Assembly: GCF_039555335.1 (NCBI RefSeq)
Contig: NC_092629.1
Coordinates: forward strand, 34,303,796-34,367,795
Direction: 5' to 3'
Length of the DNA stretch: 64,000 bases
Source: Amphiura filiformis
Lineage: Eukaryota > Echinodermata > Ophiuroidea > Amphilepidida > Amphiuridae
Positions 1 through 64,000 of this stretch are shown here, in pieces. The notes beneath the pieces are model-generated. The model worked only from the letters and a program-made list of their open reading frames with translations. It made no database searches and was not told the origin of the DNA. Position 1 is the first letter of the stretch; the number at the start of each line of letters is the position of its first letter. Position numbers and translations under genes: made by a program.

Positions 1-401
1 TCCAACTTTGGCCTGAGTGGATCAGATTGGGTCATATATATAAAGCTAAAAACTTTGCAACCAAGTATGCTTGGGATATGGGGAATACAACATCAGTAAG
101 CAAGCATAGATACTGAGCAAGTTAGAAATGATAATAACTCGCTTTTCAAAATTTCTGACTCTAGGCTGAGAGGATCAAATCATGTCACTAAATATATGGA
201 AAATATGTATTGTGTACATTATTCAGGACAACAATGTATCCTTAACTTATGACAGTTGATGAATAGCTATTATATGCAAGCAAACTGGTAGGAATAAAAG
301 TGAACTTGTCAACAACTCTGCAAATTTTTAAAAACATTTAGTATCAGATATTTTATATGGGTAGTTGAGCCTGTAGGTGGCTTTAATATAAAAACATTTT
401 G

Positions 402-1160
402 TGTATCCACGGTGTAAGATATTCATGAGTTAGACTAGGGTAAAGACTCCATTGAGGAATTAAGCTGCTTACAGAATAAAGCTGTGTAATCCTTCAATAG
501 AAGATTTTTGTGCTAGGCTAATTCTATGCTATTTTACACAGAGGATAAACCAAAGCATTGTGGTGTTTATTTACTTAAAGTTAATTTTTTATTACTTTCG
601 TGGTCCGAGTTTTGCATCAAGCATACACGAGCGTACACACAGAAGAGATAAACAATCATGCCGATTAACTGATCAACGCACTTGACAACACGTCGGTTGA
701 CCCATTGGTTGTTGGCGCAGCGCGTAGTTGGCGACCTTGTCACTTCTACGCGATCGCAATTCACCAGCGCGTACCTGGACCACAAAGTAATTAATAAAAA
801 ATTAACTTTAGTCTGGGTGTGAAACTGTACTGAATTTGCCTAGCACAGTGGCTCACCTGTGCATAAGCACAGTGGCTCACCTGTGCATAATGAGGAATAA
901 TAACATGAGAAAGGTATAAGTATTCAGAAGATGTGTAGATTGGTTCAGTTGATGGAGTAAGCTGCATCCTGTGATGGACAGCAACATGTGTCCTGGTGGT
1001 GAGTCTGGAAGTCATGATGATAGAGGGCAGCGGCCAAATTTACAGACTACTACACTTATGTTGAAGGATTGTACAGCTTTATTCCATAAGAAGCTTAATT
1101 CCTCAATGGAATCTTTACACTTATCTAACTCATGAATATCTGACACCAAGGTTACACCAA
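402..1160. mobile_element. Nested foldback element
   Basis: About 100 bp at 402-505 recurs inverted at 1060-1160 (tccattgaggaattaagc in one arm, gcttaattcctcaatgga in the other). Inside, 571-606 recurs inverted at 776-812 around a GC-richer core with cggttgaccc and gcgcgtagttgg. A 24-bp direct repeat (cacagtggctcacctgtgca) lies at 844-888. This is probably a small DNA transposon nested in, or built from, another foldback. No transposase frame is seen. Confidence 0.6.
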
Positions 1161-1308
1161 ACATTATTGGCAACGGGTTCTTCTTAAATAAGAAGAGATC
1201 AACTAGATAGGAGCTACGACTAATAATGTAAAATAGAATTCAACACATAGTGGATGTCATAATTGTCTTCATTTTTTAAGGTATGCCTGTGAAAGTTTTT
1301 GTATTAAA

Positions 1309-1345
1309 ATAATAATAATAAATAATAATAATGGTAATAATACTG
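1309..1345. repeat. AAT-type microsatellite
   Basis: A run of aat units with a few interruptions. Confidence 0.7.
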
Positions 1346-2625
1346 TAAAAGTGGACATTTTTAAGCGCTACATTTATTTTTATGCGTTTTTTTTCCGTTC
1401 CAAGCTGCTACCGCAAAGATAACAACTTCGTCTGGGAACCAAGGGAGAACAGTGCCAGTGCATTGATTGGTCACCCCAGATTTAATAAGAAATAAATAAT
1501 AACAACGCACAAATATATTCTTTTTGTGTTTAGGTCAATGTTAGGAATCTTGGAATCGCAAATTTAAAAACAAGCGAAGCAGTTCACGCAAAAATTTCCA
1601 CTTTTTACAGTAGTGCGATGACTACTGTATTACATACTGGGGTGAACAATAGGCCATTCCAGTTCAAATCCATACACCCCCTGTGGAAGACATGATCTTA
1701 ATCTTCCACACAGGGAGTGTGAATTTCAAATGGGGTTACCTGAACTCCATTTGAAATCTACACTCCCTGTGTGGGAGATTACGTTCATGTCTTCTATAAG
1801 GGGTGTATGGACTTCAACTGGAATAGCCCTCTATGATTGTGAATATAGTATGTGGACAAGCTATAAGCTGTAGTGTCTTGTTTCAGTTTGTCGTTTTCTG
1901 ACACAACTTGTGCATTTCTAAACCTCAAATTGCACAGCAGTGGTGGGGTATCCCATTTAAAATCCACATGCCCCCTGTGGAAGATTTTGTAAATATCTAC
2001 CACAGGGAGGGTAGGAATTTCAAATGGAATTAGCACATTAATCAACTCTCTTTGAAACCTGTCCTCCCTCGGTGGAAGAGTCAGGATGAATCTTTCTCAG
2101 AGGGTATATGAAATTTAAATGGAATTGCCTAATATGTTTATTCCATTTGAAATTCATACTCCCCCTGTGGAAGATATTTCCAAAAACTCTCACTGGGGTA
2201 GTGTGGATTTTAAGTGAAAAAGCCCAATATCAGATTGCTCACTTTCATTACAATCATATTTTGTTCCACCCATAGATCAAAAAGTTATCTGGTAAAACAA
2301 CCGAACATTACAAATACAATGGTCTTCTTTATCATTTTTCTCTTTTTTTGGGTGTAATATGTCCTATTCAGTGCCAAATATACTCTATTTATTGAATAAA
2401 AAACAAAAATTGCAAGAACAAAACATTTGCACTCTTTGCCACTGCTACCTACAGAAGCCGAAATTGGGCTTTTGTAGTTGAAATCCATTCACCCATTTTG
2501 GAAGACATCTCTCCCATATCAATGCATTGCAATGCCAAATTGGCTTAAACTGTTGTTCATGTGAATAAATGTTACATATGGACCTAAACTTATATGGACC
2601 ATGAGGTATTGCGGACACATTCCTA

Positions 2626-2782
2626 AGGCTGCGATCACATAGAAGTATACGGTATTAAGCTATCTGAAATCGCTCATTCGATCAGGCTGAGTTCACATTG
2701 GAGTATACTATGTGAACTCAGCCTGATCAATGAGCGATTTCAGTATAGCTAATACCGTATACTTCTATGTGATCGCAGCCTA
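2626..2782. mobile_element. Near-perfect 157-bp palindrome
   Basis: The left arm from aggctgcgatcacatagaag is mirrored by cttctatgtgatcgcagcct. The arms are about 70 bp with few mismatches and a short centre (attggagtatact). Confidence 0.8.
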
Positions 2783-3047
2783 AAGCACACTTTTTTTTTA
2801 ATAAAGCATACATTAATATGTAACATAGATCATTGGATTATTCCATTTAAAATACACATTCCCCCTGTGGAAGATTTAGCTAGTCTTCCACAGAGGGAGT
2901 ATGGGTTTCAAATAGAATAGACAATTGGGTAACGTCCATTTGTAATACTCAGTCCAGTTGTGGAAGGTATAAATAGAACCATATACAGAGGGAGTATGGG
3001 TTTCAAAATAATTAACCCTATTTCCTCTGTGGAAGATGTTTCTTACA

Positions 3048-3306
3048 ATTTGATCAGCTCGTAATCGACAGGCTTTATAAAATGGCGGATTAATATCAAT
3101 ATATTTTCTTGTGAGAATTGTCTTCTGACAACTCGTCAGAAGTATCACAAATTATTACGGTAATTAAAGTCCTATACTTTGTCTACTTTATTCTAAACAC
3201 CCAATATAGACCATACAGGTCAACTGTATCACTCGTAATGTGGATCTATTTTTTTGGGTAGTGGTAAAAGCCTAACATTTCTCGCCAATTACGAGCTGAT
3301 CAAACT
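3048..3306. mobile_element. Inverted-repeat insertion splitting a MITE
   Basis: The ends tttgatcagctcgtaat and attacgagctgatcaaa are exact inverses. The flanks are the two halves of the gggctattcca-family copy that starts at 2834. Confidence 0.6.
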
Positions 3307-3894
3307 ATAAATATTCCACATGGCAGATGGAATAGCCCATTGAAGCACACATTTTGATATGTGTGTAATGACATTTGTTTTTATGCAATTTTGCAATGTG
3401 CACATTCGCAGGAAATACTCTGAAGCTGATCGAAATAATTATACCAGCACATTATGAACTTTGTATTCGTAAACTGAATAAGTTGTTATTATCAATGAAA
3501 ATTGTATTCCAAAGATATAGAACTTATATTGGTGATGATGACCAAAATTGTATTGTGATTTGGAAGTGTGCTGACGCTAGCAATGATTATACTGTAAGGC
3601 ATGAAATATTTGCGTGGATGATAATTTTGCGAGAGCAGTTGATTCGCCAAATTTTGCACATGAATATTTTTCTTCCTATAGGACTTGAAAGAAATGTACA
3701 AATTCATGTCGCAGAAACATGGGTTCCCTTCAAGTGCACAATTTTTGATGCCGCGAAAATATCATGCTTTGCAATATTTTGTGAAAGTACTCTTATGTTC
3801 AAAGTTCAAATATATTTGCACAGTACTTGCCCGGTACTTCATTTAATAAATATTTAAAATTGAGATTTAGCGTGTCACCTGTGGTTGTTATTTT

Positions 3895-4320
3895 ATAGGG
3901 CTGTTGTTGATATGGCTGTTGTCAACAATTGTTGACAAAGCAATTTTCACGATTGTCGACAAGCACGGACCAATTGTCAACAAAAAACTAGTCATTACAA
4001 ATATTAGAGATAAGCTGAAGATTAGCTTGACATTGCCATTATGAATGTATTACATAATTAGCCAATCAGAAACCTTGTAACAAAGACAGTAGGTCTGTAT
4101 CACATAATTAGCCAATCGAAAACGATGTAACAAGGCTGTTGTCGACAATGTCGGCAATTTCTCTGACTGTCGACAAGCATGGACCAAATTGTCAACAAAA
4201 AAAAACTAGTCATTAAAAATATTAAGAGATAAGCTTAAGATTAGCTTAACATTGCCATTATGTATTATAATCACATAATTAGCCAATCGGAAACGATGTA
4301 ATAAAGACAGTAGGTCGCGG
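3895..4320. repeat. Two direct copies of a ~230-bp repeat
   Basis: Blocks with ggctgttgtc, gacaagca, aaaactagtcatta, agattagctt and cataattagccaatc occur at about 3898-4110 and 4135-4320 in the same order. Confidence 0.7.
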
Positions 4321-4748
4321 GGTTCAAAACTGTTTCATTTTGTGTATGTCTCTCAGTGCTTTCTGTAAAAATGGTCTTGCACCCGGGTCTTGCATAGAAC
4401 ACTCATCTTGTATACTATAAAAATTATCAGATGTTTAATATTAATATTATTTTTGACAATTTTGTTATTGATTATAATTTCATACATTTTGTTGTGTTGT
4501 TCACTTCGTACATGTATAAAGATTGATAGATGTATATATATAATGCTAGTATGTTTTATAAAAAGAACTGATCTGATGATGATGCATATTTTCTTCATCG
4601 TAAGGTAGCAATCGGATTTGTAGAAGTCTATTTTTTATTGTCCCGTACGTTTCTTGCTTGTGAACTATGCATTATGATGTTGTCAAATGTGATCTATTTA
4701 TTATGGTTGCGCAATTAAGTGGGCGTGGGTCCTTATAGTTGCGACTTA

Positions 4749-5265
4749 AGTTTGTTTGGCTTTTAATAGGCAAAAATATGACTCATAACATTGTGTATTG
4801 ATATAGAATGGCATGCACACACTTATGCTAATTGCAAAATGTGTGACTGGCGCACGCTTATGTGGATTTACGGGAGTGTACATTGGGACTTTATTGATGC
4901 GCGGAGTAACAAAAAACAAATAATTTTCACTTATCATAAGTCAAATAAACTTTAGTAGTAGTAGTAGTAGTAGTGGTATTCGCTACTTAATATTATGACT
5001 ACTGTAGTGGCAATTTTTGCGAAGGTTTTTTTCACAAAGAGGCTAAAGTTTGTTTGGCTTATAATTGGCAAAAATATTACATTGTGTATTGATATAGAAT
5101 AACGTGCACACACCAGGGTGTAGCACTGATGCTAGTTGTGTATAATGCATGACTGGCATTCGCTTATGTGAATTTTCGCAAGCGTAAGTTAGGACTTTGT
5201 TGACACGTGCAGTAACAAAAGCCGAATAATTTTCGCCAATTACAAGCCGAATAAATTTTAGGTCG
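4749..5265. repeat. Two direct copies of a ~215-bp repeat
   Basis: Blocks beginning agtttgtttggctt and including cattgtgtattgatatagaa recur about 300 bp apart (4749-4960 and 5045-5265). A short agt microsatellite (4954-4973) ends the first. Confidence 0.65.
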
Positions 5266-5786
5266 TGAATTTAACAACACACAAATACGTAATTTTGTTT
5301 TTTCCTATAAAAACATTGTTACAGCATGAATATGACAAAAATACCAACATAAACAAATGTCCCTTGTTTCGTCAGAAATTTCGGGACAATATCTCCACTT
5401 ATATAGTATATGGCTGGTGATGGTCTATTATCGTATTGGTCCATTAACCGCCCATGCCCCTATAAGTGCCCACCCAGTGACTTTACAACAAGCAAGCTGT
5501 GATATTAGTTTATTAACTGACCATGCAAATCTGAATCATGGTCTGAAACAATCGATTTGAAAATTTAGAAAAACACAAAGGAAAATTTAGAAAATCGCAT
5601 AAAAAAATTGCCGAAAAATGGCTTGTGCCCCCCCCCCCCTCCCCATCAGGCCTGGTTCCCCCCTCCCCAATCATGGTTGTTCCCCTCATAGGATGGCTCA
5701 TGGTACACCACTCTAACATGCATCAAGGAGAAAGTTATCACCAATGCAATGCAAATAGTGTATTTTCCCCCTTAGAGGCTTTTGAC

Positions 5787-5966
5787 CACTGGCGGTGACA
5801 CAGGGGAGGGGGTGGGGGTCCAGTAAAACCCAAAATTATGAACATTTCACTTTTCGCAGCAATTTTGCACAAAGTTTTGATATTGCCTCCCCCCTCTGAA
5901 AGTCGCTCCCCCATGCACACTCCCCCATGCACACTCCACGAACAAAAATTCCTGGTGCCGCCACTG
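5787..5966. mobile_element. hAT-type MITE (CAGTGGCGG ends)
   Basis: The ends are cactggcgg and ccgccactg, with an 8-bp target duplication cttttgac at 5779-5786 and 5967-5974. An 8-bp duplication and CAGTGGCG-type ends are typical of hAT transposons. It is 180 bp with no ORF. Confidence 0.8.
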
Positions 5967-6042
5967 CTTTTGACAGTCTGGCATAGTGTGTTTTTAGTAT
6001 ATGCAGTATTACCTGGCTTTTGTATTCAATTCACACTGGCAT

Positions 6043-6394
6043 TAGGCTATTCATTTTAAAATCCATACTCCCCTCTGGAAGATTTTGGAAATATCTTCCA
6101 CAGGGGGAGTATGAATTTCAAATGGAATTAAGCCATTAACCAACTCTTTTTGAAACCCACCCTCTATGCCACGGACATGTGGAAGAACAATGACTTTTAT
6201 ATTGAACATGTTTTACCGTGAATAAATAAAGATATTATTATATATGGAAGATTCAGGTTGAATCTTTCTCAGAGGGTGTATAATATTCAAATGGAGTTGC
6301 ATAATGTGTTCATTCCATTTGAAACTCATACTCCCCCTATGGAAGTGCCAAAATCTTCCACAGGGAGAGTGTGGATTTTAAATGGAATAGCCCA
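6043..6394. mobile_element. MITE, gggctattcca family, internally interrupted
   Basis: The ends are ggctattcattttaaaatcc and ttaaatggaatagccca. About 70 bp near 6172-6245 does not belong to the family. Confidence 0.7.
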
Positions 6395-6435
6395 TTTGAA
6401 AGTAGTATTTTCACATGTACTGTCAGTAAGAAATA

Positions 6436-7028
6436 CGAGGGGGTATCCAAAAGTTTTTGACATCACCCAAAAGTGAAAGAGCTATACCGATGAAATTTTG
6501 TCAGTGTAATCACTGGTCCTTATGTACATTATGGTCCAAAAATGGTCTCATAAGTATGTTTACTTTCTTTACAGGTGGCGCTAGATGGGCATAACCTGCA
6601 AGATGGTGAAAATTGAGGCACGCAGCGTGATTAAGTTCCTGCATTTGAAGGGTTAGGAAATCTATGATGAAATAAAAGCAATCTACGGTGATGATTGCCC
6701 ATCATATGGCACTATTGCTTTTGAAAAAGGAATTTCCAAACTGGCCACATGTCCCTCACAGATGAGCCAAGAAGTGGACGTCCATCACTTAAAGATGATG
6801 CGGCCACAGTGAAAAAACTCAAGAAAGTGGAGGATCTTATCATGAAAAGGTTATGCGCGATAATGCGCCTACTTCACATCTAGCGCCACCTGTGAAGAAA
6901 GTAAACATACTTATGAGACCATTTTTGGACCATAATGTACATAAGGACCAGTGATTACACTGACAAAATGTCATCGATATAGCTCTTTCACTTCTGGGTG
7001 ATGTCAAAAACTTGTGGATACCCCCTCG
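6436..7028 (+). mobile_element. Defective mariner element with long inverted repeats
   Basis: TA target bases flank cgagggggtatcc at the left and ggataccccctcg at the right. The inverted repeats extend about 150 bp (6436-6590 and 6880-7028). The plus strand from ATG at 6603 encodes the N-terminal helix-turn-helix part of a mariner transposase (MVKIEARSVIKFLHLKG, then EIYDEIKAIYGDDCPSYGTI). It has an in-frame stop and frameshifts, and the catalytic domain is missing. It is a non-autonomous relic. Confidence 0.88.
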
Positions 7029-7333
7029 TATTTTGAGGTTAAGTTTAGACACATTGTGTTTACCCAATACTTGGGTATTTTTCTTTAGAATAATATTTTA
7101 TATATTTGTAATTGTTATGCCAGTGACCCATTTTCCTGTTCATTTTAAAAGACACACATGTAACATGTTATGTAACATTTGGGTGACGAAAAACAAAAGC
7201 CTGTTATACAGGCCCAACTGACCCAGATTATCGTACCAGAAAAAAATCCTGAAATTTGTATTTCAAAATATTTTTTAATATTTACAGATTGAAATGTCAG
7301 TCAGCCCGTAGAACAGGGTTTTTTCCGTCGCCT

Positions 7334-7689
7334 AATGCTGGTTTCATACTTTCCTGCCGCTTGCTGCTTTGTCACTGTTTTTTGTTACCAAAATTTACGC
7401 CTTTTCTTTTATTATCAGCCCATATTTGGCATTTTTACCCTGATTTTACACTGTTTTTCAGCGTTTTTTGGTTTGTGGCCTCGCACACCCCTACTAAGCA
7501 GCAGGGGTTCAATTCAAGTCAACTCGGGAATGGTGACGCTCAGACGTATGAGAACAAGATACGATTTTTGGCGATGCTAAGCGGCAACATTGGCTTTTTT
7601 AGTCGTGCCTCTGAGCGGTGTGCCGCTCTGCTTTTAGAAAAGTGCAAGCGGCATGATGAAGCGCGGCAGAAAGTATGAAACAAGCATAA
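7334..7689. mobile_element. 355-bp MITE
   Basis: Inverted ends atgctggtttcatactttc and gaaagtatgaaacaagcat. The reading frames inside are not supported as genes. Confidence 0.7.
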
Positions 7690-8246
7690 TGGTCCTTCCC
7701 AGAGTAACTCCATGGGCACTACCGATTGAAATTGTCTGCATCCAAGAACTATTTTAATTGGTATTCATGCCAATCAGAGATATGGTAAGAAAAGTCCATA
7801 GACTGAAGGGGATTAAGCTTAAAATTACAGAGATTTAAAGCTCTATTTTGATTGGATACTTGATTGATTGTATCATGTAATTGACCAATCAGGGAGTCTG
7901 TAAGAAATGTAGTATAGTGCCATGGAGTTATTGTTTGGGAACAGTGCTGCAAATGGTCAGTGTTGGAACAATCAATTATTATTTCATACATTTCACACAA
8001 AAATGGAAAGCAAAAAACACTATTTACTTCACAGTGATTTTGTTATATGGAATTAGTTTATATTTCTGTTTTCTGTATTTTTGTAAGTTCATAAGCCTTT
8101 AAGGTCACAGCACTTTTGTATGTCGACAGTTTCTAAAAAGAAACCACCCAAATTTAATGAATCCCCAGTATTTTCTATTTTGTACTTGATGTATGCGTTC
8201 AATAGGCTTGTACATACTAAACAAAGTTGACTCAAACTTGACAAAA

Positions 8247-9122
8247 TGGGCTCTTCCAGTTGAAATCTATACACCCCCTATGGAAGACTTGCCATTAAAA
8301 TCTTCAGCATATAGGGAATATGGGTTATCTGAATGAGTGGCTCTATTTGAAATCCACACTCCTTGTGTGGAAGATTAAAGTCAAGTCTTCCTTAGGGGGT
8401 GTGTGGATGTCAAGTGGAATAGCCAAATTGGGAACAACTCAACTTTTGAGTAAATTGGATCTGGACCTTGATAATGGGATATTGAAATCCATTCACCTCC
8501 TATGGAAGACATTGCCATAATCTCACACAGGGAGTGTGAATTTCAAATGGGGTTACCCGAATGGTTGATTCCATTTGCAATCTACATCCCCTGTGTGGGA
8601 GATTAAGGTCATGTCTTCCATACGGGGTGTATGGATTTCAACTGGAATAGCCCAATAATATTATAAGGCAGCTACGCATTATTACAGTCTGAAACTCTTT
8701 TCTACATACAAGGGAAAAATAACCATTGTCACCAATGGCTATTGCCATCAGTGCCCCCCTCCCTTTGCTGTACTGGTATTCAAATAAATATGCACCTATG
8801 TAGTGCTCATTGGGCATGAGTTCTGAGTATGACCTTTGACCTCACCCCAGGTTGTGACACTGGTCATGTAATATGTTACAGTCAACTGGATTTGAAGTAA
8901 GTTTTGTATAATCCATAAAATAAATTTTAAGATGATGCCTATCTGAGAATCTTAGGTTCAGTTGGCTATTCCAGTTGAAATCCATACACCCTGTCAAAGG
9001 CATGACACAGGACACACTGAGCATGAATTTCAAATGGAGTCACCCAGTCAGGTACTCCCTGTGTGAAAGATTGAGGTCATGTCTGTCATAGGGGGTGTAT
9101 GGATTTCAACTGGAATAGCCTA
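8247..9122. mobile_element. Three MITE copies, gggctattcca family
   Basis: Copies at 8247-8426, 8476-8653 and 8962-9122 have matching inverted ends, in particular tggaatagccca at or near each right end. Confidence 0.75.
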
Positions 9123-9186
9123 ATATCGCAAGAGTTTGATGTATATTGTTTTGTTTCTAAGATCAAAACATCATCTGCTCAGTACC

Positions 9187-9300
9187 AGAAGTGGGTAAGT
9201 GCAATAGCTGCCTTGTGTAGCTGCCATGTGTAGATGAGTACAATAGTCTGATGTAAATTACCAAATGTTCACAAGGCAGCTATTGCACTTACCCACTTCT
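9187..9300. repeat. Perfect 31-bp inverted repeat with 52-bp spacer
   Basis: agaagtgggtaagtgcaata begins the left arm (9187-9217), and the exact inverse ends at 9300 (9270-9300). Confidence 0.85.
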
Positions 9301-12300
9301 TGCACAGAGCAGCAACATTTATGTATTTTCCTTAATTTTGCAAGCATGGAATAGTTATGAGAGTATACAACAAGTTATATGCACAAAAGTAAGTGTTTCT
9401 ATAATTGGGTTTCTATGATTATAAACATGCCGTATTCAAGTGAATCAATCAGCAAATTTATATTATGCCATTAGTCGATCATCAGTCTGTTACCATGGTT
9501 ACATTATCCTGTCAGCAATACTTAAATAGAGTTATATTAAATGTATCAACGAATACAGATAAATGAATATGCATACATGTTTGTGTTTATTGAAATTGTT
9601 CTTTGGTGGATGCATGGTGCCGGCGGTACTTTGAAACATATATGTGACCCCTCAGCACAACTGAGCCCTGAAGTGGCTAATCATCATTTTTGAGATATTC
9701 AACCAAAATATTCTGCTTAAAATTAGCTTTAAAAGGATGTATATCATGTCTATAGTACTTGACATTTAAGTAGTGAAAAATCAATAAAACAGTCAATAAA
9801 TCCTTTGTTTCCTATTTATTGTTAAGTTCGATGGAGCATATCTCAATAGTGGCACTGGCGACATCCGGGCTCAGTCCGGGAGGGAGTGGGTACTCCCATA
9901 TATATCATGTGCTTGTCAATAGACCCTTTTAAAGCAAATCTGACACCCAATGACCCCCTTTTTCATCAGCTTACATCCGTACCCAATGACCCTCTTTTTT
10001 TTATTCGAAATGTACACCAAATCTGCACATTTAACATTAATTTATGATGCGATCAAGCAAAATCAGTCGGAACTCGGAAATATTGATTTTGAGATATAGC
10101 CAGACAAAGGAAATATTTCCTTTTTTTTTCCACCATGGTGGGATAATTCTGAATTGACACTTAATTTGGGTGTACTTTGTATTGGGTCCAATCTCTATCA
10201 TGGGAAGTTTGCTATATCTTTCTAAATATATGATTGTTTGTTCTAGATTTGGGTTTTCGCGTTTCATATTTGAAAGAACTAATGTTTAATTGCAACATTT
10301 CGAAACCACAAACCAAAACTGGGTGCAGACTGGGTTGCCAGGGACTACAGGACAAAATACCTGTTTCTGACTATAACTATTAGCAAGGCACACTACCAGC
10401 TATACTGATAATGGTTAATTGGAAATCTGAAAATAAACACTTATTTTGTAAACAGATGATACTCTGTGATTATTTATGGATGGAAGGAAATTGCTGTTAA
10501 TGGAATAATTGATATATTAAACATACATTTTGTTTTGTTAACGATAAAAATCCATTCACAAATAAGGTTTTTAGGAACCATTTGACATTAAATATTTTGA
10601 ACAATTGCTCTATGAAAAATGATATAAATGCACCCCTGCTGATCCAGGCTACTGATAAGCTGTCAACAAGTGACCATTAATTCAACAATTATAATGAACA
10701 ATTATCTGACCAGACAGGAACCAAGCTGGGTATAATTACTAATTGATGTTGGGAGTGACACTAGTGGGGAGGGGGGTAAATTGGGGTAGATAATTACTTT
10801 GGTTTTATACATTTTGGTAGAGCAACTGGGCAGTTAGTAGTAACAATTATAATCAACACATTCAGAAAATAAAGATTGAATTGAGCCAAGGAACCCCTGG
10901 GATTGAGTAATCAGTCTTTTTGATTATAATTATTAAAGGTCATCTGAGCCTGAAGTGGAATAAGTATATATTGTTGGATTGTCAGAATGTTCAAAGTCAT
11001 GTCATAAAACGTAATCACAAAGTCGTCTGAATATAGATTGTTGGATTGATGCGAAACTCGGTGGATGTGATTTCCATTGATCTCTTTGTTTGTACAAGTA
11101 TAAATTAAGTATAAATTAAATGTAGACCTATTTAACACACATTTTTCAATTTAGCTTATAGTATGTCATTGGTGGTATTTGTGGTAACAACATTTCCAAC
11201 CCGGTTAGTTGTGCATGTGCTACACACAAAAAATTACTAGCATTCCAAGTACTTGTCATGTAACATTATGAAACATGAATTTCATCCATGGTGTTGTCTC
11301 CTTTCTTGTTTCCTGTTGTTTTGGAAACTCTTTCATAATATCTGGAACTGGTTGTCATGGTTGTTCAATTTCAAAGGGGTTTTCTACAAAATGCAGCTTC
11401 GTAAATGCTTTTTACTATCCTATAAGAAACTGAAAATTTAATATTTCCGAGTTCCGCATCAAACTTGCTAAAGTTACTTTTTCATGGTCAACCTAATTTT
11501 TATGTTCCCATACTGAATGACCACCTTTTGCTTGAAGCTCCCCACTGAATAACCCCCTTTTTTGACAAAGATCCCCACCGATGATGATCCCCTAGTTTCA
11601 TACCCCGGTATGACACAGCCAGGTATGTCACTTTCATATTCGATTACCCCGGGCCAAAGGAAGTTGCACAAGTTATTAATTTTGTCCCGGTATCGGATTA
11701 GTCTTTGTCAAAGACGACTCGCTATCCCTCCCGACGATCCTTGTCAAGTGGGAAGGGAGCGGCGAAGCCGCGACAGCGAGTCGCGAAGCGACGAGAAACG
11801 AGCCGGTCGCCGCGAATCGGCGACCGGCGACGCTCCGTGTCGCGGCGGCGCTATTTTATTACTGGGTATTTTTACTGATACAATATTTATGTGGGAAAAT
11901 AACCAACGGGCCTTTCAGAAAGGCTAGTATCGGATATGAACATGATGAAGGGGGGGGGGGGGGTTACGTGGATAGAAGGCCCGGGTTAGAAGGAAGCCGT
12001 GATCATTTGTTGGCGTGCTTAGGGGGAGCTTTAGGTGCTTTTGCTAATTTCCTGCAGGTTTATTCTCTCAAGTTGTCACTTCGGTCATCAAACGCCTTAG
12101 AAAAATCGAATTTAGAATAATAATACGCAATGAATTATTAATTACATAACGAATCCTTCCAAATGACAATAACTATGCCATCATTATAACTTTGCAAAAT
12201 CTATGTATCGACCCCGGTATCGACTTGGTAAAACAAAAGTATCCAGTTCGATCACTTGGCTAGCTTTTGTATTTCATAGTGACGGTTGCGTGGACCAATT

Positions 12301-12480
12301 TGCGAATCGTTTTGAAGCACAAAGGATTGAAAACAAAACAAATAAAACAATTGTTATTCCCAGTTTAGAAACATTTACAAGAATTGATATAAAAAAAACA
12401 TAATACACCGCGCTGTTAAAAAATCCCGTAAAAATACGTCTGGGAATTGGTAAAACACTATAATTAATCGGATAGCAGCA
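9301..12480. other. Gene-free stretch
   Basis: No coding exon or RNA gene is recognised. It contains fragments of the dispersed caatgaccccctttt family (about 9930-10020 and 11490-11600) and the GC-rich hairpin block at 11700-11860. The remainder is unique-looking AT-rich sequence. Confidence 0.6.
11700..11911. repeat. GC-rich hairpin block with a tail shared with 25903-25960
   Basis: It contains the perfect hairpin 11802-11812 / 11818-11828 (gccggtcgccg and its inverse, 5-nt loop), the smaller gcggcgaagccgc, and gactcgct / agcgagtc. The following tail (gatacaatatttatgtggga) recurs at 25918-25950. The block is far richer in GC than its surroundings. Confidence 0.6.
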
Positions 12481-12488
12481 TTAATTTG

Positions 12489-13465
12489 CACAGCGGTTTT
12501 TTTGTGGGACATGAGGCTGAGACAGAGGATGATTTAAGCACTTCCCAGCAAGTCTTGCGGTTAGCACAGCTGTGTGAGTGAACATGACACCACTACCCGC
12601 CCACTGCATACACACGTGCATGGTGAAATTTGAATTTTGACAGATATATTTACAATAAAAACACCTTCAAAAGGTCGGTCGATTTCACATTTTATGTCAT
12701 CTACAGAAGGTGTGAATTATCCTTCATGCATACATCACTTTAGATCTGAAATCGACCAACTAATAATGACACACGGGCAATTCTAAAACAACATCTTTTG
12801 CACAGAGTTCAATGGGGTTTGAAAAGTAAAGTGGCAGTTGAAACTCTAGTGATAACACTTTTACAGTGCATGATGGGGCTTCCTTAAATCATCCTCTGAG
12901 GCTGAGAGCACAGCAAACACACCAAATTGCACAAGGATTGTCGTGATATCAAATAAGTTAAGATTATTTGACATTCGTGGTATAATACAAATTTTATGGC
13001 AAATTGATATTTTTTTTATATTTAACAGTCCACGAAGTAAACTTTATGACTCTAATGATATGTAGTATGTTGCTGAGAGGGAAAAGCCGTCCATCATTTG
13101 AATATTTTGACCTTTGGTGGTATTGAAGATATATGTTTTTCCCCAAAGGACCTAAAAAAAAAAGATTTAGGTCGTTTTGGGAAAAATTGTATGTCTCCAA
13201 TAATAGTTCAAAATTTTCAAATGATATTGTCGGCGTTTCCTCCCAGCAAAATACATTTTAAGTACATATCATTAGATTTATAAAGTTTACTTCGAGGACT
13301 GGTCAAAAATATCTATTTTCAATAATTCGCCATGATTTGTATATAGCGAATTAAAAACAAAAATCAAAATTATTTGATATCAGAAGGACATTCCTCGAAT
13401 TCAGAAACAATTTGATGTGTCTGATATGCTCACATGTCCGACAAAAAATACTGTGCTATCCGATC
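12489..13465. mobile_element. Foldback element of the gtgggacatgagagcac family, interrupted
   Basis: Left end tttgtgggacatgagg and right end around gatatgctcacatgtccgac. The centre carries inverted halves (tattgaagatatatg). Related copies are at 14905-15355 and 62552-63200. Its left arm is split by the insertion at 12523-12898. Confidence 0.65.
12523..12898. mobile_element. 376-bp transposon with 9-bp target duplication
   Basis: Inverted ends cagaggatgatttaa and ttaaatcatcctctg. Target duplication aggctgaga at 12514-12522 and 12899-12907. A 9-bp duplication is usual for Mutator-like elements. There is no coding capacity. It is nested in the element at 12489-13465. Confidence 0.82.
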
Positions 13466-14904
13466 AATTAAGCCAAGTAAAAAAAAACTTTTTCTCAGCT
13501 GGACTTTTTGAAAAAGGAAGGATGCAAAAGAATCCTTGTTTTCGTTATCACTTCTGATTGGACATTGTAGCATTCAAGTCAATAGTATAATGGTATAAAG
13601 CACTTCACAAAAAGTAATTACCCCCTTTAGACGAGATGATAACTCAAAATCTACGCCCAAATTGTAAAACTGAATAGCAGAAAGAAAATCCAGTGATGTT
13701 CTGCAAATTTTGATATCTCATTTGCCTGAATAGCTCAAAATTTGTTGCCATGGTGACTCCTTGAATGAAAATAGATGCAGACTCATAGGCCTATCAAAGG
13801 TTGCACTGAAAAGCTCAAGTCAGTGTAGGCCTTACATTCTCTAAGACTGGAAGCATAGGCGTAGATCCGGGGAGGATGGGGTAAATCCCTATATTTTGCC
13901 AGGGGTCCATACAATCATTCCCCAGAATGTTGACGCCCCATACACTGCTTATCACGTGCAGATATAGGTAGTGTATGTGCTTCGTCCGTGATTCGGAAGT
14001 CACGTAAAGCCGTTGGTCCCGTGTACAGGAAGAGTCAAACACATCGTCGGTGCCCGCCTTTTATTTGGGACACCCTGTACACTGCAATTATAATAATGCT
14101 AATTAGTGGACACAATCCGGTGATGAAACATAATTAGAGATCTTTCATAACAATGTGAAGCTTGGTAGCTCTTGTTCGGCATTGCTTGAATATTAAGTTG
14201 AATTACAAATTAACCAAGCAACGCCGCGCCTGCATGGTATAATTAAATAAATCGCCAATCAATGGACCTGTTAATGAACATCATCATGAAAAGTGAAAAG
14301 ACACAACGCTTTGGGTTAATTTACATTTGTGTTTTGTTTGGACCTATAGAAATAAAAACAATTATAAAAATTCGAGCGGAAAAAGAGAACAATCCAGTGA
14401 TCGATGAAGGATCATGATAATAACAGCCCTGTACTTTAATTAATAAACATTATAGGTTTCGTTAATATAGGCCTACACAGGGAACACTCCCACCTGACGA
14501 AACCAGAATTAAATTTTGTATTGAATATTAAAATGAATTTTAAATGGGTTATCAACATTTTCTGAAAATCGACATTTTCATCGACATGCTCCATCGACAT
14601 TTTCAATCTTCGTTCATTGCGCTTCATCGATCTTTTGGTTTATTCCCAATAAAGGCTCTTTGTCTTCCTCTGCCAGTCGTTTTATATTCACTAAGGGTCG
14701 GTTCATAGTGCATATTCGAAGGCGAATATTCGGCTTCGAATACTTTTTGTGACGTCAAAATATATACGGCAACGAATACACGCCGAGTTGAATCGGATTA
14801 AATATCGCGCAACTGATAGCGAGATACTATTGATTTATATGAAAGGCTCGAGGTCACCTGAATATCGTTCGACGAACGATGATTTCAAAAATCCCCAATG
14901 AAAA

Positions 14905-15355
14905 TCAAGGGATCTGGAATGAGCGTTTTGAGCGTTTCGACAGTATTTTTGTGGGACATGAGAGCACATCAAACATATCGAATTACATTATGAATACGAA
15001 GAATGTCTTTCTGATATCAAATAATTTTCATTTTTTGAAATTCACGATATAATACAAACTTTATGACAAATTATTAAAATTTGATATTTTTCACATATTG
15101 ATATAACAGTCCTCGAAGTAAATATTATAAATCTAATGATATTTTCTTAAAGTGTATGTAGTTGGGAGGAAAAGCCGACGATCAATTGAAAATGTTGCCT
15201 TTCATATTGAAGATATGGATTTTTGTCCCCCAAAAGACCTAATTTTTTTTTTTGTGTTTTGGGGAAAAAATCCATATCTTCAATACGAAAGGTCAAAATT
15301 GTCAATTGATTGTCGGCTTTTCATCCCACCTACATACACTATAAGTAGCCTATAA
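14905..15355. mobile_element. Foldback element, gtgggacatgagagcac family (right arm shortened)
   Basis: The left arm includes cgacagtatttttgtgggac. The centre has inverted halves around the T-run at 15243 (aagatatggatttttg / aaaaatccatatcttc). It resembles 62552-63200. Confidence 0.7.
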
Positions 15356-16535
15356 TGCGGACCTATTTTCTCAATAATTATAAAATGCGACATTTTGGTG
15401 ACTCAAATTTATGTATAGGCTTTCCACTTTTATTTAAGCTATAATTCGCCACTCTTTCTGATTAATAAGTCCAGCCCAGCCCAAAATACCTCAAATAGTT
15501 TCTGTATTTTACCGGAACTCATTAGGGTTACACAAATGGCGCATTCATTTAGTGGTGTGCCCCTTTATTAGTGCGGTACAAGCGTACCCATTTTTATATG
15601 ATATGAAAGTAAAGGAAAATGCCTGGCAGGCAATAGCATTCCAATGCTGTAGTGATGGTAAGTAATGTTTTATGCAAATAATATGATATAGGCTTACAAA
15701 CATAACCTAAAGAATGTTTCCATATTTTAAATCGACTGATGCAGAAAAAAGTCCAAATTCAGATTTATGCCTCCACCCCGGTTTTACATAAATAATGTTT
15801 GGCCCCAGTTCTAGGTCCCCATATCATGGCCATATGCACTGCCCCTGGCAGACGATGTGTGAGGGTCTGGGATGGTAAATCATTGGTTATTGATATAAAA
15901 ATGCGTTTGCCATGGAGGTTCAACCATTTTTGTCATCTTTTCCGCACTAGCGGAATTCTTGACGTTTTAGCCCCAATAAACGATGTTATTTTGGGCGGAA
16001 TAAAGATGTAATGCGTTGTTATCAGTCAAATTCATAATTATAATTAATAATTAAGAGGGCAAAATAAGTAATATGTAGGAATGGATATATAGCGCTTTGC
16101 AACAAATATCTTCATAAACTATGCAGAACAACCAAAACCACGAGCGTTGGTATCCTATCATTGCGTGTTCTTTTAAAATAAATTCTTGTTTATTTCTATA
16201 ATTTGTGAATCAGGCATTAAAACACACTTAGGCCCTAGCAATGTAGGCCTACACAAGTTCGGAACGAGACTTTTTATCTTTTGACGCGTATTTCGGTCAA
16301 ATGCCAAAATTGATTGCTCAATGAATCATGAAATGAGAACAGTACTACTTTGATGATACCGATCTCAAGTGGATATCAGCCAATGAAAAAAGTATTCACC
16401 GGAAATATATTTGTGGGAGTTGAATTTTGTTGAACTCGACAGATATATATTTGGTGGGTCACCGTGGGTGGTCTCATATATAACACTTGTGAGGGCTGTC
16501 ATATTAGTCGTCGCTTCAATCATATCTTATGATAT

Positions 16536-16559
16536 TTATATATTTATTTATTTATATAT

Positions 16560-16634
<75 letters not shown>

Positions 16635-16690
16635 TTGACTTATTTATTGACTTATTTATTTATTTTTTATTTATTTACTTATTTATCTAT
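16536..16690. repeat. TTTA microsatellite
   Basis: About 30 units of tttat, nearly uninterrupted from 16540 to 16635 and then degenerate. An apparent 75-residue frame here is repeat-driven. Confidence 0.95.
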
Positions 16691-16812
16691 TGACTCATTC
16701 ATTTCTTGATTTGCTTTGCAGTTGAAACCTACAAGAAGGTATGGGTCAACCTCCGCGCCTGTTACAGGCAGGTCGTAAATGCCCCAAAAAGCAAATCTTT
16801 TTGACTCCTATT

Positions 16813-17310
16813 CAGGTCAGGGGCGTAACCAGACCTGACCTTCCGGGGGGGGAGCAAGATTGAAAAATTTCCCAATTTCTGATCAAAAGAGGTGGAGTCG
16901 GTGGGGTCCAGGGGTCCAGGCGGGGATCAAGGGGGCTGAGCGCCATGAAGCTCCTGGTAGTTTTGGCATATTAGAAAATATCAGTGTTTCAGAGTACAAA
17001 TTTCACAATGAAAGTAGTAGGCCTACAGATCTTCTCTCTTTCTTTCCCTTTTCTCTTCTCCCTTGATCCCTTCCCTTTCTCTTCTCCCTTCCCCTTTTCT
17101 TCCCTCTTTTTCTTTTCTTCTTTCCCTTTCTTCCCTCTTTCTTTCCTTTTTCTCTTCTCCTTCCCTTTTTCTCTTCTTTCCCCTTCTCTTCCCTCTTTTT
17201 TCTTCCTCTTTTCTCTCTTTCCCCTTTTCCCTTCCCAATTTTTTACTCTCCTTCCAGGTTTTTGTGTCCGGGGGCAGCTTGCACCCCGGCCCCCACTGGT
17301 TACGCCACTG
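16813..17310. mobile_element. hAT-type element, 498 bp, with polypyrimidine core
   Basis: Ends caggtcaggggcgtaac and gttacgccactg. 8-bp target duplication ctcctatt at 16805-16812 and 17311-17318. The interior at 17030-17240 is an almost pure C/T tract. Confidence 0.8.
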
Positions 17311-17486
17311 CTCCTATTTAGACCCATTTATACAGACATTAAATCATGACAATAGTTCACTAATGGAGAATAAGATTTTATTAACTTCGTTAAAGAAATT
17401 CTCTAAATTTTGCTTACCTTGGTCAACGGGCAATACTTGTTAACAGTCGGGCAACGCTGTAAATTGTAGAAATATATCTTTCTCCG

Positions 17487-17580
17487 GTTCATAGTTTTAT
17501 ATTCGAAGCCGCATATATTTTGACGCCCAAAACGTATTCGAAGCCGAATATTCGGCTTCGAATATTCACTTTGAACCAGC
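17487..17580. repeat. Small foldback related to 14698-14795
   Basis: ggttcatagt...tattcgaag is inverted as cttcgaatattcactttgaacc. The related copy near 14700 shares ggcgaatattcggcttcgaa. Confidence 0.55.
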
Positions 17581-17621
17581 CTTAACATTCGATTTTGTTC
17601 CTTTATGACATTTAACAATGG

Positions 17622-17961
17622 GCTATTCCAAAAAATAAGTGCACACCCCCTATAGAGGAGTAACTTTTCAATCAAAGAAATGTCTGGATTTCCAGGTCTG
17701 CTTTCTGAAAATGACTGGAATTCCAGTTGCAAATGTCACTTGAAAAAGCCTGGAAATCCAATGAAATGAAGGGAAAATCACGGAAATGTCCAAAATGAGC
17801 TCTCAAATTGAGGATTTTTGATTTTGAACAATTTTTCTGCTGGATTTTTTCGCCTTTGGACACTTTAAAAGCCTGGATTTCCAACAGTCACGACTGGACA
17901 AAAAGTCTGGATATCCGAACTCCTCTATAGGGGGTGTGCATCCATTTTCTGGAATAGCCCA
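17622..17961. mobile_element. 340-bp MITE
   Basis: Inverted ends gggctattccaaaaaa and tttctggaatagccc, then gcacaccccctatagaggag at the left, inverted at the right. It is distinct inside from the more common gggctattcca family. Confidence 0.75.
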
Positions 17962-18089
17962 ATATACCGGTTGCATCTTTTAATCAATTTGCGCTCGAGC
18001 ACGAGTCCATATAAAAAGCAATAAAATTAAACTAAATGATGTGCGACAAAGAACAAAATTATCAGCTCTGATGGTCGCGAGTAATTTTT

Positions 18090-18330
18090 TGATGAAATAT
18101 TTATCGGGCAGGATAAACCTCCATGTACTTTTGGCATTTGAACAATTAAAACAAAACTGCCAACAAGTTAGGCCTACATACGAGGTAATGACACAAAGAG
18201 GATTTTTTTCTGACGAATCGTTGGGCAGGATTGTACTTTGGCCCTTAAACATGTTTAAAACACAACTGCCAAGAGGTTACACAAGATGTTTTGTTTTAAA
18301 CATGTTCAGGGGCCAACGATACAAAACTGA
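18090..18330. repeat. Dispersed repeat shared with 60724-60843
   Basis: The segment with gttgggcaggat, aaacatgtttaaaac, gccaa.aggttac and ttttaaacatgttcaggggc recurs at 60724-60843. Confidence 0.65.
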
Positions 18331-19019
18331 TGCGTGCTAGTGGTTGAAGTGGAATAATGTTAAACAAGAAGAGTCTTTAAAAAAGACACAGTTCACGAAT
18401 CAGGTGTAGGCCTATAGTCACTTGTTGTAACTTTCCATTTTCATATCTAACCTACTCTGCACTGATCTTACAATAAATTAGTGATTTGAGGCATAAAGAT
18501 ACCTACATCCTGACTCTGACTTATATAACTCTCCAGCAATCAAACTGTCCAATTCAATTATACCATGCAAATAATAACCGTGGCCCACTAGAGCTCTAAG
18601 TTAAGATAAGCAAACATTACTGGGTAGATAACAGGAACTTAATTTCGTCAGTTGGAAGTATATAATTGAGTAAATCGCCTGTATCAAAATAGCAGTGTAT
18701 TTTTCATATATGCAGTAATATGCTCAGCCTTATCACAAAATAAACAGTAGCATTGACCTTACCCACCAATCAGTAAAGCCTATTATAATCATGTGATGGC
18801 TCAATCCAATAGTAAACATGCTTAGAGAAAAGAGGCAACAAAATAGTCCTGTCTGCCATTGTCTCAATACAAGATAAGATGTGCTAAAAAGTCCTTGTCA
18901 TGTGGGGCAGGATTAAATAAAGGGATACAAACCTAGGTATGAGACATTAGAAATTATTTCCTAGCCTCTTAACCACAGGGTTGATGGGCTACAATATCTA
19001 TTCAAGACACAGTGTATGT

Positions 19020-19231
19020 ATTAAGCCCCGTATCCATAGGCTGTTCCCTTGTGGCATGTGCCCTTGTTCCGTGTTCACTTGTTCCCATGTGACCTGCCAC
19101 ACAGAAGTGGCCGTAGCGGCCACTAAGCAAAACAAAGGTTCGTTGTCTGTGTGGCAGGTCACATGGGAACAAGTGAACACGGAACAAGGGCACACGCCAC
19201 AAGGGAACAGCCTATGGATACGGGGCCTTAA
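19020..19231. mobile_element. 212-bp foldback with ~80-bp arms
   Basis: ccccgtatccataggctgtt at the left is mirrored by aacagcctatggatacgggg at the right. The arms are nearly identical with a centre of roughly 40 bp. The same peptide-like frames appear on both strands for this reason. Confidence 0.88.
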
Positions 19232-19624
19232 GGGATAAACTGTGCATATGAGATATGGGTTCAAGTGGGGGAAATGTTCACTTCGTACAAGAAATAACAA
19301 TGTTCCATATTTTATGACCAGAATAGTGACCTTTATTCGATTAAAAATTCATGTCAATGCATGCTTGATTGAGTGTCAATTTAGGCCTACAAAGCTTTCA
19401 GTGAAAATTAATGTCCAAGATCTTTCCATCCAGACATAATTATTTGAATGTTGATATTATAGGGCCCCTATATAGATCTCAATGTCAAACACGACTCTGA
19501 GGACACAGCTCCTTAACCCAATATACTTCTGCAGTCTAACCTTTGGATTGACTGGGTACAAAATTCATGTTCCACAACTTTGAGCTGAGGTCAAAAGTGA
19601 GCCTGCTTTGTTCAAGTTAATAAA

Positions 19625-19875
19625 TAAATAAAACAAATAAATTTCGGAATGTATAGCGCATTTTCCAGAGGATTCAAAGCGCTGTAATTTCGCTGCGTGG
19701 TGAATCATCACAATCAGATCGCATCAACTAGGCTGGTTGCAGCCGAACATGGCGCAATCCTATCCGCACTTATAGATTGTAACATCCACCCATTTTCTGC
19801 AGCTCCCCAAATTCCATTGGGTGGAGGAAGTTTTTGATAATCAAACAACTAATCACCGATTATAGAGGTCATTGA
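19625..19875. repeat. SINE-like repeat fragment
   Basis: The sequence with tatagcgcattttcca, attcaaagcgctg and ttgggtgga..agtttttgata shares its last part with the SINE at 56235-56450. Confidence 0.45.
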
Positions 19876-20084
19876 GCGAAGCCATCAGGAATGAGATCAG
19901 TATATGGCTTATTGCTAAGTACAAACTTTGACTTCAAAGTTGACTTCTTCAGTATAGGAAATGTACAGAACTACATTATGTTCAATCGATGTTATGTCAC
20001 TTCCTCAATGTGATCATGGTGATGCGTACGTGTATCTACCTGCAAGATTCATAATGTAGCCTAAGTCAAAGCCTTGTGATACCT

Positions 20085-20205
20085 GGTGGCTCATCTTCCC
20101 ATCTCCTGATAGAAACCATTCCAACTGCGTACAACGAATTATTTTTGTACGCATAGTGCGCTAAAGTGTCAAACTTCTTATACGCACTGACTAACGCAAC
20201 CATAG
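20085..20205 (-). pseudogene. Truncated duplicate of the Tctex1 3' end
   Basis: The sequence parallels 20225-20360 (acgcatagtgcgc, gtgtcaaactt, acgcactgact are shared) and encodes the last ~40 codons with indels and a stop. It lies just downstream of the Tctex1 copy in the same orientation, as a local tandem duplication of its C-terminal part. Confidence 0.75.
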
Positions 20206-20244
20206 CTGAGTCAAAATCTTGAGACGCCTGGTGGAGCATCTTCC

Positions 20245-20698
20245 CTACTCTTGATAGATACCGTAAACCATTCCAACAGCATACAAAGAATTATTGTTGT
20301 ACGCATAGTGCGCATAAGTGTCAAACTTCTCATTCCATACGCACTGACTGACGCAACTCAAAGTCCCTTTATCCGCTGATCCAATTGTCACAACACTAAC
20401 AATCTTATACCGTGGACTTCCAATGAGCTTCACACGTGCTTTGATAGCATCTGCAAGTTGCTTACATAAACCTGGACATTTATCAGCGTCGTATTTTTTC
20501 AGATTCCAACTCGGCTTCTAACACATCTCTGATTGTATCCTCGGCTCTTTTGGTAGGAAATTTGCGATCAGGTTCCATTTTGTATGTACATTCTAAACGG
20601 ACTTGCTGCGGCGGCATATTTACGGGTGGATGAACACTTGTTTGCCCCCCACTCCGTTGCGTTGATGCCGAAAGTTTGCTTGCCACAATCTGTGCCAT
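20245..20698 (-). pseudogene. Intronless Tctex1-type dynein light chain with one +1 A frameshift
   Basis: The frame starts MAQIVASKLSASTQRSGGQT at 20698 and runs through a Tctex1 domain: YKMEPDRKFPTKRAEDTIRD, then, after the frameshift, KLIGSPRYKIVSVVTIGSAD, CVWNEKFDTYAHYAYNNNSL and AVGMVYGIYQE, stop at 20245. PRYKIV, the C-W-x-x-x-x-D-T run and the final VYGIYQE are hallmarks of Tctex1 light chains (DYNLT family), which are subunits of cytoplasmic or axonemal dynein. At about 20490 a run of six A on the coding strand (TCTGAAAAAATACG) breaks the frame; five A would give EKYDADKCPG and about 150 residues in total. No introns are present in a region where other genes have many, so this is probably a retrocopy. 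It may be intact if the extra A is a homopolymer error. Confidence 0.85.
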
Positions 20699-20719
20699 TA
20701 TTGCGATATCTATATAGGT

Positions 20720-22980
20720 CGTTCCAATATTTTTGTCAAGTTGATTTATTCAGTTCAATGTACGGTTTACTCTACGTGTTGGAATGAACTGATGAATACA
20801 ATATTGTATGCCAGACGATTTAAGGGTTGTTACCGGGGTTGCTATAATGTTGCTATGTTCAAAAGTACTTAACCGTTTGTTGCACTCGCATTAAGTCTGC
20901 AGGAGTCCGGAGAGAGGAAAAAAGTCACGTTCGGATGATGAAATTTAATGTCTTTGATGAACTTCAAACTGACCTCCTCTTCAGTCCAATTAAGTTCCAA
21001 TTGGAAGTCACAATATCAAACGAATCATATCAATATGACTGACAAAAGCATTGCATTAAAGTTGATGTGATCTGCACTAGGCATTAATTTTTGCAAGTTT
21101 AAATTGCACTGTCGTCTGCTACCGCGACTGCAGAATTACTGAAAAGCCACCAGCAATATCGTCTGCAAAAAATTGGCTTGACTTGATGCAATACATCAAT
21201 CAAAAAACTGTCTGAAAATGTCTTCTATCGTAACTTGCTACCTGCTGTACCAATCCATGACATGTATGTTTTCGTCTGGTTGTCCTGATTCTCCTGCAGT
21301 TGCGAAGAGAAATGAGATAGTCTGTCTGAGAAGAAGGTAGTCGATATCATCCTATTCAAACGATTCGTCTAGATCTATAAAAGATTGATTTTAGTTTATA
21401 CGGTTTCAATTTTCAAGGTGGACATCCCGGGGGCAGTTCGCATATTGACGTGCCGCATTATGTAGGCTACCTCTTAATATTATTAGACCCCTTTTTCTTC
21501 TGCAAATCTGTCATCATGACCCCCTTTTAATCTTCAAAACATACTGAATGCCCTATTTTTTGACAACACTGACATACCCCTTAAAAGTCGTACGCCTGGT
21601 ACAGGTACGTCGCGTCGATGCGTCACCCCTCTTTCATATTAGAGTTCCCCCCCCCTCCCCCGCCCTGAGGTGGAAGTATAACTTAAACTGTTTGTTACTC
21701 GTTGTCTTGCATGCATGCATGCAGACAGTATTCTGTATCGATAATGCAAAGCAAATACTTGTGAACGTGGCGTGGGTAAATAGTCTCGTTATAAAGTTAG
21801 CAGTTTTATCCATGGTTACTTCCGTGAAGTGATGGACCTATTTATTCTGCAGTTCTTGAATGTAATAATCTGTAGGCCTATAGCCAACTTGAGACAGGTA
21901 GCATTACCCCATAGTTTGCTCCTATAGAAATTTGCTAATTGTGCGCGCAAAAACCTAAACCATAATAACTTATCCTGTCGCCAATTAAAGGTGAGCTGGA
22001 TATAGGCCTACGTGGCCAATCATTTGCCCAAACCCCATCCCCCCAATGTCAAAACGAAATCTACGCCACTGCTACTGTCTCATTCTTGTAGCTTTTAAAA
22101 TAATATTCATGATAACAGAAAGTTTGGTGGACTCCTGGACCGATTTTAGATTTTTTACCGAATTCAATCCTCGACAGGCGAACTCTACACCCAATGACCC
22201 CCTCCCCCCTTTCTTTTTTAGAAGTTTACATGCGCATTTTGAATATATTGAACCGATGATGATTAATTTTTCACATTTTTCACTGTCAATGATGCCCACT
22301 TTTTAGCGGTCCCACACTGAATGACCCATTTTCTTGGGAGTCACTTACGTATTTGTCTACCCCCCCCCTCGAATTCAAACGAAAGATACAGGCGATCATT
22401 GTCCCCTTTTCAAATTTGATTTAATGCAACGCACAACATAACATTTTTTTCGTGAAGTATATCCAAGGCATTATGGATTTCAATATATCTGAAGACGAAC
22501 CTGAACAAAGAGCAATCATGAATTTATTATAATTACAATCAATCAAGAATGGGTCTAGGTTCGATCGACCAGACAGCTGCATGTGGGGTTCTCCTATTGA
22601 CCCTTTGATGGGGAGGGGGAAGTACTTTCACATTTTTGAAACGTTATAAACATATTATAAACGCGTTTTGGTTTTGGTCAAAACGCCCTATTTAAAGGAG
22701 GATTTTGTGATCTTAGCATCCTCTTTTTATGACATTTTTCAGTAGATATCCACGAAAAACGCTTATTCCAAAATTTCAGTTGATTCCGATTTTGCGTTTG
22801 CGAGTTATGCATGATTATGTGTTTTACACTGCTCCATAGACAATATGTTGTAATTTCGTTCTGGTGCACCAGAACGAAATTCAAATTTGGCGATATTTTT
22901 GCTAAACGAATTAATCCGCAAGAAATATTTGGTACATAAACATTATGTATAGCCAGCGGTATCCAGTGGTGTAAAAATCT
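20720..22980. other. Gene-free stretch
   Basis: No exon is recognised. It contains fragments of the dispersed accccctttt family (21485-21600, 22190-22340) and otherwise AT-rich sequence. Confidence 0.55.
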
Positions 22981-23099
22981 CAACTTTTTTTGGGAAAAGT
23001 GGGGGGATGAGGCTGTGGATCACGAAATGCTCCTTTAAATGTCGGGTTATCATTATTGGTTATATGAATATGAAGGTCATGAAAACAGTTTAAAATGTG

Positions 23100-23459
23100 T
23101 AAGGGGGTACTACACCCCTGCCCAATTTTGTGGCTATTTTTGCATTTTTTTCCAAAAATTATAGCGCATTGGTGACAAGTAAGATATGTATAATATAGGG
23201 GCAAGGACTACAACTACTGCACTGGAAATTTTATTTCAGCACAAACAACAGTTGTGGAGTTACAGTCAAAAATGAGGGAAAACCAATATTTGATCAATAA
23301 ATCAATAACTACTTGTCTTGAGTTGCCAAATTTTCAGTGCAGTAGTTGTAGTCCTTGCCCCTATAATATACATATCTTACTTGTCACCAATGCGCGATAA
23401 TATTTGAGAAAAATGCAAAAACTAGGCACAAAATTGGCCAGGGGTGTAGTACCCCCTTA
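23100..23459. mobile_element. 360-bp MITE with ~130-bp inverted repeats
   Basis: Ends taagggggtactacacccc and ggggtgtagtaccccctta. Inner arms share ggggcaaggactacaactac and its inverse. The flanking bases would allow a TA target. Confidence 0.85.
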
Positions 23460-23974
23460 ATTAAGGGTTATGAAAAAAAAACCAGAATGTTATTTCATAG
23501 GCCTAGTGTAAAATATTTGTTGGCAAACAATTTTGCACAATATTTTGTCAACTCTTAATCACGTTAGGGAACAAACCAAAAGATCGATGACGTCCTATAA
23601 ACGAAACTAGTTAAGGGGAGGGGTAAAAATACTCGATTACGTTTGTAAAAAAACATCGGTCTGAAGAATGTGTCATTATTAAGTTGTAAGCTTTTCTTCA
23701 TCAAAATGGTCTTTGTATCAAAAACAAACATTGCAACCGATGTCTACTAATAGTAATAAATAAATGAAAAAAAAAATCATCGTATCTCCGGTAATACGAA
23801 TTTCTTGCACCATTCTTGATAAGTTAACTGAAGAAACATATCATCTCAATTAGTAAGTTTAATAGCGGGTTCGCCGTCGGACAAGTTTGGAACTGTCAAG
23901 CTTTTGTTAGGAGTAGCTCTGACCTCTTCATGACAAAATACCTAAAAATGAGATATGCGTCCCTTGCCTACTGA

Positions 23975-24565
23975 TGGCTCAGAAAAGAGCCGTTCACAGA
24001 AGACTGCCTCTTGTTAACAGCGAACAAGCAGACCCCGCCTATCTGCTAAAGTAAGAAGTTTGGTGGCTCTGAAAAGAGCCGTTCACTGAAGACTGTACCT
24101 TGTCAACAGAGAACAAGCAGACCTCGCATATCTAAGTAAAGGGTTTGGTGGCTACGAAAAGAGCTGTTCACTGAAGACTCCCTTGTCAACAGAGAACAAG
24201 CAGACCTCGCCTATCTGCGAAAGTAAAAGGTTTGGTGGCTCTGTAAAGAGCCGGTCACTGAAGACTGCATCTTGTCAACAGAGAACAAGCAGACCTCGCA
24301 TATCTAAGTAAAGGGTTTGGTGGCTACGAAAAGAGCTGTTCACTGAAGACTCCCTTGTCAACAGAGAACAAGCAGACCTCGCCTATCTGCGAAAGTAAAA
24401 GGTTTGGTGGCTCTGTAAAGAGCTGTTCACTGAAGACAGTCCCTTCAACAGAGAACAATCAGACTTTGCTTATCAGCTAAAGGAAATGTTTTAGTGGCTC
24501 TGAAAAGAGCCATTCAATGAATACTGTCCCTTGTCAACAGAAAACAAGCAGACCCCGTCTAAACA
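23975..24565 (-). repeat. 85-89 bp tandem array, each unit carrying a histone mRNA-type 3' stem-loop
   Basis: Seven units start at 23975, 24064, 24149, 24237, 24322, 24409 and 24496. On the minus strand each has the hairpin ggctcttttcagagcc, or a variant, with aac just 5' and acca just 3'. These match the metazoan replication-dependent histone 3' end consensus bound by SLBP. The hairpin is exact in the units at 24064 and 24496. It is intact with a TTAC loop at 24237, and has stem mismatches at 24149, 24322 and 24409. The remainder of the unit (gagaacaagcagacctcgc and flanks) is not histone-like. No purine-rich downstream element (AAGAAAGA-like) and no histone ORF is seen nearby. Confidence 0.85.
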
Positions 24566-24759
24566 AAGTAAGTTGCCCCGTACCTCTCTTTGTGTCATTT
24601 TAAATAAATAGGATGCCTCTTGCCTATGAAGTCAGTTATCATTAGACTAATTCCAATCAGCCGTCTACACTTCGCATGTACTGATGTGTATGCTTCGTAG
24701 TGACGACTGATTATCTAACAGCCAATATCATGACGGACTTCTGAAAACTATTCAATGCG

Positions 24760-24850
24760 ACTTTGGTTGTGCGCCGTAGCGCGACTGACTAGCGGCGCCC
24801 GTGTACCGCGTCGCTGTACCGCGCCGCTGTGACAAGATCGCGCTCTGAAC
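24760..24850. other. Short CpG-rich block
   Basis: A GC- and CpG-rich stretch (gcgccgtagcgcgactgact and onward) in otherwise AT-rich DNA. No gene start was recognised beside it. Confidence 0.4.
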
Positions 24851-25549
24851 TTCTAAAACAACAAACTCGGTCAAAAGGTCAATTTGGACACAACTGCGCA
24901 TGCTCTATGCCACAGGAATCCTGTTGCAAAATCCGTCACTTTTTTTCCATGTAGTTTTCTCAGTCGTCAATCCAGACGGTTGACGACTGAGGGCAGCAGT
25001 CTACAGTTATCATACCGTCAGATAATCATTTGACAACAATTGCGCATGCGCGATGAGCGTATATCACTTCATTGAGGATGTGGTAGATATTAGCGGCGTT
25101 ATCGATTAGTACTTTAGCTGATACCCCAAAACTGGAATCCCAAATAACATGTTATATAAGTTCAAGTTATATACGTATATTAGGGTTTCTGTTTAGTGAT
25201 GTTTTATGGGTTATCAAGTTTGAGAAAATGTTTAGAAATCAGTACGTGTACTTGTGCCACAAGTTTTGTGAACATGCCGGCATTTTTATCCATCCACATT
25301 GTTGATACTACAGGGGGACCCCTATTATGTCCCATTTATCATCCTTTTGGTTTGTTCCCTTATGGTTAGGCTATGTTAGAATGTTATTGAAACGTGTGTC
25401 ATATCCTTTTATATAACTTGACATTAAAACGTTTTTAGGCGGTATTAAAAAGTATAGTTTTTTTGTTTATTTCTAAAAATACGGTACTGTTTTATGGCAA
25501 AATATAGGAAATTGGAGGCCTAAATCTAGGAAAAACATATACAATAACC

Positions 25550-25715
25550 CTAACCCTACCCGTGTTTTTTTTCCTATCGGAAGGGAAAGAAAAAACGGAA
25601 AAGGAGAGAAGGTGAAGAAAGAAGTCACTTGGTACCCCCGGGCTTCGAACCTGTGACCCCTCGCATGCCACGCAGAAGATCACCGACCTGTAGCCACGTA
25701 GGTTACGCTGCCTCG
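25550..25715 (-). repeat. tRNA-derived SINE fragment
   Basis: The minus strand has a B-box-like ggttcgaagcc, with a plausible A box (tggctacaggtcgg) upstream at normal tRNA spacing. The flanking tail includes ctaaccctaaccc-type sequence at 25541-25560. Confidence 0.5.
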
Positions 25716-27623
25716 TATGCTGGGTATGACTTGGGCTGATTGCATCATCAAGTCACGTGGAATGCATGCACGCACAGTGGTAGTGAGCTTTAGTGAGACT
25801 ATTATTATGATGGCGGGTATTAATGAATTCTGCACTTACAAATTATTCCACATTCATACACCCCCATATATCAAAGCAGCCAATCAGATGACACTTTTCG
25901 GCGGCGCTATTTTTACTGATACCATATTTATGTGGGAAAATAACCAACGGTACCAAATCTTCGTCCTCCGCCCCTTCCAGGGGCGTACGTGGCCGCTCCT
26001 ACCGGGGGGGGCTGAAGAAAATTCAATTTTGCCGCCCCTTCCTCAACAGCCCGAGTGGTTTTTCGGTGCGGTGGTTTGAAAAAATGAAGAGCAAAAAAAA
26101 AAGGATTATACGTCAGTCGTAGGTGCTAGCGACCTTAAAGGGACACATTTTGATTTTTTACACAATTTTTTATACTTTTTCATATTTTCCCGCCCTTTTT
26201 TCTTTACTCATTCTTTTTGCCGCCCCTTCTTCTTCCGCCGCCCCTTCATTTTGGCGCCCCCTGCTTTTACACCGGGGGGGGTTCTCGCCCCAAAGCCCCC
26301 CCAAAAAAAAAAAAAAAACGCGCATGCCTTCGACCGTCTGGAAAAAATATTTGGCCGCCCCTCTATGATTCGCCACCCGGGGAGTAGGCCCTAGTACACA
26401 TTGCTCCAGGTTGTGCCGGTCCTACATTTATACATTACATGACTGAGCTGTCGATGTCCCGCCCGCCCGGCCCCGAAATGTCCTATCATTTCTCATCACC
26501 ATCACAGAAACCGATAACCGCGAAATCCGGGTCCATTAAACAAATTTTAAACATCATATGATCAGTTATCATATGACCGACTTGTTTGGAAAACCAGGGA
26601 AAGAGCTCAGTCAGCTCAGTGACGAGTAAAGGTCAGTGTTTTAATCTGTAAGTAGGGCCTAAACTTGTGTAAATTATTTTAACATAATACTAAATATACA
26701 ATTTTGGGATCCCAATGTGTAAAGATATATATTGCAAGCGCAGCGAGCAGGAAAATTCGCATATTTTAGGCCTAGTTCACCAAACTTGTATGGCTCAAAA
26801 TTCGGACCGCTCGCTCGGACAGATAGTATCAGTTTGTGAATGAGGACATCGTATAAGTTCCTTGTACTAGTACTAGGGGGAGCCTGGTAAAATGGGGGGG
26901 GGGGGAACAATTTTCGGCACTCCGCTGAGGGGGGGGGGGGCAATTTTTTGTTGGTCTGGAGAGGGGGGGGGCAAGCAATTTTTGGCATACATTTACTTGA
27001 GAAAAGATTGCCTATTTTGAACAGTCTAAAATTGTATTGAATTGCAATATTTTAGCAACATTTTGGATGCGATCGCGCGTCGTGATCAGCTGGGTTTACT
27101 TCTGAACTTCCATTGCTTTACACAGTATCATGCTTCAGTGAATCTGATTAGATTTCGAAGTCCATGGTATCTAGCCTCGAATGTGAAGCTCAGTGATGAG
27201 CAGAGCAAATTTGTATGGGGCACCTTTGAAATAATACGCTCTAAAAAGGCTTAGAAAAACACAGAAACGTTCAAACATACAAATTAAAAAATATCCTGCT
27301 CGCTGTACACTCACATCATATATTTAGACCATTTTTAAAAAGTTTGCAAATTGGGAACCATAAAATTTGCCATGTGCAAATGGGGAAGGGCAAAGATTTA
27401 TGGAAGGCTGAGAAGGGGGGCAAGCAATTTGGGCAGGCTGAGAAGGGGGGGGGGGCAATTTTGGCATCCCATTTGAAAATTATAATTACTGCACAGCCCC
27501 TCAGTGTTTTGGCCATAGTTTCCTAAACTATGTTCAGAGCACCGAGCACTTCAGAGAGAGTGTGTCCTTGTGTGTGGTGTATGTGCTAAAAGTTTGTAAA
27601 CACATTTATCTGGAGAACCGTAA

Positions 27624-27817
27624 CAGTGGTGTTGTCAATGGGGGAGGGGGAAGCTCCCCCTCCTGTGAGAAGTCTTGCTTTCCTTGGAGGATGCTAGCCC
27701 TGATATTTAAAATTTGTATGTCTTTTTGTACCTTTTAACCCATTTTTGACACTTTTTGCCAGTTCCACTGAACCCCACCTCTTTGCCCCCTCTAAAACAG
27801 TCCTGGCTACGCCACCG
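27624..27817. mobile_element. Probable hAT-type MITE
   Basis: Ends cagtggtgttgt and ggctacgccaccg. The flanks aaccgtaa and aacggtag agree at six of eight positions, so it is old or approximate. Confidence 0.5.
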
Positions 27818-28766
27818 AACGGTAGCGGCTAGCAAGATGAAGCTTTCAGGTTGGTGGTGTCAGGCTTGAAGAAAAGTGACAGGGATTTGATTTCCATTGC
27901 CAGTGGCATACCCCCACAGAAATCATTCAGGAAAAAAATTGGGATGGCAAAGAGTAATGTGTCATTAAAATGACTGAAAATGGAACAACAAAATTGACAA
28001 ATAGGGATGAAAAGGGGGGCAGGGGGCCCTCCTGACAAAAAAATGAAAGAAAAAAGTGCCCCTCTGACAAAAAAGAGAAAATCTGTAGGGCAAAGGAAAA
28101 GAAAAGGGGCAAGGAGATCCCTTTTCCACCAAAATTCAACCCGATCATGGGCCAAAATAGTGCAAAATACAAAATATTTGCGCGCTATACGCGCACACAT
28201 TGTCCCAATTTAGCTTTTTTGGAAGCTCAAAGACATGTACAGTCTCTCTAAAAACAAAACCGGTATATATAAATATTGCATGATGCAACTGCAATTTTTT
28301 TTGTCTGTTCCCCTGAAATTTTATTTAGCCCTCCCCCGACCAAGAAAGCTAGCTACGCTCCTGGGGGAGGGATGCAAAGGGCCAAAGCAACTTCTATGGA
28401 ATCGAGGCAAACTTTTCATTGACGTAAATGGTCAAAAATGGACCAAAAAGGTCAAAAAGGGTGGCCTGAGTAACTCATAGGAGGGGAATTGGAAGTGGAG
28501 CAAGAAAGGGGCAAGACTCACATATGGGCGGCCATTTCATGGTAACCGGTGGGCAAAGAGCCTAGAGCCTGCTTAATTTTCCCCTTTAGAATTTGAGTAA
28601 AAATAGTATGATATTTAGCAGGTGCGCAGTCAAGGAGGGCAAGGGGGATAGAGTACCGCACTCACCCAGTTGCCTCTGGATACATGCATCTGTTTGATGT
28701 GCTTGGTATTTGTAATTCTATTATGTAATTACAAAAAGTAATGTTTGAATATTTGATCTTTTTCAG

Positions 28767-28883
28767 GTGTTTGCAAGATAAAGATGAGGTCTGTACTGAT
28801 ATGCATATTGGGTTTGGTTTCCGTGGTAACAGCATGGGATCCAATATGGCTGCAACCGGAACAAATACATTTGTCAGCTACTG
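28767..28883 (+). CDS. PAP gene 1, coding exon 1 (start codon, signal peptide)
   Basis: Acceptor tttcag ends at 28766. A short 5' UTR piece is followed by ATG at 28784. The exon encodes a hydrophobic signal peptide, then WDPIWLQPEQIHLSAT, and ends in phase 1 before gtaagt. The QPEQ-H-LS run is typical of the N-terminus of animal acid phosphatase type 7 proteins. Confidence 0.9.
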
Positions 28884-31800
28884 GTAAGTAGTGTCATAAA
28901 CTTAAGTTTCATTGTAGGCCTATATATGTGACCACAGATTTTCAAAACATACCCTAAACAAGATATTGCCCTTTTGAAAAATACATTTTGCAAAAAAGAT
29001 CCTTAGTTTTAACATACGGTAGGCCTACTTGCTTTTTTCTCAGGTGATCCAACTCAGACGATGGTGACATGGAGCACATTCAACGACACCAAAGAATCAA
29101 CGGTAGAATTTGGATTCCAGGTGGAGAACATGACCATGACAGCATCTGGTAGCAGGACTAAGTTTGTTGATGGAGGTTCAGAGAAACATACACAATATAT
29201 ACATAGGGTAACACTGACCAAATTAATGCCTGGATCTGTGTATAGTAAGTAAGTGCTTGTTCTGTCCAGGCCTTTGGGCTACAAAAAAAAACTGTTTTAC
29301 TGGCCCAACAGGCCCAATTTTTGAATTTTTTGGAGAATTTTGTTGTTAATGTTGTAAAATCAGCCTTTTTTTGACCAAAATTTTGATTTTTACTGAAATT
29401 TTTGAAAAACCATTTTCAAAATATGTTTGCAAAAGTTTTTTATGCTTTCAGTGATATTTTATGATCATTTTAGCCTCCAGGTAAAAAAAGAATCCAAACC
29501 GACCGACCCTATACTTGAAAAGTCCATCCACCCATAAGACAGGGTGGTTTTTTTCATCGCTCTAGCCAGGATTTTTTTGGGTGGTGTGAGACATCCAAAG
29601 TGGGAACCTTCTTCAGAAGCAATATAGACTTTCCTGTAAAGAGTGTAACAGTTGACTTTTGGTGGATTTTGTTTATATCTTGACTCAAAAAAGTGTAATT
29701 TACAATGTACACACCTTTTCTTCAAAATTGGGGCATTTTTGTTATCCAAAAATTGGGGCTTACCAATAGATTTCCAGAGGGAGGGGCGGTAGGGCTTGGA
29801 AGTTTGGGATGGATTGAATTATTTTCTTCTTTGATGAATTTCAATGTATTTGTCAAGCACAAAGGAGAATCTTTTCAAGCTAAAGAGTAATCTCAAAGTT
29901 TTGTCCCTAAGCTTGTACTGTACGTGCAACCTAGTTTTTTGTCCTACCACAGATTGTTTTGTTGCATTTTGCAAGTGGAGGAAGTTCTTATTCTTATTCC
30001 AGCCCCTCCCACTCCTCACCCCCTCCCACGCCCCAAATCTTATGGTGCCCCCTTGTAGCAAATATTTTCTAAACCAAACCTGATCCAGCAATCACAAAAC
30101 TTTTTCAAATACATCGCAAAAGATTAGGAAATATTGCCAGAAAATGTTTAAATGATTGGTTATACATAAAGGGAAATGAAGATTATATAATTTAAACCTT
30201 TTTTTACATTTCAAAAACATTTCTTTGTGTATTAGGCTTCACTTATCCCTTTCCCTAGAACACATAGTGCAGAGTATATCTTGTAGTTCACCTAAAACAA
30301 AATATAGATTTTTTTTCTTTATATCATTACAGTGTATCGGTGCGGCAGTTCATACGGTTGGAGTTCTGTATTCTACTTCCGAGCCTTGCCATCTGATTCC
30401 ACTCCTGTAAGCGGTATACGTTTTGCAGTGTACGGGGATATGGGGAACGAAAATGCCCAGTCACTTGGAAGACTACAGGTAGAGGCACAAGATGGAGTCT
30501 ATGATGCTATACTACATGTAGGTTAGTATCATGGACGAAAGAGATAACAGACCGCGTACCATCAGTCAAAGTCTCTCCACCTCATCCGATAATGAGGGCC
30601 GATTGTTCCATGAAATGCGACAGGCGAGATTGCTACGCAATTACCACATATTTTCATGGTCTATTGCATAATCGCGAAAGCACACAACGCTCTATCGCGA
30701 AGGCACGCAGCGCTGGCGTGATTGTTTGACACGGCAGGATCGAACAATCGGCCCTCATGAATATGCGAGAACTGGTAGCATACAATACACGGGGACTTTG
30801 ACTGGTGGTACACGCTCTGTCTTATCTTACTCCTCTGTGGTTAGTATAATGATATTTACAAAACAAAATCCACCTGAATTGGGCTATTCCATTTAAAATC
30901 CACACTACCCCTGTGGAAGATTTAGCTAAAGTCTACCACAGAGGGAGTATGAGTTTTGAATATAATAAACGATTGGGTAACTTCCATTTTGAAATACTCA
31001 CTCCAGTTGTGGAAGATATAGGTAAAGCCATAGTAATATGGGGGAGTATGGGTTTAAAAATGATTAACCCTGACCAATTACATATGAAAAACATACTCCC
31101 CCTGTGGAAGATATTTCCAAAATCTTCCACAGGGGTAGTGTGGATTTTAACTGGAACAGCCCATTGGGATATTCCATTTGAAATCAGCCATACCCCTGTG
31201 GAAGATCATTAAGAAATGTGTCCTTCAGAGGGAGTATATTTTTCAAATGGAATCAGCTAGGGTTAATTATTTGGAAACCTACCCCTGTATATGGCTTTAC
31301 CCAAATCTTCTGCAACAGGAGTATTTCAAAAGATACTTTTATCTAGTTTTTGATTCAAGATTTTTTTGTTACGTGGTCCGAAAACATTTGGGCCAAAAAA
31401 TGTTTCTTTTTTGTGTGGGGGATTTTCTCCACAACTGCGCATTTTTGCCCAAATTTGACCTTACAGATGAATTCATCAAGTCTATGCCATTTTAAATATG
31501 TATACTTTTATCTACTTTAGACCAACAATTTAGCAGTTACGAGGCCCAAAGGTTTCTGTAATTCCAGGGTTAAGACCAACCTTAAACATGTTAAATCTCA
31601 CTATTTTTGCAGTAATAGAACAGAAATAGATGGTGTTGCAGTATTATTTGTACCCAAATAAAGTGTCTTTGGCAGACAGCAGTAAACCTGATAATTCTAA
31701 ATTTCATTCTACTACCAGGTGATTTTGCATACGACATGGAGGTAGACAATGGCAGGGTCGGTGATGAGTTTATGCGTCAGATTGAGACAGCGGCTGCCTA

Positions 31801-34800
31801 TGTCCCTTTATATGACATGTCCTGGTAACCATGAAAATGCCTAGTAAGTGTAGCAAACAAACATAAAGACACACAGACAGACCAACACACAATGCCAGGG
31901 TTGGTGATGAGTTTATGCGTCAGATTGAGACAGCGGCTGCCTATGTACCTTATATGACATGTCCTGGCAACCATGAAAATGCCTAGTAGGTGTAGCAAAC
32001 AAACATAAAGACAGACAGAATGACAGACAATGGCAGGATCGGTGACAAGTTCAGGTGTCAGATCGAGACAGCGGCTGCCTTATGTACCTATATGATATGT
32101 CCTGGTAACCATGAAAATAACTAGTAAGTGTAGCAAACAAACAGAAAGACAGACACATGCACCCTTGAAACCATATCTACTACACCCTCATAAGATACCC
32201 TATGAGAAATGTGCATAGAATAGTTAAATGTCAATTTTGTGTTCTGCCCACAGCAACTTTTCCAATTACAAGAACCGTTTTACCATGCCAATGTATGAAG
32301 AAGTAGAGAGTTTATGGTATAGGTAAGTGTTTCTCAAGAATAAGCCCTGCAGGTTTGTGTGCGTTTGTAAATGCCTCCAAACGAGGACCTACATATGGAT
32401 ACACACCATAAAACGAGGAAACACCTCCAAACGAGGATGTCCTCGGTTTGAAACTATGACAAGGATGACGTAAATGATGCAAATATGCATATAAGATAGC
32501 ATATAAGATAGGTCCCCCATAGGGGGTATAGGACGGGTCTCAGTTGGATAGTAAGTTGTCTGGTGTGTTTGTATGAGGTCCACGGTGTGTCAATTAAAAA
32601 AGGGTGTGTAAGTCCTCGGTTAGATCCTCCTAAAGTCAAGGTCCTCGTTTGAACGAAACAGTACAAACAGGGGTGTGTGTGTGTGTGTCGGGGGGTATTT
32701 TCACCGCTATGTATGAAAAAGAGTCTATGGTCTAATCTATTTAAGTGTTTCTCAAGAATAAGTTCTGCAGGTTAGTATTTGTTTCCACCAACAAACAAGG
32801 ATACACCCAGTATGTTTACACAGCAGATAAGCAAAATATTCTTTTTATGATAAACAATTTGCAACAATTTTTTTTCAAAATTGAACAAGTTACCCATGTA
32901 CAATAAAATTGTATCATTTGACCCCAAAATAACTGAGGTTTTTGTTAATTAACTCTGTAAAAATAGGTTGTAGATAGCACAAACTATTCATTTTAGAAAT
33001 CCTTGTGATCAGACAAGTAATTTAGTGTATTTGTCAGCAAAATTGGAGCATTTTTAAATGTTTTCTTCAATGTGATATTTTCTTCAACCCACAGTTGGAA
33101 CATTGGTTCAGCTCATATCATATCATTTTCAACAGAAGTCAATTTCTTTCAAAATGGGCAAGATGTGATAAAGAATCAGATGGCCTGGTTAGAAAAAGAC
33201 CTGGAGGTAAAAATGATTTCTCTGTTATTCTTTCATAATATCAGATCAATGTAACTCTTCTGGAAATTTGCAGAAATTAATCCAGAAATGGAGCCATAAA
33301 AAATTCAGGAAATAAACAACAGTGGCGTAACTACAGTGGCGGCAGTGGCCCCTACCCCGCACCGAGAATATCTTAGATGCGGGGGTGTAGGAATAGCATT
33401 GGCATATTTTTTTAAGTGAGGCCAATTTGGCGCCCCCTAGTGGTAGCGCCCGGGGTACATTGCCCCCCTCTTGCCCCCCTAGTTACGCCACTGATGAAAA
33501 ATCTGAGAGATGCAGGTAACTGTTTCAAAATGGTAAATATTTTCCCCATTTAAATAAAAATGATTTAATTTAGGATATAACAAATAAGATGTGTTATCTA
33601 ATTGCCAAACAGAGTAAATGAGAAACACAGGGTTGACCATCCCTTCAACAACTCTTTCTATACCTTTGTACTGAGCCAAGCGTTATTAATCGGGGATCAG
33701 TGAATCTACAGTCCAGTAGCGTATACGTGAATGCAAGCTTATAATGCGTATGCATACGCTGCATCCCTTGGTTGCTAAATGGTTTATAGGGTGTGTCCTT
33801 GGCCTAAATAGTAAGCAACTTTCTGTAAAGTGCAACAATCTTATATATTATGCTATATATAAATCTGTGTGGGTTTTTAAGGACTGAGAAAGTTTATATC
33901 AAAATCACTCTTCAACTCTTAACCCTCTTTATTGAGATTTATAAATCATACTAAAGTTTCTTTCTTGTCCATTTTCAGGAGGCCACCAAACCTGAGAATA
34001 GAGCCAAGTATCCCTGGATCATCACTATGGCTCACAGGCCTATGTATTGCACTAATACCGATCGGGACGACTGTACTAAAACAGATAGCATAGTAAGTAA
34101 TAAAAATAATGCGAGGGTTCATGAGGAGAGTTGTGGTTCATGAAGCTTGGATGAAATTTTATTTGATTTGTTTGGGTTTTGATAACCTTGGATGGCCCAA
34201 GAAAACCTCTATTGAAGCTTATTTCCATTGGGTTCCATTTGAACACCGGGACGGGTTGGGAACAGTCAGGAGTTAACACCCTACTCTTTTTTAACTGGCT
34301 GTGAGATACATGTACAGCTATAGTTCTCTGTATACGGGACCGACAGCTTAACGTCCCCTCCGAAGGATGGAGTACTTTCATGATTCATTTACCCAATTCT
34401 AAATGAACCACGGGGAGATTGGAAGTATGAATATAATCTACAGAGGTTGCCAATTAATTTCAGTCATTTTTCCCCAAGTCAATATCCCAGCAAATCTCCA
34501 CAGCTGGGAATTGAACCTGGGACCTCATGCACTAAAGGCAAGTACCCTAACCATATTAGGCCATACTCTCCCCTAGTGCACATTGGTTTGATTCAAGTCT
34601 TTGATAATCATGGCATATAAATAAAGTTTTTCAATAATTTATTTCATTTTGCATAAAAGGATCTGTCAATCACATGGGCTATTCTAGTTGAAATCCACCC
34701 CCCCATGGAAGACATGACCTTAATCTCCCACACAGGGAGTGTAAAAATATATTACTTTATAATTTTTATTTCAAATCTATTTTTTTATGCAGACAAGAAA

Positions 34801-37800
34801 AGCATTTGAAGACCTTTTCTACAAATATGGTAAGTACCAGTGTATGTGTCAATGTATTTATGTATAAATCCTGATCACCCTTAGGTTAATGGGCATTAGG
34901 CTAATGGGCATCAGTTACCGATCTGATCACATAAATAAACCAACTAGTTGGTCTGGTGTGATCAACTAACTGGTATACAAGTACCATATTCATTCCAATT
35001 AACAAAGCCATTTTGAAAAAAAAAGTCCATTTTTTCAAAATCAGGCCCCCCAATAAATCCTGGTTATGTTCCTGGGCAGACATCCTCCACAAAAACATTA
35101 TTGCCAACTTTAGCTTGAGTGTATCAGATTATTATTATTCTTGATTTTGTTTTTTTAGGTGTTGATTTGTTTATTGGGGCTCATGAGCACAGCTATGAAA
35201 GGTTGTGGCCTGTATATGATAATAAGGTAATTTATTTATTTATTTATTTATTATATTTATAACAATAGGCTAGAAAGTCTGTACAAACCCAATAGTGAAA
35301 CCACTAAATTAAAGGGATGCCCATTACATCAAAACAAACAAAAAATACAGGACAGGGACAGGTTGAATGGAGAAATAAAAGGAGACCAAATGAAATGGAA
35401 GAAAATAAAAAAGGAAACCCGGTTACACAAGGTGGAGACAAACAGCAGATTTGAAGGCTGGTAGGGAGGTGCATTTAACAACATCCTCAGGCAGGTATAG
35501 TTCCATAAGGTGGGAACATATGGGTTAAAAGACCTTTGGCAAAGCGTAAGTCTTCGGAAAGGTATATCAAGAGAGAGATTGCTGAGAGTGGTCTTGCGGT
35601 GAGGCTTGAATGGGTTGGGAGAAGCGCAAAGGTTGTTGAGCATCTTGAAGAGATGGCTTAGGGCCACGGCTTGATTTGATCATTAATTAAATTTTTTGAT
35701 AAAACATAATGATGTTCAATTCTAGACCTGGACAATACCAACAGGTATCACACTGTAATATATACATATATTTTTAGGCATTTTTGATATACATTTTCGT
35801 TTCTTTATCACTTTAGGCCTATTCATCTTTTTCTGCTTTTTGTGGTAATTTTTATTCTATTATTTAAATATTAGTGTGTAAATTAAGGGCGCTATTCACA
35901 TATATTTTAAATTTATTTAGCCAAATACACTAAGCCAAAAAAGAAACTTATAATTTTTCACAAGGTCATATCTTAAAATCCTGTCTATCAAAATTAACCA
36001 AAATTACACACAGGATTGCCTCAATACTCTGCTCTAAAAACATGTCACTAACTATACAGTTGTCCAACTGACACAACCGCAAAATGCACTGACATGCAAC
36101 ACCTTCCTGGACCACATTCACAGCGCAACAGATTTCTTTGGCTGGGTTCCAATTATTCACCTGTGATTGTGATCCCGGAAGCTGTTCCGTGTCAATGCAT
36201 TTTGCTGTTGTGTCAGTTGGACAACTGTTTGGTTACTGACATCATGACATGTGTTTAGAGTAAAGTATTGAAGTAATCATGTGTGCAATTTTTGTTCATT
36301 TTTATGGAGAGGATTTTAAGATATGCATGACCTTGTGAAAAATTATAAGTTTCTTTTTTGGCTTAGTGTATTATAAGTTATTCCTTACATTTCATGATAA
36401 AAAGTTTTTACTCTTTTTCTGATGTTTTAATGCCATTATACCAGTGTTTACCACTTGTAAAAATGAAACAGTGTTCCCCTTTTCTTAAAAATGACGTAGT
36501 TTTACATGCTATCAAACAACCGTGGGGCAGCAATGTCGTTTAACCTCTCAGTGCTTGGTCATCCTTATTATTCATTATAACTCAACAAATGTTGTGTAGC
36601 GTAAATTTTGGACACAATAATTTTTGTAGGATATAAAATAATTTAGTTAAATCTCTCCATATACTTTTGTACTTTATCTGTGAACAGATTTGATCAACTG
36701 TTAAGAATTCACTTGCATTGTAAGTGTTGGACTTATGCAAGGGAAACCATCTAATGGTATATAATGCTTGAGTTAGGTTTTAATTATGTATGTAGTCTTT
36801 GTGCCTAAATTAATTGAACTTTTTACTGAATTTCTTACTTCAGATTTACAATGGCAGCATGGATGCCCCATACACAAACCCTAAGGCACCTGTGCATATT
36901 ACAACAGGATCTGCGGTAAGTCATGTCTTCAACTTTGTACAATTTGGCATATAAACGGGCGTAGCAAGCGGGGGTGGGGACAGGGTAGACAAAGTCCATG
37001 GGCCCGAGGGTTCAGGGGCCCCAAGCACAAAAGCCGTAAATAAGAGCTGATAATGGAGAGCAGGGCCAGATTTACCATTGGGCCAGATGGGCCCTGGACC
37101 CCAAAATTGGCCTATGCATATTTCCTTTTACCTCAAACTCTTTTGCGTTCTTTGCGCACAAATGTCTTAGTAGCATTGGAACAAAACATGTTAGTCCCCA
37201 TCTATATTATACGTAAACCAAAACTTGGCTACTGACTTGAGTGCATGCCCAGAGCCCCCCCATAAGGTAAATCCCGCCCTGGTTAAAAGGGCCCGTACCA
37301 GTGTTCCTTGTTCCTGATGCTTTTGCTACGCCCCTGCATATAAATGAGCGGAATAATTCTGGTATACCCTGCGCACAAGTATAACCTTAATTCTAACCCA
37401 ACCCTAAACCAGAATTGTACCATATAGGAATATAGGGTGTGCAGGGTAAACCAGAATTGTCCCAATGAGGGTAATCAGCTCTGTGACTTATATATCCATA
37501 CACCCTCCAATGGAAGACATGACCTTAATCATCCACACGGAGAGAATTTCAAATGGGGTTACCTGAAAGGGTGATTCCATTTGAAATATATACACCCCTG
37601 TGTTGAAGATTAAGGTCATGTCTTTCATTGGGGAGTGTGGATTTCAATAGCCCATTACCCAATATACAGCCTGTCACTTACAATAAACAGAAACATCAGT
37701 ATAAATAGTGGACAGTTTGGACATTTTGTTTCATTTGGATCCTAACTTAACCCCATGAGAACTACCTGCCTATTGGTCAAAAAGAAGTTTTCATTATCAA

Positions 37801-39196
37801 TTGAACCAATCAAACATAATAGAATAATTTCACCACACAAAAAAATTGGGGTGAATTATTTGCAAAGCTCCATTCTGATTGGTGATTAAAATGAAGATAT
37901 CATGTAATTGACCAATCAGAGGCACTGTAGATCAGCAGGTAGTGCTCAGGGGTTAAGTATAATATTGTACTTCATATTAATGTGTTGTAATCATGCTATT
38001 GTTTTAAAAGGGTGACTTTGACAGCGAATGGAAGTGGTCACATAACTCCCCATAGTAACAGGTTCACATACCTTTTTTTTGGCATGATATTAGGCCTATA
38101 TGTGGCAGGCTTTATGGCGATCATTTTGATTGTGGTTCAAGACTCAAAAGCTTGATCCAGTTGACATAGTGATAATCAGATGTAACACTACTAAGCTAGG
38201 GAATCATGGGGCATGGGTGTTTCATGCTATGAATACAGTACAAAAGTGTTACCTTTCACATGAATTTCCTTGCTTTCCATGTCCAGGGCTGTCGAGAGAA
38301 GCATGATTTCTTCTTCTTAGACAAGCCGTGGTCAGCTTTCCGTTCTATTGATTACGGCTACACACGCATGATGATTGTGAACTCCACCAACATCGATTTC
38401 GAACAGGTGTCCGATGACCAGGTATGAAAACTTCACTTATCAATTACATATCACTTTTCATCTTCTATTTCTTCCTTTTGTCACAGGGAACTTGAATCGG
38501 GATCATGGAGCTTAATAAAACACACAATTACGCTAGCTTCTACGGAAATCATTCACTGCATTCCATTCCAGAGATTTGGCTACAGCTACATGCTTCTTTA
38601 CTTTAAATTCCACTCATATGTGACTCATATACATGTAGAGCAAGTTTCAGATGATAAGGTAATGTTTGCAGCATTTTTCCTTTCTTTCATTCTTTTTTTG
38701 GGTTCTTTCTTTCTTTCTCTCTCTTTCTTTCTTTCATTCATTCTTTCTTTCTCTTTCTTTCTTTTTATCTTTTGTTTGTTATTTCTTTCTTGAATATCAT
38801 GCTTTACAGTACATCATTGCTTATGTAAACACATTCACATAGACCCTGTACACATTGAATTGTCTTCATTTGACAAAGATTAAAAATGCTATCTGTAAGT
38901 TGTCTTTAGCAGAATAAATTTGCATATTAGAGGCAGTCCATTATCCAGATTTGAATAAATTTGCATATTTATTAATTGAACAATTTATTGATTATTTTAG
39001 TATAATTGTTATAGTGATCGTTATTATCATTATTATCATCATCATTATTATGTTTATTGTTATTATTACTATTATTGTTATTATGAAGTACTGTTGTTGT
39101 TGTTATTATTATCTTTATTCTTTTTCACAGGGTGGACAAATCATAGATAAATTCACACTCATCAAAAATCTACATGGACCAGAAGCATGGCTCTAG
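28784..39196 (+). CDS. Purple acid phosphatase (ACP7-like), 12 coding exons, secreted; one frameshift in exon 4
   Basis: Coding exons are 28784-28883, 29044-29244, 30333-30521, 31719-31843, 32254-32322, 33095-33206, 33979-34092, 34793-34829, 35159-35226, 36844-36915, 38287-38421 and 39131-39196. All have AG/GT borders and matching phases. They total 1288 nt; removing one surplus T in exon 4 gives 428 residues plus stop, close to the usual length of animal acid phosphatase type 7. The protein starts with a hydrophobic signal peptide (MRSVLICILGLVSVVTA), then an N-terminal fibronectin-like domain (QPEQIHLSATGDP..TMVTWST). The binuclear metal-site motifs follow in order: GDFAYD, GNHE, MAHRPMYC and GAHEHSYER. 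Members of this family hydrolyse phosphomonoesters at a Fe-M centre and are secreted or lysosomal. The start is the first ATG, 17 nt after a splice acceptor, so at least one 5' UTR exon lies upstream and was not located. The family call is firm. Whether this allele makes full-length protein depends on the exon 4 frameshift. Confidence 0.93.
29044..29244 (+). CDS. PAP gene 1, coding exon 2 (N-terminal fibronectin-like domain)
   Basis: The exon opens directly after cag and completes the split Gly codon to give GDPTQTMVTWSTFND. It ends LMPGSVY in phase 1 before gtaagt. The region is the N-terminal Ig/fibronectin-like domain of PAPs, which packs against the catalytic domain. Confidence 0.9.
30333..30521 (+). 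CDS. PAP gene 1, coding exon 3 (start of catalytic domain)
   Basis: Acceptor attacag; the exon encodes YRCGSSYGWSSVFYFRAL, then the first metal-ligand strand (FAVYGDMG), and ends ILHVG across the junction. The donor is g|gttagt. The nine bases from 30521 spanning this donor are repeated at 30839-30847 as the target duplication of a transposon. Confidence 0.92.
30530..30838. mobile_element. 309-bp transposon whose target duplication copies the exon 3 splice donor
   Basis: The 9-bp direct repeat ggttagtat lies at 30521-30529 and 30839-30847. The first spans the last base of PAP exon 3 and its 5' splice site. Imperfect inverted ends include gcgtaccatcagtcaaagt and actttgactggtggtacacgc. Inside, gagggccgattgttcc is inverted as gaacaatcggccctc. 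There is no coding capacity. The 9-bp duplication suggests a Mutator-like family. Confidence 0.85.
30878..31330. mobile_element. MITE copies, gggctattcca family, in PAP intron 3
   Basis: A full copy at about 30878-31166 (gggctattccatttaaaatc to actggaacagccca) is followed directly by a second, partial copy. Confidence 0.72.
31719..31843 (+). CDS. PAP gene 1, coding exon 4 (GDFAYD...GNHE), with +1 T frameshift
   Basis: After the acceptor the exon reads GDFAYDMEVDNGRVGDEF, then the expected YVPYMTCPGNHENA stretch. Between Pro and Tyr the sequence has ccctttatatg where the neighbouring copy (31891-31985) has accttatatg, so one extra T shifts the frame and gives an early stop. With 124 rather than 125 nt, the exon's phases match exons 3 and 5. 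It holds the metal ligands of GDFAYD and GNHE. The donor is ta|gtaagtg. Either a sequencing error or a null allele would explain the extra base. Confidence 0.85.
31891..31985 (+). pseudogene. Second copy of exon 4 3' end plus donor
   Basis: This copy starts aatgccaggg and stays open in the PAP frame through YVPYMTCPGNHENA up to a donor-like gtaggtg. It lacks the exon's 5' part (GDFAYDMEVD). The nearest upstream AG (31897-31898) would join exon 3 in the wrong phase, so it is unlikely to be used as a simple substitute exon. Confidence 0.8.
32029..32123 (+). pseudogene. Third copy of exon 4 3' end plus donor
   Basis: This copy starts aatggcaggatc. It is more diverged but still open: two compensating indels turn the AAYVPYMTCPGNHE region into AALCTYMICPGNHE. 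It ends at a canonical gtaagtg donor. The intronic tail (tagcaaacaaac, agacagaca) is also repeated, giving a tandem period of about 138-143 bp. It lacks a matching 5' part and acceptor. Confidence 0.78.
32254..32322 (+). CDS. PAP gene 1, coding exon 5
   Basis: Acceptor cccacag; the exon encodes (Y)NFSNYKNRFTMPMYEE and continues VESLWYS across the junction. Phase 2 on both sides. Donor ag|gtaagtg. The N-Y-K-x-R-F-x-M-P run directly follows the GNHE motif in animal PAPs. Confidence 0.92.
32703..32775 (+). pseudogene. Decayed copy of exon 5 3' end and donor region
   Basis: The sequence from ctatgtatgaaaaagagtct to ttctgcaggtt parallels 32287-32355, which spans the end of exon 5, its donor and the first intron bases (gtttctcaagaataag is shared). 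The donor GT is lost in this copy (tatttaagtg). It is a duplicate of an exon-intron junction lying 400 bp downstream of the original. Confidence 0.65.
33095..33206 (+). CDS. PAP gene 1, coding exon 6
   Basis: The exon follows cccacag and encodes WNIGSAHIISFSTEVNFF, then a helix ending NQMAWLEKDLE. It closes in phase 0 before gtaaaa. W-x-x-G-x-x-H is a conserved PAP signature preceding the QxxWLExDL helix. Confidence 0.92.
33320..33493. mobile_element. hAT-type MITE in PAP intron 6
   Basis: Ends cagtggcgtaac and gttacgccactg. The flanking 8-mers ataaacaa and atgaaaaa agree at six positions. Confidence 0.65.
33979..34092 (+). CDS. PAP gene 1, coding exon 7 (MAHRPMYC motif)
   Basis: Acceptor ttttcag; the exon encodes EATKPENRAKYPWIITMAHR, then PMYCTNTDRDDC, ending in phase 0 before gtaagt. 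The His of MAHRP is a conserved metal-site residue of the family. The paralogous exon in gene 2 has the same 114-nt length. Confidence 0.93.
34395..34580 (-). repeat. tRNA-derived SINE in PAP intron 7
   Basis: The minus strand has an A-box-like tggcctaatatggttaggg and a B box ggttcaattccc at tRNA-like spacing (about 34487-34575), with a non-tRNA body after it. Confidence 0.7.
34793..34829 (+). CDS. PAP gene 1, coding exon 8 (37 nt)
   Basis: A 37-nt exon between tgcag and gtaagta encoding TRKAFEDLFYKYG. The gene 2 equivalent (60577-60613) is also 37 nt and encodes TKKAFEKLFYKYG, which confirms this very short exon. Confidence 0.92.
35159..35226 (+). CDS. PAP gene 1, coding exon 9 (GAHEHSYER motif)
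   Basis: Acceptor tttttag; the exon encodes GVDLFIGAHEHSYERLWP, then VYDNK. It carries the last metal-binding motif (H-x-H) of the PAP active site. The donor is aag|gtaatt. Confidence 0.94.
35233..35690 (-). mobile_element. LINE 3' fragment in PAP intron 9
   Basis: The minus strand at 35329-35667 encodes the C-terminal tail of a non-LTR reverse transcriptase ORF (PFRRLTLCQRSFNPYVPTLW is the diagnostic stretch). A tttat microsatellite at 35233-35262 sits at its 3' end, as for LINEs with short tandem tails. 5'-truncated. Confidence 0.7.
35925..36372. mobile_element. ~445-bp foldback in PAP intron 9
   Basis: aatacactaagccaaaaaag at the left is mirrored by cttttttggcttagtgtatt at the right. The arms extend about 190 bp each with cagttgtccaactgacacaa / ttgtgtcagttggacaactg near the centre. 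Confidence 0.82.
36844..36915 (+). CDS. PAP gene 1, coding exon 10
   Basis: Acceptor acttcag; the exon encodes IYNGSMDAPYTNPKAPVHIT, then TGSA, 72 nt in phase 0. The donor is g|gtaagtc. It is single copy here, whereas the same junction is amplified into a tandem array in gene 2. Confidence 0.93.
36956..37336. mobile_element. hAT-type element in PAP intron 10
   Basis: Ends cgggcgtagcaagc and ttgctacgcccctg. 8-bp target duplication catataaa at 36948-36955 and 37337-37344. Confidence 0.8.
37350..37470. mobile_element. ~120-bp palindromic MITE in intron 10
   Basis: attctggtataccctgcgca is mirrored by gtgcagggtaaaccagaatt. It is related to the split copy at 50244-50560. Confidence 0.65.
37490..37655. 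mobile_element. MITE, gggctattcca family, in intron 10
   Basis: Palindromic halves with catacaccctccaatggaag and its approximate inverse near 37620. Confidence 0.65.
38287..38421 (+). CDS. PAP gene 1, coding exon 11
   Basis: Acceptor gtccag; the 135-nt exon encodes GCREKHDFFFLDKPWSAFRS, then IDYGYTRMMIVNSTNIDFEQ and VSDDQ, before gtatga. The Y-G-Y-T-R and EQVSDD runs are typical of the PAP C-terminus. Confidence 0.93.
38487..38658 (+). pseudogene. Decayed duplicate of exon 11
   Basis: The sequence starts with tcacag|ggaa like gene 2 exon 11 and ends EQVSDDK before a good gtaatg donor. Its 5' half has a stop (GGA ACT TGA) and extra bases. An internal acceptor at 38571 would yield an 87-nt, phase-0 exon (RFGYSYMLLYFKFHSY and onward) that could substitute for the end of exon 11. 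It resembles gene 2's exon 11 at least as much as gene 1's. Confidence 0.75.
38676..38795. repeat. CTTT-type microsatellite in intron 11
   Basis: A run of ctttctttctttc-type units directly downstream of the decayed exon 11 copy. Confidence 0.85.
39000..39115. repeat. ATT-type microsatellite before exon 12
   Basis: Imperfect tat/att units ending 15 bp before the last PAP acceptor region. Confidence 0.8.
39131..39196 (+). CDS. PAP gene 1, coding exon 12 (stop codon)
   Basis: Acceptor ttcacag; the exon encodes GGQIIDKFTLIKNLHGPEAW, then L and TAG. It closes the PAP reading frame. Confidence 0.93.
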   Translation, partial: GGQIIDKFTLIKNLHGPEAWL

Positions 39197-39335
39197 CTGT
39201 AAGAGATTGATGACATACTTATCTGAAATATGCAAATGTTCTGAAAATGTGTGTGAAGTGGGATAATAGAAAGAACTTAAGTTAAAATCAGTATTAAAAA
39301 AGATGTGACTTTATAAAACTTGGGCAAATTGACAT

Positions 39336-39493
39336 AATAAATTTGAGAGAGAAAAATCAAGACTAGACTGGGATTGAACCTCGGGCGTAATGATTACTAG
39401 TCAAGAGTCAGTACACGCTGAGAATAGTAAACCAATTTGGTTGCCTATTTGCGTCAACTTGGTAGCTGGTGCCATAAAGCAAGATACAATAAA
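39336..39493 (+). promoter_or_regulatory. Candidate polyadenylation signals of PAP gene 1
   Basis: AATAAA hexamers lie at 39336-39341 and 39488-39493, 140 and 292 bases after the stop codon. Another is at 40217. Which is used cannot be told from sequence alone. Confidence 0.4.
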
Positions 39494-40232
39494 TATATTG
39501 TCACCCTCATAACTTAACTGCCTGAGTCATTTTTTGCAGTTTTGAGAAAAAGGCAAAAAAGTGAAAAATGACTTATAGGCAAAAACCTGCAAAATGGTTC
39601 AGGCAATTTGGTTATGATGTGTGGTGTTGAAATTAAAATAGGCCCATGTGCATAAGATTTATGTAAACAATCTAATTGTAAAGACACTTAAAAACTTGAA
39701 ACCTCAAAAAATGTCTTGGGCAAATGCCGGGGGCACTTGTATTTCAAGGTGGACACCATGCTCGCTTAAAAAACAAGTAAAAAGGCTTGTTTTTCAGCAT
39801 TGGGCAAGTACAGCGCTGTACCTGTTAAGGGTGTCAAAAACGGCAAAAATCAGGAAAAAGGGTATACTTTTCCAAGCAAAATACTTGCTTACGATACCAA
39901 AGTTTAATGGCAAAATAAAAAAGTGTGATAGGGTATGTTTGGCTTCTATCAGAACAAATCGTAGGGTAAAACATTAAGAAACATCAGGTTGTTCAGGGTA
40001 TGTTTTGCACGCGCTATATATATAAATTATATATCCTCCTGAGCCATTACCATGCAGGTATGCCTGTTTTCATCTATGCTTTGCAATGGGCGCAAGACTT
40101 TGGTTTATAATTCTTTATCTAGAGATCAAATTATTTGCTTTTGATTATAATAATAGATTGTTAAAGATATATTTAGACTTGTGGTATGATAACTTTATTT
40201 GAAGTTCATGAGTATCAATAAAATACAGGAAA

Positions 40233-40985
40233 TTACTATAGTCTGTCTCATCTCAAGTTGAGAGTAATGCCATGTTGGATTTTGCAGTGACAGGTTCAAA
40301 TCCCTGGTGGGTTCAGTCTTCACTGACAATGTGTATGCATGATGGTTCCAATTAGGGGTACTCACACAAGAAATGTCCGCGGAATTTTCGAGGACAAAAT
40401 TGTTCGCAATTGTCCAAATTAGGGGTGTTTTGGAGCAAAATTGTCCTTGAAATGAAAAATAGGGTGTATTTCTATTACTTTCTTCCGCTTTTTACCGCTA
40501 CAGTTTTCGTTATTGTCCTCATTTCCCGTGAAATAGGGGGAAAATTCAAAAGCGCCCTTGAAATGGTAAAAAAAGGGGTATTTATTTCGGAAAAATGTCC
40601 TTGATTCCTTGTGATAAGGGGGTGAAATGAAAATTCGTCCTCAAAATGATGAAAATAGGGGAGGTATTTGGGGGGCACATTTTCCTTGATTTCGCGTAAA
40701 ATAGGGGGTAAAATTGCTGCAAATGTCCTCGATTCCCCGTGAAATAGGGGTCATTTTCAAATCCTGGAACGGTCATACGTCCTACCTTTAAATACAAACT
40801 GAACCCACCGGGTTCAAATCGCGGGTAATCTTATCCCACAAGGCGCATACACACATGGAGAAGGGCAGCAGTGTCTGTATGCTGGTGATGCAACCACGTA
40901 TATGCATTGGTTTAAATTAAACCACTACAAAATCCATCGTGGCATTACTCTCAACCTGAGACCAAGCAGACTATATTCCTTGTGA
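40233..40985. mobile_element. ~750-bp inverted-repeat element with internal insertion
   Basis: Left tgagagtaatgcca..ttggattttg is mirrored at the right by aaaatccatcgtggcattac. The centre (about 40350-40800) is a run of ccccgtgaaatagggg-type repeats that appear to be inserted. Confidence 0.6.
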
Positions 40986-41361
40986 AGCTGAACTTTGTGC
41001 ATGATAATAAATAATTACCAGGCCTTTTCTCTTGATTCAAGCAAGCATGATCACTCTTCTAGACTTACTCAAACACTTGTAAGGGGGGGGCCTGATGCAA
41101 AAAAAATTTCATTATAAAAATGTTCGGGCCCCCTTTACAGACCTCAAAATTTCAGGGCCCCCCTTTTGACATGAAAATTATGGGTCAACCCCATAGAAAA
41201 GCATATAAACTTAATTTTTCCAGGAAAATTTGTGGTCATTTTTTTCAGGCCCCCCCCCTTAGGAGGGTCAAAAAAATTCAGGGCCCCCCTTTTTGCATCA
41301 GGCCCCCCTTACAAGTGTTTGTGAACGGTCCCTTATAGCTCAGACTTTCCTAAACTTTATT

Positions 41362-41752
41362 AGGGACTGTGCAATAAAATTTTCGAACGGCTCGCCAAAA
41401 ATCGCCGCCTCTCGGCCTGCCAAAATCGCTTGCCCCCTCCTCTCGGCCCGCCCAAAATTCTTTTCCCCCACTTATACATGCCAAATTTTTGGGATCCCAA
41501 TTTGCAAACCTTAAATGGTCTAGATGTATGTTGCGAGTGCAGCGAGCAGGAAAATTTGCATATCAAAGCGTTTCCGTACTGTTTTCCTAAGCCTTAGAGT
41601 ATTTTATTTAAAAGGCGCCCCTGAATGTGTGCCAAAATTGCTTCCCCCCCCTCTCGGCTGGCCAAAATTGCTTGTTCCCCTTTCGCTCCCCAAAATTTCT
41701 TGCCTCCCCAATTTTACCCTCCCCCAGGGTTCATAATTATTGCACAGCCCCA
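41362..41752. repeat. C-rich dispersed element
   Basis: Ends gggactgtgcaataa and ttattgcacagcccc, with repeated ctcggcctgccaaaat motifs. Related fragments occur at 26680-27000 and 27300-27510. Confidence 0.6.
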
Positions 41753-42314
41753 ATATTCAGCAGTGTGAAGGCTAGCTCACCTGATCACTCTCCTAAACTT
41801 AGGAGAGTGATGAATTAACAAGAGCAGCTATATGCTGCTTAAGTCTTGCCTGAATTTGTCATTCACAATTTGCACATCGTCCTATAACTTAATTGGTTAT
41901 AGATGATGTGACTTCTGGATGCCTGACAGTATGCGCACGCATCATCACAATTTCTATTGTTTTTTGCCTGGCAGTATGCGTGTGCATCATATTTTGTTCA
42001 GGGCTCTTGTTTTTAAAACTCCCGCCACATCACAATAAGACTATTAAACAGTGTAGTGGTTGCATGGGGTTCACTCAAGCATATCGATATACCAGTCCCT
42101 TACCTTTGTTGATAAACACAAATCAAAACAATTATATCTTTATTTGGTAAATTTTAAAATTCTGGTTGCGAGAAATTGTTGTTTTGGCTTAAAAGTAACC
42201 TGTGGTAAATCGATACATTAATTGAATGACCAGTGTATTTCATACGCCGAAGCCCGGATGAAGCGGTCACAGGTTTTTATTGAATAGCCCAATTATACAA
42301 ACGTGAGCTGAGTG

Positions 42315-42472
42315 CAGTGGCATAGCAAAGGGGGGCAGCTGCCCCCAGTGAGAAGTCTTGTCCCCCCTGTGGGATGCTTTTTTTGTTAGCCCATTTTTGT
42401 CAAATTTGCCCCCCTTGAAAGTGGCCTTGCCCCCCTTGCCTACTCTCTGAAAAAGTGCTAGCTACGCCACTG
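42315..42472. mobile_element. hAT-type MITE, 158 bp
   Basis: Ends cagtggcatagc and gctacgccactg. Flanks gctgagtg and gccgagtg differ at one base. Confidence 0.8.
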
Positions 42473-42591
42473 GCCGAGTGCAAATGACACACAATGTAAT
42501 GAAATTTATGACCCAAAAATTTGTTCCATTAATTTATTATAATAATTTATTATAAAATAAAACCTCTATTTAACATAAGGCAGAACAAACT

Positions 42592-42878
42592 TAGGCCTAA
42601 AAAAAATTGTTTGATTGGCGTAACATAATAAAAAAAAAAATTTAGGGTAGGTAGGTTGGGATTTTTTTTTTTTTTTTTTTTTTTTCTTTTTAAGCTGTAA
42701 ATTTTGTTTGATAAAGGCTTTGGAACTTTTTTTTTTTTTTTTTTTAAATTTATTTATCTTTATTTATTTTTTAAAATTTTATTATTTTTTTGGCAAAAAA
42801 AAAAAAAAAAAAGTTAGGGTCGGGCCTAATTTTAGGGTAGGTCGGGTTACGCCAATCAAACAATTTTTTTTAGGCCTT
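42592..42878. mobile_element. T-rich inverted-repeat element
   Basis: taggcctaaaaaaaattgtt is mirrored by aacaattttttttaggcctt. The centre is poly(T)/poly(A). Confidence 0.7.
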
Positions 42879-42978
42879 ACAAAGAAACTTTAAATAAACA
42901 TTACTTTATACAAATATATATAACCTTTTAGTATAAAGAGAACTGAGAGGGCAGCCTAGTAATCAACAAGAGCAGCTA

Positions 42979-43242
42979 CACTCTATAAGAAATAACGGGT
43001 CTAAAAAGGTTCTAGAGTGTCCTCTCAGGAGAACCCTTGAGAGGTTCTCTATAGAACCAAAAATGGTTCCAAAACCATCAAAAATGGTCCCAAAAATGTG
43101 ATACAGAACTGTTTTTGGTTCTTTAAAGAACCACTAAGGGTTCTCCAAAATTAAAGAACATTTTTTAGAGGTTCAAGAGGGAGGGTTCTCCTGAGAGGAC
43201 AAAAAAGGTTCTATCTATAGAACCCTTTATTTCTAGAGTGTA
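42979..43242. mobile_element. ~264-bp MITE with CACTCTA ends inserted at TA
   Basis: cactctataagaaataa and ttatttctagagtg ends, with tcctctcaggagaaccct inverted near the other end. An uninterrupted copy of the flank exists at 41820 (agagcagctatatgctgctt), which gives the empty site. Confidence 0.8.
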
Positions 43243-43347
43243 TGCTGCTTAAAGTCTTGCCAGAATTTATCATTCACAATCATTTGCACATCTTGCTTCC
43301 AAAAATGAGGTTCTTCCTGCAAACACCCAAGTACACCAAATTATAAT

Positions 43348-43725
43348 AAGTAGTTCATCAATGCCCTATCTACTGCTGATAGCAAGTAGTTCATCAATGC
43401 CCTATCTACTGCTGATAGCAAGTAGTTCATCAATGCCCTATCTACTGCTGATAGCAAGTAGTTCATCAATGCCCTATCTACTGCTGATAGCAAGTAGTTC
43501 ATCAATGCCCTATCTACTGCTGATAGCAAGTAGTTCATCAATGCCCTATCTACTGCTGATAGCAAGTAGTTCATCAATGCCCTATCTACTGCTGATAGCA
43601 AGTAGTTCATCAATGCCCTATCTACTGCTGATAGCAAGTAGTTCATCAATGCCCTATCTACTGCTGATAGCAAGTAGTTCATCAATGCCCTATCTACTGC
43701 TGATAGCAAGTAGTTCATCAATGCC
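43348..43725. repeat. 36-bp minisatellite, 10.5 copies
   Basis: Ten identical-looking units starting aagtagttcatcaatgccct followed by a half unit. Because 36 is divisible by 3, it is open on both strands as 12-residue repeats (MPYLLLIASSSS and RALMNYLLSAVD). No promoter, splice context or homology supports translation. Confidence 0.97.
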
Positions 43726-43729
43726 AAAC

Positions 43730-46500
43730 GGCCAGCGATTTGGTGCCCATAAATGAGGGTGATTGCGCAATGGCATCATGTGGAATGCATGCATGCGCAG
43801 TGTTTTCTTGTAAGATTTATAATGTTAGGGTTATTATATAGGCCTTATAATGGGAAAATTCGCACCCAAGTACACCACCGGTAACCACAAATGCTACATT
43901 TTGATGCAAACCCCATCAAAATCGGACATCTGGTTACCGAGTTATGAGCAATTTATCAATGGTTGAAAACGATATAGAACAAACAAATTTGAAAAGTTTT
44001 TGCCAATATCTCAAAAACAATATTAGCGACATCCGACTCATTCCCCTTGATCATGTCACAAATGAGTTTGACAGGCGTGCATACAAAGAACACACACTTT
44101 GCAGATAGAACCTCGTTTTGAGATAAATACTCAAAATGAGTACAATAATCAAGCTTAGTATTGGTTCAGAGGTTCTTAAGATAGCTTGTGATATTTTCAG
44201 AAAATATCTCAGAACTTGCATGGACTTTCTATGTTGAAGCCTATGGCTAGCACACATACAGAGCATTAAGGGTTGTGTAAAGCTATATCAGGTTGGTAGG
44301 GGTAAAAGTAAGATTATTGCCATTTTGACCAAAACACGTACGCATTTATGATTTGCCAAACAGAAACTAACAGAATAACACCTAAAAGTATCATTTTTTC
44401 ATCATTTTGCATAAATACGACTTTCCCACGATTTACAAAATGTTTGTACCGGTATGCCTGTTGTCAAGTCGATGACAGACACGCTGCATCAACCTTGAAT
44501 AATTATACTGAATTGTGATGTAACATTCCGTTACAGAGGGTATTCAATACGGCGTGACAGAGCCATTATCATTCAAATAAAAGTCTGGCCTCCATAAGGT
44601 AACAATAAAACAGGAATAGGTATGGCTGGTCGTGAAATCGATCTTGAAACCTGTCTCGCTGTCATCTTAAGCTACAGGGTGTCACTTGCATTTATTATGG
44701 AGTGCAGAATTAACCATCCATTTGTTGCCGAAATGAGTAACATGTAATTGTGGACATAGCTAGTTCTTGCTCTGAGCCCTCGTAATATTGAAAACACATG
44801 AAAAGGTCACTTAATCCAATATCAAGAATTATTCAGTGTTTCAAGCTCTACATCTGTGCCAAATTTGGTGTATCTCCTATGACAACTGTATGATGTCTAC
44901 ACATAATTGCAAAGTAGGCCTATGCGATAGTGATAAAGCAGCAAATATTATGTCTTGTGCTTATGAAGCCTTTGCGCTGTAAGTTACCATGGTTACACAC
45001 ATGCAATTTTTACATGTGCAAAACATCCAGTTTTAAGAATATCAATATAACGCCAAAACGAATGAAGTTTTTGCAATGAAAGTAACACAATAAGTAGGTG
45101 ACATTTATGCCATTGTATTTCACGCATACCGTACTCAAATTAAATACAATGTTGATTAATGTTTTCAAACACGGTATATCATTCTGGAACACCCTGTATC
45201 TTAGAACCGTCCTTCAACACAGGTGACAGTATAATTGTTATATTGTTCCGGTCCATTTACAACATAGCCTTCCTGATTTTAATACACGATGATACAATAA
45301 AACATGAGCTCGGTTTGAATGGTTGTGGAATCAAACTAAAGACCTGTTCCTTTGTCACATTAATAGACCTACTAAATCAAGCAGAACGACTTCATGACAA
45401 ATCCTTCCACAGAATTGACCGTGTTTCCAGCGCTGCAGTGTTGGTATTAACTTTGGGCTTCTTATGAATTGATTATCAATACATTACAGGTATATACATT
45501 AAAACTCAAACGGGAGAAAGAATCGCGCATACGCATACGTTAGAACATTTTAAACATTGTTTTAAAATTGTATATTACAATTTATTTACATTAACATTGT
45601 ACCCTAAATAACATGGACATTTGGGTGATATATTGATGTAGTTACGGGCCATATTTAGTGCCGATTTGTCCCAATTTGCTTTTGACTTGCCTGGCAACAC
45701 ATGGCTTGTCGTGTGAAGAAGCTTGAAGACAAAGTTGGAGACCCATAAGGAATTATATTTGTTCTCAAACGGAATCATGATAAAAATCGTAAGTAAAAGT
45801 AATTAAATAACATAGCGCTATTAGCTCGCCTATGAACCTTGGTATTCGTTAGTTTACCGGATAAATAACTTTGGCAAAACTGACAAATTTGTACCAAAAT
45901 TGGCGTTAACTCGTTACGGTCGAAAATGCACAAAATATGGCTTCCGTGAATCTAAACAAATTGATATTTAAAATTGGTTAATTGTATTACCATAAATCGA
46001 ACATGGACATGCAGGATGGTATCTCTAGAAGTCTTTTTTGCCTAAAAAATTGGAATTTTGTTGAATTTAAAGTAACAAAATAACATGCGCCAGACAGTGG
46101 TCGATTTAGAGTGTAAAATCAGGTAGTATTTTGTGTATTGGCGGGCTTCAAACAGGCCTTCGTTGCATTCCGAGGTCGCAAATATCTATCATAATTCTTA
46201 TTTCAAGGTCCTGTAAATACCTCAGCAAAAAGATAGGGTCATCGTCCAACACGGACTGCTCGAAAAGAGTTCACCTATAAAAAACTGCGTGGGCTGTTAT
46301 GCATCGTTATATGTACAGGCATATTTGAAGAATTTCCTATCAACTAATAATATTAAGATTGCTAAAATATTAATCTAAAGACATCAATCTTAAATGTGCA
46401 CCATAAATTTTGCACCTGAGATAGATATTGCTAGGCAAAATTTCACAGCAAACATGGCAGTTTTCTCCCATTTCGGAGATATTTGAGACAATACAGCTCG
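43730..46500. other. Gene-free stretch
   Basis: No exon or RNA gene is recognised. A segment near 44070-44130 (cacactttgcagatagaacc) has a relative at 49355-49400. A 102-residue frame at 45159-45467 has no recognisable family. Confidence 0.5.
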
Positions 46501-47470
46501 ACCCCTTAAGATTAACCAGTGACCCTTTTGATGGGTCATACTGGTTTCATGGGTATAATAATCTCTGGGGGGAGGGGCCGGGAACTCACTAAAAATGGGT
46601 GACGGGATGTGCAGCTACATTGACCCCCATTTTTGAACTCCCTCACACCCAATGACCCCCTTTTTATTTTACTGAACTCAATCTCATCCAATAACCCTAT
46701 TTTTCCTGTCACCAAAAGACCCCTTTTTTCAAAAATCAAATTTCTGATAATCATTCACTGAATTACCATGTTTTTTCATTATTTTTCCTCAAATTTGTCA
46801 AAAGTTTCAATACTGAATGACTCCCTTTTTTGGTAAGATTTTCCCCAGTTTCACCGAAAGACCCCACTTTTTTTTTGGGGGGGGGGGCCTTCTCATGGAA
46901 AGACCCCCCTTTGTTGGTGTCTAGGCTACCTGAAAGACCCCTAGTGTCGAACTGATGTCCGCACACCCCCGTCACTTCCAAAGTCGAGTGCCACCCCCCA
47001 AATAATCCCAAGGTATCTGTCCCGGCCCCTCAACTCAAACCAAAATTGGCAACCATGAGAGTTACCAAATAATGCGGAAAAGGGGTAATTTTTTATCAGT
47101 AGCAAGAACCGTGAAAATGGCAAAATAGGGGGTATTTAAGTTGGACTGTCCAGGAAATTTTACTGTGATATCAGCAAAATAGGGGGTATTTAATTTGCAC
47201 TGTCCGCGAAATTTGGATAATAGGGGGTACTTGAGAAAATGCGGTAATTTTATGTCAATATTTAGTGTCATTAAAAAAGGGGTGTTTGAAATTCTAGTCA
47301 TTGAAAAGGGGTGTTTGAAATTCTAGTCATTGAAAACCACAAAAAGGGGTTGTTTTTGGCCAAATTTTATCCTTGATTTTGCTTGAAAAAGGATGGTAAA
47401 ATCACACTACCTTGGCGTGAGAAAGTGACCCAATGCGTGAGACTCGCGGCCAATGCGTGAGAGTTGACAG
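46500..47470. repeat. Block of accccctttt / aaaagggg-type repeats
   Basis: It is dense with gaaagacccc, aatgacccccttttt and aaaataggggg motifs. The part at 46850-46995 (tgtctaggct, cgcacacccccgtcacttcc) recurs at 61600-61710. Confidence 0.6.
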
Positions 47471-47479
47471 CCCTGTCTT

Positions 47480-49050
47480 AATCCATCACTAGAAATAGAT
47501 GGATAGCAATCATATTAATACAGTCTGTATGTCCTGACTTTGTTTTGTATTTTTCTTTTTCATTTGATAATTATATTTAAACGGTCTGTTGATGCGGAAT
47601 AATAAAACAAACAAACAAAGAAAGAAAGAAACAAACATTAGTACAACTTGACCCCACCACAATGACCCTGCCATGCCTGCATACTGAGATATTCCAATTC
47701 TGCAAGTGCAAATAGAGACATAAAAAATGTTAGTGCAATGTTTGAATAATTTGCTTTTGAATTAAAAAAGAACACAGAATATTTTGTAAATAAAAATTCC
47801 TTTAAAAGGAATAGGGTGAGCAAATGAATTGTCAAGATAAAGGTGTAGTTCCATATTGATATTGCAGTATTACTTCGATTTTCACTTGTTAGCAGAGTGA
47901 AATTTTGATTGAAAGAATTAAACTAGGAAGGTTGGTGTTGGAAGTTATCTAAATGACGAAGAGACCAAGGAGAGCAATCAAATTAGGACAACAAAATTAA
48001 AAACCCTACACCATCAGCAGGCTACTTTTTAGTCACCCCACCTTTGTAGGACTACACAACAAAAAAACCCTCCACCATAGGACTTTACGGTAAAATATTT
48101 AGAGGAGTAGGCCAATTAAACATTGAATCACCACTCATGACTTGAGGTCAAAACCATTATGTAAAAAGATAATGGCCACTAAAATGGGCTCACAGACATG
48201 AGTTCATTATTATGTAAATGAGATGTTCAATGTTTGCATGCGATCTCAAAAAAGGACACGTTGACATAAATTAATTAACTGTGAGGTTGACAAATAAATC
48301 CAGTGTGTGAATAGTTGATTCGGTGACCGACTATCAGTGGGCACGGTAAATTAATCTGTTTACGCCCTCGTGGTACCTTGCGCCCAACATTACGTAAATG
48401 AAAATAATTTGTTGCAACTTTCGGATTTGCATACAAGTAATTCTAGTTCTACAACAACAGGTTTTATTATTTCTTTTAATACAAACACATTGCTGCCTAA
48501 AATGACTTTATAGCACTGATTAGATATCAAAATGAAGTAATAATTACAAATTTTCATGAACACTATCGCCTCTGTAATTTCCCGAGTATATAGACAGCAC
48601 AAATATTTTCTGCAATGCTGTGACCAATATGTATGTCAAAAACCAGCGCAAAGGGCGAGAAACGCAGAGCGTTTCTCGCCCAAAAAGCTGAATGAGTTTG
48701 TTTCAATGAAGCTGAATAGTAATAAAGCTAATGTGTTTGGTGAGAGACTCAAGATTTTATTGATTTATATTACTTAGAACATGATTAAGAAATGATGTTA
48801 TTATTAATAGCTCTTCAAAGTTTGAGATAAAAAATTAAAATAAAAGAATCTAAAATTAGTAAAAATTTTTTATTTTGATATCAATCTCAGCATCATCTTG
48901 GCTTTATTGGGATAAATTTGTACCGACGAGACACCCAGTATCAATTTGCTCTTTGCACAAATTTTCCAGTTTGCTACCAAAACTAGGTTCTCCCTGTCAA
49001 CGCATGTGCAAAAAGTGCATTTTTGTTTCTCACGCTTTTCTAGCAATGCA
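47480..49050. other. Gene-free stretch
   Basis: No exon is recognised. A perfect 13-bp hairpin with a 3-nt loop lies at 48653-48681 (gggcgagaaacgc). Confidence 0.5.
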
Positions 49051-49055
49051 TCAGA

Positions 49056-49301
49056 AGCCTGGGGTTCTCAGTACAAATGACCATACGGGACGTGCACGCA
49101 ATTATGGGTAGCATTTTCAGCCTTTTGGTATATCAATGGCCCCTTTTTCAAAGCCTATTTTGGTATATAAATGGGTCCTTTTTTCAAAATTTTCTCAATT
49201 TTTTCGGAAAATAGCCCAATTTTGCCTTAATCTAGCCAAAATTTTCAAAATTTTCCCAGCAGCACGTCCCTACCAAAACCAAACTTGAGTACCCCGGATC
49301 A
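49056..49301. mobile_element. Repeat copy, inverse of 51512-51900
   Basis: tctcagtacaaatgaccata at one end and ttggtttt-type ctaccaaaaccaaacttgag at the other match the inverted ends of 51512-51900. The interior is A/T-rich with ggtatataaatgg. Confidence 0.65.
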
Positions 49302-50220
49302 GAAGGCTTTTGCAAGGTGTATATGGTAATTAATGCATGCATTTGACAGGTGTATGCACACACAGCACGCACTTTGCGGGTAGAACCTCATTTTGAGAGG
49401 ACCATGCGATTTGTGAATAGGGCCTAATAGAATACTATTCCCCGGTGTCAATAGGGTCTATATGAACAACTAACATTTGTAGCCCCCTCTCTCTCAATAA
49501 ACCCAATCAGCATTGTAACTTCCAGTTTTTGAGAGCAGTTGTGGCACTTTTTAACATATCGGGGAAAAGTGCGATGATTATTAGTCATTCATTTGTTATT
49601 GAAATAATGTTATCATTAACAATATAATCAAATAATTAATTTATGAAATAATCATGTTTTTTGAACAATTTTTTATTCTAATAAAACATTTTAAATAATA
49701 TTTTGTGCGCACCAAGAAAACAATTTTCCCGATAGGTCAGAGGGCAAAGTGTCCCAAAACTGCAAAAACTGTCCCACAATGCATTGCAAATTTCAATGCC
49801 AATTTGGCCTTTTCAAGATAAAAAAAGTAAAAATCTGTGCTCACCCATATTTCATCTCTCCTTTTCTTCCTCTTTTATCACTCCTTTTGGCCCTGGTCTG
49901 GTATGGAGCTTGCCGATATCTGTTTTAGAGAAGTTAATTTTTGTGCTTTAATAATATTATTTTGACAATTCATTTGAACAAAGAGTGTACACTATTTATT
50001 ACATAAGTTGGTTTAAAAAAAGTATTATCTGACTGATAAAACTAGTTTCTTGCTGAGATAGTTTAACAAAATAGTATTAAAGCGAAATATTTCTGTACAT
50101 ACAATTATATCACAAGATAAAATCATAAATGAAATATTAAAATTGGCTGATGATACATGACAATACTGTTTTGTAAGGCCCATATGACCTCGCTCATCAG
50201 AAACTCAATACAGAATGGCA
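49302..50220. other. Gene-free stretch
   Basis: AT-rich sequence in which no exon, RNA gene or clear element was recognised. Confidence 0.5.
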
Positions 50221-50243
50221 ATTTTACCTAATAGACACACATT

Positions 50244-50560
50244 TTGGTACAATTCTGGTTTACCCTGCACACCCTGTGTTTTAGGGTTAGGGATAGGATT
50301 AGGGTTATACTCAGTGGCGGCGCTACGGGGGTGGGGGGTGGGGGCAAGGGGACATTTGCTGCCCCAAATATTTTTCTTCCCCCCCCCCCCGCTTTTGAGG
50401 CAAAAAACCCCAAATCACATAAATTTCCACTTTTTGCGGCAATTTTGCACAAAATTGGCCAATTGTGTCCCCTGAAATTCACTTTGCCCCCCCAATGCCC
50501 CCCGAAAAAAATTCCTGGTGTCGCCACTGGTTATACTTGTGCTCAAAGTATACCAGAATT
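50244..50560. mobile_element. Palindromic MITE split by a hAT element
   Basis: The outer element (attctggtttaccctgcaca at the left, gtataccagaattat at the right, with ttagggttaggg in between) is interrupted by 50312-50529. The inner element begins cagtggcggcgctacgg, ends tcgccactg, and is flanked by gttatact at 50304-50311 and 50530-50537. Confidence 0.85.
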
Positions 50561-50919
50561 ATTTGCAAACAGTACTGTCAGCACGGTCCAGAAAATATGT
50601 ACTATCAGCCAACATGGCCAAGTTTAATATGTTGTCAAGCTTCCCTTATGATTGAGCACCCCAGCAAACACAAAACATTTTTAAAAGTGTTTTTTAACAT
50701 TATATTTTGGATTTTTGGTACTAAAAATGTGTTAATAACATTGCATGTCGGGTTATAGAAAGATAAAAAACAAGATGTTAAAACGTTTTGTTAAAATGTT
50801 TTCTGGCAATCTTTCTAACCTTTTGCAAATAATGTTGAAAATGTTTTTTGCTGGGACTGTACCATATCTTGGATATTAATAATTATATCGTGATTATAAT
50901 AGAGCATGTTCCTGCCAAT

Positions 50920-51052
50920 CAGTGGCGGCACCAGGAATTTTTTTTTTTTTGGGGGGGCATAGTGAATTTCAGGGGGGGCAAAATGCACAAAATGTTGAAA
51001 TTTTCTTAATTTTGGGGGGCATTTGCACTCTCCCTCTATGGCGCTGCCACTG
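50920..51052. mobile_element. hAT-type MITE, 133 bp
   Basis: Ends cagtggcggcacc and gcgctgccactg. Flanks ctgccaat and ctgtcaat differ at one base. Confidence 0.75.
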
Positions 51053-51439
51053 CTGTCAATCAATGGTTTTAATAACATCAAACCAAGGGGGGGTCTCATG
51101 GTTGAAGGTATACGCTACCGATTTGGGGTACCTTTTCAGCGATTTTGGTATATCAATGGATGGGTTTTCAGTGCAATGCGCCCAATTTGAACAAAAGTGG
51201 GTGCTTTTTGTGAAATATTGGTAGTATGGGCCCTTTTAACATCTCCTTAATATCAACCCTATCCCGTCTCTGAACCATACTGGGGGCCCCTGGTCCGGGC
51301 CCCTGGTCTTCACCTGCCTGTCCACCCGCTTGCTACGCCCTGCTTCCTGATAGTTATTACTAATATTTTTGGTTAATTATAATATTTCTTATTGCTATGG
51401 TTGTTTTACAGAGTGTTTTATGTGATTATTTATTAATAT

Positions 51440-52190
51440 GACAAACCATTACCCCGGGACCATTACATAATTTTCAATTCTAGACCTTTACAATACTAAC
51501 AGCTACCACACTAATACCCCGGGGGGGTACTCAAGTTTGGTTTTGGTAGGGACGTGCTGCTGAGAATTTGAAAGTGGACCCATAAATATATCAATTTTTC
51601 AAGAAATTTGGACCCATTTATATACCAAAAGTCAAAATTTTCGGCCGAATTTAACCCAAATTGTCTTAGTTTTTACAAATTTTCCCAAAATTTTGGGAAA
51701 ATTTTGAAAATTTTGGCTAGATTAAGGAAAAATTGGGATATTTTTCAAAAAATTGAGAAAATTTTGAAAAAGGACCCATTTATATACCAAAATAGGCTTT
51801 GAAAAAGGGGTCATTGATATACCAAAAGGCTGAAAATGCTACCCATATTTGCGGCACGTCCCCGTATGGTCATTTGTACTGAGAACCCCTCCCCCCGGAC
51901 TAATACACATATATTTGAGCTATTTTTAAGTAACATAGATTTTCCTTTCTTTATCTAAATTATTCTGACTTTTATTTCATGATAAAAAGTAGTAAAAAAA
52001 TGTTTTATGTGTTACTCATTTTCATGATATTTTAATACCATTATACAAGTGTCATGAGTGTCTAACCCATGTAAAGATATGAACAAGATTTAAGATAAAT
52101 ATAGCACCATCAGTTTTCAACTTTGCTTAAAAATGAATACAGTTGTATGTGCCATCAGGCCAGCATGATTATATAGGCTTTTTAGCCTTG
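51440..52190 (+). pseudogene. Fragment resembling PAP intron 9 (possible third gene remnant)
   Basis: The stretch with ttcaattctagacc, tttcatgataaaaagt and taccattata occurs in the same order in intron 9 of gene 1 (about 35710-36460). The part with atagcaccatcag and caactttgctt at 52095-52130 occurs in inverted orientation at 57950-57995, which is intron 9 of gene 2 read in sense. No exon was found in it. It is either a leftover of a third, plus-oriented PAP copy or a repeat common to these introns. It is split by an unrelated repeat at 51512-51900. Confidence 0.5.
51512..51900. mobile_element. Repeat copy, inverse of 49056-49301
   Basis: ggtactcaagtttggttttg at the left and atggtcatttgtactgagaa at the right. 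Confidence 0.65.
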
Positions 52191-52355
52191 CTTGAGCATT
52201 TTTGTTTGAGCCTGGTCCCATCAGGACCCAAGCGTGTCTCCATACGGAGCGACCGTTTAAACAAACAAACAAACAAATTCAAACCACCGTGACCCCTCCC
52301 ATATTTTACACACATTTTCCAAGATATTTTATTTCCCCATTTCAGATGTTATCAC

Positions 52356-52415
52356 TTACAGCCATGCTTCTGGATGATCTTTGATAATTGTGAATTTATC
52401 GATGATTTGTCCATC
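52356..52415 (-). CDS. PAP gene 2, last exon (stop codon)
   Basis: The minus strand after ttcacag encodes DGQIIDKFTIIKDHPEAWL, then TAA. It is nearly identical in length and content to gene 1 exon 12. A reversed AATAAA at 52328-52333 is a possible nearby polyadenylation signal. Confidence 0.92.
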   Translation of the reverse strand, partial: DGQIIDKFTIIKDHPEAWL

Positions 52416-55400
52416 CTGTGAAAAATAATAATATTAATGACAATAATAACAACAAAAACAACAACAGTAACAATGATGATAATAATTATAATGATAATAA
52501 TCACTTCAGGGAAATTAAATTATTCACATATGCTGATTAACATGCACATTTATCAGGGCTGTTCCTAGGGATTTTGCCACCCTAGGCAAAGACTCTCCCT
52601 GCCGCCCCACGTACCAAAGCATACCTAAAAAAGTGTTAAGGGGGGTTACCCCCTTGAAAACTCATCAGTTTTGACCTATTTGTATACTGCCCCCTTCTTA
52701 TTTTCCTCCCATTTTTCTTTCCGCCTTCATTTTTTTCTTCCCTTTTCTTTTTCCATTCCCATTTTTTCTTTTTTCGCCCTTTTTTTGGCGCCCCTCTGCA
52801 TTTGCCGCCCTAGGCGATCGCCTTACCTGGCCTAATGGTCAGAACAGCCCTGACATTTATTCTGCTACAGATAGTCATATATCAATAAATTAACATAACA
52901 TTTTTGGAATAAATTGCAATATTAGCATAAAGAATATGTTTGTGTAAAAAACACCGTTTAATAGCAATGACTCTAAAAGTGACCAAAATTTGTACATTTA
53001 GGGGCTATCATTTTCTTCGGAAGGGAGTCCCAAATATACTGGGCAGGGGTTCAAAAATTTTTGGAAAGAAAAATAAGGGGTTCATAAAATTTAGGGAGTC
53101 ATAAGATGACCACAGATAGTGTGTTTATTTTATTAAAAAAGACTGATTTCAATATAATTTTAGCCTGTTTAGTGGTAAAGTGAATCTGTGTTGGGGGGTT
53201 CATAAAATTTTTGTTGCCAAAATGGGTGGGGGTCGCAATTTTATTGATGCCGACTCTTTGTAAATTTGGGACCTCCTTCCGAAGAAAATGATAGCCCCCT
53301 CCCCTTACCTTATCATTTGAAACTTGCTCTGCGTGTATATGGGTGGAATTTAAAATGAAGAAACGCGTATAACCGATGTCTGAAGCTTGGAATGCAGTGA
53401 ACGATTCCCGTGGAGTTATGAGTTGTTGTCCTTCCTTATTTCCCTGTTACATGAGGAAGAAACACAAGGTGAAAAGAGAGTTTTAAAATTGATACGTGAA
53501 GTTTTCATACCTTCTTCTGATTATCAATAAGTTTTCATACCTTTGTTGTAGATAGTGCATCTACTAAAAAGTAAATTTCCCAAATATAGTTTTACTTTTA
53601 AAATTAGGATTTTTTTCAAGTGTAAGGATACTTTTTTTGGCACAGAATAAATTTGAATTGAACCTCAACATACTAGTATCTGTTTCCATGCACTTTCTTT
53701 CTTCCATGGCTAACATTTGATTATATAGCACTCAAATTACACACTCAGAGTTCAACTTGAGACATTTACTTTACGGGACTACGGGGTTTGTGTATGGGGC
53801 TTCCTTGACTTACCGCATAGCCTGTGATAATATGCAGTTGCCTTAGGATTTGTGTATGGGGCTTCCTTTTTTTTTTTTTTTTTTTTTTTTTTTCATTTTG
53901 CTTTTAGATTAAACAGGACAAAAGACAAATAACTTGAGGAAAAATAAATAAATAAAAGATAGAAAGAATAAAAACAACACACACAAATACTAAAGCATCT
54001 CTTATATCACTAGTACGATACAATATTATACATATTTTTAAATTCGTTTAAATACTTTGTTTGTCCGTGGGCACATGAGAAAGACAATAATAATTAATAT
54101 GTTATATTTATATATAATTACTTTGTTGTTACATTATTTTCTTACACAAAACCTTCCCATTTCATACGAAAGATATTCAATTTATTTATTCTCTGAAAAC
54201 AAGCTTTTTCTTCTTCAATTTTTTACTTAAAAATGTGAGAACGTAGCGATATATGGTTTCTCATTTGAAAACCTGTTCCTAAATAAATAATACTTAGCAC
54301 TCAGAATAATATAGTTAAGCACTTTGAACCTTGAATGTCCTTCCAGTCCCAAAATTATATCTTTGTAACATAGATGTATTCGAGTCTGTATCTTTCCATT
54401 TAACCATGTCTCTATCTCCTTCCAAAAGAGTTTATTTGATGGCATTCCCAGAACATGTGATCAATTGTTTCTTTATTTTGACATAAATGACAATTTTCAT
54501 TCTCTTTCAGATTAATAAGCTTTAAATAACTATTGCTTGGAATAATTCGATGAAGGATTTTATATTGAAAAAATCTCATTCTTTCTTCAGTGGTAATTTG
54601 AAAAGGTAATGTCCAAATGTATTCCCAATTTAGATTACCCAAATGATCAAACAAACGATCATAATAATTCTGATTGACTGGTTTTGTTGATTGTGACATG
54701 TTAAATTGTTTAGATACATCACGAGTTGTTAACTTCTTTACTTCTAACGAAATGTTTTTTCAATACTTTTAAGTTTTCCCATATCTGTTTCAGAAAGTTT
54801 CTTTATTTCTAATTTCCATTCCCTTGGTAAACTATTTATAACACCGTAATATGTTACAAAATCAATACATCGTCCATATTTTTCACAAAGCTTCCTTGAC
54901 TTACCGCACAACCCGTGATAATATGCACAGTTGCCTTTGGGTTTGTGCATGGGACTTCCTTGACTTACCGCACAACCTGTGATAATATGCACAGGTGCCT
55001 TAGGATTTGTGTATGGGGCATAACATGACTTACCGCAGAGCCTGTGATAATATGCACAGTTGCCTTTGGGTTTGTATATGGGGCTTCCTTGACTTACCGC
55101 ACAACCCGTGATAATATGCACAGTTGCCTTTGGGTTTGTGCATGGGGCTTCCTTGACTTACCGCACAACCTGTGATAATATGCACAGTTGCCTTTGGGTT
55201 TGTATATGGGGCTTCCTTGACTTAACCGCACAACCCGTGATAATATGTACAGTTGCCTTAGGGTTTGTGTATGGGGCTTCCTTGACTTACCGCACAACCC
55301 GTGATAATATGTACAGTTGCCTTTGGGTTTGTATATGGGCTTCCTTGACTTACCGCACAACCCGTGACAATATGCACAGTTGCCTTTGGGTTTGTGTATG

Positions 55401-58400
55401 GGGCTTCCTTGACTTACCGCATAGCCTGTGATAATATGCACAGTTGCCTTAGGATTTGTGTATGGGGCTTCCTTGACTTACCGCACAACCCGTGATAATA
55501 TGCACAGTTGCCTTTGGGTTTGTGCATGGGGCTTCCTTGACTTACCGCACAACCCGTGACAATATGCACAGTTGCCTTTGGGTTTGTGTATGGGGCTTCC
55601 TTGACTTACCGCATAGCCTGTGATAATATGCACAGTTGCCTTTGGGTTTGTGCATGGGGCTTCCTTGACTTACCGCACAGCCTGTGATAAATATGCACAG
55701 GTGCCTTAGGATTTTTGTGTATGGGGCTTCCTTGACTTACCGCACAACCCGTGATAATATGTACAGTTGCCTTTGGGTTTGTGTATGGGGCATCCATGCT
55801 GCCGTTGTAAACCTGAAGTGAACGGTGAAATGAAAAATCAAAATCAAATTGAGTTCGGGCAATGGCTATTCCAGTTGAAATCCACACTACCCCTGAGGGA
55901 GTATGTTTTTCAAATGTAATTTTTTTCACTTACAGTGCACTTACAAAGGGGAAAAAAACTGGAAAATAGCAAAAAATTATATAAGTCACTACTGGAGAAA
56001 ACATTTCACATTACACAAACGAGCGTAGTGAAAAACTACTGGAGAAAACATCACACATTTGTTTCAAATACCTTTTTTAATTGGCAGGTTGAAAGGGGGA
56101 TCATAAATATTCTTGAATATGAAGAAATATGTTTTTTGTGGGTGTGGGAGAGACCCACTGTAAATTATTATTCAATTTGCAGTAAAAAGTGTTTTTGGTT
56201 TTTTTTTTCATTTCAAGGCATGGATTAAAAAAAAATACATTGGGTGAAGGCAGTTTTTGATAACCAAACAACCGATTTTTTGAAAGCAGGAGGAAACCGG
56301 AGATTCTGGAAAAAACCTGTGAGAGCGAGCATGGAATTGGGATAAACCAAGTGCACAGGAGTCCTTGGGCCGTGCCGGGGCTTGAACCTAGGACTTCAGT
56401 GGTGCAAGGCGAGGGAACGAATGCTGCGCCAACTCGCTCTAACTAAAAATTGCAGTGTGCTTTTTAACATTGTTAATACACTGTGATATTATAGGAAATG
56501 AGTCAGGAAAGCCCGGTACCCCAGGTCAACATAAAAAGTGGTAACCATGTGTGTTCTAAATTTCGCGGAAAAGGGGTATTTTGTTGACTGAAATCGCGGA
56601 CTGCGAAAACGCGAAAAAAGGGGTATTCTGAGCATTGTCTCCGCGAAATTAAAAAAAAAAGGGGTATTTCACAGGTTCGTTCGATCGATGTCTTCAGCCC
56701 GAGTCTTCAGCCTCCATCCTCTGGCATTTCATTGATTCCGCCCTCAATCGTCACAGCGAGAGCGTCAGAAGGCAGCTTTTTACTATTGGCACGGCGGTTT
56801 CCGATATAGTTGTCTAGTGGGTGTTGCACGTATGCTCCCGACGCTTTGAAGAGAGCTGAATGAGCGAGCGCGAACATCGATGGTGTCAGATGTAACCGTT
56901 TTGGCTGCCGTATACACTTTTCCATGTGGTGAATTGAAAACATTGCGGGAAACATTGGCAGTGATTGGAGCGAATTCTACGACCGACCGAGTGATATTTT
57001 CGAGGGATTGTTCCTCTTTGGTTCATTTTCAATTAAAATCAGTATACAGGCATTGTAATTACCCCAGTTAATAACACAGGATCATCTGGGAGTACAACAG
57101 ACACAAAGTAATGTTCATACTTGCACATTTTGTACTTAATATATTAAAATATTTGGAGTCATTGAAAAGGGGTGTCTGGAAATCTTCTCATTGAAAACCT
57201 TGAAAAAGGGGGGTATTTTTTACCCTGATTTTGTCAGTGATTTGGCAAAAAAAGGGGGGTAAAATCAATGAAAAATCAGTGAAAAGGGGGGTTTTGAAAA
57301 AGGAAGAACACACATGGTTACCACTTTTTATGTTGACCTGGGGTACCGGGCAGGAAAGCCAGATTGCACTTATATTTTCATAGGTCTTCACTCTTATGGT
57401 TTTTGAGTTAAGGCCAATATGTGACGTATCATGTCAAAAGGAGACACTTTTGGGCAGGTTATCAATTTTGAGGTTTTTATATATCTTAAATATAGAGATA
57501 TTTTGCGCTACAACGCCATTTTCCCCAATGAAATCTGACATTCCTAAGCGAAGATATTGAGTTCGTAAGTTATGGTATTATAAAATTGGAAATTGAGATA
57601 TCAGCCTTTAAAAATAGTATTGACAATGTTGAGAGTCTAGTAGGAATTACCTTGAAAAATGGCTCAAAAAATACAAGATGTCAGTTATATTCCGGTTTGA
57701 AACTATCAGACAATATTTTTAACATTAATAACATCACAAATTCGCAACAAACCCAAATTGTGAAAAAATCAACCCGGGAAGATTTTTGGCTATTTCTCCA
57801 TTTACGATCCTGCCCGGGATCTTCTTTATAGAATGCATACCATCCCTCTTTTGTATCAGCTTTATTTGTCTCAATATTTGAGTGTAAACACTGATAGGTC
57901 ACACTCCCTCACCTACCCATGGTTGTTGGATGGCATATTGAACTGATTCATTTGTAAGCAAAGTTGAACACTGATGGTGCTATTTATCTGAAATCTTGTT
58001 TGCATCTTATATAAAGTTATATGACTTTATGTCTGCGATAGAACTCCATGTTAAAGAACCAAAATAGCCAGTGGAGTTTCTTTCACTTAAACAGAAAGCT
58101 GGACAGAAAGCCTTCACGGCAGTTATTACTACTATTATTTCAGCATTTTGGGTAAACAATAACAAAATTAAAATTGGGCAGAAATCGTACATTATGGCTT
58201 TTGCCCTGGTTGCCATCCACACTTGTGAAAATTACCCATTGGTTAAGAATCAGTCAGAATAGGTAAATTTTCACAGGAAAAGTTTCTGGACACGTGACAC
58301 CCATGGGCGCAGACATATTAGCATTATCGAATGTGACCCCGAGCACAGCGGGTGGTCTTCCAATGTATTTGAATAGGAAGAATTCCTCCTTTGATGCAAA

Positions 58401-61400
58401 ATAAGTAACTTGTCGCAAGTTAATAATATTATGGTAAGAGTTTCCGTAGATAGATATTTTTGAAATTACATTTTGATGATATTGTGAAGAAATTAGGATT
58501 GCATGATATTTAATAAATTTGCAAGACACAAATTTCTATCGAAATTGCAGCCAAGAATACTATTCCAATTCAAAATTACTAAGACTTGAATAGCGAGGTC
58601 ACCGCCAGGGGTCAGAGATCAGGCTCGAGGTCACACTTACATTGATACCCATTGGTCACGTGTCCAGAAAATTTTCCCGTGAATTGACTGAGAATGGTTT
58701 CGAGTAAACTGTTATTTGGCACTCTGCAGAATTCATAAAAATTACCGTGTTATTATATACAGGCCACATTCTTCCATAGCAGTGTATATGAGCCCCAAAA
58801 TATAAATCAACACCTAAGAAAAACAAAATTCAAGCAGAATAATTACCATTTCAAATACACACTACCCCTGTGGAAGATTTTGGAAATATCTTCCACAGGG
58901 AAGATATTTTCAAAATCTTCCACAGGGGTAGTGTGGATTTCAAATGGAATAGCCCATGAATGTTTAAAATTTAGGCAAAATACAATGTTTAACATCCCCA
59001 CTCGCTTTTTAGGGGTTCTGACACCATAAGAAACCAGAACTGCACTAAATTGTTATACAGGGCGTTGGCTCTAAAAAAAAGTTATGGTATGTATTAAAAT
59101 CCGACAATTTCACACTCTGTGGCTTTTATGCTGTATCTTGTTATGCTAAATCCTTTCCCTTTTTTATGCGCAAGAGGTTGTTCCTACACAGGTGACTAAA
59201 TATCACATTAGGGTACTCGGGGAATATATTGATTTTCTTTTTTTTTCTTCTTTTTTATTGGTAACTTTTTTAGTAAAAATGTTTTAAAGTTAACATGATT
59301 TACTGGAAATAAATCTGCTTGTGAACAATAAGCATTTTAATGCAGGTTTGGTGTTAATCAACTGGCCCTCAGCAAATAAAAAGATTACAAGATCCATAAG
59401 TTACTGAACTGATCATGATAACCTCAACCATGAAAATGATACAAGTAGATCCATGGATCATTAATGTTACCTGTTTTCTCATTTCTCAGATCCCTCAGAC
59501 ACACCCTCCCATGTATGGAAAAAGAGGTGACCGTTTTGGCTTCTGCTTTGGCCACCCGTACACTTCTTATTTTAAGCAATGATAACAATAGTATCATAGT
59601 GGTCTACAAAATGACATCATTTGGGATACTGAGGGGGCACATCCCCCTCACACATCACATGTAGATAAAGGGGTGTCCGTTTTGACTTCACTGTTGGACA
59701 CCCATATAACTTTTATTTTAAGCAATGATAACAACAATATTGTCAAAATGGTCCACAAAATGGCGTCATTTAGGACTTCATTTAAAAAAAAAAAAAAATA
59801 CAGCGAGGGGTACATCCCCGTCACACATCACATGTAGATAAAGAGGTGTCCCTTTTGGCTTCTGTTTTGGACACCCCTACACTTTTTGTTTTTAGCAATG
59901 ATAACAATATTGTCAAATAGTCCACAAAATGGCGTCATTCGGGACTTCATTAAAATTTAACAAATACTGAGAGGGGTACATCCCCCCTCACACATTACGT
60001 GTAGATAAAGAGGTGTCCGTTTTGGCTTTTCTTTTGGACATCCCTACACGTTTTGTTTTCAGTAAGCAATGATAACAATATTGTCAAAATAGTCGACCAA
60101 ATCACATCAAATGGTTCACAAAATGGTGTCATTTGTTTATAGGTTTTTGACAAAATACTGGAGGGAGGGGGTACATCCCCCACACCATTGTTGTGTTAGG
60201 ATAAAAAGGGGTCCGAATTGGCTTCTGTTATGGACACCTGTACACTTTTTGTTTTAAGCAATGATAACAACAATAGTGTCAATATGGTTCTCAAAATGGC
60301 GTCATTTGGGACTATATGTGTTTAGATTCTTAACAAAATACTGTGGGGGCACATCCACTTCACACACCATGTGTATCTATGTAGAGGTGTCCATTTTGGA
60401 AGGCACAATGCTTCATGAAACATCATGAAGTAATGCATTTGTTACGTGTGTGAGACGAAATGTCACATTAGATTGCAAATTGCTTTTGTTGAATGCATTT
60501 GAGTAGTCTGTCATATTTATGGTATGATACGTCATATGCACAACCTCTATTACTACCTGCAGAGACTGGTACTTACCATATTTATAGAAGAGCTTTTCAA
60601 ATGCTTTTTTCGTCTGAAGAAAAAGATAGAAAATAAATAAGGAATAAAGAAATAAATAGAATATTATACATAGTAAGTAACCTTTTTGACAATGTACATG
60701 TGATCTTTATAGAAAAAAAAAGTTGTTGGGCAGGATAAAGCTTTAAGGCTTTATGTGTTTTTGGCCCCTGAACATGTTTAAAACAAAATTGCCAACAGGT
60801 TACATACAAGGTTTTGCTTTAAACATGTTCAAGGGCCAATGACGCATATCCGCTTAATGCCATGAGAACTTGATTTCATGTACAGAAGCATTTAGAAGTA
60901 CATAACTGATGTCTGTTTGACCTCACAATAAAACCTGATTTGAACCCATCTCCATGTCAGTCAGTGTTGCCGATGTCTTATAAGCAGTGAAAGCACAAAG
61001 CCATGGCAAATCAGCAATTGACCTCCCAGACTCCCCGACAACACAGGCCCCCTACTTTTATACAACATCCAAAACCAGGATCTAAAGTTAAATAGTCATA
61101 TATTTCAGCAAAGCCGTGGTAAACAATTTTATGCTATAAACTGAACTAGCATAATTTGGGGGCTTAACCGTGGTGTTGAGAATATTATATTGTACCTTAT
61201 TGTATAGCTTTCGTTCTCAATCAATCAGGATCCGAATTGTAAAAATAACTGTAGGAGCTAATGATTCAGCATGTGAATGGTATTTTTGATAGGCTTAAAG
61301 ACAGAAAGACGAACAGAGATTGAATACGGTATACAGCTTTGAATTTGACAGAGAAATGATAGAATATATAATAACCCATAACAACCTCTGCATTTAAGAC

Positions 61401-61855
61401 CCCATTTTTTCAAAAATATTGGGAAAATTCTGATAATCTCTCACTGAATGACCCAATTTTTTAATTATTTTTCAACAAATTTCAAATTTTTGAGAAATTT
61501 TAATCAACTTTTATATCTTGACCCAAAATTTTTCCCAGTCTCACTGAATGACCCCTTTTTGGGTCAGAATTTCCCCATCTCACGGAAAGACCCTCTTTTT
61601 TTGGAATCTTCTCACTGAAAGACCCCCCCTTTTTCGATGTCTAGGCTCTCACCCAAAGACCCCTAGTTTCGAAATGCTGTCCGCACATCCCCGTCACTTC
61701 CAAATTTGAGTGCCCCCTCCGGGGATGGGCTCACTACTTACCGTGCCAAATAGAGCTCTGCAGTCGTCCCAATGGAATTTAGTGCAATACATAGGCCTAT
61801 GAGCCATGGCAATGATCCAGGGATACCTGGTTCTGTTCTCAGGTTTGGTAGCTTC
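52356..61855 (-). CDS. Second purple acid phosphatase (ACP7-like) gene, 3' six exons; 5' part beyond the window
   Basis: In transcription order the exons are 61742-61855, 60577-60613, 58746-58813, 55741-55812, 53309-53443 and 52356-52415. Their lengths are 114, 37, 68, 72, 135 and 60 nt; the first five equal those of exons 7-11 of the plus-strand gene. All have GT-AG borders and matching phases. The last metal motif reads GAHIHCYGR, where gene 1 has GAHEHSYER: the two His ligands are kept, but the usual YER is YGR. The first half, with GDxxYD and GNHE, must lie past 64000. The gene is convergent with gene 1, about 13 kb between stop codons. Substrate and location are as for gene 1. Divergence in the loop after MYC (TKFHWDDCRALFGT) suggests functional drift or relaxed constraint. 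Confidence 0.9.
52554..52852. mobile_element. hAT-type element, 299 bp
   Basis: Ends cagggctgttcctag and cagaacagccctg. 8-bp target duplication acatttat at 52546-52553 and 52853-52860. It is in the last intron of PAP gene 2. Confidence 0.85.
53001..53298. mobile_element. MITE abutting a PAP gene 2 splice donor
   Basis: ggggctatcattttcttcgg is mirrored by ccgaagaaaatgatagcccc. The element ends 10 bp from the exon 11 donor at 53308 (minus strand). Confidence 0.85.
53309..53443 (-). CDS. PAP gene 2, exon equivalent to exon 11
   Basis: The minus strand after aacag encodes GNKEGQQLITPRESFTAFQA, then SDIGYTRFFILNSTHIHAEQ and VSNDK, before gtaaggg. It is 135 nt like gene 1 exon 11. Its donor lies 10 bp from the end of a MITE. 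Confidence 0.9.
53770..55790 (-). repeat. 64-bp tandem array of exon 10 3' end plus 5' splice site, about 15 copies, split by a LINE
   Basis: In the plus orientation units start cttccttgacttaccgca at 53800, 54891, 54955, 55019 (variant), 55084, 55148, 55212, 55277, 55340, 55404, 55468, 55532, 55596, 55660 and 55727. Spacing is 63-67 bp, mostly 64. On the coding strand each unit is gtaagtcaag, a four-base spacer, then the last 50 bases of PAP exon 10. Fourteen of the fifteen keep an intact GTAAGT; the copy at 55212 has an inserted A. The copy at 53800 is separated from the others by a LINE at 53869-54889, and a degenerate partial copy precedes it. The gene 1 equivalent is single copy. Because 64 is not a multiple of 3, the reading frame shifts with each extra copy. 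Confidence 0.93.
53869..54889 (-). mobile_element. 5'-truncated L1/Tx1-like LINE with poly(A) tail and target duplication
   Basis: The insertion interrupts the 64-bp array. Target duplication gcttcctt lies at 53861-53868 and 54890-54897. The poly(A) tail of the minus-strand element appears as a T-run at 53869-53893. The minus strand encodes the C-terminus of a reverse transcriptase ORF2, including a zf-RVT-like region (CHLCQNKETIDHMFWECH) at about 54412-54699, preceded by FVTYYGVINSLPREWK in another frame. This is the 3' end of a LINE that inserted after the array had formed. It is broken by frameshifts and is 5'-truncated. Confidence 0.85.
55741..55812 (-). CDS. PAP gene 2, exon equivalent to exon 10
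   Basis: The minus strand reads acttcag|GTT..., encoding VYNGSMDAPYTNPKATVHII, then TGCA, before gtaagtcaag. It is 72 nt as in gene 1. Its last 50 bases plus the donor are the founder unit of the downstream 64-bp tandem array. Confidence 0.9.
56235..56450 (-). repeat. tRNA-derived SINE in PAP gene 2 intron 9
   Basis: The minus strand has a tRNA-like head with A box (gttggcgcagcattcg) and B box (ggttcaagcccc) at 56370-56450, followed by a body related to 19790-19850. Confidence 0.72.
56512..57350. mobile_element. 839-bp transposon with 46-bp perfect inverted repeats and 8-bp duplication, carrying unique sequence
   Basis: cccggtaccccaggtcaaca at 56512 is mirrored exactly at 57305-57350. Target duplication caggaaag at 56504-56511 and 57351-57358. 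Between aaaaggggtattt-type repeats lies a higher-GC, non-repetitive core (about 56690-57050) with an 82-residue minus-strand frame at 56707-56955. No transposase is recognised. The 8-bp duplication would fit the hAT superfamily. Confidence 0.85.
58746..58813 (-). CDS. PAP gene 2, exon equivalent to exon 9 (variant metal motif)
   Basis: The minus strand encodes GVDLYFGAHIHCYGRMWPVY, then NNT, between cttag and gtaat. It is 68 nt. H-x-H is kept; E is replaced by I, and the ER of SYER by GR. Confidence 0.88.
58846..58957. mobile_element. Short MITE, gggctattcca family, in gene 2 intron 8
   Basis: tttcaaatacacactacccc is mirrored by ggggtagtgtggatttcaaa. It lies 33 bp upstream of the exon 9 acceptor in gene orientation. 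Confidence 0.7.
59524..60400. repeat. Diverged tandem repeat, five to six units of ~145-197 bp
   Basis: Units begin near 59524, 59670, 59842, 60010, 60207 and 60385 with aggggtgtccgttttg-like starts, followed by aagcaatgataacaa and caaaatggcgtcatttgg. They lie in intron 8 of PAP gene 2. Confidence 0.8.
60577..60613 (-). CDS. PAP gene 2, exon equivalent to exon 8
   Basis: The minus strand reads cttcag|ACG..., encoding TKKAFEKLFYKYG, then g|gtaagt. It is a 37-nt exon with the same phase as in gene 1. Confidence 0.9.
61380..61720. repeat. Dispersed aatgacccctttt-type repeat
   Basis: It shares tgtctaggctctcacc-like sequence, aaagacccctagt and cacttccaa with 46900-46990. It ends about 20 bp from the exon 7 donor of PAP gene 2. 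Confidence 0.65.
61742..61855 (-). CDS. PAP gene 2, exon equivalent to exon 7
   Basis: Read on the minus strand it follows a tttcag acceptor and encodes EATKPENRTRYPWIIAMAHR, then PMYCTKFHWDDC, before gtaagtag. It is 114 nt like gene 1 exon 7. Confidence 0.92.
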
Positions 61856-62047
61856 CTGAAAACAGAAAAAAAGGAAAGAATCAAAAGTGTGATTTACAGT
61901 TTAAATTACATATTTGGTTGAAATGAAGGGTTTTCGGGGGTTTTGCCGCAGGTGGAAAAAACCATGGTTTTAACCATGTTTTTTCCACTCGGCAAAAACA
62001 GTTTTTATGGGATATCCCCGTCAGTCCAAAACACCATCAGTCCGAAT

Positions 62048-62125
62048 TTTTAGGGTTAGGGTTAGGTTTGGGGTTAGGGTTAGGTTTATGGTTATAGGGT
62101 TAGGATTAGGTTTAGGGCAGGGGTA
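62048..62125. repeat. Degenerate telomere-like TTAGGG tract
   Basis: Runs of ttagggttagggttagg with variants. It is short and interstitial. Confidence 0.7.
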
Positions 62126-62551
62126 GTGCGAGCACAAAAAATCAAGGGGTCCAATTAAATTTTTCTGGACCCTTTGGTACCTACAAAACCAAGATTTAAG
62201 GGTAGACGAGGTATTGTTGGTCGAAGCAACCTAAAAATCAATATATTATTGAAAAATAACACCTTGATATTTTGCAAAAGTTCATTCTACAAATCATATA
62301 CTTTGCAAACTTGCTTAATTTATTGTTGTTAATGAGTTATGTACGTTTTACAAAAGTGTTGTTGTTTCAGCCCTCTTTACAACGTAACTCAAGAATCGCA
62401 GCACCTATAAAAGTATATCTGTGATATTTTAATTCTTCTACACACTCGCTATGAATTGAGCAATGCAGTTTTTGCCAAAGCTCACTACCATTCGTAAGAT
62501 GCTGTGAACTACCAAATCACAACAGCTTAAAATAATTAATAACCTTAAGGG

Positions 62552-63200
62552 ATCTAAAATGAGCGTTTATTGCGTTTCGACAGTATTTTTTGTGGGACAT
62601 AAGAGCACCTCAGACCTATCGAATTGCATTCTGAATACGAAGCATGTCTTTCTGATACCAAATAATTTTCATTTTTTGAAAATCATAATACAAATTTTAT
62701 GACAAATTATAAAAATTTGATATTTTTCAAATTTTTGGTATATAACAGTATATACAAATCTAATGATATATTCTTAAAGTGTATGTAGGAGGGAGGAAAA
62801 GCCGACGGTCAATTGAAAAATTTTGACCTTTCATTATGGAAGATATGGATTGTTTAAAAAAAAAAGACCTAATTTTTTTTGGTGTTTTGGGAAAAAAATC
62901 CATATCTTCAATACTGAAAAGGTCAAAATTTTCAATTGATCGTCGACTTTTCATCCCACCTACATACACTTTAAGTATAAATCATCAGATTTATAAAGTT
63001 TACTTCAAGTACTTTTAAATTTCAAAAATATCAATTTTTAATGATTTGCCATAAAATGTGTATTAAATTGCAAATTTCAAAAAATCCAAATTATTTGATA
63101 TCAGAATGACATTCTTCGTATTCAGAATGCAATTCGATATGTCTGATGTGCTCTAATGTCCCAAAATAAATACTGTCCAAACGTTCATACCCCAGCCCTT
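62552..63200. mobile_element. Full foldback element, gtgggacat-agagcac family
   Basis: The left arm has cgacagtattttttgtggga and cgaattgcattctgaatacg; the right arm has cgtattcagaatgcaattcg and a mirrored tgtcccaaaataaatactgt. Central halves are aagatatggat and its inverse. Terminal inverted repeats are about 120 bp. Confidence 0.82.
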
Positions 63201-63703
63201 AAGGGGTCCAATGAGAATTTACGGAGTCCATCTGTCCGAAATTCTGATTTACGCCTCCGTGCATCGTAAAATTAAGGAGTCCTTACAGTTTTTATAGGAC
63301 CCTTTGATCACTTACAACTTGTGATATAAGGAGTCCAAAATGGCCTAAATAAAAAAAACAAGGAGTTCCTGGACGCGCAGACTCCTTAAATGCGACCCCT
63401 GGTTTAGGGTTAGCAGAATGCAATTCGATATGTCTGATGTGCTCTAATGTCCCAAAATAAATACTGTCCAAACGTTCATACCCCAGCCCTTAAGGGGTCC
63501 AATGAGAATTCTGGAGTCCATCTGTCCGAAATTCTGATTTACGCCTCCGTGCATCGTAAAATTAAGGAGTCCTTACAGTTTTTATAGGACCCTTTGATCA
63601 CTTACAACTTGTGATATAAGGAGTCCAAAATGGCCTAAATAAAAAAACAAGGAGTTCCTGGATGCGCAGACTCCTTAAATGCGACCCCTGGTTTAGGGTT
63701 AGC
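63123..63703. repeat. Recent ~290-bp tandem duplication
   Basis: The unit starting cagaatgcaattcgatatgt at 63123 repeats at 63414, and its first bases appear again at 63703. The two units differ at only a few positions, mainly small indels. The unit includes the right end of the foldback element plus ctccttaaatgcgacccctg sequence. Confidence 0.92.
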
Positions 63704-64000
63704 AGAATGCACGGTTGTTTGATGTGATCATTTATTAGATTTTTAAACAAAACATCATGTACAACCCAATTTTTAGGCTTAAACAGCTTAAAGCGGTCAA
63801 TATTAATGTATAGGGATGCTTTTGAGTCATTTTCAACTTAAATTTCCCCTTATTTACAATATTATTCACTTTCACAGCATTTTTTAAAGCTTTTTTGGAT
63901 ATAAAATGTATCTATTTATGACAAGATTGGTGGCGCTATTTAATTCTGGAAATTACTCTTTCAGGCTTATAATATAAATAATAATTCCATTTATTTTTTG

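Follow-up and report, generated by a model that had tools for sequence, protein, structure and literature searches.

The end of exon 10 of a purple acid phosphatase (PAP) gene on the minus strand (gene B), together with its 5' splice site, is repeated in a tandem array that places 15 donors (GCG/GT, the slash marking the junction) downstream of the exon; the window analysed is a stretch of 64,000 nt from Amphiura filiformis. The array is probably a minisatellite of the type described in amphioxus as a "mirage", seeded by chance, exchanging sequence with the coding exon and close to neutral, with donor 1 mainly used. Among the three meanings offered in the initial annotation (a neutral minisatellite seeded at a splice site, a source of C-terminal variants, or a regulatory donor cluster) the first gives the best fit. 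Gene B and a second PAP gene in the same window, the paralogue gene A on the plus strand, are recognised as PAP (ACP7-like) genes by their Metallophos and Metallophos_C domains: in Pfam, exons 8-12 of gene B match Metallophos_C (3e-17) and Metallophos (3.8e-6), and fragments of gene A match Metallophos_C (1.6e-19) and Pur_ac_phosph_N (2.3e-13). The array and its surroundings comprise:

55741..55812, minus strand: exon 10 of gene B, 72 nt, phase 0, VYNGSMDAPYTNPKATVHIITGCA, acceptor cacttcag/GTTTAC, donor GCG/GTAAGT, open into exon 11
55735..55740, minus strand: donor 1, GTAAGT, the junction yielding the native protein
54905..55740, minus strand: units 2-14, 63-67 bp each, ending in donors 2-14
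53784..53866, minus strand: unit 15 and its donor (donor 15, +1 at 53813), followed by about 30 nt of one more, incomplete unit that reaches about 53784
53309..53443, minus strand: exon 11 of gene B, 135 nt, with the acceptor common to the 15 donors

The unit consists of the last 50 nt of exon 10, the GTAAGT donor and eight further intron bases (14 nt of intron), and the final 50 nt of exon 10 are themselves copy 1. The +1 positions of the donors are 55740, 55673, 55609, 55545, 55481, 55417, 55353, 55290, 55226, 55161, 55097, 55033, 54968, 54904 and 53813, with a spacing of 63-67 bp between contiguous donors (13 steps). For 54890-55795, TRF gives a period of 64 bp with 14.1 copies (score 1487) and also a three-unit period of 193 bp with 4.7 copies (score 1529). 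The 23-mer around the donor junction has 13 matches in the window at up to three mismatches, against none in 100 dinucleotide-preserving shuffles. The donor positions and TRF bear out the anatomy first proposed, i.e. the end of exon 10, its donor and some intron bases in about 15 copies. The canonical donor is likewise kept in 14 of the 15 copies, as had been claimed, the exception being donor 9 (55226), which reads GTTAAG. The end of exon 10 had also been placed correctly, except that 55741 is the last exon base and the donor starts at 55740. Intron gain by tandem duplication would call for a usable acceptor in the unit besides the donor; by eye, the consensus unit contains an AG (aaggaag) with no pyrimidine tract ahead of it. 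Rfam at the gathering threshold gave no matches across the window.

The repeat had been described as a tandem array; it is real, but it is broken by an insert with the following parts:

53867..54889, minus strand (gene orientation): 3' fragment of a LINE, 1,023 bp in length, of which 27 nt are poly-A, with zf-RVT in its ORF
54890..54897, minus strand: target-site duplication, upstream copy, AAGGAAGC
53861..53868, minus strand: target-site duplication, downstream copy, AAGGAAGC

The zf-RVT domain (Pfam E 2e-9), the poly-A tail (27 A at 53867-53893) and the target-site duplication, which is 6-8 bp long as two of its bases may belong to the poly-A, identify the insert as the 3' fragment of a LINE (non-LTR retrotransposon). 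It divides the array into a block of 14 donors and one single donor, and all five AATAAA motifs on the gene strand of this intron lie within it. When the flanks of the LINE are joined the 64-bp register is restored exactly, so about 15 contiguous units existed when it landed; the fragment was thus a later arrival, in unit 15. An assembly artefact, in the array itself or in its copy number, is very unlikely: the units differ by up to nine substitutions, and a LINE with its target duplication lies inside the array, although there are odd single-base indels, as in uncorrected long-read assemblies, at donor 9, in unit 2 and in the frameshift of exon 5 of gene A.

The paralogue carries exon 10 as a single copy, which aligns with that of gene B at 88.5%:

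36844..36915, plus strand: exon 10 of gene A, single copy, with CATG at 36858 and 36922

The first CATG lies in the exon and the second behind the GTAAGT, at a spacing of exactly 64 bp, which is the period of the array. CATG is the sole 4-mer in gene A that recurs at exactly 64 from the exon into the intron; TTAC at 36835 has this spacing too, but begins before the exon. With no more than 4 bp, the CATG match is short. The gene B exon reads CATGGATG, 12 of the 15 copies begin with CAAGGAAG and unit 13 with CATGTTATG, unit 15 being cut at the insert. These copy starts fit a unit that was founded at CATG and changed later. The array would then have arisen by chance across the exon-intron boundary, its first 64-bp duplication being made by template slip or end-joining between the CATG of exon 10 and the CATG behind GTAAGT.

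Mean substitutions between units reach their minimum, 3.75, at a lag of three units and stand at 5.29 at lag 1; three pairs of units (4/7, 5/11 and 6/15) show no substitutions at all. The lag-3 similarity and these pairs point to growth and turnover of the array block by block, and it may have been enlarged to its roughly 15 contiguous units by unequal exchange of about three units at a time. Mirages are marked by concerted evolution within the cluster that spares the boundary units. In gene B, pair 6/15 includes the last unit, and at the other end the exon-side copy shares changes with the units, so that no such sparing of the boundary is seen.

At five columns of the unit (28, 35, 40, 53 and 58) the exon copy carries a base that is not that of the paralogue and that is common to some of the units, while the paralogue's base is kept in 5, 2, 12, 7 and 1 of the 15 copies, respectively. 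The array and coding exon 10 seem to have exchanged sequence, in either direction and with the polarity taken from one paralogue, since otherwise a parallel change would be needed at each of the five columns. Two of the five columns alter the protein, from P to T and from S to C. Among the five structure alignments shown, the P/T position holds P in four (apvyit) and T in one (3zk4), and the S/C position holds D or G, with C in none; the C thus looks derived, and the T is not unique. If exchange wrote these two changes, the single copy of an array-free relative is expected to read TCTGCG/GTAAGTCATG. A paralogue-like stretch is still present within the array:

55019..55040, minus strand: paralogue-like junction CTCTGCG/GTAAGTCATGTTATG at the boundary of units 12 and 13, columns 3, 8 and 58

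This block could instead be a gene-conversion patch from gene A, which lies in the same window at a distance of tens of kb, and the exchange would then be in part a conversion artefact. Unit 12 indeed has the state of gene A at column 58, as does unit 13 at columns 3, 8, 28 and 35. The patch would be short, however, with the flanking columns 49, 50 and 56 A-like in none of the 15 copies. Moreover, the scattered units 2, 3, 6, 9, 10 and 15 also show A-like states at columns 28, 35 and 53, so that we regard conversion as an improbable source. With exchange as the preferred reading, the array illustrates how a repeat in an intron may reach into a coding exon and have amino acids altered by exchange.

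By its anatomy, the array of gene B looks like a large example of the mirages of amphioxus. These are described as minisatellite-like tandem duplications that cover an exon-intron boundary, many of the repeats carrying splice signals, and are found in the globin genes BflGb6 and BflGb9 and in Adh3 (PMC3087553); PGBD5 and TnC are added in another account (PMC3902484). Their units, of 10-72 bp in Adh3 and 150-160 bp in the globins, show unit-to-unit turnover, and their lengths are described as varying between haplotypes, those of BflGb6 having 6 and 3 units (PMC3087553). The units of gene B likewise span the boundary, with 50 nt from the exon and 14 nt from the intron, the donor included, and likewise carry splice signals, 14 as GTAAGT and one as GTTAAG. 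The array differs from the amphioxus cases in its 15 donors, compared to the 6 and 3 units of BflGb6, in its LINE insert, and in the evidence suggesting that the coding copy joined the exchange.

Two human systems are also comparable. The repeat unit of IFI6 is about 12 bp, and the 64-bp unit of gene B is far longer. Both are tandem repeats at an exon-intron boundary with donors in their units; in IFI6 two downstream units are reported to act as donors in RNA, giving three mRNAs (PMC4526556), whereas the donors of gene B are known from the genomic sequence. In genes of human segmental duplications, which are recent paralogues, internal tandem repeats of on average about 30 bp and about four copies are described at exon-intron boundaries, with effects on splicing and with new introns arising via cryptic sites (PMC2812944). 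Gene B shares with them a minisatellite at such a boundary, and differs from those cases in that a single authentic donor has been copied many times in succession.

Apart from donor 9, the donors of gene B share an identical 11-nt context and a predicted pairing with the U1 5' end of -9.3 kcal/mol, compared to -5.5 for donor 9. These 14 are the best 14 of the 148 GTs scored between the end of exon 10 and the acceptor. The donors had been called equivalent, and in sequence they are equal, so that sequence alone gives donor 1 no advantage. The invariance of the donor is not beyond chance (P 0.097), as judged from 20,000 draws of nine random columns of the 64, counting the draws with as few or fewer minority cells than the donor columns; among sliding nine-column windows, 2 of 56 were as invariant as the donor window. 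Selection on the donor was consequently rejected as evidence of function, 9.7% of random column sets being equally invariant. That 14 of 15 units retain the donor is not significant in itself, though it is what constraint would tend to produce.

The predicted products of the donors differ strongly. From donor 1 the reading frame is open through exon 11, and translation into exon 11 gives the native protein. Donors 2 and 3 lead to short frameshifts with stops 8 nt and 28 nt, respectively, into the 135-nt exon 11, and donors 4-15, as well as intron retention, meet one common TAA in the third unit. In the donor 4-15 transcripts the distance from this TAA to the exon 10/11 junction downstream is 60 to 1,792 nt. 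Nonsense-mediated decay usually follows a 50-55-nt rule, under which transcripts of this kind would be targets. The statement that each choice of donor changes the frame has to be amended, as with donors 4, 7, 8 and 10 the length is correct again modulo 3, yet only downstream of the common stop. None of donors 2-15 yields the normal C-terminus upon translation. In the test protein of gene B, exon 10 reaches as far as residue 97, while Metallophos_C spans residues 88-149; most of the domain is therefore lost with donors 2-15.

It is highly improbable that the array yields functional C-terminal protein variants. Donors 2 and 3 would indeed provide two distinct short tails, but 12 of the 15 donors and retention produce one identical truncated end, most of Metallophos_C being lost in each case from donor 2 onwards. 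The earlier suggestion of a source of variants is accordingly weak, distinct products being expected from donors 1-3 only.

A poison-splicing device, in which competition between donors would divert transcripts to the early stops of donors 2-15 and lower the output of PAP in proportion to the copy number, is in our view unlikely. It would make use of the 14 donors whose context and predicted U1 pairing match, and of the position of the stops, which lies upstream of the exon 10/11 junction for donors 4-15 and early in exon 11 for donors 2 and 3; the use of two downstream repeat units as donors in IFI6 offers a precedent (PMC4526556). Against it, the conservation of the donor is within chance, and for the amphioxus mirages RT-PCR and the Adh3 data are reported to suggest that regular splicing is undisturbed (PMC3087553, PMC3902484). 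A related proposal is that the array acts as a length-tunable brake, 14 equally strong donors competing with the native one and the copy number setting the amount of productive PAP mRNA, while the coding end of exon 10 is edited by unequal exchange. The exchange half is supported by the column comparison above and the brake half is a proposal; taken together, they make an improbable account of the array.

We rather expect that splicing occurs mainly at donor 1, with exon definition favouring the 72-nt exon, and that the stop-containing transcripts from the other donors would be removed. With donor 1 mainly used and such transcripts removed, the array would be close to neutral. The reported use of downstream units of the array in human IFI6 points the other way. 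SF2 was reportedly shown by Krainer et al. in 1990 to activate proximal donors; such activation would favour the downstream copies, against a main use of donor 1. Work on the choice among equal 5' splice sites has mostly relied on reporters with two sites, and 14 near-identical donors in one intron offer a natural test of how the spliceosome chooses among them. An almost exclusive use of donor 1 could not be explained by sequence.

Finally, the other PAP gene had been credited with one copy. This holds for exon 10, which is single, but gene A has a three-copy exon-end array of its own at exon 5:

31744..32155, plus strand: second exon-end array, end of exon 5 of gene A with its donor, 138 bp x 2.9 copies

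Exon 5 (31719-31843) contributes copy 1, and the unit includes about 40 nt of intron. The donors have their +1 at 31844, 31986 and 32124, two of the three being GTAAGT and one GTAGGT. Several 4-5 bp microhomologies were seen, none at the 138-bp spacing, so that an origin of the CATG type finds no support for this array. Enrichment of arrays at exon ends was not apparent: two of the five longer arrays chosen (587, 412, 378, 906 and 477 bp, leaving aside low-complexity arrays and a 290-bp array of 2.0 copies at 63123) cover a PAP donor, and random placement gave at least two in 14% of 20,000 draws, with 17 approximate donor positions, among which the exon ends listed as A2, A3_4, A7, A8, A8b, A12, B8 and B8b are not at true splice sites. 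Copy 1 of exon 5 has one extra base compared to copies 2 and 3 and meets a stop before the donor, which means either that gene A is damaged or that the assembly is in error at this exon. Between genes A and B, dN is 0.28 and dS 1.06 over 128 codons (the dS of exon 11, where unlike exons are compared, being unusable), which gives no more than a hint of constraint.

Two features concern gene A, the plus-strand purple acid phosphatase (PAP) paralogue:
31719-32155, plus strand: exon 5, present as an exon-end array (tandem units spanning an exon end and its donor) of three copies
about 38500-38662, plus strand: a second, decayed exon-11-like stretch, 3' of exon 11

Copy 1 of the exon 5 array carries an extra base, which places a stop ahead of the copy 1 donor, and therefore either gene A has suffered damage or there is an assembly error at this point. 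The exon-11-like stretch matches exon 11 of gene B, the PAP gene on the minus strand, at 72% over 126 bp, exon 11 of gene A being less similar, and is perhaps what was once a duplicated exon.

A GTGTGGATTTCAACTGGAATAGCC-like repeat is dispersed over both strands. One copy (55847-55909) is located directly upstream of gene B exon 10, and there are many others (e.g. at 30853-31209 and 58739-59052); the repeat was found neither in viral_contigs nor in genome_contigs.

Three further features were observed:
23951-24561, minus strand: a tandem array with periods of 87, 172 and 259
20245-20517, minus strand: an ORF of 90 aa
43348-43725: a 36-bp unit in 10.5 copies with a 100% match

The first array contains elements resembling the histone 3' stem-loop, with four matches to Rfam Histone3 (E 5.9e-7 to 0.69), the best of which, at 31.6 bits, stays below the Rfam gathering score of 34. 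Inspection of the ORF lists by eye revealed no recognisable histone ORF. The 90-aa ORF presumably resembles a Tctex-type dynein light chain. Open reading frames run through the 36-bp array on both strands, and the array either arose very recently or reflects collapse in the assembly.
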